This document shows positions 1-64,000 of a DNA stretch of 64,000 nucleotides, in pieces. The stretch's first letter is position 1. Each line of letters opens with the position of its first letter. Both the position numbers and the translations under genes were made by a program. The notes beneath the pieces were generated by a model that worked only from the letters and a program-made list of their open reading frames with translations, had not been told where the DNA came from and did not search any database. The DNA comes from Alkalihalobacillus sp. CinArs1 (GTDB lineage: Bacteria; Bacillota; Bacilli; Bacillales; Guptibacillaceae): positions 806,001-870,000 of the forward strand of contig NZ_CANDOB010000002.1 of the NCBI RefSeq assembly GCF_947387515.1, read 5' to 3'.

Positions 1-67
1 TTTTGATTAAGTGGTATACGTAATAACAAAGAACAAATAATAACGAAGAGTTGAGGGGTGGTTAGGA

Positions 68-352
68 ATGGAATGCGAACTGTGCGGGCGAAAAGGAGTA
101 TCTAGTACGGTTCATCATTTAACACCAAAAGAAGAGGGAGGGACCTTTGGACCAACTGCAAATTTATGTCCTGCATGTCACAAGCAAATTCATGCGTTAT
201 ACACGAATCAAGAGTTAGCAATTAGACTCAATACGATAAAAAAGTTAAAAGAGGACGACCAAATTCGACGGTTTTTAAAGTGGATAAAAAAACAACCATC
301 CACAAAACGAGTGAAAGTGTCGAAATCGAACGAAAAAAATAGAAAAAAATAG
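68..352 (+). CDS. HNH-type zinc-finger nuclease-like protein
   Basis: This 94-residue protein has the spacing of a small HNH/zinc-ribbon fold: a first Cys pair (C3, C6), a His pair (H16-H17), Asn32, a second Cys pair (C34, C37) and His38/His42. In HNH enzymes the paired His and the later Asn/His coordinate a metal for DNA cleavage, and the four Cys hold a structural zinc. The C-terminal 45 residues are very Lys/Arg rich and probably contact nucleic acid. It resembles the short stand-alone HNH proteins of Bacillus (YisB type). It is preceded by a GAGGGGTGG ribosome site and stands alone. The biological substrate is unknown, and it could be a DNA-binding protein rather than an active nuclease. 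Confidence 0.75.
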   Translation: MECELCGRKGVSSTVHHLTPKEEGGTFGPTANLCPACHKQIHALYTNQELAIRLNTIKKLKEDDQIRRFLKWIKKQPSTKRVKVSKSNEKNRKK

Positions 353-482
353 TCCCGCTATAGGTCGCATGTTATTAGGGTTTTTAGTAAATAGTGGGTA
401 AAAGAGATCGCCTTAACTTGAAATTCGGTGTTTCGACCTATTTTGTAGTGGTATAGATAGATAGAGGTAAAAACGTACTAAA

Positions 483-500
483 TTCTGTTTTAAAACAGAA
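483..500. promoter_or_regulatory. 18-bp perfect palindrome upstream of BCCT gene
   Basis: TTCTGTTTTAAAACAGAA is a perfect dyad ending 26 bases before the BCCT start codon. It has no U-tract, so it reads as an operator rather than a terminator. The regulator is not identified; a GbsR/OpcR-like or other dimeric repressor is an inference from the osmolyte context. Confidence 0.5.
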
Positions 501-526
501 AATTAAATGAAGTTGAGGTGACAACT

Positions 527-2086
527 GTGACAGGAAAAATTTCATCAGTGTTTTGGAGTACGCTGGTTATCAGTTTAATGATGGTCGTGTGGGGATCGAT
601 TTCTCCTGGCAGTCTTGAATCCATTTCGGCCAGTGCCCAAACGTTTATTTCGAATAAGTTTGGTTGGTATTATTTAATATTAGTAACGCTTCTCGTTATT
701 TTTTGTGTATTTATCATTTTTACACCGTACGGTAAAATTAAGCTTGGTAAGCCGGATGAAAAGCCGGAATTTACAACACTAAGTTGGTTTGCCATGCTGT
801 TCAGTGCTGGTATGGGGATTGGACTTGTTTTCTGGGGAGCAGCAGAACCGATCTATCATTATGCTGTGAATGCTCCAACAGCTGAAACAGGAACACCAGC
901 AGCAGTAAAGGAATCCATGCAGTATGTGTACTTCCACTGGGGAGTTCATGCTTGGGCAATCTATGCCATCGTTGCACTCGTGCTCGCTTATTTTAAATTT
1001 AGACATGATAAGCCAGGGTTGATCAGTGCGACACTTTACCCGATCTTTGGTGATCGCGTGAACGGTCTGCTTGGTAAAGTAATCGATACGTTAGCTGTCT
1101 TTGCTACGATCGTTGGGGTAGCAACAACGCTTGGTTTTGGTGCAGTACAAATCAACGGTGGACTTTCTTACTTAACAGGCGTTCCTAACAATTTTACCTC
1201 TCAATTGATCATTATTGCTGTCGTAACTGTGCTATTCATGATTTCAGCATGGACAGGCATCAGTAAAGGAATCAAGTACTTAAGTAATGCGAACATTGGT
1301 CTTGCTGGATTTTTATTCCTCGCAATGTTCATCCTTGGACCAACGATTTACATTTTGAACATGTTTACAGATACGATCGGATCGTACTTAACAAACATTT
1401 TAGCGATGAGTTTCCGCATTGCTCCGCTAAACCCTGAGAATAGAGAGTGGATCAACAACTGGACCATCTTCTACTGGGCATGGTGGATTTCGTGGTCTCC
1501 GTTCGTTGGAATCTTCATCGCGCGTGTTTCTCGCGGAAGATCCATCAGAGAATTTCTTGTTGGGGTATTGTTAGTTCCATCTATCGTAGGGTTCCTTTGG
1601 TTCTCAACTTTTGGTGTTTCTGCGATTAATCTTCAACAAAATGGAACAGCAGATATCGCGTCACTTGCGACAGAAGAAGCGTTATTCGGAACGTTTCAGA
1701 ACTATCCGTTTGGTGTAGTACTTTCCATCATAGCGATTACATTGATCGGAACATTCTTCGTAACGTCCGCAGACTCTGCAACATTTGTTCTTGGAATGCA
1801 GACAACGTACGGGTCACTAAATCCTGGTACTAGTGTAAAGCTCACATGGGGAATAACGCAGTCAGCTATGGCAGCCGTGTTGCTTTATAGTGGCGGGTTA
1901 CAGGCACTACAGAATGTACTCATCCTCGCTGCGATGCCGTTCTCAGTCATTATGATTCTCATGACCGTCTCCTTCTATAAGGCGATAACGAAAGAGAAGC
2001 ATCTTGTTGCCAAAAGTCCTAAACCGAAAAAGGATAAGAAGCGAGATCAAAAGGTTTCAGAAGACCCATCTCCTGCAAAATCGTAA
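527..2086 (+). CDS. BCCT family glycine betaine/choline transporter (OpuD-like)
   Basis: A 519-residue integral membrane carrier of the betaine/choline/carnitine transporter family, which imports compatible solutes with sodium or proton symport during osmotic stress. The glycine-rich GMGIGLVFWGAAEP signature lies near residues 95-108, and the Trp-rich substrate segment (FYWAWWISWSPF) near residues 315-326; about twelve hydrophobic segments are visible. The C-terminal 30 residues are Lys-rich and cytosolic, as in osmosensing BCCT carriers. GTG at 527 is preferred over GTG at 518 because the GAGGTGA ribosome site at 515-521 is correctly spaced only for 527. The gene is monocistronic, with an 18-bp palindrome just upstream and a strong terminator after it. 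Exact substrate among betaine, choline and ectoine is not decidable here. Confidence 0.92.
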   Translation: MTGKISSVFWSTLVISLMMVVWGSISPGSLESISASAQTFISNKFGWYYLILVTLLVIFCVFIIFTPYGKIKLGKPDEKPEFTTLSWFAMLFSAGMGIGLVFWGAAEPIYHYAVNAPTAETGTPAAVKESMQYVYFHWGVHAWAIYAIVALVLAYFKFRHDKPGLISATLYPIFGDRVNGLLGKVIDTLAVFATIVGVATTLGFGAVQINGGLSYLTGVPNNFTSQLIIIAVVTVLFMISAWTGISKGIKYLSNANIGLAGFLFLAMFILGPTIYILNMFTDTIGSYLTNILAMSFRIAPLNPENREWINNWTIFYWAWWISWSPFVGIFIARVSRGRSIREFLVGVLLVPSIVGFLWFSTFGVSAINLQQNGTADIASLATEEALFGTFQNYPFGVVLSIIAITLIGTFFVTSADSATFVLGMQTTYGSLNPGTSVKLTWGITQSAMAAVLLYSGGLQALQNVLILAAMPFSVIMILMTVSFYKAITKEKHLVAKSPKPKKDKKRDQKVSEDPSPAKS

Positions 2087-2095
2087 CATTTGACA

Positions 2096-2131
2096 AAACA
2101 ATGAGGCACACTCGCCTCATTGTTTTTTTAT
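2096..2131 (+). terminator. Intrinsic terminator after BCCT gene
   Basis: A 12-bp stem (AAACAATGAGGC with its complement) and a 6-base loop are followed by a run of T residues. Confidence 0.9.
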
Positions 2132-2225
2132 TACAAAGAAATAACAAAATATAGGGAAAAAGGTTTGAACAATTGAAAATATGTGAATGGTTAATTATTC
2201 GTACTTCTAAGGCAGGTGAATGATA

Positions 2226-2936
2226 ATGCTTGCAAAATGGTTTTATGAAGCGAAACATACTGTTGTGCTGACAGGTGCTGGGATGAGCACTGAGAGTGGC
2301 TTAGCTGATTTTAGATCGGCACTCGATGGCATGTGGAATGAGTATGATCCATTGCTCTTTGCTAGTCGGGATGCCATGACATATGAACGCGAACTGTTCG
2401 TCCGTTTTTATAAAAATCGAATTGAAAAATTACAATCTGCAATGCCTCATGAAGGGTATTACTATTTATCAGAATGGGAGAAAAGCGGTCATATTAGCTC
2501 GATACTAACTCAAAATATTGATGGGTTTCACAAAAAAGCTGGTAGTAAAAACGTCGCAGAAATGCACGGCACATTATGTGAAGTGTATTGTGACGATTGT
2601 GGTGAAGCGTTTGAAAACGCTCATTTCTTAAACGATGACAATATTTGCGACTGTGGGGGATTTAAACGACCGGGTGTAGTGTTGTTCGGAGAGCCGTTGC
2701 CTATGAGCGCGATCCACTTAGCGAAGCAAGAAACAAGGAAAGCGGATCTTTTCATCGTACTAGGTTCTTCTTTAAGTGTTTCACCAGCAAACTTGTTTCC
2801 GGTAGAAGCGAAGCGCCATGGTGCCAGAGTAATCATCGTTAATGATGAAGAAACGAAATATGATACGATGGCTGATCTCGTCATCAATCGGAAAATCAAA
2901 GATGTATTAACAGAGCTAGCAGAAGAAAAAGGGTGA
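2226..2936 (+). CDS. NAD-dependent protein deacetylase, SIR2 family
   Basis: A 236-residue sirtuin that removes acetyl or acyl groups from lysines using NAD, giving nicotinamide and O-acyl-ADP-ribose. Visible motifs are the NAD-binding GAGMSTESG-x-x-DFR loop (residues 17-30), TQNID (95-99), the catalytic His of the MHGT motif (H114), and a zinc module with a CDDC pair and a closely spaced CDC pair about 25 residues later. The length fits the compact bacterial class (CobB/SrtN). ATG at 2226 is chosen over 2220 because the GGCAGGTGA ribosome site abuts 2220 but is six bases from 2226. It is a single-gene unit with a 24-bp palindromic terminator. Targets are unknown; acetyl-CoA synthetase is a common one in Bacillus. 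Confidence 0.93.
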   Translation: MLAKWFYEAKHTVVLTGAGMSTESGLADFRSALDGMWNEYDPLLFASRDAMTYERELFVRFYKNRIEKLQSAMPHEGYYYLSEWEKSGHISSILTQNIDGFHKKAGSKNVAEMHGTLCEVYCDDCGEAFENAHFLNDDNICDCGGFKRPGVVLFGEPLPMSAIHLAKQETRKADLFIVLGSSLSVSPANLFPVEAKRHGARVIIVNDEETKYDTMADLVINRKIKDVLTELAEEKG

Positions 2937-2940
2937 TGGG

Positions 2941-2970
2941 GAGACTGCCAACGTTGGCAGTCTCTTCTTA
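2941..2970 (+). terminator. Palindromic terminator after sirtuin gene
   Basis: Positions 2941-2964 form a perfect 24-bp dyad with core CTGCCAACGTTGGCAG. It is followed only by a short T-poor tail, so termination efficiency is uncertain. Confidence 0.6.
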
Positions 2971-3078
2971 TGGATAAGTAGGCATCACTTTTTTGTGAGT
3001 ATTTCCTCTATTTTTCTTTCATATAAAATAGTACGATTACGATGTGGTTGGGAATATCTTACGAAAGGGGCGCTGTGA

Positions 3079-3675
3079 ATGACGAACTTAAATCGTATTA
3101 CTGTATTTTGTGGTTCTAGTGAGAATGTAGACAGGCTCTACTATGAGGCTGTCGAAAAACTTGGAGAGCAATTAGCACGCCAGGGAATCGAAGTTATTTA
3201 TGGCGGTGGAAACGTCGGGCTGATGGGAGCACTAGCTCGTACGGTGATTAAACACGGTGGGAAAGTAACTGGCATCATTCCTAGAAAAATCTATGACAAT
3301 GTTGCGCACATAGAGTTATCAGAACTGATCATCGTAGAAACGATGCATGAACGGAAAGCAAAAATGTATGATCACGGTGATGCGTTCCTAGCACTGCCTG
3401 GTGGGATCGGTACATTAGAAGAGCTAACAGAAATATTCACTTGGTACCAGCTCGAATACCATAACAAGCCGATCGCGTTGTTAAATACAAAAAATTACTA
3501 CGCACCTTATCATTCCATGCTAGAACACATGGTAAGCGAAGGCTTCCTAGCGAAACAATATATGGAACCTCTCCTTTCACACGAAGACCCCGTTCAATTA
3601 CTAGAGATGATCAAGCATCATCACGTACCTAAGATGAACAAATGGAGTCAGGACGACCTGACCGATCGAATATAA
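3079..3675 (+). CDS. LOG family protein (cytokinin riboside 5'-monophosphate phosphoribohydrolase-like)
   Basis: A 198-residue Rossmann-type protein of the LOG family. The two diagnostic motifs are present: a GGGNVGLMG loop at residues 42-50 and PGGIGTLEE at 107-115, with the family Arg/Lys cluster ERKAK at 91-95. LOG enzymes release the free base from nucleoside 5'-monophosphates. In plants and plant-associated bacteria this activates cytokinin, while in Bacillus (YvdD type) the function is probably nucleotide hydrolysis or salvage. The start is supported by AAAGGGG eight bases upstream. It is transcribed alone, between two terminators. Older databases call this family lysine decarboxylase, which the motif PGGxGTxxE does not support. 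Confidence 0.9.
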   Translation: MTNLNRITVFCGSSENVDRLYYEAVEKLGEQLARQGIEVIYGGGNVGLMGALARTVIKHGGKVTGIIPRKIYDNVAHIELSELIIVETMHERKAKMYDHGDAFLALPGGIGTLEELTEIFTWYQLEYHNKPIALLNTKNYYAPYHSMLEHMVSEGFLAKQYMEPLLSHEDPVQLLEMIKHHHVPKMNKWSQDDLTDRI

Positions 3676-3681
3676 CTAATG

Positions 3682-3709
3682 AGACTGTCGATTCACGACA
3701 GTCTTTTTA
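3682..3709 (+). terminator. Intrinsic terminator after LOG gene
   Basis: A 9-bp stem (AGACTGTCG and complement), 5-base loop and T run. Confidence 0.88.
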
Positions 3710-3908
3710 ATTTGTTGATGCGGTCTAAGGGAAAATACTCTCTATTCTGTCATGGGTCTCAAGAGTCTTTTCGACAGACTTAGGCTCCGTTTAAATCAGA
3801 ATTTTCAGATATAAGAAGGATTTTTAGCAAAGAAAACGGAACTATACACAGTGGACACATACATACGAGACCAATCATCGTCACACTATTCAAATGAGGA
3901 GGATGTAC

Positions 3909-5468
3909 ATGTACGTAACGATCGGTTCTCTATTTATGCAAACGGTAAGAAAGTTCGGTCCTAAGGAAGCTCTTGTCGATAAGACAAAGGGGATACGGTG
4001 GACATATGAGCAATGGAATGTCGAAGTAAATCGAGTGTCGAATGCGCTTTTGGATGCAGGTGTAAAAAAGGGTGACCGTGTTTCTACACTGCTGTTTAAC
4101 AATACTGAGCTCGCTTGTCTGTTTTTCGCTTGTGCTAAGATCGGTGCCGTTCTTAACCCGATCAACTTTAGGTTGAAGCCAAATGAAGTCGCTTACATTT
4201 TGAAAGACGCTGAGCCTTCCGTAGTTGTTTATGAAAAGATGCTTGAACCTGTCATAACAGCTGTGCAAGAGAATTTTCCTAATGTCTCGTTCTGGTTAAC
4301 AGAAGGAGAGCCACAAGCGTTTTCTGAAAGCTACGAAAAGCTTGTACGCCTTTCGTCTGTAGAAGAGCCAACAATCGAGGTAGATGAAAACGATACGTAT
4401 GCCATCATGTATACGAGCGGAACGACAGGAAGACCTAAAGGAGTGCTTCATAAGCATAGAAGCATGGTGGAGCAAAGTTTAATATGTGGAGCTAGCTTAC
4501 ATGTAAAAGATCATGACATTGGACTTGTCGCTGCTCCGATGTTTCATTGTGCTGAACTTCATTGTAATTTCTTGCCTCGTGTACATTTTGGAGCGGTTAA
4601 CGTCATCCTTCATCATTTCGAACCAAAGAAAGTGTTAGAAACGATTCAAGAAGAAAAAGTAAGCATCTTCTTTGGTGCACCTACGATGTGGAACATGATT
4701 CTTCAAGAAGACCTTGCTTTGTATGATATTAGCAGCCTTCGAATAGGGCTATATGGTGCTGCCCCAATGGCACCGGCGATGGTGAAGATCATTAAAGAAC
4801 GACTCGGTATCAATCTCCTTCAGGCTTATGGCATGACAGAGATGGGACCTGCAGTGACGTTCCTTGATCAGCATGAACAGTTATCTAAAGTTGGTTCAGC
4901 TGGGCGAGCCGCGATTAACCATGAGGTGCGAGTCGTGCGCCCTTCTGAAGAAGGACCATCAGATCCAGAAGCCATTCTTCCGCCGGGAGAAGTAGGAGAA
5001 ATCATCGTGAAGGGACCATGTATGATGATCGGCTACTTTAACCGTCCGGATGCGACAGAACAGGCCCTTTATAAAGGGTGGTACCACTCTGGAGACCTCG
5101 GTTATATGGACGCTGAAGGCTATCTATACGTCTCCGACCGAGTAGATGATATGGTGATTTCTGGTGGTGAGAACGTGTACCCAAGAGAGATCGAAGACGT
5201 TTTGCATGCCCATGATGGTGTCTTAGATGTAGCGGTGCTTGGGCAGCCAGATGAAAAGTGGGGCGAGGTCGTAACGGCGATCGTCGTGAAAAAAGACGCA
5301 TCTATTACTGAAGAAGATCTCGATCGTCACTGTCAAGAAAGTCCTAACTTAGCGACTTATAAGAGACCAAGGAAATATATTTTTGTTGATGAACTACCGA
5401 GGAATGCAAGTGGGAAGATTCAAAAGTTCATGCTCCGTGAACGTTTTGAAACAAAAACTAACGCATGA
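3909..5468 (+). CDS. AMP-dependent fatty acyl-CoA synthetase (acyl-CoA ligase)
   Basis: A 519-residue member of the ANL adenylating superfamily. It forms an acyl-AMP from a carboxylic acid and ATP and transfers the acyl group to CoA. Motif A, YTSGTTGRPKG, begins at residue 168. Motif HSGDLGYMD and the hinge SDRVDDMVISGGENVYPREIE lie in the last quarter, and the C-terminal catalytic Lys is in NASGKIQK near residue 502. The sequence resembles the medium/long-chain ligases of Bacillus (LcfB/FadK type), though chain length cannot be read. ATG at 3909 lies six bases after GAGGAGG (3896-3902); the ATGs at 3894 and 3903 are upstream of or touching this site. It is monocistronic with a strong terminator. 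Role: entry of free fatty acids into beta-oxidation, inferred. Confidence 0.9.
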   Translation: MYVTIGSLFMQTVRKFGPKEALVDKTKGIRWTYEQWNVEVNRVSNALLDAGVKKGDRVSTLLFNNTELACLFFACAKIGAVLNPINFRLKPNEVAYILKDAEPSVVVYEKMLEPVITAVQENFPNVSFWLTEGEPQAFSESYEKLVRLSSVEEPTIEVDENDTYAIMYTSGTTGRPKGVLHKHRSMVEQSLICGASLHVKDHDIGLVAAPMFHCAELHCNFLPRVHFGAVNVILHHFEPKKVLETIQEEKVSIFFGAPTMWNMILQEDLALYDISSLRIGLYGAAPMAPAMVKIIKERLGINLLQAYGMTEMGPAVTFLDQHEQLSKVGSAGRAAINHEVRVVRPSEEGPSDPEAILPPGEVGEIIVKGPCMMIGYFNRPDATEQALYKGWYHSGDLGYMDAEGYLYVSDRVDDMVISGGENVYPREIEDVLHAHDGVLDVAVLGQPDEKWGEVVTAIVVKKDASITEEDLDRHCQESPNLATYKRPRKYIFVDELPRNASGKIQKFMLRERFETKTNA

Positions 5469-5527
5469 CCACCTGTTGTGTCATAAACCGTTCAGATGTA
5501 TAATTTAACGGGTTGTCAGGTTGTCAG

Positions 5528-5558
5528 AAAAAGCGAGCTACCGTGCTCGCTTTTTTTT
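5528..5558 (+). terminator. Intrinsic terminator after acyl-CoA ligase
   Basis: An 11-bp stem (core AAGCGAGC/GCTCGCTT) with loop taccgt is followed by eight T. Confidence 0.92.
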
Positions 5559-5626
5559 ATGAGGTGGATTTTCGTAATGATTTTAAACACCAAGCACATA
5601 CTAACGTGGAATAGGAGGAGTGGGCG

Positions 5627-6868
5627 ATGATAAAACTTTTTACAGATAGTGACCTAGATGGATCAGCATGTGCACTCATTGCAGAACTTGCATTTGAGAA
5701 AAGTGCTGACATTACACATTGTACATATCGGAACTTAAATGAACGCGTAGAATCTTTTCTAGAGAAAAACGATGAAAGTCCACTTTTTATTACAGACCTT
5801 TCTGTGAACGAAGAGATCGAACAACTGTTGGAGAAGCGTTTCCAAGAAGGCAAACATGTACAAATGATCGATCATCATGCGAGCGCAATGCACTTTAATG
5901 AGTACGAATGGGGATATGTAGAGCCTGGTGATGACAAAAAAACGTGCGCAGCTACATTGTTTTATCAATACTTAGTAGACCGTGAAAAGATTGAACGAAG
6001 TGAGGGATTAGAACTTTTCCTAGAACTCGTTCGTAAATATGATACGTGGGAATGGGAAGAAGACGATGATACGGATGCCAAACGCCTGAACGATTTGTTT
6101 TCGATATTAGGGAGAGAAACGTTCAAAGCAGAAATGATAAGACGTTTGACTCGTGATCCGGACTCATTCTCATTGAGCGAATCCGAAGAAATGATTCTCG
6201 ATTTAGAAGAGCGAAAGATCAGTCGCTACATTCATAAGAAGAACTTTCAAATCGTACAAACGTTCATTGACGAATATTGCGTAGGAATGGTGCATGCTGA
6301 ATCTTATCATTCTGAGTTAGGAAACGAACTGAACAAACGCCATCCTCATCTCGACCTCATCACGATCATCAACATTGGAAGCAAGCGTCTTGGTTTTCGA
6401 ACGATTCATGATGAAGTGGATGTTTCGGAGTTTGCCGGTCGATTCGGAGGCGGTGGCCATCCAAAAGCTTCTGGATGCGAACTAACAGAAGAGACATTCG
6501 AAATCTTTATCGCAAAACCATTTCAATTAAAGCCGTTAAAAAGCGATGCTGATCGTAATCGTCTAAACCAAAGAGATGGTGAAAGTGGTTCATTCTATGA
6601 AAATCATGAAGGTGACATCATTTTTATTCGACAAGTCGATGAGACGTTTGAGGTAGTAAGACAAGGTGAAGTGGAAGACTGCACGTTCCATACGTTCGAT
6701 GACGCAGAACGATACGTTAAGAGACAGTATCACGCTTGGTTAAGGTCAGATGAGCGTGTTGTGGAAGACCTTACAAGAGTGCTACCTCTTTCAAAAGAAC
6801 AGCTCTTTGAACGCTATGATGAACTATTAACTGTACTAAATCAACAGAAGGAAGACGCTCTTAGTTGA
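5627..6868 (+). CDS. DHH family phosphoesterase (NrnB/YngD-like oligoribonuclease)
   Basis: A 413-residue DHH-DHHA1 protein. Metal-binding motifs are DSDLDG (7-12), an ITDLS strand near residue 50 and the diagnostic DHH (82-84). The DHHA1 substrate-binding motif GGGGHPKASG is near residue 274. Members of this family cut short oligoribonucleotides (nanoRNA) or cyclic-dinucleotide products to mononucleotides; overall length and the early DxDLDG make it most like B. subtilis NrnB (YngD). There is no PAS or GGDEF module, so it is not GdpP. About 120 residues after the DHHA1 motif are acidic and unassigned. Start: GGAGGAG nine bases upstream. The stop codon lies inside the loop of its own terminator hairpin. 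Confidence 0.8.
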   Translation: MIKLFTDSDLDGSACALIAELAFEKSADITHCTYRNLNERVESFLEKNDESPLFITDLSVNEEIEQLLEKRFQEGKHVQMIDHHASAMHFNEYEWGYVEPGDDKKTCAATLFYQYLVDREKIERSEGLELFLELVRKYDTWEWEEDDDTDAKRLNDLFSILGRETFKAEMIRRLTRDPDSFSLSESEEMILDLEERKISRYIHKKNFQIVQTFIDEYCVGMVHAESYHSELGNELNKRHPHLDLITIINIGSKRLGFRTIHDEVDVSEFAGRFGGGGHPKASGCELTEETFEIFIAKPFQLKPLKSDADRNRLNQRDGESGSFYENHEGDIIFIRQVDETFEVVRQGEVEDCTFHTFDDAERYVKRQYHAWLRSDERVVEDLTRVLPLSKEQLFERYDELLTVLNQQKEDALS

Positions 6869-6880
6869 GCGTCTTTTTTT
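6852..6880 (+). terminator. Terminator overlapping the DHH gene stop
   Basis: A 9-bp stem AAGACGCTC/GAGCGTCTT followed by T residues; the coding stop falls in the loop/stem. Confidence 0.88.
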
Positions 6881-6944
6881 ATCATGGAACTGAACATCGA
6901 TGCCATCATACGATGAAGGAATCATACCTAAAGGAGAGCATCTC

Positions 6945-7052
6945 ATGAAAAGAGTTCTATCGCTTACACTATTGAGTGTTGCTGGATTTATCATTAACGC
7001 GGTCAGGAAGTATGAACGTGTTCTAAAAGATGCCGAATATGAGAAAGAGTGA
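6945..7052 (+). CDS. Small hydrophobic-N-terminus protein, 35 aa
   Basis: A short reading frame has a textbook ribosome site (AAAGGAGAG at 6930-6938, six bases before ATG). The product begins MKRVLSLTLLSVAGFIINAV, a Lys/Arg start followed by a hydrophobic stretch, then a charged tail. It could be a single-pass membrane microprotein or a truncated lipoprotein-like peptide; there is no Cys. No function can be given. It sits between the DHH gene terminator and the yknW promoter. Confidence 0.55.
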   Translation: MKRVLSLTLLSVAGFIINAVRKYERVLKDAEYEKE

Positions 7053-7083
7053 AGGAAAATCAAAACATATTTTTATAATTTTT

Positions 7084-7112
7084 GGGAACCTTTCAAAATC
7101 CTTGTGCGTATA
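7084..7112 (+). promoter_or_regulatory. ECF-sigma (SigW-like) promoter of yknWXYZ
   Basis: GGGAAC at 7084-7089 and CGTATA at 7107-7112 are separated by 17 bases. This matches the GAAC / CGTA pattern of SigW, SigX and SigM promoters. In B. subtilis yknWXYZ belongs to the SigW regulon, which supports the reading. It lies 34 bases before the yknW start. Confidence 0.65.
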
Positions 7113-7145
7113 TACAGGTGAGTAAATTAGAAAGGTTGTGACGAG

Positions 7146-7820
7146 ATGAACGAGAACTCAACAAATCCATCAATCCTAGGGATGATCTTTAGCCCAGGTG
7201 AACAATTTGAGAGGATCCGCGAAAAGCCAAAGGTATGGGTACCACTTCTGATCGTAGTGCTCGCTTCACTTTTTGCGGGCTGGTTGATGGTGATGAGCCC
7301 TGACTTTGAACAAGAAATGATGGCTGGTAACATGAACGGCGCAGAAGGTATGGAAGGCATGGAAGGCATGCTGACTTTCATTAAGATATCAACTGCGATT
7401 TCAATCGGTCTCTCCCCAATATTCGGTGTATTGATCGGAAGCTTTATTTACTGGTTGATTTCAAAAGCTACACCTTCTGAAGTGACATTCAAGCAGTTAT
7501 TTTCAATGAACTTATTCATTACTTTTGTTGGTACGATCGGACTTTTATTGAACGGTAGTTTGATGGCATTACTAGGCGGATCCATCGATTCGATGTATAC
7601 GAGTATCGGTAGTCTAGTAAATGCAGATGGAGCTGCAGGCGGCATCTTGAATGGTTTTGAAATCTTCGGAATCTGGACAACGATCTTAACGGCGATCGGT
7701 CTTAGAATTACAGCTGGATGGCCAAAAGCACTTGCATGGATCATTCCAATCATCTTCTTCTTGATCGGTATCGGTTTCGCAGCGATCGGTGCGATTATGA
7801 ACAGCATGGCAGGTATGTAA
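7146..7820 (+). CDS. yknW: Yip1 domain membrane protein YknW
   Basis: A 224-residue polytopic membrane protein with a Yip1-type arrangement of about five hydrophobic segments; two are Gly/Ala/Ile-rich near the C terminus. The N-terminal MILGMIFSPGEQFERI-like segment (residues 8-22) is typical of Yip1-domain proteins that precede MacAB-like export genes. In B. subtilis YknW is needed for correct assembly of the YknXYZ exporter that protects against the cannibalism toxin SdpC. It is the first gene of a four-gene operon in exactly the B. subtilis order, with only four bases before yknX. A Met/Glu-rich low-complexity loop (EGMEGMEGM, near residue 70) lies outside the membrane segments. Upstream is a SigW-type promoter. 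Confidence 0.88.
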   Translation: MNENSTNPSILGMIFSPGEQFERIREKPKVWVPLLIVVLASLFAGWLMVMSPDFEQEMMAGNMNGAEGMEGMEGMLTFIKISTAISIGLSPIFGVLIGSFIYWLISKATPSEVTFKQLFSMNLFITFVGTIGLLLNGSLMALLGGSIDSMYTSIGSLVNADGAAGGILNGFEIFGIWTTILTAIGLRITAGWPKALAWIIPIIFFLIGIGFAAIGAIMNSMAGM

Positions 7821-7824
7821 TCGA

Positions 7825-8943
7825 ATGAAGAAGAAAGTATGGATTTCGATTTCTGTAGTAGCAGTATTAGCTCTGATAATAGGATTTAACGTATACAGAA
7901 CGTCAGCTAGTAAATCAGCTGAGGTTGAAACAGGAACATTAGAAAGTGAAAACATTAATACGACGGTCATGACTCCTGGGACATTGACCCTCGCAAATGA
8001 AAGTCTTTTGTTTGAAGACCCATCGAAAGGTGAACTAACGACGGTCCATGTAGAAGAGGGAGACGCTGTTAAGAAGGGTGATAACGTATTAACGTACGAG
8101 AATCCTGATCTAAAGATGGAGAAAGAGCAGAACGATATTAACATCGAATCGCTCTACCTTCGCATTAATTCACTAGACAAACAAAAAACGAGATTACAAG
8201 AAAAAGAAGATGAACTAGCAGACGACGTAGGAAGAGAAGAAGCAGAAGAGACGATGGAAGCTGAGCTCGACCAAATACAAATGGATATTCGCATGGCAAA
8301 TCTTGACCTTCGTCAAGCGTTGCTGCAGCGTGATCGTCTGAAAGAACGCATGTCTGAATTAACAGTGACGAGCGAAATCGATGGTGTCGTGATTGAAGTG
8401 AACGAAAGTAGCTCGCCAACGACTCAGGGTGAGAAGCCGCTCATTCGACTCGGGAGTATGAACGATCTTGTTGTAAAAGGCAAGCTTTCTGAATATGACA
8501 CGTTGAGCGTGGATGATGGCCAGAGTGTAACACTTACGTCAGATGCGGTTCCAGATCAGGAATGGAAAGGAAAAGTTTCTGAAGTCGCTTATTTACCGGA
8601 AACCACTGCAACAGAGAGCGGATCTTCTGCTGTTCAGTTCCCTGTCACGGTTACGATCGATGATGGGCAAAAGCTTAACCTTAAACCGGGCTTTCAAATG
8701 ATTGTAGAGATCGAAACTGAATCACATCAAGCGATGACGCTGCCGTTTAGTTCAGTCCTTCAGGACGGTGATGATCAGTATGTCTACGCTGTTGAAGGTG
8801 GAAAAGCTGTTCGAAAAGACATCAAAACAGGTTCTTCTACCGCTGAACGAATCGAAGTAACAAGCGGTGTTACGAAGGATGATCAGGTTGTCATCGACCC
8901 TCCTGGTAAACTTAAGGATGGGATGGATGTGAGTGTTAAATGA
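7825..8943 (+). CDS. yknX: Membrane fusion protein YknX (RND/MacA-type adaptor)
   Basis: A 372-residue periplasmic-adaptor-family protein anchored by one N-terminal membrane helix (residues 5-20). It has a split lipoyl/beta-barrel region and a charged coiled-coil hairpin around residues 92-175, rich in Glu, Lys and Leu. The second half contains the beta-barrel and membrane-proximal repeats seen in MacA. It works with the YknY ATPase and YknZ permease to export or shield against peptide toxins. Its stop overlaps the start of yknY by four bases (ATGA), indicating translational coupling. Length matches B. subtilis YknX closely. Confidence 0.9.
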   Translation: MKKKVWISISVVAVLALIIGFNVYRTSASKSAEVETGTLESENINTTVMTPGTLTLANESLLFEDPSKGELTTVHVEEGDAVKKGDNVLTYENPDLKMEKEQNDINIESLYLRINSLDKQKTRLQEKEDELADDVGREEAEETMEAELDQIQMDIRMANLDLRQALLQRDRLKERMSELTVTSEIDGVVIEVNESSSPTTQGEKPLIRLGSMNDLVVKGKLSEYDTLSVDDGQSVTLTSDAVPDQEWKGKVSEVAYLPETTATESGSSAVQFPVTVTIDDGQKLNLKPGFQMIVEIETESHQAMTLPFSSVLQDGDDQYVYAVEGGKAVRKDIKTGSSTAERIEVTSGVTKDDQVVIDPPGKLKDGMDVSVK

Positions 8944-9629
8944 TCCAACTAGAAAAAATCGTCAAAAGCTACGCGCTAGGTAAAGAAACGGTCGAAGTAT
9001 TAAAAGGGATTTCCGTTGATATTGAGAAAGGTGAGTTCGTTGCGATCATGGGGCCGTCTGGTTCAGGAAAATCAACGTTGATGAATATCATCGGCTGCCT
9101 AGACCGTCCGACGGCAGGATCCTATTATTTAGAAGGAGAAGATGTTTCGAAACACTCAGATCCTGAACTTGCGAAGGTCCGTAATAAATCGATCGGATTC
9201 GTTTTTCAGCAGTTTCAGCTTCTGCCTAGGTTGACCGCTTTAAAGAATGTTGAACTTCCAATGGTCTATGCAGGGGCTTCGAAGAAAGAGCGAGAAGAAC
9301 GTGCTAGTGATTCATTGACACGCGTCGGCCTTAGAGATCGAATGGGGCATCTTCCAAACGAGTTATCCGGTGGGCAGAAGCAGCGTGTCGCGATTGCAAG
9401 AGCGCTTGTTAATGATCCATCTCTCATTCTTGCGGATGAGCCTACAGGTGCCCTCGATACGGCTACGAGTGTCGCGATCATGGAACTTTTCGTTGAACTG
9501 AACAAGGAAGGTACAACGATCATCGTCGTAACACATGAACCAGAAGTAGCGGCGTATGCGAATCGTGTGATTTACGTTCGAGATGGTTTGCTCGGAAAAC
9601 AGCCTACGACTGGAGGTTTCCCTTCATGA
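8940..9629 (+). CDS. yknY: ABC transporter ATPase YknY (MacB-type)
   Basis: A 229-residue nucleotide-binding subunit. Walker A GPSGSGKST is at residues 38-46, the Q-loop FVFQQFQLLPRLTA near 87-100, the signature LSGGQ near 142-146, Walker B LILADEPTGALD near 160-171, and the switch His in VVTHEPE. The PTGALD extension and the QLLPRLTA Q-loop are typical of the LolD/MacB subgroup that drives mechanotransmission rather than classical transport. It pairs with YknZ, whose start codon overlaps its stop (ATGA). Confidence 0.93.
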   Translation: MIQLEKIVKSYALGKETVEVLKGISVDIEKGEFVAIMGPSGSGKSTLMNIIGCLDRPTAGSYYLEGEDVSKHSDPELAKVRNKSIGFVFQQFQLLPRLTALKNVELPMVYAGASKKEREERASDSLTRVGLRDRMGHLPNELSGGQKQRVAIARALVNDPSLILADEPTGALDTATSVAIMELFVELNKEGTTIIVVTHEPEVAAYANRVIYVRDGLLGKQPTTGGFPS

Positions 9630-10813
9630 GTCTCTTAGAAAATATTAAGATGGCTCTGATGTCCGTTAAGGCTCACAAAATGCGATCGATTTTGACGATG
9701 CTCGGCATCATCATCGGTGTAGCCGCTGTCATCGTCGTGGTTGCGATAGGTCAGGGTGGCGAAGCGATGCTAAAGTCTCAAATTGCTGGAGATGGAAATA
9801 CGATCGAAGTCTTTTATCAGCCATCAGAAGAAGAGATGCAGCGTGGCGACTGGGAGCAGAACCCATTTACTAACGATGATATCAGAGAGCTTGAAAAGAT
9901 TGAAAAAGTAACGAAGGTCGTAGCATCGACTTCAGAATACTCCACTGTTCGGCTCCGAGAAGAATCGACCGATACATCGATCATCGGCATCAACCAGGCG
10001 TACATGGACGTCAACAAGCTTGATATTGCAGAAGGTCGTGGGTTTACTTCCGCTGATTTCCTTGGCGGGAGAAGAGTGACGGTAGTTAGTGCTGCCATGA
10101 AGGAAGAGCTTTTTGAAGGAAAATCACCAATCGGAGAAATCATTCGAGTAGGCGTTCAGCCCGTCGAAATCATCGGTGTACTTGAAAAGCCTACTGGGTT
10201 GTTTGCATTTGGATCTGTCGACACGTATCTCCCATGGTCTGCAATGCGGAACATGTTTGGAACGAATAATTATAGTCAGGTAACGTTACAAGTAGGAGAT
10301 ACAGATGACCTTAAGCCGACAGGAGAGCAGGCGACAGAAGTTTTGAATCGCTTGCATGATACTGAGGATTCCTATCAAGTGATGAACATGGAGGAAATCG
10401 CTGCAGGTATCGGTCAGGTCACGACGATCATGACAACGATCATCGGTAGTATTGCAGGTATCTCGCTGCTCGTTGGAGGAATCGGAGTCATGAATATTAT
10501 GCTCGTTTCCGTTACGGAGCGAACAAGAGAAATCGGAATAAGAAAATCACTCGGCGCAACGAGACAGCAGATTCTGCTTCAGTTTCTCGTGGAGTCGATC
10601 ATCTTGACGTTGATCGGTGGCACGATCGGCATCTTGCTTGGTGCAGGTACGGCATACCTCGTATCGTTTTTTGCGAACTGGCCATCACTCATTTCATGGC
10701 AAGTTGTCGTAGGAGCCCTCGTGTTTTCGATGCTTATCGGTATCGTCTTTGGCATCTTACCAGCAAACAAAGCGTCACGACTCGATCCGATCGATTCGTT
10801 ACGTTATGAGTAG
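9626..10813 (+). CDS. yknZ: MacB-like ABC permease YknZ
   Basis: A 395-residue permease of the MacB/FtsX fold: one N-terminal membrane helix (about 20-42), an extracytoplasmic MacB-PCD domain (about 45-260), then three membrane helices in the last 120 residues. The conserved cytosolic turn TERTREIGIRKSLGATR between helices 2 and 3 is present. It is the last gene of yknWXYZ, and a bidirectional terminator follows. By homology the complex protects the cell against SDP-type toxin; no sdp genes are in this window, so the role may be general envelope-peptide defence. Confidence 0.92.
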   Translation: MSLLENIKMALMSVKAHKMRSILTMLGIIIGVAAVIVVVAIGQGGEAMLKSQIAGDGNTIEVFYQPSEEEMQRGDWEQNPFTNDDIRELEKIEKVTKVVASTSEYSTVRLREESTDTSIIGINQAYMDVNKLDIAEGRGFTSADFLGGRRVTVVSAAMKEELFEGKSPIGEIIRVGVQPVEIIGVLEKPTGLFAFGSVDTYLPWSAMRNMFGTNNYSQVTLQVGDTDDLKPTGEQATEVLNRLHDTEDSYQVMNMEEIAAGIGQVTTIMTTIIGSIAGISLLVGGIGVMNIMLVSVTERTREIGIRKSLGATRQQILLQFLVESIILTLIGGTIGILLGAGTAYLVSFFANWPSLISWQVVVGALVFSMLIGIVFGILPANKASRLDPIDSLRYE

Positions 10814-10821
10814 AGGTAATG

Positions 10822-10855
10822 AAAGAGGAAGAGCAAATCGCTCTTCCTCTTTTTA
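10822..10855. terminator. Bidirectional terminator between yknZ and recQ
   Basis: A 13-bp stem (core GAGGAAGAGC/GCTCTTCCTC) with T tract on the + side and A tract on the other; it serves the convergent yknZ and recQ. Confidence 0.88.
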
Positions 10856-12931
10856 TTTCGTTACTTTTCTCTTTTTGGACAATACAGCTTTAATTTGCGT
10901 ATAGGTGATTTCTTCTGGCAGTGCTTCTTTCAATGGCTTGAGTTTCTCTACTCCAATTCGATCTATTTCATTCAAGATGAGCTCTTCCGTTTCAGGAGCT
11001 ACTAATCGATCGATTTCCAACAATCCTTCTTCGATTGCTTTTAAAAGGTGACCTTCGACGGTTGATTCACTTAGTCCTCTTGAAGCAGCGATCATCGGAA
11101 TCTCTTCTCCATCTTGAAACAGTTCGAACGTTGTGAGGTGGCTGGGCTTTTCATCTTGATGACGAGAAGAGAGAGAGTCTAATAGGTCAAGAAATGCTTT
11201 TCCGTATTTTTCATACTTCATTTCTCCAACACCTTTGACCTTTAGCATCTCGTCACGTGATGTAGGGAGCACCTCGGATAATTCTCTTAACGTACTATCA
11301 GCAAAAACGACATACGGTGGAACGCCGTCTCGGTCAGCAATTTGCTTCCTGAGCGTTCTGAGTTTTTCAAACAGTTCATCGTTTCCTTCGATCGCTTCAG
11401 GCGTTCTCGATACTTTCTTATGGATAGCGATTTGTCCTTTAAGCACGGGCAAGGTTTTCTCTTGGAGAATGAGTGTAGGGTATTTACTATCTGTTAACGT
11501 GATGAATTGCTCAGCCGTGAGAAAATCAATCATATCGATGATGTCCTGTTGCGTTCGACGTGCAAGGAGACCGAACGTCGTAACATGATCAAGCTGAAGT
11601 TCTTTTATTCGTTTTGATCTAGAGCCTTTTAGAATCTGTGCGATGATTGTTTTCCCGAACCGTTCGTTCACTCGCTTTATCGTAGAGAAGATCATTTGTG
11701 CTTCTTTCGTAATATCGACAGCTTCTCGCTCGTCAACACAGTTGCTGCATTTTCCACAGCGATAGTTCGGACGCTCATCACCGAAATAGTGTAGGATCGC
11801 GCCTTGCAGACATTTTTCAGTATGGCAGTAATCCACCATCGCTTTTAATTTTGCAAGATCCGCTGACTTTCTTACAGCGTCATGCTGGTTTTCTTGAATG
11901 AGGAATTTCTGAATATGAATGTCTCCTGGTGAAAATAAAAGAAAACAGTCACTTTCCTCCCCATCTCTTCCCGCACGTCCCGCTTCTTGATAATAAGACT
12001 CCATGTTCTTAGGAAGGTTATGGTGTATGACAAATCGCACGTTGGATTTATCGATTCCCATACCAAAGGCGTTCGTAGCAACCATTACCACAATATCATC
12101 GAATAAAAATGCTTCTTGAGCGGCCTTTCGCTCGGTTTCTGATAATCCAGCGTGATATTTGCCAACCTTTATTCCAAGCTTCTCAAGTGAGGAATGCAGC
12201 TGATCTGCTTCCTTTCGAGTGGCCGTGTAGATGATGCCCGATTGAGAAGCATTTTGTTTCAAGTACGAGGTAATAAAGCTTTTTTTCTTTTCACCTTTTA
12301 CCACCGAAAAATGAAGGTTCTCTCGCTCAAAACCCGAGATAAACGTCTGTTCTTCCTCGATGTTAAGGATGCGCTGAATGTCATGAACGACTTCTGGAGT
12401 AGCGGTTGCGGTTAACGCGATAATCGGCGGGCGGTCAGAGAAAGCGTCCATCATGTGGCTGATCTTCATATAGCTAGGGCGGAAATCATGTCCCCACTGA
12501 GAGATACAGTGCGCTTCATCAACTGCGATCAATGAAACCGACGTTCGATTCAACATTTGTTTGAAAGAAGGTGCTTCTAATCGTTCAGGTGCGATATAAA
12601 GAAGTTTTATCTCACCGTATTCTGCTTCTTGCATTGTCGCTCGTATTTCTGTTTCTGTTAGAGAACTGTTTATATAGGCAGCATCGATACCATAACCAGA
12701 TAGGGCATCTACCTGGTCTTTCATCAAAGAAATCAACGGTGAAATTACAATCGTTAACCCATCGTTCATAAGAGCAGGGATTTGATAACAGATCGATTTA
12801 CCTCCACCAGTTGGCATGATTCCTAAGGTATTTTGCTTTGTAAGAATACTTTTGATGATGTTCGTTTGACCGGATCGGAACTCATCATATCCAAAATAAT
12901 GTTTCAGCTGACTTTTTGCTTGATCGAGCAT
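10853..12931 (-). CDS. recQ: ATP-dependent DNA helicase RecQ
   Basis: A 692-residue 3'-5' helicase acting in recombination and stalled-fork repair. Helicase motif 0/I is IMPTGGGKS (38-46), motif II DEAH (138-141), followed by the aromatic-rich loop HCISQWGHDFRPSY diagnostic of RecQ. A RecQ-Ct zinc module carries four Cys (YCHTEKC and CGKCSNC), and an HRDC domain spans roughly 510-590. About 100 further residues form a helix-turn-helix-like C-terminal domain (SESTVEGHLLKAIEEGLL). ATG at 12931 is preferred because AGAAAGGAAG precedes it; an in-frame upstream ATG at 13000 lacks this. It is longer than B. subtilis RecQ, nearer the E. coli type plus an extra domain. Confidence 0.94.
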   Translation of the reverse strand: MLDQAKSQLKHYFGYDEFRSGQTNIIKSILTKQNTLGIMPTGGGKSICYQIPALMNDGLTIVISPLISLMKDQVDALSGYGIDAAYINSSLTETEIRATMQEAEYGEIKLLYIAPERLEAPSFKQMLNRTSVSLIAVDEAHCISQWGHDFRPSYMKISHMMDAFSDRPPIIALTATATPEVVHDIQRILNIEEEQTFISGFERENLHFSVVKGEKKKSFITSYLKQNASQSGIIYTATRKEADQLHSSLEKLGIKVGKYHAGLSETERKAAQEAFLFDDIVVMVATNAFGMGIDKSNVRFVIHHNLPKNMESYYQEAGRAGRDGEESDCFLLFSPGDIHIQKFLIQENQHDAVRKSADLAKLKAMVDYCHTEKCLQGAILHYFGDERPNYRCGKCSNCVDEREAVDITKEAQMIFSTIKRVNERFGKTIIAQILKGSRSKRIKELQLDHVTTFGLLARRTQQDIIDMIDFLTAEQFITLTDSKYPTLILQEKTLPVLKGQIAIHKKVSRTPEAIEGNDELFEKLRTLRKQIADRDGVPPYVVFADSTLRELSEVLPTSRDEMLKVKGVGEMKYEKYGKAFLDLLDSLSSRHQDEKPSHLTTFELFQDGEEIPMIAASRGLSESTVEGHLLKAIEEGLLEIDRLVAPETEELILNEIDRIGVEKLKPLKEALPEEITYTQIKAVLSKKRKVTK

Positions 12932-13078
12932 GGTATCTTCCTTTCTGTCAGATCGGACAACTTTTATCTTATCGTACACCACAGTAGCTGTACAGGACAC
13001 ATAAATTCTAATTCAGATATGCAAACTAGTAGAAAATGTTAATGAGATGTTTCAAGTTGAAAAAAAGGGGAAAATGAG

Positions 13079-13774
13079 ATGAGTGATTGGTTAGAAATCG
13101 TTGGAAGGTCATTTTTTACGCTGATCGTCTTATTTTTATTAACAAAATTTCTTGGTAAAAAGCAGCTCTCAAAACTGTCTTATTTTGAATACATCGTCGG
13201 TATCATTATCGGTGATATCGCAGGTACGTTGACGATGAGTAAAGAAGCGAATCTGTTCAATGGACTAACGAGTCTGTTTATTTGGGCAGGAGCATCTGTT
13301 GTGATCAGTATCATCTCCCTAAAAAACAAAAAGTTTCGAGATATCGTTGAAGGGAAAGCAACTGTGTTCATCAAGGATGGAAAGATTCTTGAGAAGAACT
13401 TAAGGAAGGAGCGCATCTCTACAGATGAACTATTAGAGATGTTACGTAAGAAAGATGTTTTTTCAGCAAGTGAAGTTGAGTTTGCATTACTAGAAGCAGA
13501 CGGTGAGCTCAGCATCCTCTTGAAACGGGACTACCGTCCGGTACGACCGTCAGAATTATGGCTACACCTTCCTGAAGAAAAGGAGCCGAAGTCATTAATC
13601 ATGGACGGAGACGTCATGACAGAAGTGCTTGCTAATATTGGAAAATCGGAAGAATGGTTACAAGCAAAACTTAAAGAGAAAGAAGTCAGCATAGAAGAGG
13701 TCTATTTAGCGCAATTGCACTCGGATGGAAGGCTGACACTTGATTATTTTGATGATGCTAAACCTGATACCTAG
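13079..13774 (+). CDS. DUF421 membrane protein (YetF/YdfR family)
   Basis: A 231-residue protein with three N-terminal membrane helices (within residues 8-85) and two soluble alpha/beta repeats. The family signatures are RTFFxLIxLFLLTKFLGKKQLSKLSYFEYIVGIIIGDIAG-type N-terminal sequence and the later ERISxDELLExLRxKDVFxxSEVExALLExDGxLSI block. These proteins are common in sporulating Bacillaceae in multiple paralogs. The molecular function is unknown; some are expressed in the forespore (SpoVA-operon-associated). The start is backed by AAAAAGGGG eight bases upstream. The following FbpA-like gene begins 17 bases after it and may be co-transcribed. Confidence 0.88.
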   Translation: MSDWLEIVGRSFFTLIVLFLLTKFLGKKQLSKLSYFEYIVGIIIGDIAGTLTMSKEANLFNGLTSLFIWAGASVVISIISLKNKKFRDIVEGKATVFIKDGKILEKNLRKERISTDELLEMLRKKDVFSASEVEFALLEADGELSILLKRDYRPVRPSELWLHLPEEKEPKSLIMDGDVMTEVLANIGKSEEWLQAKLKEKEVSIEEVYLAQLHSDGRLTLDYFDDAKPDT

Positions 13775-13791
13775 TAGTTGGAGGAATGAAC

Positions 13792-13965
13792 GTGGCAAAG
13801 GTTACACGCTCGAAAGATGAGCTTATCTCCCTTTTATTAGAAAAGGGAATATACAAGATAAAGCATAAGCAATTATACGAATGTTCTACTACAGAATTAT
13901 TTTATTACTACTTGTCGCTTACTAAAGAAACGCTTCAGGTATTAAATTCTAAGGTTAGTTCTTAA
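13792..13965 (+). CDS. FbpA-like small basic protein, 57 aa
   Basis: A short gene starting at GTG 13792, seven bases after the GGAGG ribosome site. The product has the conserved core DELISLLLEKGIYKIKHKQLYECSTTEL in pieces typical of Fur-regulated basic proteins (FbpA family): a helix with LI-x-LLxxGIYK, then QLYE and a TELxxYY segment. In B. subtilis fbpA products are small proteins of the iron-sparing response. No Fur box was recognised next to it, so regulation here may differ. It lies just downstream of the DUF421 gene and its stop is inside the terminator stem. Confidence 0.65.
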   Translation: MAKVTRSKDELISLLLEKGIYKIKHKQLYECSTTELFYYYLSLTKETLQVLNSKVSS

Positions 13966-13994
13966 CAGCTTCTCATTTAGAAGCTGTTTTTTAT
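13964..13994 (+). terminator. Intrinsic terminator after FbpA-like gene
   Basis: A 10-bp stem AACAGCTTCT/AGAAGCTGTT with five-base loop and T tract. Confidence 0.9.
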
Positions 13995-14147
13995 TTCAAA
14001 AATATGGTCGTAAATTGGAAGTTTGTGCGAATGAATGTATAGAGATTAAACACAGCAGGAGTTTTTGTCTAGTTTTGGCGAAAGGGTTCACAAGTCGAGT
14101 GAAAATTTGGATAATAGAGTTTGTACAAATTGAAGGAGGGACCTGGA

Positions 14148-14339
14148 TTGTTGTATGTTGACTATGATGCTAGGGAAGTTTTGCTTGATTGGATAAAACG
14201 TAAACAGGAGGAAATGATTGAGATCGGGGTAAAAAAAGGAATATCGCATGAGGAAACGTTACAGTGTAGTCAAGAGTTAGATAGTTTGTTAACGTCTTAT
14301 CAAAGATTTCAGTTTCAACAGAAAGAAGCAGTTCGATAG
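14148..14339 (+). CDS. Spo0E-like aspartyl-phosphate phosphatase
   Basis: A 63-residue helical-hairpin protein with the family hallmark SQELD (in QCSQELDSLLTSYQRFQ), preceded by a first helix (LLDWIKRKQEEMIEIGVKKGIS). Spo0E-type phosphatases dephosphorylate Spo0A-P and delay sporulation. TTG at 14148 is favoured because GAAGGAGGG ends seven bases upstream; TTG 14151 is an alternative. It is monocistronic with no clear terminator. The SQELD motif makes the family assignment secure, while the target (Spo0A versus another response regulator) is inferred. Confidence 0.88.
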   Translation: MLYVDYDAREVLLDWIKRKQEEMIEIGVKKGISHEETLQCSQELDSLLTSYQRFQFQQKEAVR

Positions 14340-14564
14340 ATATCGGTTCTTCTATTCATCAAGACGCGTTATACACAATCACTTTTACTTCTAGAGCTAC
14401 GTCGCTCAACAACCTCCACGATAAGCTTATCATAACTATTCCATTGAATCTCTATCGATTTTTTTCATACGGTTTTTATTAGAAGGTGTCGTCCGTATGC
14501 ACGAGTTGATAAGATCGTTACATACCATAAAATAAATTTTTATTAAAAATCTGTGATTCAATGT

Positions 14565-14593
14565 TTGAACAAATTGCTCAAAGATTATATACT
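14565..14593 (+). promoter_or_regulatory. SigA-type promoter upstream of rpmE2
   Basis: TTGAAC (14565-14570) and TATACT (14588-14593) are separated by 17 bases. This leaves a leader of about 100 bases before the L31 start. The rest of the 14340-14564 gap shows no gene. I could not identify a convincing Zur box, although this gene type is Zur-controlled in B. subtilis. Confidence 0.6.
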
Positions 14594-14699
14594 AGGAAGG
14601 ACGGGTTTTGAACTCATCGTATGTTGAAGTCAAAATCTCTTAAGTTATACCCTTCATTTAAACGTAAATGATGATTCGATCGATAAAGGAGGTCTACTA

Positions 14700-14942
14700 A
14701 TGAAGCAAGGAATTCATCCTGAATACCAAAAAGTTGTTTTTCTAGATGTAAGTAGCGGATTTAAGTTTCTAACTGGTTCTACTCAAGGATCAAACGAAAC
14801 AATCGAGTGGGAAGACGGTAACGAATATCCACTAATCAAAGTTGATATCAGTTCTGAGTCTCACCCGTTCTACACTGGTCAGCAGCGCTTTAACGATGCT
14901 GGTGGTCGTGTTGAGAAGTTCAAGAAGAAATACAACCGCTAA
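14700..14942 (+). CDS. rpmE2: 50S ribosomal protein L31 type B (zinc-free)
   Basis: An 80-residue L31 of the Cys-less type B. It contains [16 protein letters not shown] at the start, a long insertion absent from the zinc-binding type, and the conserved [28 protein letters not shown] end. It lacks every Cys of the CxxC zinc ribbon. In B. subtilis the equivalent (YtiA) replaces the zinc-containing L31 when zinc is scarce, releasing zinc from ribosomes. It has a strong AAAGGAGGT ribosome site and its own promoter and terminator. Confidence 0.96.
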
Positions 14943-14948
14943 GCATGA

Positions 14949-14978
14949 AAACACCCCGTTCCCACGGGGTGTTTTTTT
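14949..14978. terminator. Bidirectional terminator rpmE2 / sigma factor
   Basis: A 10-bp GC-rich stem (core ACACCCCG/CGGGGTGT) is followed by seven T; the convergent sigma gene ends at 14977. Confidence 0.9.
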
Positions 14979-15453
14979 ACTGTAGTGCTTTCCTCAGTTT
15001 CATGATCGCACGCTTTCGCCACGATTTTACCGCTTCAACCGTCACGCCTTCTTTCATTGCAATGTCGCTAACGGAAAGTTCTTCGGCAAGTGACAGTTCG
15101 ATCCACTTCCGCTGATTCGACGTTAATAAAGAAAGGTAGTGGGACAATTCATACTCAGAGCGAACAGAAGTTTCGGCAGAAGGAAACTCAGTGATATCAT
15201 CAGAACTAACGAATCGGGTAGATCGCGTTGCTTCTCTTCTTATCTCATCGATCAATGCCCCTCGTATTTTTACATAAGCAAATGATGAAAAACTGCCTTT
15301 TGATGCGTCATACCTAGTAGCGCACTCCCATAAAGCGATCATAGCCATCTGTTCATAGTACGCATAGTTTTTCGTAAGACGCAGTTTAGCAATCTGACTT
15401 TTTATGAGAGGCGTGTATTGCGTAACGAGCACTTCGAATTCATGATCTTCCAC
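14977..15453 (-). CDS. Compact sigma-70 family sigma factor
   Basis: A 158-residue sigma factor with region 2 (about residues 8-80; EQMAMIALWECATRYDASKGSFSSFAYVKIRGALIDEIRRE) joined by a short linker to region 4 (about 105-155; LSVSDIAMKEGVTVEAVKSWRKRAIMKLRKAL). No region 1 or 3 is present, so the layout is ECF-like, but region 2 is closer to the SigB/SigF/SigI-type RGALIDEIRR pattern. The start is GTG at 15453, with GGAGAAG five bases upstream. No anti-sigma gene is adjacent; nearby are an RsbR paralog and a stand-alone SigI C-terminal domain. Target regulon unknown. Confidence 0.88.
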   Translation of the reverse strand: MEDHEFEVLVTQYTPLIKSQIAKLRLTKNYAYYEQMAMIALWECATRYDASKGSFSSFAYVKIRGALIDEIRREATRSTRFVSSDDITEFPSAETSVRSEYELSHYLSLLTSNQRKWIELSLAEELSVSDIAMKEGVTVEAVKSWRKRAIMKLRKALQ

Positions 15454-15652
15454 CTATACTTCTCCAGTGAGGGTGCACCCTTTTCAAATTCCGTCGGTAA
15501 GGCAACTTTAGTGTATTTCAATTTGATCTTCACCTTAGGAAACAGAATGTTTGATCGAGATAAAGGTCTCAAATGGCATGTTTCACCGAAGCAAATGAGG
15601 AATATTGAGGAAATGGAAGAGTTCAAATACGCCGTTTGTGTCTATTTTAGAA

Positions 15653-15679
15653 CAAAAAAAACGACCTTTTGGAAGATCG
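15653..15679 (-). terminator. Intrinsic terminator of the 33-aa gene
   Basis: On the minus strand a 7-bp stem (CGATCTT with AGGTCG, one G-U pair) is followed by eight T. It sits just after the small gene at 15691-15792. Confidence 0.65.
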
Positions 15680-15690
15680 CTCAGAGTGTC

Positions 15691-15792
15691 CTATGCTTTT
15701 CTGTAGCAGAGCTGTGCTTTAACACCTTTTCCTTGAAGGTCACGTACGATTCGACGAAGTTCCTCTTTCGTTAATAGTTTTTCTTTTAGCAT
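15691..15792 (-). CDS. Unknown small basic protein, 33 aa
   Basis: A short frame with a strong GGAGGTG ribosome site four bases before ATG and a terminator 12 bases after its stop. The product is a charged helix (LLTKEELRRIVRDLQGKG) with one Cys near the C terminus. I do not recognise a family. The intact expression signals on both sides make a real transcript plausible. It lies between the sigma factor and the RsbR paralog, transcribed with the sigma gene's polarity but separated by the terminator. Confidence 0.5.
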   Translation of the reverse strand: MLKEKLLTKEELRRIVRDLQGKGVKAQLCYRKA

Positions 15793-16048
15793 GTGGCACC
15801 TCCGGGAGAATGTATGATACAGGGCAAGAGCCATTGACTTCGGATTATCATGTCAAAATACTGTTTCCCTTTGCTTGCAATTACTAAACGTATCGATATG
15901 AAATAAACTCTCCACCTTATACTATTCCACTTTAAAAGGCTAATACCTTTAAGAAATGGCACATTCTTCATGATAGTAAAGTGTATAAAATGAAAAAAGG
16001 GGGAATCAATGTACTAACAATAAATTCTAAAAAATGGGAGAAGAGATC

Positions 16049-16882
16049 ATGAACAAAGTTGAACGAAGGTATGTAGATTTCTTCCAAGATCACATAGGAG
16101 AAATCGGTGAAAAGTGGATTGCAAGACTACATTTGCTTGTTAACGAAAATGAGGCGACTGATACGGGAGTCATCGATGATGCAGAGCTTAAAAGAGAAAT
16201 CGAAGCGTTTTGCTCAGATTTTGTGCGTCAAATGATTTTCCTCGAATCAAATGAACGTGATGTTATGCAGTGGGCGAGTCGGATCGTAGAAATATTTGTG
16301 AACCATACGTTTTCCTTGCAACAATCTGTCGCGAGTCTTACGTATTTAAGACAGATTCTATGGGATATTATGGTTGAGTTTAGTCAAGAAACAACAGAAA
16401 ACATTCAAGCGAGCCAACTGGCTGAATGGGGCAGCTTCATGAACAAGTCCTTTGACCTTCTTCTTCATAAAGTAACGGTTTATACGAATCAGCTTAATGA
16501 AGAGAGAATGAATGCACAGGATACGAAAATTTCAGAATTGAGCGTTCCGATTATTCCACTATCAAAAAACGTTGGGGTCCTCCCATTGATTGGGACGATC
16601 GATACGTACCGTGCGTCTCTCATTCAACGAAGAGGAATTGAGAAAAGTGCTGAGCTTGGTCTTTCTCACTTAGTAATCGACTTATCCGGCGTCCCAATTA
16701 TGGACACGATGGTCGCGAATGAAATCTTTCAGCTGATTAAGATACTAGAGCTATCAGGTATCGATGCAACGGTCACAGGAATTCGACCAGAGATTGCACA
16801 GACAACAGTGAGCTTGGGGCTGGATTTTGATCGCGTTAAAACATACGCCCATTTGCACCAAGCCATACATGAAATTTTATAA
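16049..16882 (+). CDS. RsbR paralog, stressosome STAS protein
   Basis: A 277-residue co-antagonist of the stressosome. The N-terminal half is helical and globin-like (non-haem, about residues 5-150). The C-terminal STAS domain contains PLIGTIDT (179-186), VIDLSGVPIMDTMVA (209-223) and GIRPEIAQT (244-252). The Thr residues T220 and T252 sit where RsbRA carries its RsbT-phosphorylated threonines. With RsbS such proteins form the stressosome that senses environmental stress and, via RsbT, activates SigB. The ATG at 16049 is chosen for its GGGAGAAGAG site; ATG 16034 lacks one. It is solitary here; rsbS/rsbT are not in the window. Confidence 0.92.
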   Translation: MNKVERRYVDFFQDHIGEIGEKWIARLHLLVNENEATDTGVIDDAELKREIEAFCSDFVRQMIFLESNERDVMQWASRIVEIFVNHTFSLQQSVASLTYLRQILWDIMVEFSQETTENIQASQLAEWGSFMNKSFDLLLHKVTVYTNQLNEERMNAQDTKISELSVPIIPLSKNVGVLPLIGTIDTYRASLIQRRGIEKSAELGLSHLVIDLSGVPIMDTMVANEIFQLIKILELSGIDATVTGIRPEIAQTTVSLGLDFDRVKTYAHLHQAIHEIL

Positions 16883-17212
16883 TGAAAAGGTAAGATACCC
16901 ACTTAGGTGTTCGTAGTTACCGTGCTTTAATAGGAAAATGGCTAAGATGTATTTATGATAGCGCTTAAGGGTCGATTTATTAAATAAATAGTGCTGCACA
17001 AGCTCTCGGTATGGGAGCTTTCGTGTTTGGATGACACGGTCTGAAAGCTTAGGAAGTTCGATCAGCTTGTATGCCACACCTTTGCACCAGTTTCGTACAG
17101 ATGGTTCTACTGGTGTGTGAACACTTAGCTGTTGAAAAGAAATTCGATATTGTTTCAAATGTTCCTGATAACGAATGATTTCGCTTTTGAATAAACCGTT
17201 TTCTTGCATCAT
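16877..17212 (-). CDS. Stand-alone SigI C-terminal-domain protein
   Basis: A 111-residue protein that aligns by eye with the C-terminal half of heat-shock sigma factor SigI. The helix EIIRYQEHLKQYRISFQQL matches the SigI segment EEILYFQKQLKDYGLSFKEL, and LPYRELVQHYLFNKSTLKRYHKYILAIFLL matches its HTH (region 4-like) end. Region 2, needed for core binding and melting, is absent and no remnant is visible upstream. ATG at 17212 is best placed after AAGGAGGG. Possible roles are a split sigma subunit working with another region-2 protein (as in SigO/RsoA), or a DNA-binding regulator. Its 3' end overlaps the RsbR paralog by six bases. Confidence 0.7.
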   Translation of the reverse strand: MMQENGLFKSEIIRYQEHLKQYRISFQQLSVHTPVEPSVRNWCKGVAYKLIELPKLSDRVIQTRKLPYRELVQHYLFNKSTLKRYHKYILAIFLLKHGNYEHLSGYLTFSL

Positions 17213-17388
17213 ACCCATCCCTCCTTACCACGTTTCATCAAAACTTGTACTATGCGAAGATTATAAGGCTAAGAGGTGAAAGAATCAATGGGTATAAAAT
17301 GGGAAGTTAGCTCGTCCCATTTAGGTCTAAAGACCCGTTCTTTTTGGAGAACCTATGCTACTATAACGATGCAACGTGAGAAGTAATA

Positions 17389-17417
17389 AAAAGAAGAGGG
17401 AGTTTCCCTCTTCTTTT
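17389..17417 (-). terminator. Terminator of the YjcZ-type gene
   Basis: A 12-bp stem AAAAGAAGAGGG/CCCTCTTCTTTT with a five-base loop and T-rich tails on both strands. Confidence 0.8.
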
Positions 17418-17425
17418 AGCACAGA

Positions 17426-17512
17426 TTAATAAACGAAAGCAGCACCTACAATGATAAGCAGAATGAAAAGAACTACGATAAGCGCGAATCCTTGGCCATA
17501 GCCGTAACCCAT
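17426..17512 (-). CDS. YjcZ family sporulation peptide, 28 aa
   Basis: A very short gene with a perfect AAAGGAGGTGA ribosome site. The peptide starts MGYGYGQGFALIVVLFILLIIV: a Gly/Tyr head and a single hydrophobic helix. This is the standard form of the YjcZ/SscA-type sporulation peptides found in Bacillaceae, which accumulate in spores or the mother cell. It is too short for normal gene finders. A terminator follows immediately. Confidence 0.9.
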   Translation of the reverse strand: MGYGYGQGFALIVVLFILLIIVGAAFVY

Positions 17513-17610
17513 TCTAGTCACCTCCTTTAACAAGCTTTTGTTGATCTGTAATAGTATTGTATGTAAGAAGTTATAAATGGTTTGGGCAATTAAGAATGAA
17601 AAAAGTCATC

Positions 17611-17642
17611 AAAAAACTGCCGAGGTTTTCTCTCGGCAGTTT
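17611..17642 (-). terminator. Terminator of HAD gene
   Basis: An 11-bp stem AAACTGCCGAG/CTCGGCAGTTT; on the minus strand it is followed by a T run. Confidence 0.85.
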
Positions 17643-17666
17643 CGTATTTCTATATAGGATTGTCGT

Positions 17667-18335
17667 TTACATCCATTTCTTTAATCCAGTTAAATCATGA
17701 TAGATCGATGTAGGTGGAAGGCTCAGTTCTTCGACTGGCTGTTCTTTTCGGTTGATCCAGGCTGTGTGGAACCCGAAGTTCGCTGCACCAGAAATATCCC
17801 AACCATTTGAAGACATGAATAAAACGTCGTCCCTTTTAATCCCTAAAGAATCGATCACATGAGTGTATGATGCTGGGGTTGGCTTATACTGTTTGACGTC
17901 ATCAGCGCTAATAATATGATCGATATATTCAGAAAGAGGCGACTGTTCTACGAGAGGGTCTAACATATCATGGGACCCATTGGAGAATATTGCAATCGTT
18001 GCGTTATGTGCTTTAAGCTCTTTTAATACTTCAGCTACTTCTTCGTATACATGAAGCTCTTTGTATGCATCCAATAACGCTTGTTCATTTTGATGCGTTA
18101 ACTCCTGACCAGCTTCTGCAACGGCGTAGCGAAGCGCATCCCTCGTGACTTCAGAAAAAGGCCGATACTTTCCCATCATCTGTCTTAAATAACTGTATTC
18201 TAGCTGCTTTTTCCGCCATGTTTGGCTTATTGCCTCTCCATTGCTAGGGAAAAGCTCTTCACATTTCTCTATGACTGAGAATACATCAAATAACGTTCCA
18301 TAAGCATCGAAAACGAATGCTTTGCTAGTATCCAT
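17667..18335 (-). CDS. Haloacid dehalogenase type II (HAD superfamily)
   Basis: A 222-residue HAD hydrolase. Motif I FDAYGTLFDV gives the nucleophilic Asp and has the Tyr-Gly of L-2-haloacid dehalogenases. Motif II is IFSNG, and motif III/IV includes a Lys in QYKPTP and the SSNGWDISGAANFGFHTAWINR block characteristic of the subfamily. These enzymes displace halide from 2-haloalkanoic acids with inversion; in soil bacilli the natural substrate may instead be a phosphate ester. Start at 18335 is fixed by AGGAGG six bases upstream. Monocistronic. Confidence 0.88.
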   Translation of the reverse strand: MDTSKAFVFDAYGTLFDVFSVIEKCEELFPSNGEAISQTWRKKQLEYSYLRQMMGKYRPFSEVTRDALRYAVAEAGQELTHQNEQALLDAYKELHVYEEVAEVLKELKAHNATIAIFSNGSHDMLDPLVEQSPLSEYIDHIISADDVKQYKPTPASYTHVIDSLGIKRDDVLFMSSNGWDISGAANFGFHTAWINRKEQPVEELSLPPTSIYHDLTGLKKWM

Positions 18336-18514
18336 AGATATCCTCCTAAACGTGTGATACGTTAAGTTCATCATAAACTGGTGTAAAAATGAAATCTAAT
18401 GCTCAAAAATAGGCAGTTAGACGGTGGCATAGACTAGAAAATTATAGGAAAATCATGCTAGAATATACTGGGAATCTCATCAGGTTAGGATATTATGCAT
18501 ACTAGGAGGATCAC

Positions 18515-19069
18515 ATGGAGAAAGAATCTCAAACAAAATGGGTAAAAGAGTGGGCAAGTCCTTTATTATTTGCGGTCGCTCTAGCCTTTGTGTTGAAAAT
18601 GTTTATCGTAGCACCCTATATCGTGGAAGGTGCTTCGATGGATCCAACCTTGCATGACGGTGATCGTCTATTAGTAAATAAATTGATTTCATATGTACAA
18701 GACGAACCTGCAAGAGGTGATATCGTCATTATAGAAGATCCTGAGAAAGACAAACACTATGTCAAACGAGTAATCGGCTTGCCTGGTGATACGGTAGAAA
18801 TGAAGAATGATAGCCTCTTAGTGAACGGAAAAGAATTAGAGGAACCTTATCTTACGACGAACCGAAATAAAGCGGAAACGATGGGAATGCAGTTAACTGA
18901 AGATTTCGGACCTATCGAAATACCAGAAGGCCAATTGTTTGTCATGGGTGATAACCGGCTTAGAAGCATGGATAGTCGAAACGGTCTCGGTAAGATTGCA
19001 ACGGATGATGTAGTAGGGCGAGCGGAAATGGTTTGGTATCCGTTCACTGACTTTAGATCAACAAATTGA
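18515..19069 (+). CDS. Type I signal peptidase
   Basis: A 184-residue membrane-anchored serine protease that cleaves signal peptides of secreted proteins. One N-terminal membrane helix (about 17-36) is followed by the catalytic Ser box EGASMDPTLH (Ser41 region), the Lys box HYVKRVIGLPGD (catalytic Lys near residue 89) and the MGDNR box near 149-153. It is of the Bacillus Sip type. AGGAGG six bases upstream supports the start. It has its own terminator. Bacilli usually encode several paralogs, so this one may not be essential. Confidence 0.95.
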   Translation: MEKESQTKWVKEWASPLLFAVALAFVLKMFIVAPYIVEGASMDPTLHDGDRLLVNKLISYVQDEPARGDIVIIEDPEKDKHYVKRVIGLPGDTVEMKNDSLLVNGKELEEPYLTTNRNKAETMGMQLTEDFGPIEIPEGQLFVMGDNRLRSMDSRNGLGKIATDDVVGRAEMVWYPFTDFRSTN

Positions 19070-19075
19070 GTGTTT

Positions 19076-19108
19076 AAGAGAGATGCTGTTACAGCTCTCT
19101 CTTTTTTG
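19076..19108 (+). terminator. Terminator after signal peptidase
   Basis: An AGAGAG/CTCTCT outer stem with an inner GCTGT/ACAGC stem, followed by six T. Confidence 0.82.
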
Positions 19109-19215
19109 TTACGATTTTGAAATAGTTGAAAAGAATAGTTAATGGCTATTCATCTCCTATAATATGGAATAAATTCCAAGTGACGTTCGCTATAAAATGG
19201 GCGAGAAATGAACTG

Positions 19216-19241
19216 AACCCTTGATATTAAGGGTTTTTTTT
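19216..19241 (+). terminator. Terminator-like hairpin in the leader region of the CAP gene
   Basis: AACCCTT/AAGGGTT stem with a six-base loop and eight T, located 130 bases before the CAP gene start and 110 bases after the previous terminator. No gene lies between them. It may end a short RNA or attenuate the CAP transcript; no known riboswitch fold was recognised. Confidence 0.6.
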
Positions 19242-19370
19242 CGTGTTTATGAGTTTAATAGTCTTTACCAGATATTTCAGTCGAAGGAATTTTTTACGGT
19301 CTTACATGCTCGTTTTCATATGGTACGTTCAATGTGCAAGACATTTTCACCAAAACAAGGAGGAATACCA

Positions 19371-20102
19371 TTGAAGAAATCAATTTTGCTAAGTGTCACA
19401 GCGGCAGCAGCTCTGTTGGCAGCAAACCCAGCAACAAGTTCAGCGAGTACAGGAGCTGAACAAAACTCCAATATCGACGTGAAGACACAGTCTTATCAAT
19501 TTGATAACATGAAGGATTTTCAGTCGTTCATCGAGCGATTCGAAAACCAATATAATATATCGATCCAGGATTCAATCAACTTTTCAAATGGAAAAGTAGA
19601 GCAAAAGCCTGCTCCGAAGCAGAATGAAGAAAAAGCTACACCGCAGGCACCGAGTGAGTCAGCTTCAAAGAATGAAGCTCAAAACAACAAATCTCAAAAT
19701 AACGAATCAAAGCAAGGAAATGAGCTTTCTCAATTTGAACAAGAAGTAGTCGAGTTGACGAACGCTGAAAGACAGAAAGCTGGTTTGCCAGCACTAGAAG
19801 TTGATACTGAACTTAGTAAAGTAGCGCAAGCGAAGTCAGAAGATATGAAAGCGAACAACTATTTTGCGCATAACAGCCCAACTTACGGTTCTCCATTTGA
19901 CATGATGGATCAGTTTGGCGTTGAGTATCGAACAGCAGGAGAGAACATTGCGAAAGGACAGCAAACTCCTGAAGAAGTTGTAAATGCTTGGATGAACAGT
20001 GAAGGACACCGTAAGAACATTATGAATGAAAGCTTTACTCATATCGGTGTAGGTTATGTTGAAGAAGGAAACATCTGGACACAACAATTTATCGGAAAAT
20101 AA
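19371..20102 (+). CDS. Secreted CAP-domain protein (YkwD-like)
   Basis: A 243-residue exported protein. A signal peptide (KKSILLSVTAAAALLAA then an Ala-x-Ser-Ala site near residue 30) precedes a short N-terminal module, a Gln/Asn/Ser/Lys-rich linker (about 80-120), and a C-terminal CAP/SCP domain (about 125-243). The CAP signature is seen in LTNAERQKAGL, HNSPTYGSPFDMM, AGENIAKG and AWMNSEGHRKNIMN. Bacterial CAP proteins of this type occur in Bacillus as YkwD; biochemical function is unsettled. TTG at 19371 is chosen since ACAAGGAGG lies seven bases before it and the signal peptide begins there. Transcription ends at a strong terminator. Confidence 0.9.
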   Translation: MKKSILLSVTAAAALLAANPATSSASTGAEQNSNIDVKTQSYQFDNMKDFQSFIERFENQYNISIQDSINFSNGKVEQKPAPKQNEEKATPQAPSESASKNEAQNNKSQNNESKQGNELSQFEQEVVELTNAERQKAGLPALEVDTELSKVAQAKSEDMKANNYFAHNSPTYGSPFDMMDQFGVEYRTAGENIAKGQQTPEEVVNAWMNSEGHRKNIMNESFTHIGVGYVEEGNIWTQQFIGK

Positions 20103-20117
20103 CGATTTGCATAGAAG

Positions 20118-20153
20118 AGGCTGTTGAGACAATGTTCTCAACAGCCTTTTTTT
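20118..20153 (+). terminator. Terminator after CAP gene
   Basis: A 12-bp stem AGGCTGTTGAGA/TCTCAACAGCCT followed by seven T; it abuts the end of the convergent alkylation repair gene. Confidence 0.9.
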
Positions 20154-20835
20154 ATCTGTTATTAGTAGCTTGTTTCTTAACCACTTTCAGCCCTTCACGC
20201 TTACTTAGTGGAGCGAGTTGATGCTGTTCAATAAACTGCTCGACAGCATCAGGGTCTGTCTTTGAATATTCTCTCAACGCCCATCCGATCGCTTTCTGTA
20301 GAAAAAACTCTTTTGATTCAGCGTGAATTAAACAGTAGTCTTTTAAAAGTTCAAAATCTGTTTTCTCCTTATACTTTAATTGAAAAAGGATAGCTGTTCG
20401 ATTCAGCCACATGTTTTCATGATGAATCCATTTTCCTGTAAGCTCTTCTGTCCGTTTTGGGTATTGCATGAAATATGTACCGGCTGTGTTGGAAGCAAGT
20501 CCATCGACCGTATCCCACCATGATTTTGTCGTAACAAGAAATTCGATCAGTTCATCGTCATCTACCTCGAGCTGTTTTTTACGAGCAAGTAGTTCTTGAG
20601 CTACGTATTGGTATTCTCGTTCTTCTGCATGCCATAGTTCCTTTACGATCGGAATGATCTCTTCTTTAGCAGGTGCGCCATATTCTTTTAAGACAGATCG
20701 ATAAGCCTGTTTTCTTTCAGGAGTTTTAACACCTAGAAAAGGAAAGAGGTTCCGCATGTATTTCTCCATTTTCTCTGCATTTTCACGATTTCTAAGCGGT
20801 TCGAAAGTGGAATAAATATGTTCTGCCGTAAGCAT
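20152..20835 (-). CDS. DNA alkylation repair protein, AlkD family
   Basis: A 227-residue HEAT-like repeat glycosylase. AlkD enzymes excise N3- and N7-alkylated purines without flipping the base. The signature region SWWDTVDGLASN (catalytic Asp and flanking Trp) and the later HENMWLNRTAILFQLKYK and FLQKAIGWALREYSKTDP blocks are present. ATG at 20835 is preferred: the AGGAGG site lies nine bases upstream, whereas the ATG two codons earlier is too close and the one at 20862 is upstream of it. Monocistronic. Confidence 0.93.
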   Translation of the reverse strand: MLTAEHIYSTFEPLRNRENAEKMEKYMRNLFPFLGVKTPERKQAYRSVLKEYGAPAKEEIIPIVKELWHAEEREYQYVAQELLARKKQLEVDDDELIEFLVTTKSWWDTVDGLASNTAGTYFMQYPKRTEELTGKWIHHENMWLNRTAILFQLKYKEKTDFELLKDYCLIHAESKEFFLQKAIGWALREYSKTDPDAVEQFIEQHQLAPLSKREGLKVVKKQATNNR

Positions 20836-20930
20836 CTTCATCACCCTCCTAATGTCTATCATACAGGAAATAGGAAGGGGAATCTTTGTTGCAAGAGAAA
20901 ATGTTTACGGAACGAGCCTTCTACAAATAC

Positions 20931-20962
20931 GAAAGAGGCGCGTCTCTCGACGCGCCTCTTTC
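20931..20962. terminator. Strong symmetric hairpin in AlkD upstream region
   Basis: A perfect 14-bp stem GAAAGAGGCGCGTC/GACGCGCCTCTTTC with a 4-base loop. No gene supported by a ribosome site adjoins it; it may end a small RNA reading either way. Confidence 0.6.
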
Positions 20963-21171
20963 TAGCTTTAAGAATAAGGAGGTTTTTCCGGGGGGAAAGG
21001 GATGCACTTACTTCTCCTATCAACACCAGTTCCTTTCCGGGTTGAGAGAAAGGTTAACTGGATTGATATCAGTATAGCAGGGGAGGGAAGAGGATTTGGT
21101 CTTTATGTGTTATTTTCGATAACCATTACAAAATCTTCGATAATGTTACAAACATGATTCATGGTAATAAA

Positions 21172-21467
21172 AAAGAGGCTAGGACAAAACCAACATACAT
21201 GAAGGAAATCGCGAATGTAGAATGGTAAAGAGTAAGACTTAGCGTAGCCAACATACGTAGGTAGACTCCTGCGGGAACAGCACGAGTCCGAAGGCCCTGC
21301 AGGAAAGCGTTTTTTGCTTTCTGAGGAGACTGAGGCCGTGCTCGCGGAAAGCGAAGTATGTTGGCGAAGCGGCGGTTTCCTATCTGTAAATTACAAAAGA
21401 CCCGATCTAATTCAAATGAATTGATCGGGTCTTTCTCATGGTTATATGCTTATGTCCCAGCCTCTTT
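21172..21467. repeat. Long composite palindromic (MITE-like) intergenic repeat
   Basis: The ends AAAGAGGCTAGGACA (21172-21186) and TGTCCCAGCCTCTTT (21453-21467) are inverted copies with one mismatch. Inside lie CCAACATAC...GTATGTTGG, the GC-rich TAGACTCCTGCGGGAACAGC / GGCCGTGCTCGCGGAAAGCG pair, and a 12-bp terminator-like stem AAAGACCCGATC/GATCGGGTCTTT at 21397-21434. The GACTCCTGCGGGAA...GCGGAAAGCGAAG core is familiar from dispersed non-coding repeats of Bacillaceae. There is no transposase. It fills most of the 635-base gap between alkD and the SEC-C gene and could also terminate the latter. Confidence 0.75.
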
Positions 21468-21470
21468 CAA

Positions 21471-22487
21471 TTACTGTGGTACAAGCTCAAATTCTTTTGC
21501 CATCGCTTTATACTTACTTGAAATACTAGATGCTGACGTTTCATATTTTTTAGCAAGTGCGCTTTGGCTTACTGAAATGCCGTATTGTTTCGCTGCTAAA
21601 TACTCGAGTGCAGCTGCGAAAATCGCAGGCTTTCTAATAGAAGGAGATTCTGTTTCACTGTATCTCATCCAGAATGAGAGAATTTCATCTCGCTGATCAG
21701 TACTTATTTCATCGCTTAGCTTAGTAAAGAGGGATGCCACTTCCTGATCTTCTTCTCGTTCCCATTGAAGCTCTGTTTTTTCGTTCTCTTTGCTACCGCT
21801 TTTCAGTTTTACAATGTCGCTCAAAACTTCAGGGAATGCAGTATGCATGAGCGTGCGGATCGTTTGCTGATCTTGCTCAAGTTTCGTGATGATCGTCTTC
21901 ATCGCTTCGTTTGAAATCTTAAGTAGCTCGATGAATGGCATTGCTCCGCCTTTTACAGGTAGCATGATACCTGCTACGATTTCTCCTCTTGTAAGATCTG
22001 CGCCATCTGGAAGTAAGATACTAAATGGCTGTGAAGCACTGTATTCTTTTACCACTGCCGTGTTACCTGTTGTTTCTTCAACTAGATAGACAGACATGTA
22101 AGCATCGCGCCAATCTTGAACAGCTTCTCTAACTGTATCAGTTGAAAACGTGCTAGCGTAGCGCTGAATGTATTCTTTTACGATCGTTTTATTCCACTGA
22201 TTAACAGATTGATGGAAGATCGCCCATGGGAAAATGCCGTGCATGTACGTTTCTTCTAACTCTTTTGGTATGTTATAGCGAATGAATAGTTCATTTGCAA
22301 GTGTGACCATCTTATAATCATGTTCGCTCATCGCGTATTCAACAAGCTGTGCTTGAATCGTGTAGAGCTCCTGTGTGTAGAGCTGTTCTTCGATTTGACC
22401 TTGTGCTGCTTCTGATCCCATACAGCACTTTTTATATTTTTTTCCGCTTCCACAAGGACACGGATCATTACGTTTGATTTTATCCAA
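21471..22487 (-). CDS. SEC-C motif protein with C-terminal HTH
   Basis: A 338-residue protein that begins with a SEC-C zinc motif (NDPCPCGSGKKYKKCC; C10, C12, C21, C22), the module at the end of SecA that binds zinc and ribosome/SecB. The long middle part is unassigned, with several acidic helices. The last 40 residues (GISVSQSALAKKYETSASSISSKYKAM) look like a helix-turn-helix. The start is TTG at 22487, eight bases after AAGGAGG. Such SEC-C plus DUF proteins are common in Bacillaceae but functionally uncharacterised; a role in nucleic-acid or ribosome binding is a guess. Confidence 0.82.
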   Translation of the reverse strand: MDKIKRNDPCPCGSGKKYKKCCMGSEAAQGQIEEQLYTQELYTIQAQLVEYAMSEHDYKMVTLANELFIRYNIPKELEETYMHGIFPWAIFHQSVNQWNKTIVKEYIQRYASTFSTDTVREAVQDWRDAYMSVYLVEETTGNTAVVKEYSASQPFSILLPDGADLTRGEIVAGIMLPVKGGAMPFIELLKISNEAMKTIITKLEQDQQTIRTLMHTAFPEVLSDIVKLKSGSKENEKTELQWEREEDQEVASLFTKLSDEISTDQRDEILSFWMRYSETESPSIRKPAIFAAALEYLAAKQYGISVSQSALAKKYETSASSISSKYKAMAKEFELVPQ

Positions 22488-22598
22488 TGTTGCTTCCTCC
22501 TTCAGGTGAACCTTATTCGAACATAAGAGACGAAAGATATTTTAGCATAGATTGGGAAGGAAGGACAAAAAAATTCAAATTGAAACGACTAGTTTGGG

Positions 22599-24254
22599 CT
22601 ATTCACACGCCGATTCAGCAAGGGGCAGCTTTACTGTTACCCTTGTACCGATGCCTTCTGTGCTATCAAAAAATAGAGATCCTTTGTGATTTTCAACGAT
22701 ACGGAAGCTAGATAGAAGGCCAAGGCCTGTACCGTCATCTTTCGTTGTATAAAAGGGTTCACCGAGTGTTTTGATTTTATGAGCAGGAATGCCTACTCCT
22801 TCGTCTTGAATCGTTATCGTTACCTCGTCATCAACATGATCTGTTTCAAGTGTTACCGTCCCGCCAGTCGGCATTGCTTCGATCGCATTTTTGATCAAGT
22901 TGATGAATACTTGCTTCAATTGATTTTCTTCTCCGTAAATACATAGACACTCATCTGTTAACTCCATCTTGAAAGAGATATTATATAGGGAAGCCTGACT
23001 GTTCAATAGCTGGACGACGTATGAGAGTAAATCGTTTATCGAGAGAGTCGTATAACGTTCAGCCTGAGGCTTTGCAAGGACTAAAAGATCTTTAATGATA
23101 TTATCCATCCGATCGATTTCAGATAGAATGATACTGAGATATGGCGCATTCTTTGCAATCTCTTCATCACGCTGTAGTAATTGAATGAATCCTTTTACAG
23201 AAGTGAGCGGGTTCCGTATTTCGTGAGCAACACTTGCAGCGAGCTGCCCAACAGCAGAAAGCTTCTCCGTCTTCAACAAGGCTTCTTCGGTTTTCTTCGT
23301 ATCGGTCACATCCATAAAAGCAGCCATGATTCCGTTGATCTCTCCCATTTCGTCTTCGATAGGAGCAGTTGATAAAACGGTGTAGACAATCGAGCCATCT
23401 TTTCTTTTTCGTTTCACTTCTTTATTTACGATATGGCCATGCTGAACGATTTCAGCGATCGTAATATCTTTTTCATCTTTTGGAACGATGGGGTTCGGTT
23501 TTCCGATGATTTCAAAACTACTCCAGCCAAAAATCTTTTCAGCGGCAGGGTTCCAAGAACGGATGGTCGAGTTTAAATCGAGCGTCACGATCGCGATCGG
23601 TGAAGCGGATATGATGGCTTGAATCATTTGCTTTGCTTCCCACAGTTCCTTCAAAGCTGATTTATGTTCTGTGATATCTTTTGTCTGAATGATAACCGCA
23701 TTCTTATCTTTAAAAGAAATAGGGGTAAACGTTGATTCCACATCGATTACATATCCTTCGTCCTTAAAAATTTGGTATTCAAAGCTTTCTGCGACACCAT
23801 GATCCTTTTCATGCAACCGTTTAAGGATCTCTCTTATATGTACAAGATCGACAGGGTCAACGACTCGCGGATGAGTTCGGTCATCTAATACATCCTTCGA
23901 TCGAACGCCAACCAAATCTAGTCCCGCTTGATTCGAATAAACGATTTTGCCCTCCTGATAGAGTACGATCGCGTAAGGAGACGATTCTACAAGTCTTCTG
24001 TATCGTTCTTCACTTTCAGTCAATCGATCCTGTGTGCTTTTATTTATGGAAAGAAGTTGTTTCAATAGAAAGTAAAGTAGAAGACAGGTGATTAAGACAA
24101 AAAACCAGCCCTTATACAATCCGAGCTGTTTACTGACCATGAAATTATCTGTAATCTGATAAAGGATGGTGTCGGAGAGCAGGATCCATAGAGAACCGAA
24201 TACGAAATAGCTTCCTATAATAATCCACGGTACATATTTAATTTTTATCTCCAA
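22599..24254 (-). CDS. Two-PAS membrane histidine kinase (sporulation kinase type)
   Basis: A 551-residue sensor kinase. Two membrane helices (10-29 and 48-66) flank a very short external loop. Two PAS domains follow (about 82-195 and 208-322), then HisKA with the phospho-accepting H344 in SVAHEIRNPLTS, and an HATPase domain with N box NLIKNAIEAMP, G1 DEGVGIP and GTGLGL. The H-box HEIRNPLTxxKGF is that of the KinA/KinB/KinE sporulation kinases that feed Spo0F. No response regulator is adjacent, as is usual for this class. Start TTG 24254 follows a modest GGAG site. Confidence 0.9.
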   Translation of the reverse strand: MEIKIKYVPWIIIGSYFVFGSLWILLSDTILYQITDNFMVSKQLGLYKGWFFVLITCLLLYFLLKQLLSINKSTQDRLTESEERYRRLVESSPYAIVLYQEGKIVYSNQAGLDLVGVRSKDVLDDRTHPRVVDPVDLVHIREILKRLHEKDHGVAESFEYQIFKDEGYVIDVESTFTPISFKDKNAVIIQTKDITEHKSALKELWEAKQMIQAIISASPIAIVTLDLNSTIRSWNPAAEKIFGWSSFEIIGKPNPIVPKDEKDITIAEIVQHGHIVNKEVKRKRKDGSIVYTVLSTAPIEDEMGEINGIMAAFMDVTDTKKTEEALLKTEKLSAVGQLAASVAHEIRNPLTSVKGFIQLLQRDEEIAKNAPYLSIILSEIDRMDNIIKDLLVLAKPQAERYTTLSINDLLSYVVQLLNSQASLYNISFKMELTDECLCIYGEENQLKQVFINLIKNAIEAMPTGGTVTLETDHVDDEVTITIQDEGVGIPAHKIKTLGEPFYTTKDDGTGLGLLSSFRIVENHKGSLFFDSTEGIGTRVTVKLPLAESACE

Positions 24255-24427
24255 TGCGCTCCATCCCTTCTATTTGGTCTACTTATGTATTTTACAGCTA
24301 TAAAGCGTGAAATACAAAAAACATAGTGATCTCAACATTTAGAGTGTGTACCGTCTTTTTTTACTTGCTACTTTCGAATGATCTAAATGTTTCGAAATGA
24401 GACTCTTTTAAAGGGGAATTTAGAACA

Positions 24428-25441
24428 TTGAACAACCGATATGGAAAGCGTAGAAGAAAGAGAAGATTAAAAAGAAGCGTTATCCTCGTATTATCACTGC
24501 TCTTAATCGGAGTCACCGGCTATGGGGGTTACTTATTTTATAAAGTTTCAACGGTTTCAAAACAGTCTGTGATGGAGCCGGATAGAGGGGCACAATCCAC
24601 TTTAAGAGAAGAGGGTGTGGACATCGGGAAAGACCATTTCTCTGTTCTGCTTCTTGGTGTGGATGATCGAGAAGCATCATCTGATGGGAGAAGCGATGCG
24701 ATGATGGTCGCTACGTTTAACCAGGATGATAAGTCGATGAAGTTATTGAGTATCCCTCGAGACTCATATGTCGAAATACCAGGGCAGGGGATGGATAAAA
24801 TCACACATGCTCATGCATATGGTGGCATCGATTTAACGATCCAAACGGTTGAAGGGATGCTCGGCATTCCGATCGATGAAGTGGTCCGAGTCAATTTCGA
24901 TGCGTTCAAAACGGTTATCGATGAGATCGGTGGCATCGATGTTGCGATCGAGAAACAAAGTATTGTGGATCAATTATATAAAGAATCAAAAGGTGAGGTG
25001 GCCTTAAAAGTCGGGCAAAATACGCTCGATGGAAAAGAGGCATTGGCATTCGCAAGAACTCGTAAAGCGGATTCTGATCTTATGCGTGGACAGCGACAGA
25101 TGGAAGTTATTACGTCTTCGATCGATAAACTAAGTTCGCTTTCGTCTATTCCAAAGTACGGTGGCGTACTCGAGCGTATAGGTGAAAACCTCACGATGAG
25201 CATGACGTTTAAAGAAGCACTAAGTCTTTATCCGTTTATTTCAAACCTTGATTCGATCGATAAGATTCAGCTTTCAGGTGAAAATTATCAACCCGGCTCC
25301 ACCTACTATTTAAAGTTAGATGAACCAACTCTAAGTAATGCAAGAATGGAGTTAAGGGATCATTTGGATATTGAAGGAGCGAGCGATAGCTTAAATGCGA
25401 TCGAACATCAAGATGAGGAAAATAAAGAAGGTCACAGTTGA
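24428..25441 (+). CDS. LytR-CpsA-Psr (LCP) family wall-polymer ligase
   Basis: A 337-residue membrane-anchored enzyme. The N terminus is strongly basic (RYGKRRRKRRLKR), followed by one membrane helix (about 17-37) and an extracellular LCP domain: LLLGVDDREASSDGRSDAMMVA, LLSIPRDSYVEIPG, DKITHAHAYGG, and the later FARTRKADSDLMRGQRQ block. These Arg/Asp residues bind the polyprenyl-pyrophosphate of the substrate. LCP enzymes (TagT/U/V) attach wall teichoic acid or other glycopolymers to peptidoglycan. Start is TTG 24428 with AAAGGGGAA about nine bases before it. Bacilli carry several paralogs, so the exact TagTUV correspondence is open. Confidence 0.93.
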   Translation: MNNRYGKRRRKRRLKRSVILVLSLLLIGVTGYGGYLFYKVSTVSKQSVMEPDRGAQSTLREEGVDIGKDHFSVLLLGVDDREASSDGRSDAMMVATFNQDDKSMKLLSIPRDSYVEIPGQGMDKITHAHAYGGIDLTIQTVEGMLGIPIDEVVRVNFDAFKTVIDEIGGIDVAIEKQSIVDQLYKESKGEVALKVGQNTLDGKEALAFARTRKADSDLMRGQRQMEVITSSIDKLSSLSSIPKYGGVLERIGENLTMSMTFKEALSLYPFISNLDSIDKIQLSGENYQPGSTYYLKLDEPTLSNARMELRDHLDIEGASDSLNAIEHQDEENKEGHS

Positions 25442-25452
25442 TCTCTGATAGC

Positions 25453-25482
25453 AAAGGAGCAGGTAAATAGCCTGCTCTTTTG
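25453..25482 (+). terminator. Terminator after LCP gene
   Basis: An AGCAGG/CCTGCT stem with flanking A and T runs. Confidence 0.75.
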
Positions 25483-25504
25483 TTGTTAACAAAACCAAGA
25501 TAAT

Positions 25505-25650
25505 GTGGTCCCTATGCCGCAGGAGTTTGAATACCTCTTGCTTTCCTGTGGACGAACGCCCGAGCCTCAAAGTGGACAAAAACCGTCCACTCCGAGTCTC
25601 GAACGCCCGTTGGACCACGGGAGTCAAGAGGTATTCACTCCTACTAGAAT
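25505..25650. repeat. Nested palindromic intergenic repeat, about 145 bp
   Basis: GAATACCTCTTG (25529-25540) and CAAGAGGTATTC (25625-25636) are perfect inverted ends, extended by AGGAGT/ACTCCT. Inside, AGTGGAC/GTCCACT (25571-25577, 25585-25591) forms the central hairpin with partly paired CGAGCCTC/GAGTCTCG arms. CGAACGCCCG occurs as a direct repeat on both sides, and GTGGTCC/GGACCAC adds a further pair. No coding frame or transposase is present. It resembles dispersed Bacillaceae repeats or a MITE. Confidence 0.75.
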
Positions 25651-25824
25651 ACATTTAAATCAAATAAAACTTTCCGACCGATTGTGCTAACAAATCTTTC
25701 TTGGCGTTTGATCATTTTAGATAATTTATATCTTTGAAATATAATAACCTTAATGAAATGTGGCGTGGAGTAAAACTCTCCCCATATTTTAGTAAATAGT
25801 TCTTATACCTTTCTCTACAGTATA

Positions 25825-25852
25825 AAGCAGGCATTCAGCCTGCTCTTTTTCT
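25825..25852 (+). terminator. Second GCAGGC/GCCTGC terminator-like hairpin
   Basis: A 7-bp stem AGCAGGC/GCCTGCT and T-rich tail lies 340 bases after a very similar hairpin at 25453. No gene is visible between; an AT-rich stretch with TATAAT near 25740 could start a short RNA ending here. Confidence 0.5.
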
Positions 25853-25920
25853 TTTGAAAGATTACATAGCGATCAATGAGGGTATGAAAATTAAAGACTG
25901 AGAGAAAGGGGAAAAGCGAC

Positions 25921-26766
25921 ATGATGTCTTTTGTTAAGAAACTCGGAAAAGAGATTGGAGAAGATCGGGTAACAAGTCTAGCAGCTGAACTTGCCTACTA
26001 CTTTATGCTATCGATCTTTCCTCTGCTCATATTGGTCATCTCAATCCTCCCATATTTATCGATAGAAAAGCAGGAGGCGGTTGACTTTATTACGAAATTT
26101 GCCCCAGGAGAGATCGGAGGCATCCTGCAGGATAATGTTGTTTCGATTATTAGTGAACCACAGGGAGGGCTGTTAACGGTCGGTATTCTTGGTACGATTT
26201 GGTCTGCCTCAAATGGAATTATGGCGCTTATACGAGCATTGAATTTGGCGTACGATGTGGAAGAAACGAGGTCATTCATCAAAGCTCGCCTTCTTTCCAT
26301 TCTTCTTACGATCGGACTAATTTTAGCGTTTGTTGTTACACTCGTTTTACCTGTATTCGGTGATCTCATCATCGACACTGTAACGAGGTCCTTGTATTTA
26401 CCTGAGTCAACGGAAATCTTGTTTCGAGTTCTTCGCTGGGTCGTAGCAGTAGCCGTTATGGCATTAGTGCTCTCTGTATTGTATCGCTATGCTCCAAATA
26501 AACATTTTCCTCTTAAAGAAGTGTTTGTTGGATCAATCGTTGCTACAATTGGATGGCAGGTGATTTCACTCGCGTTCTCTTTCTATGTAAGTAATTTTGG
26601 GAACTATTCTGCAACGTACGGTAGCCTAGGGGGAGTTATCATCCTTATGTTATGGTTTTATTTAACGGGACTGATACTCCTTGTTGGAGGAGAAATTAAT
26701 GCGCTTATTCATAAGAGAAAAATTGGAATGAGTGCTCCACCAGATGAAAGGCCTTTAGATGTCTAG
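25921..26766 (+). CDS. YihY/BrkB family inner membrane protein (YfkH-like)
   Basis: A 281-residue polytopic protein with about six membrane helices. Family landmarks are DRVTSLAAELAYYFMLSIFPLLILV near the start, the LGTIWSASNGIMALIRALNLAYDVEETRSFIKARLLSI block and the C-terminal YATYGSLGGVIILMLWFYLTGLILLVGGEINALI motif. The family was once annotated as ribonuclease BN, which is wrong; it is a transporter-like protein of unknown substrate. AAAGGGGAAAA precedes tandem ATG codons (25921, 25924). Terminator follows. Confidence 0.92.
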   Translation: MMSFVKKLGKEIGEDRVTSLAAELAYYFMLSIFPLLILVISILPYLSIEKQEAVDFITKFAPGEIGGILQDNVVSIISEPQGGLLTVGILGTIWSASNGIMALIRALNLAYDVEETRSFIKARLLSILLTIGLILAFVVTLVLPVFGDLIIDTVTRSLYLPESTEILFRVLRWVVAVAVMALVLSVLYRYAPNKHFPLKEVFVGSIVATIGWQVISLAFSFYVSNFGNYSATYGSLGGVIILMLWFYLTGLILLVGGEINALIHKRKIGMSAPPDERPLDV

Positions 26767-26789
26767 GTTGAAAACTTGGTTTTATTCTG

Positions 26790-26817
26790 AAGAGTAGGCA
26801 AATGCCTACTCTTTCTT
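26790..26817 (+). terminator. Terminator after yihY-like gene
   Basis: A 10-bp stem AAGAGTAGGC/GCCTACTCTT and T-rich tail. Confidence 0.85.
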
Positions 26818-26821
26818 AGTG

Positions 26822-26847
26822 AAAAAAAAGCCTGCACGGATGCAGGC
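26822..26847 (-). terminator. Terminator of the HMA-like gene
   Basis: On the minus strand, GCCTGCA/TGCAGGC stem followed by eight T, overlapping the gene's last codon. Confidence 0.88.
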
Positions 26848-27056
26848 TATTGTGCAGGCTCGAAGCCGATTCCTTCGATTGTATTGATGATCACGGATAC
26901 GTCGATCGCCTCTTCATCATATTCGATCGATACCATCTCTTCCTTTAAATCAGCTAGAGCTCTTTCCACTCCACTAAGAGAAAGTAGAGCTTGTTCGATT
27001 TCTTGTATACAGTCCTCGCCCTTCATGCCGGCTACTGACACTTTAATTTCGTTCAT
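26847..27056 (-). CDS. Degenerate heavy-metal-associated (CopZ-like) domain protein
   Basis: A 69-residue protein with the full ferredoxin-like HMA fold pattern: MNEIKVSVAGM, helix CIQEIEQALLSLSGVERALADL, strand EMVSIEYDE, helix VIINTIEGIGFEP. The metal motif GMxCxxC is reduced to GMKGEDC, so the first Cys is Gly and only C16 remains. A normal CopZ chaperone binds Cu(I) with both Cys; this protein may bind metal differently, bind as a dimer, or have lost metal binding. It is monocistronic, has its own terminator, and has no copper ATPase or CsoR next to it. Confidence 0.85.
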   Translation of the reverse strand: MNEIKVSVAGMKGEDCIQEIEQALLSLSGVERALADLKEEMVSIEYDEEAIDVSVIINTIEGIGFEPAQ

Positions 27057-27133
27057 ATGGATAAACTCCCTTCAAATTGTTCACTCTTTGCGTAGTTACC
27101 CGATATGAGTGGAGTTTAATCGGCTAGATTGGT

Positions 27134-27259
27134 TTATGGTGTTTTTTTAGAATCCGTTTCGTTAGATAGCTGCTCAAGAGACTTGATCTTGCCGTGAGGA
27201 TTCTGTGCTTCTTTCCGTTTTCGGAATTGACGCTCGCGCTGTCCTTTTGATTGACTCAT
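27134..27259 (-). CDS. Small basic protein, 41 aa
   Basis: A short frame preceded by AAAAGGGGTGATGATGAG. The product is highly basic (SKGQRERQFRKRKEAQNPHGKIKSL), with no Cys or hydrophobic helix. Short proteins with this QNPHGKxKSLEEL-like pattern occur widely in Bacillaceae and have only a DUF label (I believe DUF6254); I cannot confirm that. The function is unknown; the charge suggests nucleic-acid binding. Confidence 0.6.
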   Translation of the reverse strand: MSQSKGQRERQFRKRKEAQNPHGKIKSLEQLSNETDSKKTP

Positions 27260-27318
27260 CTCATCATCACCCCTTTTCAGTTGATGATAATTAACATAGC
27301 CAGAGGACCTTGCTTTTA

Positions 27319-28155
27319 TTAACGTAATTTATGGTTAGAAAGCTGGACGAACGAGAAGCCCTTTTCTCTAAGAAGCGGTACCGCTTCAATCACACCTTGA
27401 GCTGTTCCGCTATTCGGCTGATTCATATGTAATAGGGCAATATCGCCAGGTGAAGCACTCAACAAAGCGGTCTTTACTTGATGACTCGAATAGGTCGCAC
27501 CGGCATCTCCAAGAATAGAGTAGTTCACAACGCTAATCCCCAAGTCATCTGCGATTTCAACTGCCACTTCATCATAATAAGCAGTCCCTGAGCGAAACAT
27601 GTTTGGAGACCGTCCTGTTAGCTCAGTGATTTTTTCATGGTTTTTTGTGATTTCATCAAAAGCTTCACCAACGGAAGAGGTACCATGAATACCCCAGGCA
27701 GTTTGCCCTGTAACGGATAGCGGTTTGTGGTCAGTCCCATGGTTTTCAATTTGGAAAAGTGGATCTTCTGCTAATTCTAGAAACTCCTGCTTGTTTTCTT
27801 CAATCCAGAGGCTGTTCACAAAAAGGGTCGCTGGAACCCGTTCATCCTTTAGATAAGAGAGAAGCTCGTGGTCGATGTCACTTCCGAATGGACCTCCGCA
27901 TGCATCGAACGTCAGCGCAAGTTCACGTTCATTCGTTTGAAAGGACGTTTTCACACCCGTCACATGTTCTCCCCATTCGTTAGGCGTTTTGTTGATGAAG
28001 GTGGAGAGGATCGTTTCTTTATCTTTTAGTGTTGAACGTATTGGGAGCACTTTCTCTTTAGGGATCGTATTTACGATATTGGAATGGAATATAACGTTTT
28101 CCTGGTCACAGCCAACAAGCAAGAAACAAAGTAAAGCGAAAGTCATTTTTTTCAA
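27319..28155 (-). CDS. Polysaccharide deacetylase family lipoprotein
   Basis: A 278-residue carbohydrate esterase family 4 protein with a lipoprotein signal (MKKMTFALLCFLLVGC; lipidated Cys at about residue 16). The NodB-type motifs are ALTFDACGG (catalytic base and metal Asp), a His pair in IENHGTDHKPLS, FRSGTAYYDEVA (motif 3, with Arg), and a final LLHMNQP motif with the catalytic His. TFDAC rather than TFDDG places it in the variant group that includes PdaC-like and archaeal-type deacetylases. It probably removes N-acetyl groups from peptidoglycan or another wall polymer. TTG at 28155 fits the AGGTG site and signal peptide better than upstream GTG/ATG codons. Confidence 0.88.
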   Translation of the reverse strand: MKKMTFALLCFLLVGCDQENVIFHSNIVNTIPKEKVLPIRSTLKDKETILSTFINKTPNEWGEHVTGVKTSFQTNERELALTFDACGGPFGSDIDHELLSYLKDERVPATLFVNSLWIEENKQEFLELAEDPLFQIENHGTDHKPLSVTGQTAWGIHGTSSVGEAFDEITKNHEKITELTGRSPNMFRSGTAYYDEVAVEIADDLGISVVNYSILGDAGATYSSHQVKTALLSASPGDIALLHMNQPNSGTAQGVIEAVPLLREKGFSFVQLSNHKLR

Positions 28156-28205
28156 TATCATCACCTATTTACCAGAATATCACAGGTTTTTAGGAAACGT
28201 TAGAC

Positions 28206-28233
28206 AAAAAAACGCCCCCGGTGGGGACGTTTT
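28206..28233 (-). terminator. Terminator of the purine permease gene
   Basis: On the minus strand an AAAAACG..CCC/GGG..CGTTTTT hairpin with T-rich tail ends just after the permease stop. Confidence 0.75.
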
Positions 28234-28235
28234 TG

Positions 28236-29513
28236 TTAAATTCCGTGGAGGAAGAAGTTGATGAAAAACAAGCTCGCGATTACATACATTGGAACCGGTA
28301 CATCTTTTCCTTTACCAAGCGCTAGCTTCATGAAAGGATAAGCGATGAAACCGAACGCAATTCCGTCAACGATACTGTACGTAAGTGGTATCATCACGAT
28401 GATTAAGAATGCTGGAAAGCCTTCTGAGAAATCCTGCAGCGAAATGTTTTGAATCGACGTGATCATCAAACCACCAATGATAATGAGCACTGGTGCAATC
28501 GCTGAATCAGGAATCATCTTGAAGACAGGTATGAAAAACAGCGAGGTTAAGAACAGTAGTCCTGTCGTCACGGACGTCATGCCTGTTCGACCACCTGCTG
28601 CGATTCCAGAAGCACTCTCTACCGTCGATACAGTCGGGCTTGTTCCGAAAAGTCCAGCTGATATAGCAGAGATCGAGTTCGCTTTGTAGGCTTTTGAGAA
28701 CTTAGACTGATCTGGAAGCAGTCCATGAAGAAGACCCATGTTTTCAAAAACGAGGATCATCGCCATCGAAAACGTTGCGATCCAGAACGGTAATACTAAG
28801 AAGTCTTCAAAAGACATCGCTGCGAAAACCGATGCATATGAACTGAACGAGAAGCCTTCCTGTTGTTGACCTGTTTCGATCAATCCCATGCTCCATGCGA
28901 TAGCAGTTCCGATCAGCATGCTGATCAAGAAATGACCTTTAATGTTTCGAATGAAAAGCAAGGCTGCGATTGCTAATGTTGCAAGCGTTGCAAGAACGTG
29001 GGCTGATCCTATATCTCCGAGTGCAACGAACGTTGAGTCACTCGACACCACGATTCCACCTTTTTGAAGACCGATGAAGGTAAGGAAAAGTCCTATACCA
29101 ACTGTAATTGCTTCTTTAAGTGAAACTGGAATCGCTTTTGAAAGTAACCCTGCTAGTGGTGTGAATGCCGTGATCGCAAACAGAATTCCTGCAATAAACA
29201 CGGAGGCAAGCGCAACTTCCCAGCTTAAGCCCATCGACTGTACCATCGTGAACGTGAAGAACGCATTTACGCCCATTCCTGGAACGAGTATGATCGGTGC
29301 ATTTGCATATAGACCAACGAGCAAACACCCAAAGACCGAGGTGATGACCGTTGCGATCATCCCAGCTTCAAACGGAATGCCTGCATCTGCGAGGATCGAA
29401 GCGTTGACAGCTGCGATGTAAACGATCGTAAAGAACGATGTTAAACCTGCGAGTATCTCCTTTTTCAGTGAAGTATCGTGAGCTTGAAAATCAAAATTAA
29501 TTTTCGTTTTCAC
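28236..29513 (-). CDS. AzgA-type NCS2 purine permease (PbuG/PbuO-like)
   Basis: A 425-residue transporter with 12-14 membrane segments, belonging to the AzgA branch of nucleobase carriers that import hypoxanthine, guanine or adenine with protons. Marker motifs are the start TSLKKEILAGLTSFFTIVYIAAVN, ILVPGMGVNAFFTFTMV, the GTSPTVSTVESASGIAAGGRTGMTSVTTGLLF block and PFMKLA near the end. B. subtilis PbuG and PbuO are the closest known relatives; the choice is not resolvable here. Start is GTG at 29513 after AGAAGGGAA. No purine riboswitch was seen in the 190-base divergent region shared with the next gene. Confidence 0.92.
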   Translation of the reverse strand: MKTKINFDFQAHDTSLKKEILAGLTSFFTIVYIAAVNASILADAGIPFEAGMIATVITSVFGCLLVGLYANAPIILVPGMGVNAFFTFTMVQSMGLSWEVALASVFIAGILFAITAFTPLAGLLSKAIPVSLKEAITVGIGLFLTFIGLQKGGIVVSSDSTFVALGDIGSAHVLATLATLAIAALLFIRNIKGHFLISMLIGTAIAWSMGLIETGQQQEGFSFSSYASVFAAMSFEDFLVLPFWIATFSMAMILVFENMGLLHGLLPDQSKFSKAYKANSISAISAGLFGTSPTVSTVESASGIAAGGRTGMTSVTTGLLFLTSLFFIPVFKMIPDSAIAPVLIIIGGLMITSIQNISLQDFSEGFPAFLIIVMIPLTYSIVDGIAFGFIAYPFMKLALGKGKDVPVPMYVIASLFFINFFLHGI

Positions 29514-29702
29514 TATATTCCCTTCTTACTTTTTTATCCCTCTCCCACCCGTGACTTTGATAAAAATCAAATCACCAAGAAAACAGTATAACAGAGGGAA
29601 GGTACGTTGCCCAGTGGAAAAATTCGTAATGACCGCTCAAGTACCGTTTGTTATGATGGAAAAGGAAGTTTGGAACGTATCACCATGAAATGAGGATTCA
29701 AT

Positions 29703-30983
29703 ATGATGAGAAACACGTTATCTGCTCTTCAATGGGCTGTCTTTATGATTGCAGGATCGATCGTTGCACCAGTTGCGATTGCGAGTTTGTTTCATTTAGA
29801 TCCGACTGCTGCTGCAGGGTTTGTACAGCGAACAATGTTTGTATTAGGAGTAGCAGGAATTCTACAAGTTACCCTAGGTCATCGCCTGCCGATTAATGAA
29901 GGACCTGCCGGATTATGGTGGGGAGTTTTTGTCCTTTACGCGGGATTAAGTGCAACGTTGTTTGGTTCTGAAATCAAAACACTACAAGCACTTGAACTAG
30001 CTATGATCGTAAGTGGAATTCTTTTTATTCTATTGAGCGGGCTAGGACTAGTTGAGAAACTATCAAAACTTTTTACACCTGTTGTAACGGGGGTGTACCT
30101 ATTACTTCTTGTAGCACAGCTCAGCGGGTCTTTTTTAAACGGCATGATGGGAGTTGGCTATTTAAAAGAAGGGCTCGATCTAAGAATTGCAGGTTTGTCA
30201 CTCGTCCTTGTGATTCTATCGATTTGGTTCTCACGCAGAATGCCACCCGTTATTCAGCAATATTCCATCCTGATCCTTATAATGGTAGGGTGGGCGATTT
30301 TTGCTTTGTTAGGCTTAGCTAAACCGGTCATTTTATCAGAAAAGTCACTCTTAAAGCTACCTGAAATCTTTGCTTTTGGTATGCCGATTTGGGACTCCGG
30401 TATGATCGTAACAGCAGCGCTCGTCACGCTATTGCTTCTTACGAACATGATCGCGAGCATCAGGGTAGTCGAAGAGGTATTGAGTAATCTGAATAATGAG
30501 CGGCCGAAGTCTCGGTATAAGCAAGCAGGGTTCATTTCAGGAATCAACCAGCTCCTTGGTGGCGTATTCTCAGCAGTAGGGAGTGTTCCAATATCAGGTG
30601 CTGCTGGATTTATTATCACAACAGGCATTAAAAAGCGGCTTCCGTTTATAATTGGGAGTGCATTAATCGTGCTCATCAGTCTCTTTCCAGCCGTGATGGC
30701 CTTTTTTGCGGCTCTTCCTGAACCTGTAGGGTATGCCGTTATCTTTCTAGTTTTTGTGAAAATGGTGGGAATTGCTTTCAATGAGTTTAATAAGGACACT
30801 TCTGAGGGAAAAGCATTTATAATAGGCATTTCCTTTATGGTTGGTATTGGTACGATGTTCATACCGCCAGAAGCCTTTCAAAACACGCCGCCTATCATGG
30901 CATCAATCTTAAATAATGGTTTAATATTAGGTTCGATCACTGCGATCGTCACTGAGCAAGTGTTGTATAAGAAAAAAGCATAA
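29703..30983 (+). CDS. NCS2 (NAT family) purine/pyrimidine permease
   Basis: A 426-residue nucleobase:cation symporter of the uracil/xanthine type, with about 12-14 membrane helices. The segment INQLLGGVFSAVGSVPISGAAGFIITTGIKKRLPF corresponds to the conserved substrate region of uracil/xanthine carriers, and HRLPINEGPAGLWWGVF to the first signature. It looks closer to the poorly known YwdJ/YbbY-type branch than to PbuX or PyrP; the substrate cannot be assigned. It is divergent from an AzgA-type purine permease, so the region may form a nucleobase-uptake pair. Tandem ATGs at 29703 and 29706 follow GAGGATT. Confidence 0.85.
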   Translation: MMRNTLSALQWAVFMIAGSIVAPVAIASLFHLDPTAAAGFVQRTMFVLGVAGILQVTLGHRLPINEGPAGLWWGVFVLYAGLSATLFGSEIKTLQALELAMIVSGILFILLSGLGLVEKLSKLFTPVVTGVYLLLLVAQLSGSFLNGMMGVGYLKEGLDLRIAGLSLVLVILSIWFSRRMPPVIQQYSILILIMVGWAIFALLGLAKPVILSEKSLLKLPEIFAFGMPIWDSGMIVTAALVTLLLLTNMIASIRVVEEVLSNLNNERPKSRYKQAGFISGINQLLGGVFSAVGSVPISGAAGFIITTGIKKRLPFIIGSALIVLISLFPAVMAFFAALPEPVGYAVIFLVFVKMVGIAFNEFNKDTSEGKAFIIGISFMVGIGTMFIPPEAFQNTPPIMASILNNGLILGSITAIVTEQVLYKKKA

Positions 30984-31067
30984 AGGGTTGCCTATTGTGA
31001 TCATTGTCACAGACTCCGGACGTAAGACTTGGTATGTTTTAAGCAGATCAGGAAAGGAGAATGACGT

Positions 31068-31502
31068 ATGAAACAATATAGTAGAGTCCTGGTTGCTTTT
31101 GACGGATCTGAATTGAGCGTAAAGGCACTCGAGGAATCCATTAAGATGGCTCAGGAGAACCCAGAGCTTCATCTCAACATCGTAACGGCTCTTAATCCTA
31201 CAGCTCAAATCAGTTCAGCGGTCATTTATGCGAGCGTATTGAACGAATTAAGGAAAGATGCTGTTGAGATGTTGGACGAAGTAAGTAAAAGCGTGAAAAA
31301 GCGAATTCCACAGGATGATTTAAGTACGATGGTGCTTGAAGGAAATCCTGGCGAAGAGATCGTCAAGTATGCAGAGGAAAATGAATGTGATCTTATCGTG
31401 ATGGGGAGTAGAGGGCTCAGTGGAATTAAAGAGATCTTCCTTGGTAGCGTAAGTCATAACGTCTTACAGAGAGCAAGCTGCCCCGTACTCGTGATTAAAT
31501 AG
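31068..31502 (+). CDS. Universal stress protein, UspA family
   Basis: A 144-residue USP with the ATP-binding pattern G-x2-G-x9-G-[ST] intact near the C terminus: MGSRGLSGIKEIFLGSVSHNVLQRASCPVLVI. The N-terminal strand is VLVAFDGSELSVKALE. ATP-binding USPs respond to starvation and redox or osmotic stress. AGGAAAGGAG precedes the start. It lies 85 bases after the permease and could be co-transcribed or have its own promoter. Confidence 0.95.
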   Translation: MKQYSRVLVAFDGSELSVKALEESIKMAQENPELHLNIVTALNPTAQISSAVIYASVLNELRKDAVEMLDEVSKSVKKRIPQDDLSTMVLEGNPGEEIVKYAEENECDLIVMGSRGLSGIKEIFLGSVSHNVLQRASCPVLVIK

Positions 31503-31535
31503 GAAATCCCGGCTGATCAGCCGGGGTTTCTTTTA
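31503..31535. terminator. Bidirectional terminator usp / rpiA
   Basis: A 12-bp stem GAAATCCCGGCT/AGCCGGGGTTTC (one mismatch) with T-rich tails; separates convergent genes. Confidence 0.85.
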
Positions 31536-32195
31536 TTCGATAACCGTTACGCCGCCATCGCGACCGATAAAGGCTTGTTCAGCCATTCCGATGAATAGGC
31601 CGTTTTCTACGACACCTGGAATGGCGTTGAGCCACTCATGGAGCTTAGGAGGAGAAGGAATACTGTCGAACGAACAATCCACGATCATATTCTCGTTGTC
31701 TGTAATGAATATTTCTTCTCCGTTCGTTCGTAACTTAGTTCGACAGCCAAGTCTTGTAAGAGCGTCCATCGTCTTCTGATAGCCAAACGGAACTACCTCG
31801 ACTGGAAGGGGGAATGCTCCAAGCTGTCTCACAAGTTTATTTGAATCTGCAACGACGATCATCTTCTTCGAGTGATAGGCGATCATTTTCTCACGGAGTA
31901 GTGCGCCACCGCCACCTTTAATAAGCGTTAGCTGCCCATCCAGTTCATCAGCACCATCGATCGTTAAGTCGATCTTCTCTACCTCACCTAACGTGACGAG
32001 TGGAATGCCATGCTCACGAGCTAATAATTCTGTTTGTTTAGATGTTGGGATACCTGTGATCGAAAGGCCATCCTTTACCATTGATGCAAGCTCCAATATT
32101 GTATAATGAACAGTACTCCCCGTTCCGAGGCCGACGACCATTCCATCTTGAACGAGGTGAGCAGCACGCTCACCAGCTACTTTTTTCTCATTCAC
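31533..32195 (-). CDS. rpiA: Ribose-5-phosphate isomerase A
   Basis: A 220-residue RpiA that interconverts ribose 5-phosphate and ribulose 5-phosphate in the pentose phosphate pathway. The signature VVGLGTGSTVHYTILEL (phosphate loop), DLTIDGADELD (catalytic Asp) and LIKGGGGALLREKMIA (with catalytic Glu/Lys) are all present. The start is GTG at 32195, with AAGGAGTGA five bases upstream; an in-frame upstream extension to 32372 has no homology. Bacilli more often use RpiB (YwlF), so an RpiA is worth noting. It diverges from gnd, the previous pathway step. Confidence 0.96.
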   Translation of the reverse strand: MNEKKVAGERAAHLVQDGMVVGLGTGSTVHYTILELASMVKDGLSITGIPTSKQTELLAREHGIPLVTLGEVEKIDLTIDGADELDGQLTLIKGGGGALLREKMIAYHSKKMIVVADSNKLVRQLGAFPLPVEVVPFGYQKTMDALTRLGCRTKLRTNGEEIFITDNENMIVDCSFDSIPSPPKLHEWLNAIPGVVENGLFIGMAEQAFIGRDGGVTVIE

Positions 32196-32421
32196 TCTAG
32201 TCACTCCTTTTTTGTTACCTTCTTTTATTTTCCCATTCATTCTAAAATTACTCACACTGAGGTTGTAACCTTTGCACCAAAAGCATGAAAGACGTATAAT
32301 GCATACTGTCAGGCTGTATGAGTAACCGTAAGGCGTGCATACTATAAAACACTGTTTATGGTATACTTTCAAGTGCAGTCACCCGAGTAGAGTATTACAG
32401 TATAAAGTTGGAGGGTAAAAC

Positions 32422-33834
32422 ATGTCAAAACAACAAATCGGTGTAATCGGTCTTGCCGTAATGGGAAAGAACCTTGCCATGAATATCGAAAGTCGCGGTT
32501 ATTCTGTTTCTGTCTATAACCGTTCAGAAGGTAAAACAAAAGAAATGATGAGTGAAGTTGAAGGACGTAACTTCCAAGATACATATAGCATTGAAGAATT
32601 CGTTCAATCACTAGAAAAACCAAGAAGAATCTTGCTGATGGTCAAAGCAGGCGGACCAACAGACGGAACGATCGAACAGCTTATTCCTCATCTTGATAAA
32701 GATGACATCATCATCGACGGAGGAAATGCATTCTTCAAGGATACGCAAGCTCGCTCTGAGCAATTGAAGGAAAAAGGCATCCGTTTCATCGGAGCAGGTG
32801 TTTCAGGTGGAGAAGAGGGGGCGCTTAACGGCCCATCGATCATGCCTGGTGGACAGCCTGATGCTTTCCGCGAAGTTGAAAATATCTTTACAGATATCGC
32901 TGCAAAAGTAGACGGCGAAGCGTGTACAACGTATATCGGTCCAGACGGAGCGGGTCACTATGTGAAGATGGTGCATAATGGCATCGAGTATGGTGATATG
33001 CAGTTGATCTGTGAAGCTTACTATATGATGAAGCACGTGCTAGGACTATCAACTGATGAGCTTCATGAAGTGTTCAAAGAGTGGAATGAAGGCGAACTCG
33101 ATAGCTACCTGATCGAGATCACTGCTGACATCTTCACAAAGAAAGATCCTGAAACAGGCAAAGCGCTTGTGGATGTAATCCTTGATACTGCTGGTCAAAA
33201 AGGAACTGGTAAATGGACGAGTCAAAGTGCGCTTGACCTAGGTGTGCCTCTATCGATTATCACAGAATCTGTATTCTCCCGCTTTATTTCTGCAATGAAA
33301 GACGAGCGCGTGAAAGCAAGTAAGATTCTGAGTGGCCCAGATGTAAAACCATTTGATGGCGATAAGAAAGAGTTGATCGAAAAGATCCGTAAAGCCCTTT
33401 ACCTAAGCAAAATCTGTTCGTATGCACAAGGTTTTGCTCAAATGCGATCTGCTTCAGATGAGTACGATTGGAACCTCGACTACGGCAGCATCGCTATGAT
33501 CTTCCGTGGTGGTTGCATCATCCGTGCAGGCTTCCTACAAAACATCAAAGAAGCTTATGACCGTGAAGCTGGCTTAACGAACCTACTACTAGATCCTTAC
33601 TTCAAAGAGATCGTTGAATCGTACCAGAGCGCTGCACGTGACGTTGTATCACTTGCTGTACAGCGTGGGATCCCAGTTCCTGGTCTATCTAGTGCACTTG
33701 CTTACTACGATAGCTACCGTAGCGAAACATTGCCAGCGAACTTACTACAAGCACAGCGCGACTACTTCGGTGCTCATACGTATCAGCGTATCGACAAAGA
33801 AGGCGTCTTCCACACAGAGTGGCTTGAAGATTAA
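32422..33834 (+). CDS. gndA: 6-phosphogluconate dehydrogenase (NADP-dependent, decarboxylating)
   Basis: A 470-residue enzyme converting 6-phosphogluconate to ribulose 5-phosphate with CO2 and NADPH. Coenzyme motif [12 protein letters not shown] with NRSE... after the second strand (NADP preference), substrate motif [19 protein letters not shown], the catalytic Lys/Asn in [20 protein letters not shown], and the C-terminal helical domain are intact. Length matches GndA of B. subtilis. It is monocistronic, with GGAGGG before the ATG and a strong terminator after. Together with rpiA and zwf it makes a partial pentose phosphate neighbourhood. Confidence 0.97.
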
Positions 33835-33847
33835 TCGTAATCGAAAT

Positions 33848-33884
33848 AACACGCTTGACCTACTAAGGTCAGGCGTGTTTTTTT
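33848..33884 (+). terminator. Terminator after gndA
   Basis: A 13-bp stem AACACGCTTGACC / GGTCAGGCGTGTT (one mismatch) followed by T residues. Confidence 0.92.
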
Positions 33885-33902
33885 ATGTTCTGAAAAAGAG
33901 GG

Positions 33903-33963
33903 TTGAAAAAAGACACGGGTGTCGTTATAATGAGAGTAACAAAAAAGACACTAGTGTCTTTTT
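33903..33963 (+). promoter_or_regulatory. MFS/TetR operon promoter with twin GACAC-GTGTC operators
   Basis: TTGAAA (33903-33908) and TATAAT (33926-33931) are separated by 17 bases. GACACGGGTGTC (33912-33923) occupies the spacer and GACACTAGTGTC (33947-33958) lies just after the start site, flanked by A5 and T5 to form a 22-bp perfect palindrome. The arrangement suits strong repression by the TetR protein encoded as the second gene. Confidence 0.8.
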
Positions 33964-33977
33964 GAGGAGGCGTTCGT

Positions 33978-35246
33978 ATGGAAGGATCACTACTACGTAA
34001 CAAAGGGTACATTACGCTTATGGTTGCACAGCTCATCTCAAGCATCGGCGACTGGTTAAGTATCGTTGCCATCATCACAATGGTTGGATTAAAGTGGAAC
34101 GCATCACCGATTGAAGTATCGCTTATCATCCTTTGTCTTGCTGTGCCAATGGCGTTGTTTGGACCGTTTGCTGGTACATTTGCTGATCGATTCAACCGAA
34201 AAACATTGATGGTGGTTTCGGATCTCGTTAGAGCAGGCCTCGTCATCATGCTGATCTTTGCTACAACGATTTGGATGGTTTACATTTGTTTATTTGGTAT
34301 CGGTTTGTTTGCTGCACTCTTCATCCCTGCAAAAAATGGAAAGTTAAAAGAACTAGTTCCTGATCATCAAATGAAGAGTGCGATGTCGATTACATCGATG
34401 ATCGATTCTGGAACGAAAGTGCTTGGACCACTACTCAGTGGATTGCTCGTAACAGCATTTGGTTCTACACCTGTATTCGTCATCGATTCAGCAACTTTTA
34501 TCTTATCCGCAATCCTTCTCATCACGTTGCCTGCTAGCGCATTGGCTGAACCTTTAGAAAGTGAAAAGAGTAAGAGCTCATCGTTTAGAAAGGATTTTGT
34601 AGAAGGTGTGAATTTCATGAAAGGGAATCAGTTCTTGTTAGTCGGCCTTTCAATTCTCACGATCAGCCTCCTTATTTTGCAACTATCGGATTCACAAATC
34701 ATCGTCTTGATCAGAGAGTTAACCAACGCATCTCCTGACTTGTTCGGTATCATTGTGACAGGTTCTGGTCTCGGAATGTTTTTCTCCGGTTGGATCCTCT
34801 CAAAAAAGACAGACTATAAACCGATTCTCCTCATGCTGTTTGGTGTTTTTGGAATGGGCGTAAGCTTTGGTTTATTAGCAGTCTTTACTGGTATGGACCT
34901 CGCACACTCAATTTTATGGGGACCTGGTCTTGGACTCGTAGCCGGTTTCTCGGCTGGGATCGTATTTATTCCTTTCCAAGCTGCTGTTCAAACGGATACA
35001 CCGGTACACATAACGGGAAGAGTATTTGGGGTGATCAATAGCGCAACAACAACAGCTACGATTATCGGTCCATTATTAGGCGGAATTCTCGTAACGGTAT
35101 TCGGGGTGATCCCAATGTTTATCACAACAGCATCATTACTTGTTATCATGTCATTAGTAGGACTGCTGTTTAGATCAAAAATAGAACGGAGTGAGAACGA
35201 TGTCTCCAAAGGTGAGCAAGGAGCACAAGGAGCAGCGTCGAGCTGA
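33978..35246 (+). CDS. MFS transporter, macrolide-efflux-like
   Basis: A 422-residue carrier with 12 hydrophobic segments. The loop 2-3 motif FGPFAGTFADRFNRKTLMVVSDLVRAG is the MFS signature (GxLaDRxdRkxxl-type). The sequence looks like the MefA/YfmO-type drug exporters rather than sugar symporters. The substrate is unknown. Its 3' end overlaps the start of a tetR gene by 47 bases, and twin operators sit in its promoter, which is the usual plan for a drug-inducible pump and its repressor. Confidence 0.9.
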   Translation: MEGSLLRNKGYITLMVAQLISSIGDWLSIVAIITMVGLKWNASPIEVSLIILCLAVPMALFGPFAGTFADRFNRKTLMVVSDLVRAGLVIMLIFATTIWMVYICLFGIGLFAALFIPAKNGKLKELVPDHQMKSAMSITSMIDSGTKVLGPLLSGLLVTAFGSTPVFVIDSATFILSAILLITLPASALAEPLESEKSKSSSFRKDFVEGVNFMKGNQFLLVGLSILTISLLILQLSDSQIIVLIRELTNASPDLFGIIVTGSGLGMFFSGWILSKKTDYKPILLMLFGVFGMGVSFGLLAVFTGMDLAHSILWGPGLGLVAGFSAGIVFIPFQAAVQTDTPVHITGRVFGVINSATTTATIIGPLLGGILVTVFGVIPMFITTASLLVIMSLVGLLFRSKIERSENDVSKGEQGAQGAASS

Positions 35247-35817
35247 GTTGTTAGAGGCGGCTAAAACTGTTTTCATAGAACGTGGCTATGAGCGTGCAAC
35301 GATGAAACACATCATGGAAGAAGCGAATGTAAGCAGAGGGGGTCTCTATCAGTACTTCTCTAGTAAAGAGGATGTGTATGAGGCAATTCTAAAAGAAGGC
35401 CTAGAAACGGCTATGGAGGACACTGAGGAAGTTCTTAAGAAAGAGGAGCTCACTCATTGGGCACTTCTTATGAAACGGTTATTCGGAGAAGAGCAAGAGC
35501 TAGATGAGATGGATCCGATGGCACCATCGAATCTTGAATTCTTCATCACGGGTCGTAACGATGAACGACGAAGGAAGTATGGAAAAGAGCGCTACTTTTA
35601 TGGGTTAAGCATTTATCATGACGTGATTAAGAAAGGACAGGAGAGTGGTGAGTTCAGCTCGAAGTTCGACAGTGAGATGATCGCGCGGTCAATCATTTCA
35701 TTCGTTGATGGACTTGCGCTCGATTACGCGATCCTAGATCGAGAAGATATCAAGCTAAAAGAGCAGTCGATCATGTTCATCGAGTATTTAAAGATGGCGC
35801 TTGAGGTAAAAGAATAA
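35200..35817 (+). CDS. TetR family transcriptional repressor
   Basis: A 205-residue regulator with an N-terminal HTH (RRAELLEAAKTVFIERGYERATMKHIMEEANVSRGGLYQYFSSKEDVYEAIL, about residues 10-60) and an all-helical ligand domain that does not share obvious similarity with named members. ATG at 35200 fits the GGAGTGAG site; GTG 35191 is inside that site. It overlaps the MFS gene, so the two are translationally linked. It most likely binds the GACAC-GTGTC operators upstream of the pair and is released by the pump's substrate. Confidence 0.9.
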   Translation: MSPKVSKEHKEQRRAELLEAAKTVFIERGYERATMKHIMEEANVSRGGLYQYFSSKEDVYEAILKEGLETAMEDTEEVLKKEELTHWALLMKRLFGEEQELDEMDPMAPSNLEFFITGRNDERRRKYGKERYFYGLSIYHDVIKKGQESGEFSSKFDSEMIARSIISFVDGLALDYAILDREDIKLKEQSIMFIEYLKMALEVKE

Positions 35818-35846
35818 GCCGGGGAAGTATCCCCGGCTTTTTATTA
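35816..35846 (+). terminator. Terminator after tetR
   Basis: A 10-bp stem AAGCCGGGGA/TCCCCGGCTT and T-rich tail; the convergent cyclase gene ends here too. Confidence 0.9.
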
Positions 35847-36467
35847 TGCTTCTTTTAAGCCTTCGAACAATAGCACACGTGCTGGTGATGCATCCGTGCC
35901 TTGAAGTTTCAGTGGTGCTGCGACCATGAAATACTGACCAGCATCGACATCTTTCAGGCGAAGACCTTCCATGATGATGATATCTTTCTCAAAGAGGGAA
36001 CGGTGCGTTGGGTGATCCGGCTGGCTTCTTTCGATTCCAAGCCCATCGACACCTACACCTTTAATACCGCATTCTGCAAGGTGACGCGCTGCATCTTCAC
36101 CTACGAATACAAACTCGAAGTTAAATTCTTCTTCAAACGAGTTCTGTGACTTGAATAGAATGAAATCATCTTTTTGAATATCTTCAGACTCGATATCAGA
36201 TTTTGTGATTGCCCCTTTAACGTTTGTAACGTCGATCACCTTTACCGTACCGACGAGGTCTTCTTGATTGATCGTTTCAAACGTTGCACCATCGTTCATC
36301 ATGTGAAGAGGAGCATCAACGTGTGTACCAGTATGAACGTCAAGTGAAAGGCGAGATTCCGTAACATGACCATTCGTCTTCGTTTCGATTTCTGGCTGCT
36401 TTTCTTCTTTGTTCTTATAAACTGCCATTCCTTTAAAAATTGGTGCGCTTACATCATACATTTTCAT
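35844..36467 (-). CDS. Cyclase family protein (kynurenine formamidase-like)
   Basis: A 207-residue metal-dependent hydrolase of the cyclase/KynB fold. The zinc motif HTGTHVDAPLHM (HxGTHxDxPxH) is intact near residues 46-57, and the late motif LSERSQPDHPTHRSLFEKDIIIMEGLRLKDVDAGQYFMVAAPLKLQGTDASPARVLLFE-type ending is the family consensus. Related enzymes hydrolyse N-formylkynurenine or isatin, or cyclise polyketides. No kynurenine pathway gene is adjacent, so the substrate is open. ATG 36467 is chosen for AAAGGAAG and because homology begins there. Confidence 0.88.
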   Translation of the reverse strand: MKMYDVSAPIFKGMAVYKNKEEKQPEIETKTNGHVTESRLSLDVHTGTHVDAPLHMMNDGATFETINQEDLVGTVKVIDVTNVKGAITKSDIESEDIQKDDFILFKSQNSFEEEFNFEFVFVGEDAARHLAECGIKGVGVDGLGIERSQPDHPTHRSLFEKDIIIMEGLRLKDVDAGQYFMVAAPLKLQGTDASPARVLLFEGLKEA

Positions 36468-36504
36468 CGCATTGCACTTCCTTTCATAGTAGTGAATATG
36501 AGAA

Positions 36505-36537
36505 AGAAAAAGATACGCTGTGCACGTATCTTTTTCT
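36505..36537. terminator. Hairpin between zwf and cyclase gene
   Basis: A 13-bp stem AGAAAAAGATACG/CGTATCTTTTTCT with a 7-base loop. It would end zwf transcription on the minus strand just before the cyclase gene. Confidence 0.8.
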
Positions 36538-36541
36538 ATTC

Positions 36542-38038
36542 TTATTTGTTTTCTGGTAACGGCCACCAGTGGAAGCCGTCTTTTTCAAGCAAGTCATCAG
36601 ATGCCTGTGGCCCCATCAATCCTGAAGCGTAGTTAGGGAAGGTAGGCTCCTTCTCATTTGCCCAAGCGATCGAGATCGGGTCGATGAACTTCCAAGAAAG
36701 CGCTACTTCATCCCAGCGAGTAAAGTTTGTTGCATCTCCTCGCATCACATCGTGTAGCAGGCGCTCGTATGCTTCAGGAGAGTTGATGTAGTTCTCCTGT
36801 TTGTTGTTAAAGTTTAATTGAATTGGCGTCGTTTTACGCATATCTCCTGTGTCTTTCGCATTCAAGTGAAGAGTCATGCCTTCTTCAGGTTGAATGTGAA
36901 TCACAAGAAGATTTGGACCGAGCTTTCCGCTCTGTTCCTTGTAGAGGTTCATCGGCATATCTTTGAACTCGATGACGATTTTAGTAGATTTACTCGTCAT
37001 ACGTTTACCAGTTCTGATATAGAACGGTACGCCAGCCCAGCGGAAGTTATCGATCATCAGTTTCGCGCCAACAAATGTTTCTGTATTCGATGCTTCATCG
37101 ACGTTTTCTTCTTCACGGTAGCCTTGTAAATGGGTACCGTTCACTTCACCAGCATCGTACTGACCGCGAACGAAGTATTTGCTAACCTCTTCAGGTATAA
37201 CGGCTCTAAGAGCACGTAAAACTTTTACTTTCTCACTACGAATTTCTTCTGTCGATAAACTAGCTGGTGGCTCCATAGCGAGCAAGGACACCATCTGAAG
37301 CATATGGTTTTGCACCATGTCTCGTAAGGCACCTGATTTTTCGTAATAGCCGCCTCTGTTTTCAACGCCAACCGTTTCGCTAGAGGTGATCTGGATATTT
37401 GATATGTAACGATTGTTCCAAAGCGGTTCGAACAGTGCGTTCGCAAAACGAATCGCTTCGATGTTTTGTACCATTTCTTTTCCTAGATAATGGTCGATAC
37501 GATAGATTTCATCCTCTGAGAACACTTGGCGAATTTCATCGTTAAGCTTTTGAGCAGAGGAGAAGTTATGACCGAATGGCTTTTCGATCACAAGACGATT
37601 CCAGCCATCGCCTTCGATCAATCCTTCAGCATCAAGGTTAAGTGCAATCGTTCCGAAGAACTCTGGCGCCATAGCCATGTAGAAAATACGGTTTCCTGGA
37701 ATATTGAATTCTGTATCAAGCGATTCAGTCAACGCTTTTAAATCTTGATACGATTCACTTTTTGTCACATCGAACGGTTGATAGAAAAAGTGATCGCTGA
37801 ATTGTTTATGCTTATCATCCTTGTCCATGCATGCCGTATCGATCACTGCATCATGTACACGAGAACGAAATTCTTCATTTGAAAGCTTTCTGCGAGCTAC
37901 ACCAACAACAGCAAAATCTTCTTCAAGTTCACCTTTGCAATATAAGTTATACAACGAAGGGAAAAGTTTACGTTTTGCTAGATCTCCCGTAGCTCCAAAT
38001 ATGACGATAACAGAAGCCTTTTTGGATGGTTGATTCAT
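36542..38038 (-). CDS. zwf: Glucose-6-phosphate 1-dehydrogenase
   Basis: A 498-residue enzyme for the first oxidative step of the pentose phosphate pathway, making 6-phosphoglucono-lactone and NADPH. The coenzyme motif GATGDLAKRKLFPSLYNL (with Arg for NADP) is at residues 14-30, the catalytic RIDHYLGKEMVQN (His) near 185, and RTGKRM later. Full length compared with B. subtilis Zwf. ATG at 38038 is taken because homology starts there; the upstream ATG at 38059 is weaker. It is separated from the cyclase gene by a hairpin and is divergent from a lipoprotein gene. Confidence 0.97.
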   Translation of the reverse strand: MNQPSKKASVIVIFGATGDLAKRKLFPSLYNLYCKGELEEDFAVVGVARRKLSNEEFRSRVHDAVIDTACMDKDDKHKQFSDHFFYQPFDVTKSESYQDLKALTESLDTEFNIPGNRIFYMAMAPEFFGTIALNLDAEGLIEGDGWNRLVIEKPFGHNFSSAQKLNDEIRQVFSEDEIYRIDHYLGKEMVQNIEAIRFANALFEPLWNNRYISNIQITSSETVGVENRGGYYEKSGALRDMVQNHMLQMVSLLAMEPPASLSTEEIRSEKVKVLRALRAVIPEEVSKYFVRGQYDAGEVNGTHLQGYREEENVDEASNTETFVGAKLMIDNFRWAGVPFYIRTGKRMTSKSTKIVIEFKDMPMNLYKEQSGKLGPNLLVIHIQPEEGMTLHLNAKDTGDMRKTTPIQLNFNNKQENYINSPEAYERLLHDVMRGDATNFTRWDEVALSWKFIDPISIAWANEKEPTFPNYASGLMGPQASDDLLEKDGFHWWPLPENK

Positions 38039-38416
38039 CTTTCTGACCTCACTTTTCATTATTGCTGTTCCAGAGGGAACGGATTCAAACGGAACAGTGC
38101 GACATTTGTATCGTTAATCACGAAACAGACACTACAATTTGATTCGAATGATTAGTGCGACGATCCCATAACTTATGAGTTATCGGGTTCCCAAGTAAAA
38201 ATTTTATAGCTTTTTCCTACTAAAATCAAATTGTGAGATTGAGGATTACTCTCTAGTTACCCGTTTGAACCTATTATCATAGAGATGTAAGCGATGACAG
38301 AACGAATAAAATTTATTTGGAAAATTCCCGTCTTTTAGACGATATGAATGATTGTGGGCTCGAACGGCGAATATAGTTAACAACGAATCAGCTTAACAAA
38401 AGGGGGATGATTGACG
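38039..38416. other. Divergent intergenic region zwf / lipoprotein
   Basis: This 378-base AT-rich stretch has no supported gene. The only structure I see is an imperfect inverted repeat at 38165-38187 (ATAACT/AGTTAT within CCC...GGG), which could be an operator or part of the zwf leader. No convincing promoter pair was found by eye. Confidence 0.4.
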
Positions 38417-39007
38417 ATGCGTAAAGGAGTCATCTGTTTGTTCCTTGCAGTATTATTGGTAGGCTGTACGAACGGACACGTTGAGGAAAAGCCTGTGGAA
38501 GCAGAGAAACCTGTTAGTGTGATGGAGCGGTCGTACAACGTCCTTTCCGCAATAAAGAACGAAGAAATGGAGGCACTTTCGAACGTCGTTCATCCGACGA
38601 AAGGATTGCTGTTCTCACCTTATACGACGATCGACAAGAAGAGAGCACAAGTCTTCATGAAAGGCCAGGTCGAAAAGCTCTTGGAGTTTGAAAAACAGTT
38701 TGAGTGGGGTGTGAGTGCTGGGAAAGGAGATCCGATTCGGTTGACCCCACGTGAGTATTTTGATCAATATGTATATGATGTTGAATTTCTAGAAACAGAT
38801 TTTGTAACACAAGACGGGATGTACAAACAGACAAACAGTGTCGAGAACATCCATGAAGCATTCCCGGAAAGTACGTATGTGGAATATTTTGTTCCTGGAT
38901 CTGAAGAGTATGAAGGGATGGACTGGAAAAGTCTCAAACTCGTTTTTAGCGATTATGAAGGTGAGCCGCACTTAGTCGCGATCGTTCACGATCAATGGAC
39001 GCCGTAA
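38417..39007 (+). CDS. Putative lipoprotein of unknown function
   Basis: A 196-residue secreted lipoprotein: the signal MRKGVICLFLAVLLVGC has a lipobox LVGC with lipidated Cys17. A Glu/Lys/Pro linker follows, then an alpha/beta domain (about 35-196) with the pattern AIKNEEMEALSNVVHPTKGLLFSPY, which resembles the small SnoaL/NTF2-like extracellular domains of Bacillus lipoproteins. The function is unknown. ATG 38417 suits the AGGGGGATGA site and signal peptide. It is monocistronic and divergent from zwf. Confidence 0.72.
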   Translation: MRKGVICLFLAVLLVGCTNGHVEEKPVEAEKPVSVMERSYNVLSAIKNEEMEALSNVVHPTKGLLFSPYTTIDKKRAQVFMKGQVEKLLEFEKQFEWGVSAGKGDPIRLTPREYFDQYVYDVEFLETDFVTQDGMYKQTNSVENIHEAFPESTYVEYFVPGSEEYEGMDWKSLKLVFSDYEGEPHLVAIVHDQWTP

Positions 39008-39129
39008 TGTGAACAAAACGTGAATGGAGAGGAAAATATCTTTCTACAGTTGACTGCAAGTAGTTGCTCAATAAGGTAAACTTTCTTATCCTTAGTATGT
39101 ACATCTCAGTGATAAGGAGTAGAATCCCA

Positions 39130-39660
39130 ATGAATGAAGTAAAACAACGTAACTATACACCATGGATCGTAGGGCTATCGATCGCTGTCAACGTGCTCGT
39201 TGTCGTTCTGTTTTTACTACCAGAATACAACGGTGAAGTAGGATTTGATATTACGATCCTTCCATTATTAAACGCGATTTTAAATAGCTTCACGTTTGTG
39301 TTTTTACTAGCTGCCCTGATTTTTATTTTACAGAAAAACGTGAAAGTGCATCGACGCTTTATCTTTGCAGCCTTTACGACGACGGCATTATTTTTACTAT
39401 CCTATGTGACGTATCACGGTTTATCTGAATCGACTTCGTTCGGTGGAGAAGGAATCATCCGTTCGATCTATTTCTTCATTCTGATCAGTCATATCATTCT
39501 TGCTGCAGCGATCGTGCCGCTGGCGCTGATCACCGTAGCGCGTGGTTTGAACATGCAAGTCGAGAAACATCGTAAGATCGCACGGTGGACCATGCCGATC
39601 TGGCTGTATGTCAGCCTGACTGGTGTGATCGTGTATTTGATGATCTCTCCGTATTATTAA
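39130..39660 (+). CDS. DUF420 membrane protein (YozB/CtaM-like)
   Basis: A 176-residue protein with four to five membrane helices. The signature LLNAILNSFTFVFLLAALIFILQKNVKVHRRFIFAAF carries a His after helix 2 and a second His in SYVTYHGLSE, with HIILAAAIVPLAL and EKHRKIARWTMPIWLYVSLTGVIVYLM later. In Staphylococcus CtaM of this family is needed for maturation of haem-A-containing cytochrome aa3 oxidase. The His residues agree with a haem-related role, which is inferred here. ATG 39130 follows AAGGAG; an upstream in-frame TTG/ATG (39064) adds a poorly fitting N terminus. Confidence 0.88.
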   Translation: MNEVKQRNYTPWIVGLSIAVNVLVVVLFLLPEYNGEVGFDITILPLLNAILNSFTFVFLLAALIFILQKNVKVHRRFIFAAFTTTALFLLSYVTYHGLSESTSFGGEGIIRSIYFFILISHIILAAAIVPLALITVARGLNMQVEKHRKIARWTMPIWLYVSLTGVIVYLMISPYY

Positions 39661-39687
39661 AAAGCGCTGACTCGAGCGCTTTTTTTG
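39661..39687 (+). terminator. Terminator after DUF420 gene
   Basis: An 8-bp stem AAAGCGCT/AGCGCTTT, loop gactcg, and seven T. Confidence 0.85.
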
Positions 39688-39713
39688 TTTGGGAGAGGGT
39701 GGTCGAGGCGGTT

Positions 39714-39824
39714 TCGCCGATAAAAGTGGAATATCGCTGATAAGTATGTGATTTTCGCTGATATATTTGAAAAATCGCCGATATAATGAATTTTTCGCTG
39801 ATATCCAGTTGCATTTCGCTGATA
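39714..39824. repeat. Phased repeat array A: six copies of TCGCYGATA every 20-21 bp
   Basis: Copies of TCGC(T/C)GATA start at 39714, 39734, 39755, 39775, 39795 and 39816. The intervals are 20, 21, 20, 20 and 21 bases, about two turns of B-DNA. The constant 9-11 bases alternate with 10-11 unrelated bases. There are no Cas genes and the units are far too short for a CRISPR. Confidence 0.85.
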
Positions 39825-39864
39825 TCTGCTAATCCGCATTTCCAATACATCGCCTCAGCGCAAC

Positions 39865-39960
39865 TTATTGTCCAAACCGCACACGTTATTAGCTAAATTC
39901 AAGATTTATTAGCTAAAATCGCTTTTTATTGTCCAAACTTCAAATTTTATTGGCGGAAAC
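39865..39960. repeat. Phased repeat array B: five copies of TTATT(G/A)xCyAAA every 20-21 bp
   Basis: Copies of TTATTGTCCAAAC or TTATTAGCTAAA (last copy TTATTGGCGGAAAC) start at 39865, 39886, 39906, 39926 and 39947, spaced 21, 20, 20 and 21 bases. The period equals that of array A, although the core is different. The array ends about 120 bases before deoD. Confidence 0.82.
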
Positions 39961-40082
39961 TACCCAAAATCCGCATACCATTCTGTAAAATATGGAAACG
40001 TAACAAAAGGCGATTCATACTGGATTGTCTTGTCATCTTATGCTACTTTTGATAGTGAATGAAACTCAAGGAGGAAACACAA

Positions 40083-40790
40083 ATGAGCGTACATATTGGA
40101 GCAAAACAAGGCGATATCGCTGAAACGATTTTACTACCAGGAGATCCACTTAGAGCAAAATTCATCGCAGAGACGTTTCTTGACGATGTGGTTTGTTTTA
40201 ATGAAGTAAGAGGAATGCTCGGGTTTACGGGTACATACAAAGGCGAACGAGTTTCTGTAATGGGAACAGGAATGGGTGTACCGTCAATCTCGATTTACGT
40301 AAACGAATTGATCCAGAGCTATGGCGTTAAAAATCTTATCCGTGTTGGGACTTGCGGTGCGTTGAAGAAGGAAGTAAACGTGAGAGACGTCATCCTAGCG
40401 ATGAGTGCAACGACTGATTCTGGCGTGAACCGTCTTCAGTTCGACGGCATGGACTTTGCACCGACTGCAGATTTCAACCTACTGAAGAATGCGTATGACG
40501 CTGCAGCAGAAAAAGAAATGAGCGTACATGTTGGGAATGTGTTCACGAGTGATTCGTTCTATCGTGACAACCCAGAGATCTTCCAGAAGTTATCTGATTA
40601 TCAAGTGCTAGGTGTAGAGATGGAAACTTCTGCTCTTTACACGATCGCAGCGAAATACGGCGTGAACGCACTTACTGTATTGACGGTAAGCGACCATATC
40701 GTGACAGGAGAAGAAACAACTTCTGAAGAACGTCAAACGACGTTCAAAGATATGATGGTCATTGCGCTTGAAGCATCGTTAAAAAAATAA
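40083..40790 (+). CDS. deoD: Purine-nucleoside phosphorylase DeoD
   Basis: A 235-residue hexameric phosphorylase that splits purine (deoxy)nucleosides with phosphate for salvage. The start [30 protein letters not shown] (phosphate site), [34 protein letters not shown], and EMETSALY with the catalytic Asp in [13 protein letters not shown] are all typical of DeoD. ATG 40083 follows AAGGAGG; ATG 40059 is upstream of that site. It stands alone, downstream of the phased repeats, and complements the nucleobase permeases at 28-31 kb. Confidence 0.97.
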
Positions 40791-40798
40791 TACATCGT

Positions 40799-40830
40799 AA
40801 GAGGCTGTCCAAACGACAGCCTCTTTTTTT
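40799..40830 (+). terminator. Terminator after deoD
   Basis: An 11-bp stem AAGAGGCTGTC/GACAGCCTCTT followed by T residues. Confidence 0.92.
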
Positions 40831-40849
40831 ATGGCTCACAACGTCCAAC

Positions 40850-40878
40850 GCATATTCTTATTGTTTAGCGTCATGCTA
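40850..40878 (+). promoter_or_regulatory. SigG-type promoter of the gerA-like operon
   Basis: GCATA (40850-40854) and CATGCTA (40872-40878) with a 17-base spacer match the forespore SigG consensus (GHATR, CATnnTA). Germinant receptor operons of Bacillus are expressed from SigG promoters, so the fit is functional as well as formal. Confidence 0.65.
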
Positions 40879-40906
40879 AGAAGAGCTAACAGTTGGAGGA
40901 TTCGTT

Positions 40907-42358
40907 ATGGTTAGAAGGTCGATAAAGCGAAGAAGAAAATTACAAGAATCAGAAGAAAAGGATCTTACCAATGAAGCAACTCTTCTAGAGCAAATTGAGC
41001 ATCAGTTTGAAGGATGTGCAGATCTCTCTAAGAGGTTTTTGCCTGATTTACAGCTGCATCTATTTTATTTTCAACATTTACTTGATGACGAGATGTTTCA
41101 AACAGAATTGTTAAAACCTCTTTATCAGGTTAGAGAAGATGAGATGTTGACCGTCTTTAATCGCTTTACATACATGGCTTCCGACGACATACATGAGATC
41201 ACTCAAAAGATTTTAAACGGTTATGCCGGTATCTTGTTTCAAGACAAGGTGTATTTGATCGATCTCTACGGTCCAAAAGAGAGAAGCATCGAACCGTCTG
41301 AGACTGAGGGAACGATAAACGGCCCACATGATGCATTTGTCGAAAGTAGTTCAACGAACCTCTCCCTGATTAGAAGAAGATTGAAGAGTTCAGATTTAAA
41401 GGCTTTAGATGTTTCTGTTGGGGAAGTTACGAACGGGACGGTTACCTTACTCTATATTCAAGGAATCGCGAACGAGGAGCTCGTCGAGAGACTTAAAACT
41501 CGTGTTCAGTCGATCAAGATCGATGGTGTGTATGATTCTCATATGCTTTCACAGTTAATTGAAGATCACCCATACTCGCTCTTTCCTCAACATGTGTTAA
41601 ACGAAAAGCCGGATTCAGTAACGGCTGAGCTCGTTGAGGGGAAGGTCGCCATCCTTTTTGATGGCAGTCCGTCTGTCATCATCACGCCGTCTACGTTTTT
41701 TGATTTTTTCCAAGCTGGTGATGATTACTACCAGCGCTGGCTTACAGGTTCAGCCACAAGACTATTACGTTTTGCAGCATTTCTTATCACCATTTTATTA
41801 ACTGCTCTATACGTATCAGTCACAACGTATCAATATGAAATGATACCTGAATCTCTTCTGCAGACGCTCGTTGAGTCACGGAGTCGCGTACCGTTTGCAC
41901 CGATTTATGAAGCGTTGATGATGGAGATCACCCTTGAACTTCTTAGGGAAGCTGGAGCGAGATTACCTACGAAAATCGGACAGACGATCGGAATCGTAGG
42001 GGGTATCGTGATCGGACAAGCTGCTGTACAAGCTGGTTTTACGAGTAACGTTCTTATCATTGTAGTTGCAAGTTCAGCGATCTCCTCTTTTGTCATTCCG
42101 AGCTATGTGATGAGTGCAAGTATTCGGTTAACGAGGTTTGGTTTAATTATTCTTGCTGGAATTCTTGGGAATTTTGGGATTATGGTCGGACTTACTGTTC
42201 TAATCATTCATATTTGTGGGTTAACTAGTGCTGGTGCTCCTTATACTGCACCTCTATCTCCTTTTTTTAAAAAGGACTGGAGAGACTTTTTGATCAGAGC
42301 TCCTTTTTCTTCAATGAAAACGAAGCCGACGATTTCGAAGAGCTCACAAAAACGATGA
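40907..42358 (+). CDS. GerA family spore germination receptor, A subunit
   Basis: A 483-residue subunit of a germinant receptor in the spore inner membrane. The N-terminal half is soluble (two thioredoxin-like subdomains). The central signature is DGSPSVIITPSTFFDFFQAGDDYYQRW, followed by membrane helices, then ESRSRVPFAPIYEALMMEITLELLREAGARLPTKIGQTIGIVGGIVIGQAAVQAGFTSNVLIIVVA, the family's most conserved block. It forms a complex with the B and C subunits encoded next. The germinant is unknown. A SigG-type promoter precedes the operon. Confidence 0.94.
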   Translation: MVRRSIKRRRKLQESEEKDLTNEATLLEQIEHQFEGCADLSKRFLPDLQLHLFYFQHLLDDEMFQTELLKPLYQVREDEMLTVFNRFTYMASDDIHEITQKILNGYAGILFQDKVYLIDLYGPKERSIEPSETEGTINGPHDAFVESSSTNLSLIRRRLKSSDLKALDVSVGEVTNGTVTLLYIQGIANEELVERLKTRVQSIKIDGVYDSHMLSQLIEDHPYSLFPQHVLNEKPDSVTAELVEGKVAILFDGSPSVIITPSTFFDFFQAGDDYYQRWLTGSATRLLRFAAFLITILLTALYVSVTTYQYEMIPESLLQTLVESRSRVPFAPIYEALMMEITLELLREAGARLPTKIGQTIGIVGGIVIGQAAVQAGFTSNVLIIVVASSAISSFVIPSYVMSASIRLTRFGLIILAGILGNFGIMVGLTVLIIHICGLTSAGAPYTAPLSPFFKKDWRDFLIRAPFSSMKTKPTISKSSQKR

Positions 42359-42395
42359 ATGTATAACGAAACGCATAGGGAACTGAGGGATGAGA

Positions 42396-43481
42396 ATGTC
42401 TGAAAAGATTGCTCCTTTTCATCTAGCTATCTTAATCTATATGATCCAATCGGGAGTAACGCTGACAAAACTACCTCGTTTGCTTGCTGTTGATTTTGGA
42501 ACGAATGGATGGATCATGGTCATCCTCGTTTCATTCGTTGCGTGTTGTAACATCTTTCTAATCGGTCTTGTGAATCGAATAGGTGGAGGGAAGGACCTGT
42601 TCGACATCATGGAAGCGCTGATTCCTCGAGGTGTTATGGCACCTTTTTATCTTCTACTCGCATTTATTTATTCCGTGTTAGTCATTCTCATCGGAAAAGA
42701 TTATGTTGTGATCACACAGGTGCTCTCTTTCCAAAATACAAACGCATATTACTTTATCATCATCATGCTGCTCCTCGTCATCTATCTAGTAAGTAAAGAC
42801 GTGTATACCATTACAAAGGTGACTGCTGTGTTTTTTGTGTTTACGGTTTGGATGACATTACTAATTTTCTATCACATTCCATATATGTCATTTACAAGAA
42901 TGACGCCATTCTTTTTAGCAGAAGGGGAGAACTTCCTCTTAGGATTTATCAATCTGTTCACAGCATTTCTTGGTTTTGAAATTGTGGTCTTTCTTTTTCC
43001 TTATATCGATCGATCGAAGAAGAATTGGTTCCGAAGTGTTTATATCGGAAATATGATCACAACTTTCATTTACTTAGTGATATCGATTGTTTCCTATATG
43101 TTCTTTTCACTTGAGCAGCTAAAGTTAACGAGTTTTCCCGTCCTAAACTTAATTGCTTTCATAGAAATAGAGTTGATCGAGCGAATAGAAAGCTTTATCT
43201 TTACGCTGTTTTTGATGAAAATTGTGGTGTCGATCGTGATGTATATTTGGGTTGCAAAACTCCTATTTAAGAGAGCTCTCCCAGTCGTTCCGGATAAATG
43301 GGTAACCCTCATTCTTATTTTCTCAGGACTAGCCATTACCTTTAATGCAAACTTGGAGTATGAGATAGGAGAGTGGTTGAATATATTTGGCCTCATAGGA
43401 GCTAGCATCGCAATAGCATTACCTCTGATCATGCTTACGGTCTTAGGCATTCTGAAAATAAGGAGGAGAAATCGTGCGTAA
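42396..43481 (+). CDS. GerB family spore germination permease, B subunit
   Basis: A 361-residue protein of the amino acid-polyamine-organocation-like GerB family with 10 membrane helices. It starts MSEKIAPFHLAILIYMIQSGVTLTKLPRLLAVDFGTNGW, the standard GerB opening, and forms the germinant-binding part of the receptor. ATG 42396 suits the GAGGGAT site better than ATG 42390. The start of gerC overlaps its stop by eight bases. By analogy it contacts amino acid or sugar germinants. Confidence 0.94.
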   Translation: MSEKIAPFHLAILIYMIQSGVTLTKLPRLLAVDFGTNGWIMVILVSFVACCNIFLIGLVNRIGGGKDLFDIMEALIPRGVMAPFYLLLAFIYSVLVILIGKDYVVITQVLSFQNTNAYYFIIIMLLLVIYLVSKDVYTITKVTAVFFVFTVWMTLLIFYHIPYMSFTRMTPFFLAEGENFLLGFINLFTAFLGFEIVVFLFPYIDRSKKNWFRSVYIGNMITTFIYLVISIVSYMFFSLEQLKLTSFPVLNLIAFIEIELIERIESFIFTLFLMKIVVSIVMYIWVAKLLFKRALPVVPDKWVTLILIFSGLAITFNANLEYEIGEWLNIFGLIGASIAIALPLIMLTVLGILKIRRRNRA

Positions 43482-44571
43482 AATGAGCTGTGTGGTTACC
43501 CTTGCCTTCATACTGCTGACAGGTTGTAATGACCAAAAAATCATCGAACAACTTGGGATCGTTAGTTTAATCAGTTATGACGATATTAGTGAATCGGAAG
43601 AGCACAAGATGAAAGTAACGGCTGTGATTCCTGATTACTCCATCGAAGCAACATCAGAACAAGAAATACTTGAGGCAGAAGCAAGCCTTATGAAAGAAGC
43701 TGAAGAGAAATTGGCGAATCAGACGCGCCAAAAATTAGTGAATGGGCAAATTCGTTCTGTGATATTCGGAGAAGATTTAGCATCTAAGGGAATCAAGGAT
43801 ATCATTCAAGCGATGGAAAGGGAGCAAGAAATAGGTTCACGTGTGAAGGCGATGGTTGCAGAGGGCGAAGCTGTAGCCATCTTAAAGTCAACAGGTGTTG
43901 AAAACATCGGTGATTATATGGAAAAAATGATTAAGAAAGCTGCCGAGGAATATTTAGTTCCTAATTCAGACATCCACATTTTTTACAGAGATCTCCTCGA
44001 TGATGGGATTGACCCTGTAACGCCTTTAATAGGACTGACAGAGGGGAGAGCTAATCTAAAGGGGACAGCGTTATTTAAGGACGATCGGTATGTAGGCAGT
44101 TTGAATTCAGAGTTATCTCGAATCTTCTTAACACTATACGGCAAAGTGAATTCGAGTGAGTTAACGGTGAAGATGCCAGACGGAGAGCATATGCGCTATA
44201 TTAACTTTAACTATAATGAAAGTGATCGAGACGTTAAGGTGAAGAAGAAGGGAAAGGACATCACTGGAATCGAGATTAAGATCGATTTAAAAGGCTCGGT
44301 CCTTGAAGATACAAAAGAGGGCGTGATCTCCTCTCCTGAAGAAAGTAAAAAGATTGAAAAGCTAACAGAAGACTATATCACACAGAATGGAGAAAAAGTT
44401 CTTTCCATTTTAAAAGAGAATCGCACAGACAGCCTTGGGTTAAAGCAGTATGTGCGAAATTCATTATCCTTTAAGGAATGGAAAGCGTTAGATAAAGACA
44501 GTATCCTTCAAACGACACCGATCACGTTATCAGTCGATGTGAAAGTGAAGGACACTGGAATGATGCAATGA
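43474..44571 (+). CDS. Ger(x)C family spore germination lipoprotein, C subunit
   Basis: A 365-residue lipoprotein: signal KMSCVVTLAFILLTGC with lipobox LTGC, then three alpha/beta domains typical of GerBC. Family motifs include IIEQLGIVSLISYD near the start and the C-terminal DSLGLKQYVRNSLSFKEWKALD helix-strand block. It is the third subunit of the receptor. The usual G-x-D motif after the lipobox is present only in a divergent form. It starts at GTG 43474 with AAGGAGGAG before it. Its TGA stop is directly followed by the complementary stop of the convergent NAD-binding gene. Confidence 0.92.
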   Translation: MRKMSCVVTLAFILLTGCNDQKIIEQLGIVSLISYDDISESEEHKMKVTAVIPDYSIEATSEQEILEAEASLMKEAEEKLANQTRQKLVNGQIRSVIFGEDLASKGIKDIIQAMEREQEIGSRVKAMVAEGEAVAILKSTGVENIGDYMEKMIKKAAEEYLVPNSDIHIFYRDLLDDGIDPVTPLIGLTEGRANLKGTALFKDDRYVGSLNSELSRIFLTLYGKVNSSELTVKMPDGEHMRYINFNYNESDRDVKVKKKGKDITGIEIKIDLKGSVLEDTKEGVISSPEESKKIEKLTEDYITQNGEKVLSILKENRTDSLGLKQYVRNSLSFKEWKALDKDSILQTTPITLSVDVKVKDTGMMQ

Positions 44572-45189
44572 TCAGTAGCAAATCCCAACTCGCTTATGAA
44601 GATGGTTTCTTTCAAAGAGTTCTTTGTAAACAAAGTCCGCAGTATCTCCTACAGTAATTTTCTTGCCGTCTTCAGGTAAAACATCTTGTTCCGTACGGTA
44701 ATGTCCAAGAGCTTCACCGTCAGGTAAGTAAGTTGGACAAACAATCGTCCAGTCTAGGTCCGTTTCTTTTAATACTTCGTAGACGCTCCGGTGTTCTTCA
44801 GCTGCTCTCGTCGTTTTCCTTTTTGATTCTGGTGATTCATATCGGAACAGCTCCGGGTTTGTCCGGCTATTCAGTATTCCTGCTGTTCCAACAGTAACGA
44901 TCCTCTTAATATCATGCCTCTTCATCGTATCGATGATGAGCGGAGCGCTTTCAGATAACGTTGTTGTCTTATCTGTACTAAGAGCACTAACGATCACGTC
45001 AGCATTACGTGCAGCTTCATCGAGTTTCGATGCATCGAGCACATCACCTTCGATAATCGTAAGCCCTTCCTTCATTTGTAGCCTCTCTTTAGAACGGACG
45101 AGGACGGTCACATCATGTCCGTCTTCGACTGCTGATCTTAGTACGTGACTTCCGACTCTCCCAGTGCTACCTAATAGTAAAATATGCAT
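44572..45189 (-). CDS. NAD(P)-binding SDR-like reductase (YwnB type)
   Basis: A 205-residue protein with the atypical SDR Rossmann motif GSTGRVGSH (residues 8-16), a VRSKERL segment after strand 2 that fits NADP, and an EGDVLDASKLDEAARNADVIVSAL strand-turn. Homologs are YwnB and human biliverdin-reductase-B/HSCARG-like proteins, which act as NAD(P)H sensors or flavin reductases. The active site of canonical SDRs (YxxxK) is not evident, so function is open. ATG 45189 is selected due to AAGGAGG. It is convergent and directly adjacent to gerC. Confidence 0.88.
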   Translation of the reverse strand: MHILLLGSTGRVGSHVLRSAVEDGHDVTVLVRSKERLQMKEGLTIIEGDVLDASKLDEAARNADVIVSALSTDKTTTLSESAPLIIDTMKRHDIKRIVTVGTAGILNSRTNPELFRYESPESKRKTTRAAEEHRSVYEVLKETDLDWTIVCPTYLPDGEALGHYRTEQDVLPEDGKKITVGDTADFVYKELFERNHLHKRVGICY

Positions 45190-45420
45190 CGTATAAACCT
45201 CCTTGTACTCTTTCATTATTTTAGAAAAGTTCCATTATGATTGCAATGCAACCGACTTCCCGTAACAAACGACGCGCATCGTTCGAATCGTTATGGTAAA
45301 CTGTTAGAAAATTTGCGTTTTTAACAGAAAATTATTGTAATTAGCCTTTTTTTACCAGTCTTTTTTGTTAAACTACTCATAAGTCTAATCAACTTTGAAC
45401 ACAGGAGAGGGGTTAACGAC

Positions 45421-46605
45421 ATGAAGGAAACGTTACATAACAGACTCGAAGAACTATACCCAGATATGGTGTCACTCAGAAGAGATCTTCACCAGCATCC
45501 AGAACTTTCATTCGAAGAAATTCGAACTCCTGAATTGATCGCATCCTTTTACGAAAGTCTCGGGATGGAAGTGCGAACCAAAGTAGGAGGAAGAGGGGTC
45601 GTGGCGACGCTGAAAGGAAGAGAACCCGGAAAAACCGTCGCGCTTCGAGCAGATTTCGATGCTCTTCCGATTCATGATCAAAAAGAAGTTCCGTATAAGT
45701 CTACGGTTCCAGGCGTCATGCACGCTTGTGGACACGATGGCCACACCTCAACATTGCTTTATTTAGCCCAAGCGTTTTATGAGCAGAGAGAGAACCTGAC
45801 AGGAACGATCGTTTTCATCCATCAGTTTGCTGAAGAGCTTGCACCAGGCGGAGCAAAACCGATGATAGAAGACGGTTGCCTCGACGGAGTAGATGCTTTA
45901 TTTGGAACGCACCTTTGGTCTGGATTTCCTACAGGCACGATCGCTTACAGAGCGGGCGAACTGATGGCAGCAGCAGACTCATTTGAAATCGTCATAAAAG
46001 GTAAAGGTGGCCATGGCGGTATTCCGCATGAGGCGATCGATTCCATCGTCATCGCGAGTCAGCTCGTCGGAAGTCTACAGCAAATCGTCAGCCGTTCGAT
46101 CGACCCTTCTAAAACAGCAGTCCTTTCTGTTGGGTCATTTCATGCTGGCTCTGCGTACAACGTCATATCTGAATCGGCTACGTTAACAGGGACTGTTCGA
46201 ACCTTTGATATGGAAGTGCGTGAAGACATCGTAAAAAGAATGGAAAGAATGATCAAAGCAGCTTGTGACGCAGTTGGAGCCGACTATTCCTTCACATATA
46301 AAAGAGGGTATCCTCCTGTCGTTACTCATGAAGAGGAAACAAAGCTGCTCGCATCAGTTGCAGAAAAAATTGATGATGTGAACGAAACGATTGAAACAGA
46401 CGCATTGATGGTAGGGGAAGATGTATCATACTACTTACAGCAAGTCCCAGGCACATTCTTTTTAACTGGAGCAAGAAGTGAAGAAATAAATGCCGTTTAT
46501 CCGCATCATCATCCGATGTTTGATATCGATGAGAAATCGATGCTGATCGCAGCGAAAACGCTTTGTGATGTTACATTAAAATATTTAGAGAAGACTCATA
46601 GATAG
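45421..46605 (+). CDS. M20 family amidohydrolase (N-acyl-amino acid amidase type)
   Basis: A 394-residue metallopeptidase of the M20D group, related to hippurate hydrolase and YxeP/YhaA. Metal-binding elements are HACGHDGHTS (101-110), the EELAPGGAKPMIEDG stretch, and the C-terminal HHHPMFDIDE motif; the dimerisation/lid domain begins at KGKGGHGGIPHEAID. These enzymes remove N-acyl groups from amino acids or cysteine conjugates. Downstream, a GAF/PucR regulator begins 30 bases later, so the pair is likely an operon. Substrate unknown. Confidence 0.93.
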   Translation: MKETLHNRLEELYPDMVSLRRDLHQHPELSFEEIRTPELIASFYESLGMEVRTKVGGRGVVATLKGREPGKTVALRADFDALPIHDQKEVPYKSTVPGVMHACGHDGHTSTLLYLAQAFYEQRENLTGTIVFIHQFAEELAPGGAKPMIEDGCLDGVDALFGTHLWSGFPTGTIAYRAGELMAAADSFEIVIKGKGGHGGIPHEAIDSIVIASQLVGSLQQIVSRSIDPSKTAVLSVGSFHAGSAYNVISESATLTGTVRTFDMEVREDIVKRMERMIKAACDAVGADYSFTYKRGYPPVVTHEEETKLLASVAEKIDDVNETIETDALMVGEDVSYYLQQVPGTFFLTGARSEEINAVYPHHHPMFDIDEKSMLIAAKTLCDVTLKYLEKTHR

Positions 46606-46635
46606 AGAGAGTTTACACGGATTGGGAGTGGACGT

Positions 46636-48486
46636 ATGTCGAAAGGGTTACTAAACAATGAAGCTGAACTAAGTAAACGTCAACTTCATCTACTCATGGA
46701 AGTTTCCACGATTTTAAATTCATCTTTAAATTTTTACTCTGTTATACAGTCGGTGATTGAAGAGGCAGTTTCTGCGATCGATGCCGCTGAAGGAGGCATT
46801 CTTTTTCTGTTAGACGAAAACGAGGAGGGGCTGAAAGTCGCTGCTTCAACAGGGTTCAATAAAACGAGCCTGAATGAAGTCGTTTTGTATCCTGGAGAAT
46901 CGATGACGGGGCTTTCGTTTGAAAGAAAGAAGACAATGCATTTTCCTACGAGTGAAAAAGCAGCCGAGGCGATGAGCACGATGACCTCACGCAATAAGGA
47001 GCTGTATCATGAGTCGGCAATCCGCTTACCGATGAGTACAGTTTGTGTTCCGATCAAGAAAGAATCTTCTTGTACAGGTGTGATCGTACTCGATAATTTT
47101 AATGAGATGAAGCAGTTTGAAGAGGAGGATATCAAGCTCGTTGAAGCGATCTCTTCACAAGCTGCAATCGCTATTGAAAATGCAGGGCTTTATGAAAATA
47201 AAAAAGCTTCGATCGAGAAATTAAAGACGTTTAATAAAACAGTCGTTGAACAAAACGAAAATCTATCAAAATCGGTTGAAACGCATCAATCTCTCTCTGA
47301 TTTTGGGATGGAAGAGAACTCTTTTCAGAATATCTGTACCTTCCTAGCAAATTCAATCGACCGTCCAGTCGTGTTGTTTAGTGCTTTTGGAGATGTTCAA
47401 GCAACGAGCATAGAGGAGTTTCCTCACGTTGAAGAAATAAGGGAAGCCATTCATTGTAATATACGTTCTACTGAGAGAAGCATTGGAAAGAGTATGTTCC
47501 ACGGTGACGGCTTTATGCTGTTCGCTTTAGGAAGGTTAACGTTTCCAACAGGCTATCTAGCGATCTTATCGAACGGCACTCAACTAACAAGGTTTGAACA
47601 CTCTGCTATTTGGCATTCTTGTACCGTTGCTGGATTGCAGTTAATGAAGAAAGAAGGGGATGAGAAGGAAAAGCATCGGCTTACGAATGAGCTATTGATC
47701 AACATGATGTCAGTCGAAGGTGAGGATGCTGATGTTGACTATCTTGCCACGCGACTACATACGAGTGAAGACGGCTTATATACGATCTCACTTATCGATC
47801 TTCCTAAGGAAACGGGTCCAGATAAGGAAGAGTGGTTGAGGCAGTGCGTTCATGCTGCGATTCAGTATTCTATTTCTCAATCTCAATGTAAAAACATCCA
47901 CGTTACGGAGTGGGGAAGGCAAATCGTTCTGCTCTTCTATTTTGACAAGGAGATAGAGCGTCACGATGCAATAGAGAAAGTCGACACTTTTGTTAAAAAG
48001 CTAACATCGCTACTGAACACAGTGATCGATGACCCGCAATACAGAATCGGAATAGGAAAAACTGTTAAAGGAATGCAGCAGCTGTTTGAAACGTTTAAAG
48101 AAGCCAAGAAAACCGTACTGTTTTTACGAAGGTTCGCCTTTGAGGGAAGTGTTGCTTCATATGCAGATATCGGAGCACTAAGGTTGTTGCTGAACAATAA
48201 TGAAAAAGAGCTTTCCGATTACACCCTTGACTATCTGAGTCCACTATTGACGTACGAGAAACGTAGGAAAGGCGACCTTTTTCATACACTCTTTATCTAT
48301 CTTTCTACTGGACAGGATTTAAGAAGAGCATCTGAATTACTTCATATCCACGTCAATACGATGAACTATCGCATACAAAGAATACAAGAAATCTTATCTG
48401 TTGATTTTAACTCACCTGGGGATTTATTAAATATTCAGGTCGCATGCAACATCTATAAATACCTTTATGATGTGAATCAATCTTGA
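46636..48486 (+). CDS. GAF domain / PucR-type HTH transcriptional regulator
   Basis: A 616-residue activator. An N-terminal GAF domain (about residues 18-190) is followed by a short coiled coil (YENKKASIEKLKTFNKTVVEQNENLSKSVE). A middle region follows, and the C-terminal PucR HTH is in LLHIHVNTMNYRIQRIQEIL near residues 578-600. CdaR/PucR-type regulators respond to small molecules and turn on catabolic genes for purines, sugar acids or amino acids. It is the last gene in a likely operon with the M20 amidohydrolase, which may be its target or the source of its ligand. It overlaps the end of the convergent gene by 10 bases. Confidence 0.87.
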   Translation: MSKGLLNNEAELSKRQLHLLMEVSTILNSSLNFYSVIQSVIEEAVSAIDAAEGGILFLLDENEEGLKVAASTGFNKTSLNEVVLYPGESMTGLSFERKKTMHFPTSEKAAEAMSTMTSRNKELYHESAIRLPMSTVCVPIKKESSCTGVIVLDNFNEMKQFEEEDIKLVEAISSQAAIAIENAGLYENKKASIEKLKTFNKTVVEQNENLSKSVETHQSLSDFGMEENSFQNICTFLANSIDRPVVLFSAFGDVQATSIEEFPHVEEIREAIHCNIRSTERSIGKSMFHGDGFMLFALGRLTFPTGYLAILSNGTQLTRFEHSAIWHSCTVAGLQLMKKEGDEKEKHRLTNELLINMMSVEGEDADVDYLATRLHTSEDGLYTISLIDLPKETGPDKEEWLRQCVHAAIQYSISQSQCKNIHVTEWGRQIVLLFYFDKEIERHDAIEKVDTFVKKLTSLLNTVIDDPQYRIGIGKTVKGMQQLFETFKEAKKTVLFLRRFAFEGSVASYADIGALRLLLNNNEKELSDYTLDYLSPLLTYEKRRKGDLFHTLFIYLSTGQDLRRASELLHIHVNTMNYRIQRIQEILSVDFNSPGDLLNIQVACNIYKYLYDVNQS

Positions 48487-48761
48487 TCAGGTTCTAAGAA
48501 TGGACGAAGTTTTCTAATGTATCTTCTAATATCAAACAATAGCTTCGTCTGCGTTTTTTTATCGCTTGTAAATGAGCGAACGTGTGAAATCGAAGGAAAG
48601 GCACCATGTTCATTGAAGCGGACTGGTAGGACAGCTTGTTTGAGCAAATCTCCTGATTTGCGATCGATCAACTCTACTTCTACCTCCGCTTCAAGCGTGC
48701 CTGGTATATGATAGTTTTCGAGTCGTATGACTCTTTGTACTTTGAATAGTAGTTGATCCAT
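48477..48761 (-). CDS. Hypothetical protein, 94 aa
   Basis: I do not recognise a family. The product is a soluble protein with a beta-rich first half (VQRVIRLENYHIPGTLEAEVEVELIDRKSGDLL) and a basic C-terminal helix (RRYIRKLRPF). A GAGGAGG ribosome site precedes the ATG, and codon usage looks like that of its neighbours, so it is probably real. It converges with the PucR gene and overlaps it by 10 bases. Confidence 0.65.
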   Translation of the reverse strand: MDQLLFKVQRVIRLENYHIPGTLEAEVEVELIDRKSGDLLKQAVLPVRFNEHGAFPSISHVRSFTSDKKTQTKLLFDIRRYIRKLRPFLEPDQD

Positions 48762-48962
48762 GAGAAGCCTCCTCTTCTATGATGGTACTGTTATTATAAA
48801 ACACTCAAGAAGTCGTGCCTATAAATGGATGCGCTGCTTTGAGAAATTTAGGATATTTTGCTGAAAGATGGAAGGGTATTACAAAGAAATGTCTAATAGA
48901 TTACATAACAATTCTATTTTTACATTGTGTTGCAATCATCCACAATTTGAGCGGGGTATTCT

Positions 48963-50765
48963 ATGGGGAATTTCACCTATACATTTCACTTCTTTATTGT
49001 TGCACTGTCTATATTCATGGTGGTGAGCTATGCCTATACGGCATTCGACTTTCATGAGCGATCATTAAATGCTACTTACAGAGCGAAGAGGCTATGGGTG
49101 ATCGGAAGTTCGATTACGCTTGGTTCTGGTATTTGGATTCTTTATTATATAGGCTTGCATGGGTACTCGAGCAATATTACATCACAGTTCGATACACCGC
49201 GTTTCATTATGCTTTCTTTTATGCTACCGTTGCTCGGTTCGATCGCGACGTTTTTTTTACTTTCATTAAAGCTCGGTCGTTTTATTACTGTTTTGTTGTG
49301 CAGTATCTCTTTAACGGTGACATTGCTAGCTCTTCAGCTTTTGAGCTCTGTTTTTATTCTAGGCATATCTTATAGTTTAGGGAACGTCTGGCAATTGGTC
49401 GTGACTGCTTTTATTGCTTTATTTTCATCGTTTAGTAGCTTTTGGATCGTATACGGTATGAGGAATGAAAAGCGTCAGTTTATTAATAACTTAGTCGGTG
49501 CTCTAGTAATAGGGTTAGGGATCGCATCTGTTCATTACTTCTCGATTTCTTATGCTTCTTCATCAACATCGTTTAACCTTGAAAACTACAGTGAAAACTC
49601 TATGATGCAATATCTTGTTTTAACTGCTGTTTTTATCGTAACGGTCCTTCTTCTAATTAGTGTCGTTAGAGATCGAAAGTTAGCATTAAAGACAGCTCAG
49701 CTGCGGGAAAGTGAACGACGCTATCTTTCTCTTGTAGAAAACAACCCAGATGGCATCATGCTCGTTGATCTTGAGGGAATGATCATCAACATCAATCCTG
49801 CTTTAGAGAAAATATCAGGCTATACTTTAAAAGAGGCAACAAATCTCAACTGTTATAACATCCTTTCAGGTGGAACGAAAAAAAGAACTATGAAGTGCTT
49901 TATAGAAGTAAAGAGAGGAGTTTCACAAAAATGTGAGTCAGCGATCCTGCACAAGATGGGACACTCTGTCAAAGTTAGGTTGATAATGATTCCTCATGTG
50001 ATCGATGCTAGCATTAAAGGGGTTATCGTCATTGTAGAAGATATCACTGAGATAAAAGAAACAGAAGAGCTTCTCAGAAAATCTGAGAAATTAACTGCAG
50101 TAGGTGAATTAGCTGCTGGTGTAGGACATGAGATTCGTAATCCACTCACATCGTTAAAAGGTTTTGCAAACATCCTTTCAACTTCTACGACAGACGTGAA
50201 GTCGAAAGAGTTTTTACAGATCATGCTCTCTGAGATCGATCGGATCAATGTGATCGTTAGTGAGTTCATGCTCCTCGCTAGGCCTCACGATAAAGAGTTC
50301 GCTCGATGTGACCTGATCTCACTCCTAAGGCATGTGGTTACATTGCTAAAAACACAAGCAATTTTAAATGACGTTGTGATTCGAACGCATTACGAATTTG
50401 ATCGTCTCCTGATCACATGTGAAGAGAACCAGATCAAACAAGTATTTGTTAACCTTATTAAGAATGCGATCGAGGCGATGCCTGATGGCGGAATCATCAC
50501 GGTGAAGGTTTTGCTGAATGAGGAGAACGAAGCGTTAGTTAGTATAACAGATCAAGGTGTGGGGATTTCAGATGAACAGCTGAAACGGATCGGTGAACCG
50601 TTCTACACGTTGAAGGAAAACGGTACGGGTCTAGGGATGATGGTAAGCTTCAACATCATCGAGAATCATGGTGGTACGCTTCAGCTGACAAGTAGTGAGG
50701 GAAAAGGAACCACTGTCGAAGTCGTCTTGCCTTCTGTTGAAGAAAATCTAATAATAGTCAATTAA
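48963..50765 (+). CDS. MHYT-like membrane sensor histidine kinase with PAS
   Basis: A 600-residue kinase with seven N-terminal membrane helices (residues 8-235), one PAS domain (about 248-365), HisKA with H389 in AGVGHEIRNPLTSLKGF, and an HATPase ending in GTGLGMMVSFNIIENHGG. The helix arrangement is that of MHYT-domain sensors, but the diagnostic tetrads are degraded to LYYI (60-63) and VHYF (190-193), so only one His remains. In intact MHYT domains these His/Met residues are thought to bind metal for gas sensing. The HEIRNPLTxxKGF H-box again resembles sporulation kinases. No response regulator is adjacent. Confidence 0.86.
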   Translation: MGNFTYTFHFFIVALSIFMVVSYAYTAFDFHERSLNATYRAKRLWVIGSSITLGSGIWILYYIGLHGYSSNITSQFDTPRFIMLSFMLPLLGSIATFFLLSLKLGRFITVLLCSISLTVTLLALQLLSSVFILGISYSLGNVWQLVVTAFIALFSSFSSFWIVYGMRNEKRQFINNLVGALVIGLGIASVHYFSISYASSSTSFNLENYSENSMMQYLVLTAVFIVTVLLLISVVRDRKLALKTAQLRESERRYLSLVENNPDGIMLVDLEGMIININPALEKISGYTLKEATNLNCYNILSGGTKKRTMKCFIEVKRGVSQKCESAILHKMGHSVKVRLIMIPHVIDASIKGVIVIVEDITEIKETEELLRKSEKLTAVGELAAGVGHEIRNPLTSLKGFANILSTSTTDVKSKEFLQIMLSEIDRINVIVSEFMLLARPHDKEFARCDLISLLRHVVTLLKTQAILNDVVIRTHYEFDRLLITCEENQIKQVFVNLIKNAIEAMPDGGIITVKVLLNEENEALVSITDQGVGISDEQLKRIGEPFYTLKENGTGLGMMVSFNIIENHGGTLQLTSSEGKGTTVEVVLPSVEENLIIVN

Positions 50766-50790
50766 AGCGCTGACAGTTGTCAGCGCTTTT
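50764..50790 (+). terminator. Terminator after MHYT kinase
   Basis: A 12-bp stem AAAGCGCTGACA/TGTCAGCGCTTT with a two-base loop and short T tail. Confidence 0.82.
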
Positions 50791-50864
50791 CCTATTGTAG
50801 AAACATATTACATTTCTTTATTATTTGACCAAAAATCGGTTCCAGGGCGTAACGCTTGTGCGAT

Positions 50865-51101
50865 CTAACTTCCATTTTTCGTCGGCTGCTCGAGATGGGG
50901 ATGATCAAATCCTTTGAATTCTGAAGCGGGAATATCCAAAGCGGTCGAAATTTTTAAAAGCGTTTGCCCGTCAGGAGATTTGCGGTTTTCTTCGATCGCC
51001 TTCATCACACCTTTTCCAATGCGGACTTTCACGGCAAGCTCTTCAATCGTCATCCCTTTTTCAAGTCTATGTCTTCGGATAATTTCAGATAATCCATTCA
51101 T
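50865..51101 (-). CDS. XRE family HTH regulator, 78 aa
   Basis: A single-domain helix-turn-helix protein: LSEIIRRHRLEKGMTIEELAVKVRIGKGVMKAIEENRKSPDGQTLLKISTALDIPASEF is a complete HTH_3 fold. A short acidic and basic tail follows. Such proteins act alone as repressors or as antitoxin-like DNA binders, but no toxin gene is adjacent. AGGAGGAAGAGAAA precedes the ATG. Divergent from the mnt operon, whose operators it might share a region with, although MntR is the better candidate there. Confidence 0.9.
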   Translation of the reverse strand: MNGLSEIIRRHRLEKGMTIEELAVKVRIGKGVMKAIEENRKSPDGQTLLKISTALDIPASEFKGFDHPHLEQPTKNGS

Positions 51102-51248
51102 TTTCTCTTCCTCCTATCAAATTTTTATTGCGGGCATTTGCCTATCGAGTAGCAGTTTATAGTGCTATTGTATAGACTGATTTGAAAGAAAACTGTGACA
51201 TTCATCACGCTTATGATTCTAAACAGCTATAAAATGAATAAAATAATG

Positions 51249-51277
51249 TTGACAAAGATGGCAGAACGCGATAGTTT
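51249..51277 (+). promoter_or_regulatory. Candidate SigA promoter of mntABCD
   Basis: TTGACA (51249-51254) and TAGTTT (51272-51277) with a 17-base spacer. The -10 region overlaps the first MntR-type operator. The leader to mntA would be about 210 bases. Confidence 0.5.
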
Positions 51278-51291
51278 TGTACTAAGGAAAC
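51274..51291. promoter_or_regulatory. MntR-type operator 1
   Basis: GTTTTGTACTAAGGAAAC shares the GTTTTG-N6-GGAAAC frame with operator 2 and resembles the B. subtilis MntR box (TTTTGCATGAGGGAAA-like). It covers the -10 region, so manganese-loaded MntR would block initiation. Confidence 0.72.
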
Positions 51292-51325
51292 ATTTGTGTG
51301 TGAATGCATAGTGTGATAAAAAGTT

Positions 51326-51353
51326 GAAAGTCATAACTGACTTCCTTTTTTTT
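51326..51353 (+). terminator. Weak terminator-like hairpin in mnt leader
   Basis: AAGTCA/TGACTT stem, loop taac, then CC and eight T. It lies between the two MntR-type operators and could act as an attenuator or end a short upstream RNA. Confidence 0.4.
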
Positions 51354-51359
51354 AACCAA

Positions 51360-51377
51360 GTTTTGCCCGGGGGAAAC
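51360..51377. promoter_or_regulatory. MntR-type operator 2
   Basis: GTTTTGCCCGGGGGAAAC has the same GTTTTG-N6-GGAAAC frame as operator 1, 86 bases upstream. Any promoter near here would also be controlled; the remaining 120 bases to mntA contain no gene. Confidence 0.72.
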
Positions 51378-51496
51378 AAATATAAACGTGGCCAAGATTA
51401 CTTGTCACAAATGCACCAAGCCACCTTTTTTTCCGCTATGCACAATATCACAACCGAAGAATATTATTTTAACTAATCGAAAGTGAGGAACAAATC

Positions 51497-52420
51497 ATGA
51501 AGAAATTTATAGGACTATTTCTAGGGGCGGTACTTGCGGTCGTTCTTTCAGCTTGTGGCAGCACAGATGCAGGGAGCGAGAACGAAAAGATCGTTGTTAC
51601 AACTACGATCGGTCAGATTGCAGATATCGTTGAAAATGTAGGTGGAGAGCACGTAGAAGTGGATGGACTAATGGGACCAGGTATTGACCCTCACTTATAC
51701 AATGCTTCACAGGGAGACATCAATAAACTTTCAAAAGCTGATATTATCTTTTACAACGGTCTTCATCTTGAAGGAAAGATGGGAGACATCTTCGCAAAGA
51801 TGAAGAAAGATAAGCCAACATATCCGATTGCTGAAGCCATTCCGGAAGAAAAACTTCTTCAAGATCAAGCTGACGCATCTGCAATCGATCCACACGTTTG
51901 GTTTAACATCGATCTATGGAAATATGCAGTTGAAGAAGTGCGCGATGGTTTGATCGAATACGATCCTGAGAATAAAGAAGAATATATGAAGAATACGGAA
52001 GCTTATATTAAGGAATTAGAAGAAGTACAGGCAGAAGCTCAGGAGAAGATCAACGAGATTCCTGAAGAAAGCCGCGTGCTAGTAACTGCACACGATGCAT
52101 TTCAGTATTTCGGTCAGGCATATGGAATGGAAGTAAAAGGGCTTCAAGGACTAAGCACGGATTCAGAATACGGCTTGCGCGATGTGCAAGACCTTGTGAA
52201 CGTTCTTGTTGACAGAAACATTAAAGCAGTATTTATCGAGACGAGTATCTCAGAACGCTCGATCAATGCAGTAGTCGAAGGTGCAAAAGAAAAGGGTCAC
52301 GATGTGAAAATTGGCGGTGAATTGTTCTCAGATGCAATGGGAGAAAAGGGAACGCCAGAAGGTACGTACACAGGAATGTACCGACACAACATCGATACGA
52401 TCACGAATTCGTTAAAATAA
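51497..52420 (+). CDS. mntA: Manganese ABC transporter substrate-binding lipoprotein
   Basis: A 307-residue cluster A-I binding protein with lipoprotein signal (lipobox LSAC, Cys20). Metal ligands are His66 (GIDPHLYN), His133 (AIDPHVWFN), Glu in FIETSIS and Asp in FSDAMG. The His-His-Glu-Asp set and absence of a His-rich loop point to Mn rather than Zn. It starts the mntABCD operon and delivers Mn2+ to the MntCD permease. Two MntR-type operators lie upstream. Matches B. subtilis MntA (YtgA) in size and order. Confidence 0.95.
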   Translation: MKKFIGLFLGAVLAVVLSACGSTDAGSENEKIVVTTTIGQIADIVENVGGEHVEVDGLMGPGIDPHLYNASQGDINKLSKADIIFYNGLHLEGKMGDIFAKMKKDKPTYPIAEAIPEEKLLQDQADASAIDPHVWFNIDLWKYAVEEVRDGLIEYDPENKEEYMKNTEAYIKELEEVQAEAQEKINEIPEESRVLVTAHDAFQYFGQAYGMEVKGLQGLSTDSEYGLRDVQDLVNVLVDRNIKAVFIETSISERSINAVVEGAKEKGHDVKIGGELFSDAMGEKGTPEGTYTGMYRHNIDTITNSLK

Positions 52421-52450
52421 GGATGTAAGAAGTCGAAAGGAGTTTCAGGA

Positions 52451-53203
52451 ATGAATCCCGTTGATATATCTAACGTAACAGTTGCATATGACAGAAAGCC
52501 AGTTCTTCAGGAAGTGACATTCAATGTCCCTGAAGGAAAGCTTATTGGAATCGTAGGTCCTAACGGTGCAGGCAAATCTACATTGATCAAAGCGATCTTA
52601 GGGCTGGTTCCAACAGCTTCTGGCACTGTTCGAATATACGGCAAACCCTACAAGGCACAGAGAAAACTCGTTGGATACGTTCCTCAAAGAGGCTCTGTCG
52701 ATTGGGATTTTCCAACGAATGCGCTTGATGTCGTTTTGATGGGGAGATATGGCCACATCGGATGGTTTAAGAGACCTGGTAAGAAGGATACTAAAATCGC
52801 GATGCAGGCACTCGATAAAGTTGGAATGAAAGAGTATGCGGATAGACAGATCAGCCAGCTTTCAGGTGGACAGCAACAGCGCGTGTTTCTTGCAAGAGCT
52901 CTCGCTCAAGATGCAACCGTTTATTTTATGGATGAACCGTTCGTTGGGGTAGATGCTGCTACAGAAAAAGCGATCATCGCGCTATTGAACGAGTTGAAAG
53001 CCCAGGGTAAAACGGTGTTGGTGGTCCATCATGACCTCCAAACAGTCAAAGAATATTTTGATTGGACCCTACTATTGAATAAAAGGCAGGTAGCACTTGG
53101 GCCGACTGAAGAAGTGTTTACGATCGATAATTTACAGAAAACGTACGGAGGAAGACTTGCGTTTCTAGATCAGCAAGTGAATCAACCGTTCGTTCAACAG
53201 TGA
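52451..53203 (+). CDS. mntB: Manganese ABC transporter ATP-binding protein
   Basis: A 250-residue ATPase: Walker [10 protein letters not shown] (36-44), Q-loop [13 protein letters not shown] typical of metal-type ABC ATPases, signature LSGGQQQR, Walker [13 protein letters not shown], and switch His in VVHHDLQT. It energises the MntC/MntD permease. It follows mntA by 30 bases. Confidence 0.95.
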
Positions 53204-53218
53204 TAAGGAGGACCGGCA

Positions 53219-54550
53219 ATGTGGAATGAGATACTCCTGACTCTACAGGATGCTAATACACAATGGGTCCTCTTTGGATCCATACTTCTCGGTATAGCGA
53301 GCGGCGTGCTCGGTAGTTTTGCGCTGCTTCGTAAACAAAGCTTGATCGGAGATGCGATGGCCCACGCGGCATTGCCGGGGATCTGTATCGCTTTTCTCCT
53401 ATACGGTACGAAGTCGATCGGTTGGTTTCTTATTGGTGCCGCGCTATCAGGTTTGTTAGCGACCTATTTCATCCAATCGATCATCCATCATTCAAGAATC
53501 AAAGAAGACACGGCGATCGGTCTAGTGCTCTCCGTGTTCTTTGGTTTTGGTATCGTACTTTTAACAAAAATTGCACAATCGGAAAACGGAAATCAAAGTG
53601 GTCTAGATGATTTTATTTTTGGGCAGGCGGCATCATTAGTTGGAAATGATGTAAAGGTCATCTCTAGTGTCGCAATTGTACTACTGATCATCACGTATCT
53701 CTTGTTTAAAGAACTAAAACTGTTTACGTTCGACCGTCAATTCGCAAAAGGAATCGGATTACCGACAGGGCTGTTGAACGCTCTATTGATGACGTTGATC
53801 GTTAGTGCTGTTGTAATCGGTCTTCAAGCAGTAGGTGTTATCTTGATGGCTGCGATGCTGATTACGCCGGCAATATCCGCTCGGTATTGGACGGATCGTC
53901 TTGATCGCATGGTTATCATTGCAGGAGGAATCGGAGCGCTATCAGGAACTCTCGGTACGATTTTGAGTTCGATGGCGAATAGCCTTCCGACTGGTCCAGT
54001 CATCGTCATTGCTGCGACATTGATGTTTCTTTTTTCACTCGTCTTCGCTCCAAAACGCGGTTTGGTTTCAAAAGGTGTGAAGCTATATAAACTACGTAAG
54101 GAGGTCGCTCGTGAAACGGTTCTCCAAACGCTTTATGATTTAACGGAGTCGACAACCACGAGCGGTGGAGAAATCGAATTTACACCGCAAGCGATTGCTG
54201 AACGCAGACCGATGAGTGATCGAAAACTTCAAGCGAATCTTTTATCACTTGAAAAAGAAGGCTTGGTTGTCAATTCGGGAGACAAATGGAAATTAACATC
54301 TAACGGTGCGGTAGAGAGCTATGAAATCACATTAAACAATCGATTGTTCGAAACGTACTTGATGTATGAAATGAAGTTCGCACATCTTCAACTAGCCGCA
54401 AACGATTCATGGAATTATAAAGAACTTTCAGCGGAAACGTTAAACGAACTTAAGGGATACATGGCAGTTCACGACCGAACGCCAAAATTAGATCCAGAGT
54501 TATTTGCGACTTTTGGAAATCATGATGAGCAGAAAAGGGAGGTGAACTGA
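53219..54550 (+). CDS. mntC: Manganese ABC transporter permease with C-terminal DtxR/MntR-like domain
   Basis: A 443-residue protein. Residues 1-280 form a standard metal ABC-3 permease with about eight helices (LRKQSLIGDAMAHAALPGI and DAMAHAALPGICIAFLL type motifs). The remaining 150 residues are soluble and carry a winged-helix segment (FTPQAIAERRPMSDRKLQANLLSLEKEGLVVNSGDKWKLTSNG) plus a metal-regulator-like tail. The same fusion occurs in B. subtilis MntC (435 residues). The domain may sense cytosolic Mn to gate transport, which is inference. It starts 15 bases after mntB. Confidence 0.93.
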   Translation: MWNEILLTLQDANTQWVLFGSILLGIASGVLGSFALLRKQSLIGDAMAHAALPGICIAFLLYGTKSIGWFLIGAALSGLLATYFIQSIIHHSRIKEDTAIGLVLSVFFGFGIVLLTKIAQSENGNQSGLDDFIFGQAASLVGNDVKVISSVAIVLLIITYLLFKELKLFTFDRQFAKGIGLPTGLLNALLMTLIVSAVVIGLQAVGVILMAAMLITPAISARYWTDRLDRMVIIAGGIGALSGTLGTILSSMANSLPTGPVIVIAATLMFLFSLVFAPKRGLVSKGVKLYKLRKEVARETVLQTLYDLTESTTTSGGEIEFTPQAIAERRPMSDRKLQANLLSLEKEGLVVNSGDKWKLTSNGAVESYEITLNNRLFETYLMYEMKFAHLQLAANDSWNYKELSAETLNELKGYMAVHDRTPKLDPELFATFGNHDEQKREVN

Positions 54551-54552
54551 TC

Positions 54553-55437
54553 ATGAGCTATGGCGCATGGATTATCCTAACAGGCTCACTCGTAGGAGTA
54601 TCATGTGGAATCGTTGGTTGTTTTCTAATATTGAGGAAGATGGCGATGTTAGCTGATGCGATCAGTCACACCGTCTTATTAGGAATCGTACTTGCATACC
54701 TTGTAAGTCACTCCCTCGAAGGAATATATATGCTTGTAGGGGCTGGAATAATCGGACTTTTGACGGCCTTCTTAGTACAGGTCCTCGATACGTCTGGCGT
54801 TCAATCTGATGCAGCGATCGGCGTTGTGTTCACATCGTTGTTTGCTCTTGGAGTTATCTTATTATCAGCTTTTGCAGGAAAAGTTCACCTTGACGTCAAC
54901 CATGCATTGATGGGTGAAATTACATTCATTCCATGGGATACGTTAACGATCAATGGAATGGATCTTGGACCATCTGCTGTATGGATGCTTGGTTTTGTCC
55001 TGATACTGAACCTTATCTTAATCTTTTTCTTTTATAAAGAAATTAAGATCAGCTCATTCGACCCTGCTATGGCAACAGCGATCGGGATTCCGGTCATCTT
55101 CATCCACTACCTTTTGATGTCGATGGTATCCATTACGACGGTAGCATCTTTCGATAGTGTTGGTGCGATCTTAGTTGTTGCGATGTTGATCGTACCTGGT
55201 GCCACTGCGTACTTGTTAACAGATCGATTGATCATCATGCTTTGTATCAGTGCTGTAATCGGGGTCGCTTCTGCAGTCGGAGGCTATTACGCGGCGCTTG
55301 CATGGAACATTTCGATTTCAGGTTCTATGGCTTCGATCGCTGGTTTGATCTTTGGTCTTACGTTTATTTTATCTCCGAAACATGGACTCTTAGGTAAGGT
55401 GCTTGCTAGAAGGTCGATATCTACACAGCACTCATAA
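54553..55437 (+). CDS. mntD: Manganese ABC transporter permease
   Basis: A 294-residue ABC-3 type permease with eight to nine membrane helices, starting with the family motif LILRKMAMLADAISHTVLLGIVLAYL. It forms a heterodimer with MntC. It lacks the regulatory C-terminal domain of MntC. The start lies two bases after the mntC stop, with GGAGGTG inside the mntC end as ribosome site. A strong terminator follows. Confidence 0.95.
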   Translation: MSYGAWIILTGSLVGVSCGIVGCFLILRKMAMLADAISHTVLLGIVLAYLVSHSLEGIYMLVGAGIIGLLTAFLVQVLDTSGVQSDAAIGVVFTSLFALGVILLSAFAGKVHLDVNHALMGEITFIPWDTLTINGMDLGPSAVWMLGFVLILNLILIFFFYKEIKISSFDPAMATAIGIPVIFIHYLLMSMVSITTVASFDSVGAILVVAMLIVPGATAYLLTDRLIIMLCISAVIGVASAVGGYYAALAWNISISGSMASIAGLIFGLTFILSPKHGLLGKVLARRSISTQHS

Positions 55438-55559
55438 TCCATTTAACGCGATAAATTATAGAAGAAATGATTCGAAACTATATGAAAATTTAGAGACTTA
55501 TAGTATAGTAAGTTCATATCGATAGACTGTACCCACGGGTCTATCTCCTCAATTGAAGG

Positions 55560-55606
55560 GCCATCCTAACGAATGCTGGATTCGTTAGGATGGCTATTTC
55601 TTTTTT
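55560..55606 (+). terminator. Strong terminator after mntD
   Basis: A perfect 15-bp stem GCCATCCTAACGAAT/ATTCGTTAGGATGGC with a five-base loop and T-rich tail, 120 bases after mntD. Confidence 0.9.
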
Positions 55607-55679
55607 TATTTTTAGATTGAAATGAAATTTCATAGGGAATATACCTGTGGAATGGAATTGATTGAGAGGAGAAATAGAG

Positions 55680-56522
55680 ATGGATGTAGGTACAGAATCA
55701 AGAGTGAAGGCTCAGCAAGCAAAAAACGATGTAAAGCCCTGGATCAGAGGACTGGCAAGGATGGGCTATATTGCAAAAGGCGTTGTGTATTTAATTATTG
55801 GTGTTCTGGCCTTTCAAGCCGCAATTGGTACGGGAGGAAAAACGACTGATTCGAAGGGAGCTTTCGCAGCGGTCGCCTCAAAACCGTTTGGAGAAGCACT
55901 TCTTTGGGTCTTAACTGTTGGATTGCTTGGGTATGCGATGTGGAAGTGTATTCAAGGCATTAAAGATCCTGAGAAAAAGGGAAATGGGACGAAGGAAATC
56001 TTCTTACGCGTTGGATTTGTCGGAAGTGGGATCGTTCATGTATTTTTAGCCTACAACGCTGTTCAGATCATCTCAAGAGCTGGGAGTTCTTCTTCTGGCG
56101 GAAAACAGTCATGGTCTGCTATGTTATTAAGTAAGCCTTTTGGACAATGGATCATCGCATTAATTGGCGTTGGGTTCATCATATTCGGCATTTCTCAAGT
56201 TGTTCGAGCATATAAGAAGTCGTTTATGAAGAGTTTAAAAAATCACAATATGCATGACCAGGAACAGTGGTGGGGCAAGCGCTTCGGTCAATTTGGCTTG
56301 AGTGCTCGAGGTGTTGTGTTCGCTTTGATGGGAATCTTCTTTATTCAAACAGCGATCACAGCAGATCCTGATAAAACAAAAGGACTCGATGGCGCCCTTT
56401 CAGAATTGTCACAGCAGCCATATGGTACAGTTCTATTAGCTATTGTTGCTCTCGGTTTCATCGCATATGGATTATTTATGTTTGTAAAGGCGAAGAATAG
56501 GAGAGTAACCGTTTCTTCATAG
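55680..56522 (+). CDS. DUF1206 membrane protein
   Basis: A 280-residue protein of three tandem membrane repeats, each two helices, with the repeated motif AR-x-GY-x-AKG-VVYLIIG ... GFVGSGIVHVFLAY ... GLSARGVVFALMG. This triple repeat is the hallmark of DUF1206. Function is unknown; the family is common in bacteria and sometimes linked to stress. ATG 55680 is preferred on the basis of AGAGGAGA eight bases upstream. The thioredoxin-like gene begins 13 bases after it. Confidence 0.92.
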   Translation: MDVGTESRVKAQQAKNDVKPWIRGLARMGYIAKGVVYLIIGVLAFQAAIGTGGKTTDSKGAFAAVASKPFGEALLWVLTVGLLGYAMWKCIQGIKDPEKKGNGTKEIFLRVGFVGSGIVHVFLAYNAVQIISRAGSSSSGGKQSWSAMLLSKPFGQWIIALIGVGFIIFGISQVVRAYKKSFMKSLKNHNMHDQEQWWGKRFGQFGLSARGVVFALMGIFFIQTAITADPDKTKGLDGALSELSQQPYGTVLLAIVALGFIAYGLFMFVKAKNRRVTVSS

Positions 56523-56535
56523 GTAGGTGGAATGT

Positions 56536-56859
56536 TTGAAAGAGATTTCGTTGAAAGATGCACAAGTAGCGATACAGGATGAAACATTGTTCTTTTTATA
56601 CCTGTATGGAACGAACTGTTCAGTTTGCCATGCATTACTACCACAGGTAGAAGAAGTGATGAAGCAGTATCCAGAAATAAAGTGTGGAAAATTAAACGTA
56701 CATGAGGTTCCTGAAGCGGCAGGTGAGTTCTCCGTGTTTACGATCCCTGTTCTCCTCTTATATGTGGAGGGAAAAGAAACGATCCGAGAAGCACGATTTG
56801 TTAACATGGATTCCTTTGCTTCAAGTATCGAGAGAATCACGACTCTTATAAAAGGTTAA
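56536..56859 (+). CDS. Thioredoxin-like protein
   Basis: A 107-residue thioredoxin fold: strand FFLYLYGTN, active site CSVC, helix, LNVHEVPE strand and the cis-Pro of FTIPVLLLY. The CSVC dithiol and preceding N (rather than W) distinguish it from true thioredoxin; it resembles YtpP/YbbN-like proteins. It could reduce a specific partner. TTG 56536 has AGGTGG five bases upstream; GTG 56527 lies inside that site. Probably co-transcribed with the DUF1206 gene. Confidence 0.86.
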   Translation: MKEISLKDAQVAIQDETLFFLYLYGTNCSVCHALLPQVEEVMKQYPEIKCGKLNVHEVPEAAGEFSVFTIPVLLLYVEGKETIREARFVNMDSFASSIERITTLIKG

Positions 56860-56921
56860 GGCTTTCCTGGTTCACAGCTAGGAGGGAAGTTCTGTATCAT
56901 AACACGAAAATAAGAAAACAG

Positions 56922-56955
56922 CGCACAGCATCCCGCAGGATGCTGTGCTTTTCTG
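56922..56955 (+). terminator. Terminator after thioredoxin-like gene
   Basis: An 11-bp stem GCACAGCATCC/GGATGCTGTGC with a four-base loop and TTTT-rich tail. Confidence 0.88.
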
Positions 56956-57034
56956 TGTTATCACACAAAAATCACTCGATAAACTCTGTGAAATTTGGGT
57001 GTTTATAATATTTTTTATTTTTCTGAAAAATAGG

Positions 57035-57083
57035 TTGAACCTTTTTGTTTTATTGTTATATAATACTAACATATTAAGTTAGT
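57035..57083 (+). promoter_or_regulatory. aceA operon promoter and ACTAAC/GTTAGT operator
   Basis: TTGAAC (57035-57040) and TATAAT (57059-57064) with an 18-base spacer form a SigA-type promoter. ACTAAC (57065-57070) and GTTAGT (57078-57083) are an inverted repeat at the start site. It likely binds a dimeric repressor of glyoxylate or fatty-acid metabolism; no regulator gene is adjacent, so the identity is unknown. Confidence 0.65.
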
Positions 57084-57113
57084 TGTACTATAACAGATAG
57101 GAGGAAGTAAATA

Positions 57114-57260
57114 ATGAATTGTTATACGTGTTCTGGAAATGGTGAACTTTCTTGTCCTCATTGTCACGGTAAGGAAAGAACGGCTGAACAATGCAAGCAT
57201 TGTCGCGGAGAAGGCTGTGTTGGATGCCACCGCTGCAGTGGCAACGGACGTTTGGATTAA
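57114..57260 (+). CDS. DnaJ-type CxxCxGxG zinc-finger peptide, 48 aa
   Basis: A tiny gene with AGGAGG nine bases before ATG, the first of the aceA operon. The product has nine Cys in DnaJ-like elements: CYTCSGNG (3-10), CPHC (14-17), CKHCRGEG (27-34) and CHRCSGNG (38-45). This would form a two-zinc fold like the cysteine-rich domain of DnaJ, without any J domain or substrate part. Such stand-alone zinc fingers can serve as adaptors or small chaperones. Its position suggests a role with the malate-synthase-like protein or AceA, which is inference. I know no name for it. Confidence 0.8.
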   Translation: MNCYTCSGNGELSCPHCHGKERTAEQCKHCRGEGCVGCHRCSGNGRLD

Positions 57261-57277
57261 TTGAAAGGGGGCTACAA

Positions 57278-58192
57278 ATGGGAACGGTGAATGTAAAAAC
57301 TGTATCACTAACACGGTCAGATGAAGAAGCAAAGTTCCTATCGAGGCTCATTCATACATTCGATGTAGAACGCTCCCAGATACATGAGCCAAGAAACAGC
57401 GGATTGAACACAAACGTAAATCGTATCGACAGCAACTGGCACGTTAAGCCGGTGAGAAAAGATCTGCAAGATCAAAGAGTCGGTTTGATCGTAAGACATC
57501 ATTCAGAAATGAAGAGAAGCCTTGAATCGAGGGCGAAGGTGATTACGGTCGACTTTTTAGACTCATCAGATCGTCATTCCTCATTTAGCTATATTCAAAG
57601 CGCTATCGAAGAAGCAACGAGAAGCAGGAGCCAAATTCCAGCGATAATGTGCGATGTAAAAGCAAACGAAAAGGAATCGGTCTTAATCGTTGGAAAGTAC
57701 TTGTTTCAAAATGCTGAAGCCTTATTACATAGGCGGTCAGCACCATATTTTTCACTAAGAGGGATTGCTTCTTGTGAGATGGCGAGGGTATGGAGAAAGC
57801 TTATCTCCTTCGCTGAAGCTGAACTATCACTTATAAGAGGTACTGTCAAAGTGGCGGTTGAAATTGACGCTGTGAATTATACCGACTGCGAACACATTCT
57901 TTATGAGTTTAAAGACCATTGTGCTGGTCTTAGGGTGGTGACTGATGATCGACACGTTGATAGCGAGATCGTACAAAACACCATTGCGATCGGCCATGCG
58001 CGAGGTACTCATGTCATCGCACTTAAAGAGCGAACGTTCACCGAGAAAGCAGCCGAATCAGAAGCGATAACTGGATTTGACGGAATTAGTATTAGCAATC
58101 ATACAGCCATCGAAAGTATGGTAATCATTTGGAATTATATTATGCCAGATGCAAATCAGTTATGGAAGAAACGAAAAGGAATCACTTGTTAA
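57278..58192 (+). CDS. Malate-synthase-A-like protein, catalytically incomplete
   Basis: A 304-residue protein that follows the TIM-barrel of malate synthase A: FLSRLIHTFDVERSQI, DSNWHVKPVRKDLQDQRVGL, KVITVDFLDSS, LFQNAEALLHRRSAPYFSL, RGTVKVAVEIDAVN and ILYEFKDHCAGLRVV. E. coli AceB (533 residues) uses Arg166 in CRVRG and Asp447 in the C-terminal domain. Here CDVK replaces CRVR, the GRWDY metal-site motif is absent, and the protein ends after the GFDGI motif (267-271), so the whole C-terminal domain is missing. The frame is intact, with a good AAAGGGGG site, so it is not a plain pseudogene. It could be a regulatory or scaffolding pseudoenzyme for AceA. Confidence 0.82.
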   Translation: MGTVNVKTVSLTRSDEEAKFLSRLIHTFDVERSQIHEPRNSGLNTNVNRIDSNWHVKPVRKDLQDQRVGLIVRHHSEMKRSLESRAKVITVDFLDSSDRHSSFSYIQSAIEEATRSRSQIPAIMCDVKANEKESVLIVGKYLFQNAEALLHRRSAPYFSLRGIASCEMARVWRKLISFAEAELSLIRGTVKVAVEIDAVNYTDCEHILYEFKDHCAGLRVVTDDRHVDSEIVQNTIAIGHARGTHVIALKERTFTEKAAESEAITGFDGISISNHTAIESMVIIWNYIMPDANQLWKKRKGITC

Positions 58193-58213
58193 CTTACATT
58201 AGGGGAGGAATTA

Positions 58214-59488
58214 ATGATGAATGAAGGAAAAAAGTTACTGGATAGCTGGAAATCAGACCGTTTTACAGGTGTTGAGCGACCGTACTCACCTGAAGACGTA
58301 ATGAAGTTAAGAGGATCGGTTCAGATCGAATATACATTAGCACGTAGAGGTGCTGAAAGGCTCTGGAAATCCATAAACGAAGAAGACTTTGTGAATGCGC
58401 TCGGTGCATTGACAGGAAATCAAGCCGTTCAACAAGTAAAAGCGGGCTTGAAGGCTATATACTTAAGCGGATGGCAGGTAGCTGCTGACGCAAACGTTTC
58501 AGGGCAAATGTATCCCGATCAAAGTCTATATCCAGTGAACAGCGTGCCGCAAGTTGTAAAACGAATCAACCAGGCTCTTCAAAGAGCAGATCAAATTGAG
58601 CATTCAGAAGGTAGCTTTAATCGTGATTGGTTTGTTCCGATCGTAGCAGATGCTGAAGCTGGATTCGGTGGTGCACTGAATGTATTTGAACTGATGAAGT
58701 CCATGATTGAAGCAGGTGCTGCAGGTGTTCACTTCGAAGATCAGCTATCTTCAGAGAAAAAGTGTGGGCACCTCGGAGGGAAAGTGCTGCTTCCAACGCA
58801 GCAAGCTGTGCGGAACCTTATCTCCGCAAGACTAGCGGCTGACGTGATGGGTGTACCAACCGTGATCATCGCTAGAACAGATGCGAACGCTGCTAACTTG
58901 ATCACAAGCGATGTAGACGGCTATGACCGAGAGTTTTTAACAGGCGAACGAACACCGGAAGGCTTCTTTTACACGAAGGCTGGACTCGATCAAGCGATCG
59001 CTCGAGGGCTTGCATACGCACCTTATGCTGATTTGATCTGGTGTGAAACATCTGAACCAAACCTTGAAGAAGCGAAACGATTTGCAGAAGCGATTCATGA
59101 GAAATTCCCTGGAAAACTTCTTGCATACAATTGTTCTCCATCGTTCAACTGGAAGAAGAAGCTTGATGACGAAACCATTGCGAAATTCCAGAAAGAATTA
59201 GGGAAGATGGGCTATAAGTTCCAGTTTGTAACACTTGCTGGTTTCCACGCGCTCAACCACAGCATGTTCGAGCTTGCTCGGGATTACAAAGATCATGGAA
59301 TGGCTGCCTATTCGAGGCTTCAACAAGCTGAGTTTGCAAGCGAAGCGGATGGCTACACTGCGACAAGGCATCAAAGGGAAGTAGGGACTGGTTACTTTGA
59401 TGCGGTTTCTCAAGTGATTACAGGAGGAACTTCTTCCACGACAGCTCTCAAAGGGTCAACAGAAGAAGAACAGTTTTCGACGAATTAA
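58214..59488 (+). CDS. aceA: Isocitrate lyase
   Basis: A 424-residue enzyme splitting isocitrate into glyoxylate and succinate, the first step of the glyoxylate shunt used on acetate and fatty acids. The catalytic KKCGHLGGK loop has nucleophilic Cys184. [24 protein letters not shown] and YNCSPSFNW are also conserved. The length and C-terminal region agree with the short bacterial AceA type. It is the third gene of an operon that begins with a zinc-finger peptide and a malate-synthase-like protein. A true malate synthase must be elsewhere in the genome if the shunt works. GGGGAGGAATTA precedes tandem ATGs. Confidence 0.97.
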
Positions 59489-59491
59489 AGT

Positions 59492-59520
59492 AAAAACCGG
59501 CTGATTTCAGCCGGTTTTTT
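59492..59520. terminator. Bidirectional terminator after aceA
   Basis: A 12-bp stem AAAAACCGGCTG/CAGCCGGTTTTT; T tract on the aceA side and A tract on the other, serving the convergent selenoprotein gene. Confidence 0.88.
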
Positions 59521-59522
59521 CG

Positions 59523-60260
59523 TTACTTGAACTTTATGTTAGACTCCACGATCGTTCCGCCTTCAGTTACCTCTTTCAAGCAATCGAGTGCTTTATGAAG
59601 AACCTGTTGTTGTTGTTCTTTATTACCAGGTTGTCCTACAGCACTACCAAAAGGAAATCTGCTATATAGCGTGCGGGGGATTTTCACATAGTCTGCAATT
59701 TCTTTTGACATCGAGAGTGTAACGGTTGGAATTCCGTGTTCTTCCAATATGCGAGCGACCAGACCGGCCGACTGTTGGCAAATTGGTCAGGAAGGAACCA
59801 ACAATGCGAAATCAACGTTTTGCTGAAGTAGTTTTTGTGCTACTTCAGGTGCAGTAACCTGTTTTAGTGGATGAGGAGTTGGGATATAGCCCATAAAACT
59901 ATAGTGGGTATCTGCGAGCCCCCCAATTCTTCCTTCCTCCACCAGTTCATTCATTCTTTCGAACGGGAAGAGGACGTTAGGGTCCTGCCTCACGTTCGTT
60001 TGGTCATAATGTTCATGAGAGAAAGATAGATCTTTATTCGGTGTTGTTGCAGGTATTTCTCGGTAAGAAGGATCACCTAATCCGAAATGATCGGTAAAAG
60101 GTGTTTGTCCTTTTACATAAACCCCACCTGTTGTGATGATAGCACCTTTTGCATTACTTAGATCTTTTGTAAAAGGTGTGAAAGGTGTAGTTTCGTTCTT
60201 TTCGTATCGAAACGATGGAACCCAGTTTTGCCTTACTGCTTGTTCAACTTTTTCGATCAA
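59523..60260 (-). CDS. GrdB-family reductase component, probable selenoprotein
   Basis: The minus strand encodes 245 residues if the single in-frame TGA (59787-59789) is read as selenocysteine, U158. The motif becomes FALLVPS-U-PICQQSAGLVARILEEHGIPTV, with U158-x-x-C161 in the place of the redox UxxC/CxxC of the glycine/sarcosine/betaine reductase B (GrdB, PF07355) family. Both flanks match that family: TTGGVYVKGQTPF and GLGDPSYREIP before, and the IPRTLYSRFPFGSAVGQPG motif after. TTG 60260 is preceded by AAAGGAGGAG; an ATG at 60347 has no site. Alternatives are a nonsense mutation or a Cys-to-stop change. The real electron acceptor is unknown; Bacillus members lack Grd A/C partners. Confidence 0.82.
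59757..59789 (-). promoter_or_regulatory. Candidate bacterial SECIS region after the TGA
   Basis: On the minus strand UGA is followed by a possible hairpin: outer GACCA/UGGUC, inner GCC/GGC, with loop AACAGUC that contains the GU often seen in bacterial SECIS apical loops. The apical stem is short and begins seven bases after UGA, so the match is modest and needs folding software. Confidence 0.4.
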
Positions 60261-60405
60261 CTTTTTCTCCTCCTTTCGTATGTAATATCCCCATTCCGTT
60301 TTATCATTTATGCCAACAGATGAAAAGATATATGCTCTAACACTCATAATTAGAAGGACAAGTTAATATGATGGGTAATAAAAACGTTGGGAGGGACAGG
60401 CAGGA

Positions 60406-60435
60406 ATGAAAAAGACGTTTGCCTATGTGACATGA
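60406..60435 (+). CDS. Nine-codon upstream ORF overlapping the next start
   Basis: ATG at 60406 follows GGGAGGG/GGCAGGA and reads MKKTFAYVT before TGA (60433-60435), which overlaps the ATG (60432) of the next gene as ATGA. The downstream gene has no ribosome site of its own, so this mini-ORF probably couples its translation. The frame is short, so it may simply serve as a loading site. Confidence 0.4.
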   Translation: MKKTFAYVT

Positions 60436-60635
60436 TCTTTCGTTTTTTCATTTTTCTAGTTGGCTTTGGTCTCTCTGTCGCAGGTGGCGTTACTTTAATA
60501 CTCGAACTAAACTTTATTATCATCGGTCACACTGTTTTAGAATATTTACAATATGTATCACGACGACCGGAGATGTTTTTATTTGCATCTGGAATCATTG
60601 TGATTTGGGTAAGTGTATATTGGCCTAAGTTTTAA
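60432..60635 (+). CDS. Small two-helix membrane protein, 67 aa
   Basis: A 67-residue protein with two hydrophobic helices (MIFRFFIFLVGFGLSVAGGVTLILEL and FLFASGIIVIWVSVYW) joined by a loop with HTVLEYLQYVSRRPE. I do not recognise the family. ATG 60432 overlaps a nine-codon upstream ORF, and the in-frame TTG at 60387 lies in the apparent ribosome-binding region instead. Membrane peptides of this size are common near stress and sporulation genes in bacilli, but no role can be assigned. Confidence 0.6.
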   Translation: MIFRFFIFLVGFGLSVAGGVTLILELNFIIIGHTVLEYLQYVSRRPEMFLFASGIIVIWVSVYWPKF

Positions 60636-60738
60636 TGTGTGAAATCCCAATATCTCCGCTAATGTCCCTTTCATAATCGAGCACTTTCCATAACCTATAC
60701 TGTAGGCAATCGAACGGTAATGGAAAGGGAGATGACAT

Positions 60739-61074
60739 GTGAGGTATATGGGACATCATATGAATTGTTATGATCCGCGTCTACACACGAGATACAATCA
60801 TCAAATGAGACAGTTTGGCCTTGGATATCCTTTTCTCGGCGGTTTGGCAGGTGGGCTTGCTGGAGGATTTATCGGAAGTGCCATAGCACCCGGATACGGC
60901 TATCCTGGTCCAAGGCCTCCTTATTACGGTGGAGGTTATGGCTATCCGCCGTATGGATATCAAAACTACCCAGGACAATATGGAGCAGGCTACCAAAGCG
61001 GGGGCTACCCAGGTGGTTACGGAGGATATGGAAGTCAGTATAGTTCACCATACTGGCAAGGTTCTTATAGATAA
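60739..61074 (+). CDS. Gly/Tyr/Pro-rich protein, spore-coat-like
   Basis: A 111-residue protein with an N-terminal Met/His/Tyr-rich stretch, a short Gly/Ala-rich hydrophobic region (LGGLAGGLAGGFIGSAIA, about 34-50), and a C-terminal half made of Gly-Tyr-Pro repeats (GYGYP, GYPGGYGGYGSQY). Such composition is typical of spore coat and crust proteins and of stress-induced surface proteins; the exact role is unknown. GTG 60739 is seven bases after AAGGGAG; ATG 60748 is the alternative. A bidirectional terminator separates it from sodF. Confidence 0.72.
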   Translation: MRYMGHHMNCYDPRLHTRYNHQMRQFGLGYPFLGGLAGGLAGGFIGSAIAPGYGYPGPRPPYYGGGYGYPPYGYQNYPGQYGAGYQSGGYPGGYGGYGSQYSSPYWQGSYR

Positions 61075-61078
61075 GTAA

Positions 61079-61112
61079 AGAAGCAAAGACGCTGTCTTTG
61101 CTTCTTTTATTT
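61079..61112. terminator. Bidirectional terminator
   Basis: An 11-bp stem GAAGCAAAGAC/GTCTTTGCTTC with T-rich tail between the Gly/Tyr-rich gene and sodF. Confidence 0.88.
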
Positions 61113-61950
61113 AAAACGATTCCCATTTCACAAGTTGTGCTGTTTCAAGACGATGAGTTACCTCGAGCCAGTTTACAACATTCCACCAGTTATCAATATA
61201 CTCTTTTCGATTATTCTCATACTGAAGGTAGTAGGCGTGCTCCCATACATCGAGAACAAGAAGAGGGATCACATCCCATTGACTCAGGTTCTGATGCTTT
61301 TCGGCTTGGAGAATTTCTAATCGTCTCGAAACGGGTGACCATACGAGAATCGCCCACCCTGAACCTTCGACTTTATTTGCAGCGTTCGTAAACTGTTCTT
61401 TAAATTGCTTGAAGCTGCCAAAACTCTTATTGATTTCATCAAGCAATACACCAGAAGGTTTTCCTCCGTGTGGCGTCATCACTTTCCAGAAGATCGTGTG
61501 TAGATAGTGCCCTGCACCGTTAAAAGCTAGCTCCCTCTCCCAGTGTTTGATGAGCTCGTATTTTCCTTTTTTTCTAGCCTTTTCGAGCTCCGTTTCTGCT
61601 TGGTTTAAGCCATCTACATAGCTCTGGTGATGTTTATCATGGTGAAGCTTCATAATACGTGCAGAGATATAAGGTTCTAATGCATCGTACGCATAAGGCA
61701 GAGGTGGCAGTGTATGACCACCAATCGGTACACTCTCACGGCGAATCGCTCTCCATTCGTTGTATAGCTCTGCGGCTCTTATATAAAGAGAATTGTTAGG
61801 AGATGGGTCCTGGAGCTCTACATGATATTCTAAATCCCTTAACCAATTTTCTGTTAACGGGATGAGTGATTCGTACCGCTCATTGTTCATAATCTTTTCG
61901 TAAAAATGATTTCCCCATATCAATAGCTCATCAGGTGTGGAACTGTCCAT
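61111..61950 (-). CDS. sodF: Superoxide dismutase (Fe/Mn) with N-terminal extension, SodF type
   Basis: A 279-residue SOD. The first 75 residues are an extension (ELLIWGNHFYEKIMNNERYESLIPL...) not found in SodA. The SOD fold then starts at HTLPPLPYAYDALEPYISARIMKLHHDKHHQSYV, with metal His, the GAGHYLHTIFWKVMTPHGG helix, and DVWEHAYYLQYENNRKEYIDNWW giving the Asp and His metal ligands. B. subtilis SodF has the same length and extension. It converts superoxide to peroxide; whether it uses Fe or Mn is not decided by sequence. AGGAGGATGAAAT precedes ATG. The manganese transporter lies 6 kb upstream. Confidence 0.94.
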   Translation of the reverse strand: MDSSTPDELLIWGNHFYEKIMNNERYESLIPLTENWLRDLEYHVELQDPSPNNSLYIRAAELYNEWRAIRRESVPIGGHTLPPLPYAYDALEPYISARIMKLHHDKHHQSYVDGLNQAETELEKARKKGKYELIKHWERELAFNGAGHYLHTIFWKVMTPHGGKPSGVLLDEINKSFGSFKQFKEQFTNAANKVEGSGWAILVWSPVSRRLEILQAEKHQNLSQWDVIPLLVLDVWEHAYYLQYENNRKEYIDNWWNVVNWLEVTHRLETAQLVKWESF

Positions 61951-62084
61951 ATTTCATCCTCCTTTACTTGCCGTTATTACTATATGAAAGGGAATAGAAC
62001 TTTTATCATCAAAATTTAATGTTTTTTACAAGTAGTATGTGGGTATTCCTCCTTATAGACTAAGACCTTTAAGGTGGGATTATA

Positions 62085-64000
62085 ATGGGGAAAAGCACGA
62101 ATAAGGGGACGAAGCAGCCTAGAAAACGTACTTTCTTAAGATACATAGCATTGAGCATGGTGTTTATCATGATATTTGTATTATCTTTTGGTGGCTATAA
62201 TACGTATGCTTATATCAATGATGCACCTAAACTTGATGAGAAAGAGTTAAACCTTGCTCAGTCTTCAACGATTTACGATCGAGATGGAAATAAGATAAAA
62301 GATCTTATCGGTAAGGAGCATAGAAAAACAGTAGCATTTGAAGACATTCCAGACCACGTCGTGAACGCGTTTATCGCAGTAGAAGATGTGAGGTTCTGGG
62401 ATCATAGCGGCGTCGACGTGAAACGAATAGGCGGTGCGATTCTTGCGAATATCAAAGAAGGTTTCGGCGCAGAAGGCGCGAGTACGATCACACAGCAAGT
62501 CGTGAAGAACATGCTTCTTGAACCTGAGAAAACGATGAAGCGAAAAGTCCAAGAAGCTTATCTTGCAATTGAGTTAGAAGAAGAGTATTCGAAAGAAGAA
62601 ATCTTCGAAATGTATGTGAACAAAATCTATTTTGGTAATGGAGCATACGGTGTCGCAACCGCAGCTGATACATACTTTGATAAGAATTTGGATGAATTAA
62701 CGACTGGTGAAGTTGCTCTATTGGCCGGATTACCACAAAGACCTTCTGGATATGATCCATACAAACATGAAGATCTTGCGGAAGAGAGAAGAGGAACCGT
62801 CCTCTATCTGATGGAGAAACACGGTTTCATTAGTAAAGAGGAACGAAAAGAAGCAGAATCTGTAGCAGTATCTGACTTGATTGTCGAGAAGAAAGCACCT
62901 TCTACGACCAATGACGCGTTTATTGATCAAGTGATCGTAGATTTGAAGAAAGCAGGAATACCTGAAACAGCACTTTTTACAGGCGGCTTGGAAATCCATA
63001 CGACACTCGATCAAAATGCACAGCAAGTTGTTGATGATGCCCTCACAACGGATAAGGCAGTAGCGTATCCAGATGAGAAGTTTAAAGCTGGTATTGTGTT
63101 GATCGATACACAAACAGGTAAGATCAGAGCTATAGGTGGAAATCGTAACTCTGAGAAGAAAGATGTTCAAAAAGGGTTCAACTATGCAACACAATTAGAG
63201 CGTCAGCCTGGATCGACGATTAAACCTATATTAGATTATGCTCCTGGTATTGAAAAACAAAAGTGGTCTACGAACAAACAGTTCGTGGATGAAGAGCTTG
63301 AACTAAATGGAAAAGAATTTAGCAATTGGAACGATGAGTACCATGGCAGTGTATCCATTAGGACTGCATTACAGTGGTCATATAATATCCCAGCCATCAA
63401 GGCATTCATGGAAGTCGGTGGGGAAGAAGCGAAAGCATTCGCTGAAAATCTAGGAATCTCGATCGACCATACTTATCCTTCATATGCGATTGGAGGGTTC
63501 AATAAAGGGATATCTCCATTAGAACTTGCTGGAGCATACGCATCCTTTGGCTCTGGAGGAGTTTTTCATGAACCTTATAGCGTAGAGAAAGTCGTGTATC
63601 CAAATGGGAAAGAGTTGAATCTAGCATCTGAGGGAAGCCGTGCCATGAGTGAAGGAACAGCTTACATGATCACAGATATGCTTCGCACTGTAGTAAAAGA
63701 TGGGACGGGTATGCAAGCGAGCATTCCAGGTCTTGACGTAGCTGGAAAAACTGGTACGACGAACTTACCAGAAGAAATCAATGCTGAAGGAACTTCAGAT
63801 TCGTGGTTCTCAGGTTATACGACTAATTTTACGGCAGCAGTATGGACGGGTTATGATCAAACAACGGCAGAAACGTTTATAAAAAAGAAGGATGACGACA
63901 TCGCAAAATTGTTGTTTAAGCATGTGATGGCAACAGTATCGACCGATGTAGAAACAGCAGCTTTTGAGAAACCAGATTCTGTTGTAGAGTTAAAGATCGA
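62085..64000 (+). CDS. Class A penicillin-binding protein, 3' end beyond window
   Basis: At least 638 residues; the gene runs off the right edge. A basic N terminus and one membrane helix (about 20-36) precede a glycosyltransferase domain with catalytic Glu100 in VEDVRFWDHSG and GASTITQQVVKNMLL (131-145). The transpeptidase domain has S377-TIK in PGSTIKP, SYN near residue 435 and KTGTT near 554. It polymerises and crosslinks peptidoglycan. It resembles PonA in the GFGAEGASTITQQ region but carries no adjacent recU, so it may be a paralog such as a PbpF/PbpG type. AAGGTGGG precedes ATG 62085. Nothing is missing in the visible part. Confidence 0.93.
   Translation, partial: MGKSTNKGTKQPRKRTFLRYIALSMVFIMIFVLSFGGYNTYAYINDAPKLDEKELNLAQSSTIYDRDGNKIKDLIGKEHRKTVAFEDIPDHVVNAFIAVEDVRFWDHSGVDVKRIGGAILANIKEGFGAEGASTITQQVVKNMLLEPEKTMKRKVQEAYLAIELEEEYSKEEIFEMYVNKIYFGNGAYGVATAADTYFDKNLDELTTGEVALLAGLPQRPSGYDPYKHEDLAEERRGTVLYLMEKHGFISKEERKEAESVAVSDLIVEKKAPSTTNDAFIDQVIVDLKKAGIPETALFTGGLEIHTTLDQNAQQVVDDALTTDKAVAYPDEKFKAGIVLIDTQTGKIRAIGGNRNSEKKDVQKGFNYATQLERQPGSTIKPILDYAPGIEKQKWSTNKQFVDEELELNGKEFSNWNDEYHGSVSIRTALQWSYNIPAIKAFMEVGGEEAKAFAENLGISIDHTYPSYAIGGFNKGISPLELAGAYASFGSGGVFHEPYSVEKVVYPNGKELNLASEGSRAMSEGTAYMITDMLRTVVKDGTGMQASIPGLDVAGKTGTTNLPEEINAEGTSDSWFSGYTTNFTAAVWTGYDQTTAETFIKKKDDDIAKLLFKHVMATVSTDVETAAFEKPDSVVELKI

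Follow-up and report, generated by a model that had tools for sequence, protein, structure and literature searches.

The closest described systems to the gene studied in this work are PrdB, the 26-kDa selenoprotein subunit of D-proline reductase (TIGR04483), and the selenoprotein B components GrdB, GrdF and GrdH (PF07355), all of which have a UxxC motif, with a UGA-encoded selenocysteine in the case of PrdB. Selenoproteins of the PrdB type with this motif are abundant in marine samples, 42 genes being reported from the Sargasso Sea (PMC1088965) and 235 from GOS (PMC2398784). However, the available passages of both reports name no Bacillales and do not set apart clades devoid of PrdA, and these marine sets are likened to our gene by their description. 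For the Bacillales, the count of 2006 was of 3 selenoproteins in 3 families, according to the accessible part of that survey (PMC1794560), and PrdB is given as UxxC only in the review passages at hand. Selenoproteins of the PrdB type are therefore already known, and what was not found described in the accessible text of the open-access literature, including PMC5029168 and PMC9312934, is the branch lacking PrdA to which our gene belongs, its members in Bacillales or a PrdB-like protein with UxxU.

The window, which is the whole stretch of 64,000 nucleotides of Alkalihalobacillus sp. CinArs1 that was analysed, contains on its minus strand a PrdB-like gene at positions 59523..60260, with a TTG start and a TAA stop, that would give a selenoprotein of 245 residues with UGA read as selenocysteine. 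The start codon, which is ATG in 7 of the 11 named relatives, is preceded by the ribosome-binding site AAAGGAGGAG (60267..60276, minus), recognized by direct reading of the sequence. From 60260 to 59523 the minus frame has a single internal stop, the TGA of codon 158 (59787..59789), a putative selenocysteine codon. It occupies the first position of UxxC within S-U-P-I-C, and Cys161 (59778..59780, minus), which has a putative redox role, is the other residue of the U/C pair; this last codon is TGC or TGT in 58 of 60 aligned genes and TGA in the other 2. The mechanical list of open reading frames split the gene into 59787-60347 (186 aa) and 59523-59747 (74 aa). The PrdB model TIGR04483 matched the half before the TGA with 100.9 bits (profile positions 20-144), the half after it with 44.7 bits (151-229) and the read-through protein, nearly end to end, with 162 bits, both halves lying in register on successive parts of the profile. 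These data bore out what an earlier note, made from the sequence alone, had claimed, namely that one family protein is interrupted by nothing else than a TGA at the redox motif UPIC, with no further stop or frameshift, and that a gene caller would give two fragments. The same note had also stated that family similarity continues across the TGA, which held for the PrdB model but not for Pfam GRDB (PF07355), as the latter matched residues 16-155 (47 bits, over its gathering score of 22), ended just before the TGA and gave no match to the second half. As a consequence, it is the PrdB model and the relatives that show the family match to carry on past the TGA. AlphaFold predicted the read-through protein as one domain, with a pLDDT of 92.6 and a pTM of 0.92 (42-sequence alignment).

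Although PF07355 membership stood, the protein proved to be nearer to PrdB than to GrdB, the family proposed by the earlier note, since the Grd models gave only 52.7 (TIGR01917), 55.2 (TIGR01918), 59.3 (NF040794) and 54.7 bits (NF040795), all of them under their cut-offs. The score of 162 bits was also below the curated cut-off of 300 of TIGR04483, so the protein does not qualify as an equivalog of PrdB and no NCBIfam cut-off was reached by the read-through protein. The length agrees with that of PrdB (profile of 238 positions), whereas the profiles of GrdB, GrdF and GrdH have 431-435 positions and only their C-terminal half is homologous to the protein of the window. On the other hand, the motif differs from that of PrdB, UPICQQ being found instead of UGTCHRS. 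In a tree of 82 rows, in which several long branches make the deep joins unsure, the gene was placed within a clade of 17 members (support 96/90), all with TGA, while the annotated PrdB of Terrisporobacter and the Cys PrdB genes formed a separate clade of six (100/100). PrdA gave no match in this genome. Among the 397 genomes of the order it was above cut-off in 3, the very same ones that carry Cys PrdB. Genomes G197 and G212 gave weak PrdA matches below cut-off. GrdA gave no match in this genome either, and the control genomes were likewise silent. To judge from its sequence, the protein belongs to the PF07355/PrdB superfamily, nearer PrdB than GrdB, in a clade without PrdA. Searches of the PDB found nothing by sequence at E <= 0.1 and nothing by fold at E <= 0.001 (best 0.02), and hence solved structures give no function for the protein. 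Its superfamily and the absence of PrdA from its clade make a thiol/selenol-dependent reductase, acting on some class of substrate, the most likely function, and we give this putative role about an even chance.

The gene stands alone, convergent to the isocitrate lyase gene (aceA), and no operon partner was found among the neighbours in the window. Between both genes there is a terminator-like hairpin, ACCGGCTGA..TCAGCCGGT, flanked by runs of A and T (59492..59519, minus), which was identified by direct reading of the sequence and was also traced by a sub-threshold Rfam alignment. On the other side, a divergent ORF of 82 aa (60387-60635) adjoins the gene; it is kept in 8 of the 11 named relatives and had no Pfam match. 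A superoxide dismutase gene lies about 850 bp from the PrdB-like gene, with two plus-strand ORFs intervening. Beyond these elements, a short malate-synthase-like protein (57191-58192) showed only 30-45% identity to the proteins encoded at the corresponding place in 7 named relatives, while the aceA beside it was 90-93% identical.

Another clade of PrdB-like genes, with the motif PLCHRT, had a peroxiredoxin-like gene directly upstream and on the same strand at 18 of 22 loci (L069, L074, L075, L079, L081, L083-L087, L090, L091, L094, L095, L117, L119, L121 and L123, L075 and L119 being one gene). The three of these peroxiredoxin-like genes tested with Pfam matched AhpC-TSA (129-133 bits), and in all 13 that were reached by the examined stretch a TGA was present in W-T-P-V-U, presumably at the peroxidatic position of the enzyme. 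This neighbour is a lead for peroxide/thiol chemistry in the PLCHRT clade and gives no evidence on the clade of the window. It raises the alternative that the protein of the window is a peroxide- or thiol-linked partner, feeding electrons to a peroxiredoxin-type enzyme or resolving it, with which the superoxide dismutase neighbour would also agree, as this gene and a small ORF are kept nearby in 8 of the 11 named relatives (L026-L033, not L034-L036). However, the association with peroxiredoxin belongs to a different clade, and no peroxiredoxin was detected by Pfam among the neighbours in the window, inspection by eye of the ORFs listed for L035, L051 and L052 revealing none either, so that we consider this partnership unlikely. 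Apart from this, two genes of the order, L060 (G120:C1:352882-353559) and L065 (G367:C12:61945-62613), presented two in-frame TGAs in a motif U-P-I-U, both positions of which would be selenocysteine according to their sequence.

Much less probable is that the protein serves as PrdB within a functional D-proline reductase. TIGR04483 is certainly its best family, but its score against the curated cut-off, the lack of a PrdA match and the separate, fully supported clade of the annotated PrdB all argue against that function. D-proline reduction by this protein is likewise very improbable.

The genome (4.03 Mb, 11 contigs, with an estimated completeness of 99.76%) holds tRNA-Sec, selB, selD and selA at one locus (C2:1304125-1311778), as the earlier note had predicted on proposing a selenocysteine system elsewhere in the genome. 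The scores of selA (560 bits), selB (365 bits) and selD (413 bits) were each above the curated cut-off, and tRNA-Sec gave 55.8 bits against a gathering score of 47, its anticodon being TCA according to ARAGORN. The complete machinery for a UGA-encoded selenoprotein is therefore present. In addition, selD itself (L017:10964-12100, minus, C2) has an in-frame TGA in L-S-T-K-G-G-*-G-C-K, which we take to be the active-site loop position of SelD; with that of the PrdB-like gene, the genome has at least two in-frame UGA sites. Its FdhA match was without an in-frame stop. The idea that selenocysteine use is uncommon in this group had to be abandoned, as selA was above cut-off in 181 and selB in 179 of the 397 genomes of the order.

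Codon 158 was TGA in all the 11 named relatives (Pseudalkalibacillus, Alkalihalobacillus and Bacillus sp.), whose identity ranged from 64 to 93%, and the TGA was conserved across 54-93% identity. These relatives (L026-L036) come from a separate collection that overlaps the genomes of L038-L050, and the two sets were not summed. Comparison of the 87 codons after the UGA with those of the closest named relative revealed 32 silent and 4 amino-acid-changing differences, which indicates that selection acts on this part at the protein level. A protein search of the order (397 genomes) matched 68 places in 57 genomes. Sixty of these were aligned, G253 (in two pieces), the fragments G294 and G336 and the long frames, some 440 aa each, in G197, in G212 and at two places of G125 being omitted, and codon 158 was TGA in 57 and TGC in 3 of them; homologues with selenocysteine or cysteine at the UGA position do then exist. 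In the class sample of 398 genomes, 44 places were matched in 31 genomes and TGA was present at 42 of them, the exceptions being in G014 and G463. The relatives on plasmids of Paraclostridium and Haematobacter have Cys too. Genome G463 carries a stop-free PrdB-like form (G463:C22:16581-17240) together with two TGA forms.

The distribution of the TGA form followed that of selA, which was found in 51 of 51 genomes with this form versus 130 of the 346 others (Fisher 4.7e-20, uncorrected for kinship; the 51 include G197 and G212, with long frames only, and selA membership was assigned by eye). Likewise, selB was present in 50 of the 51; the one in which it was missing, G203, is assembled in about 480 contigs. 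Within the order, four genomes with a match lacked selA. Three of them (G014, G151 and G272) have only the Cys form, an association that is drawn from one genus, and in the fourth, G253, a frame change and stops interrupt the gene. Genome G336, which is of the same genus as the window and in which both selA and selB are present, retains no more than the first 33 codons, between orf82 and aceA, from which it follows that the gene is dispensable. At that locus (L098, G336:C1:824000-834000) the gene order is as in the window, with the selenoprotein gene cut to those 33 codons.

A GU-containing loop after the TGA, also announced in the earlier note, was found in the predicted apical stem-loop of a bSECIS element, CGGCC-GGUCU-GGUCG (59756..59770, minus), in which the stem 59770-59766/59760-59756 (CGGCC/GGUCG) encloses the loop GGUCU (59765-59761), starting 21 nt past the UGA. 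The bSECIS of Escherichia coli fdhF is similar in its loop, GGUC, located 18 nt past the UGA, but its stem sequence differs; the fdhF element carries a bulged U. The sequence CAGTCGGCCGGTCTGGTCGC downstream of the UGA was identical in the window and in 11 of the 11 named relatives, despite a DNA divergence of 14-33% between the genes. In an alignment of 19 rows, which is without L038-L041 and L043-L046, the stem paired in all 9 distinct sequences, with 5 of 5 pairs kept and 45 of 45 cells paired, and two compensatory changes from C-G to U-A occurred at separate pairs, in one sequence each (L049 and L052). A point against this hairpin is that 5 of 500 shuffles equalled its covariation score. 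Outside that alignment, L108 kept the stem, by eye, with the loop AGUUU. A test of synonymous sites (17 rows, without L050 and L052) showed that the four-fold sites of codons 164-168 (59757..59771, minus), which overlap the hairpin, are all invariant, their third-base identity being 1.0 against a mean of 0.54 for the 142 four-fold codons in the 17 sequences. Random draws equalled the conservation of codons 163-171 in 4 of 100,000 cases, and among all stretches of 15 codons in the gene the best conserved was 161-175.

Regarding its geometry, the hairpin, with its loop 21 nt from the UGA and 5 bp that covary, fits the rule given for bSECIS elements in the accessible part of its source, namely a loop of 3-9 nt with G in the first two positions, 16-37 nt past the UGA, and a stem of at least 4 bp (PMC13188914). 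The same part quotes an energy limit of -7.5 kcal/mol (PMC13188914), and the 15-nt apical hairpin alone is weaker (-5.5 kcal/mol; that of E. coli fdhF gave -2.0 by the same measure). Longer stretches after the UGA reached -11.5 to -16.2 kcal/mol, but by adopting another fold. The folding energy after the UGA was ordinary (z of -0.60, -0.38 and -1.20), and among 9,135 stretches taken from the window, 320 had a hairpin meeting the same loose rule. Because of this, the structural case comes from conservation and covariation. Rfam gave nothing beyond sub-threshold matches. Two other pairings were discarded, the rival stem CAGUC-GGCCG-GUCUG and the GACCAG..CUGGUC pairing favoured by RNAfold, as both had broken pairs without compensatory change. 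Regarding other clades, L058, L059, L069, L071 and their kin presented bSECIS-like hairpins in the first 48 nt past the UGA that differ among clades, with the loops GGUCG, GUG, AGUU and UGUAU and with differing spacings.

All these results, that is, the kept TGA, the sel genes, the association of TGA with selA and the conserved hairpin with compensatory changes, lead us to conclude that the UGA of codon 158 is almost certainly decoded as selenocysteine and is not a nonsense mutation, a deduction about the living cell that is made from sequences. Reading of the UGA as tryptophan, or plain read-through, would leave the frame equally open; nevertheless, in the three aligned genes from the order where TGA is absent the codon is TGC and not one for Trp, the TGA form follows selA, and the spacing of the covarying hairpin from the UGA is one that has been given for bSECIS elements, all of which make such a reading scarcely credible. 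The idea that the TGA broke a gene now in decay, for which only the dispensability seen in G253 and G336 speaks, can be practically dismissed, since the TGA is identical in the 11 named relatives and in the 17 members of the tree clade, purifying selection acts past it in a genome with a full sel set, and truly broken copies are of another kind, with a frame change, TAA, additional TGAs or the loss of most codons. Neither of the conditions that the earlier note had set in advance as favouring a nonsense mutation applies, as selB and tRNA-Sec are present in the genome and the close relatives keep TGA and not TGC or TGG.

With selenocysteine decoding as the preferred reading, SelB with Sec-tRNA(UCA) would bind the stem-loop located 21 nt past the UGA, with its loop GGUCU, and selenocysteine would be inserted at codon 158 to give the single-domain protein of 245 residues. 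In this protein U158-x-x-C161 would be a redox pair, whose two residues may form an Se-S bond, with recycling by cellular thiols or thioredoxin.

As no NCBIfam cut-off is reached, annotation based on models may split or truncate this gene, and the same mis-annotation may affect others, given the 57 TGA forms in 49 of the 397 genomes of the order. For the PrdB-like proteins of Bacilli as a whole we tentatively propose, at somewhat less than even chances, that they are PrdA-independent selenoenzymes that form several clades with clade-specific bSECIS elements, one of them beside a selenocysteine-containing peroxiredoxin and two members with a double-selenocysteine U-P-I-U, and that they serve thiol/peroxide chemistry and not amino-acid fermentation, their assignment to proline reductase having followed from nothing more than homology. 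In this organism, the selenocysteine system would serve a protein named for an amino-acid reductase whose partner PrdA gave no match in the genome, which turns the reaction that it carries out into a testable question.
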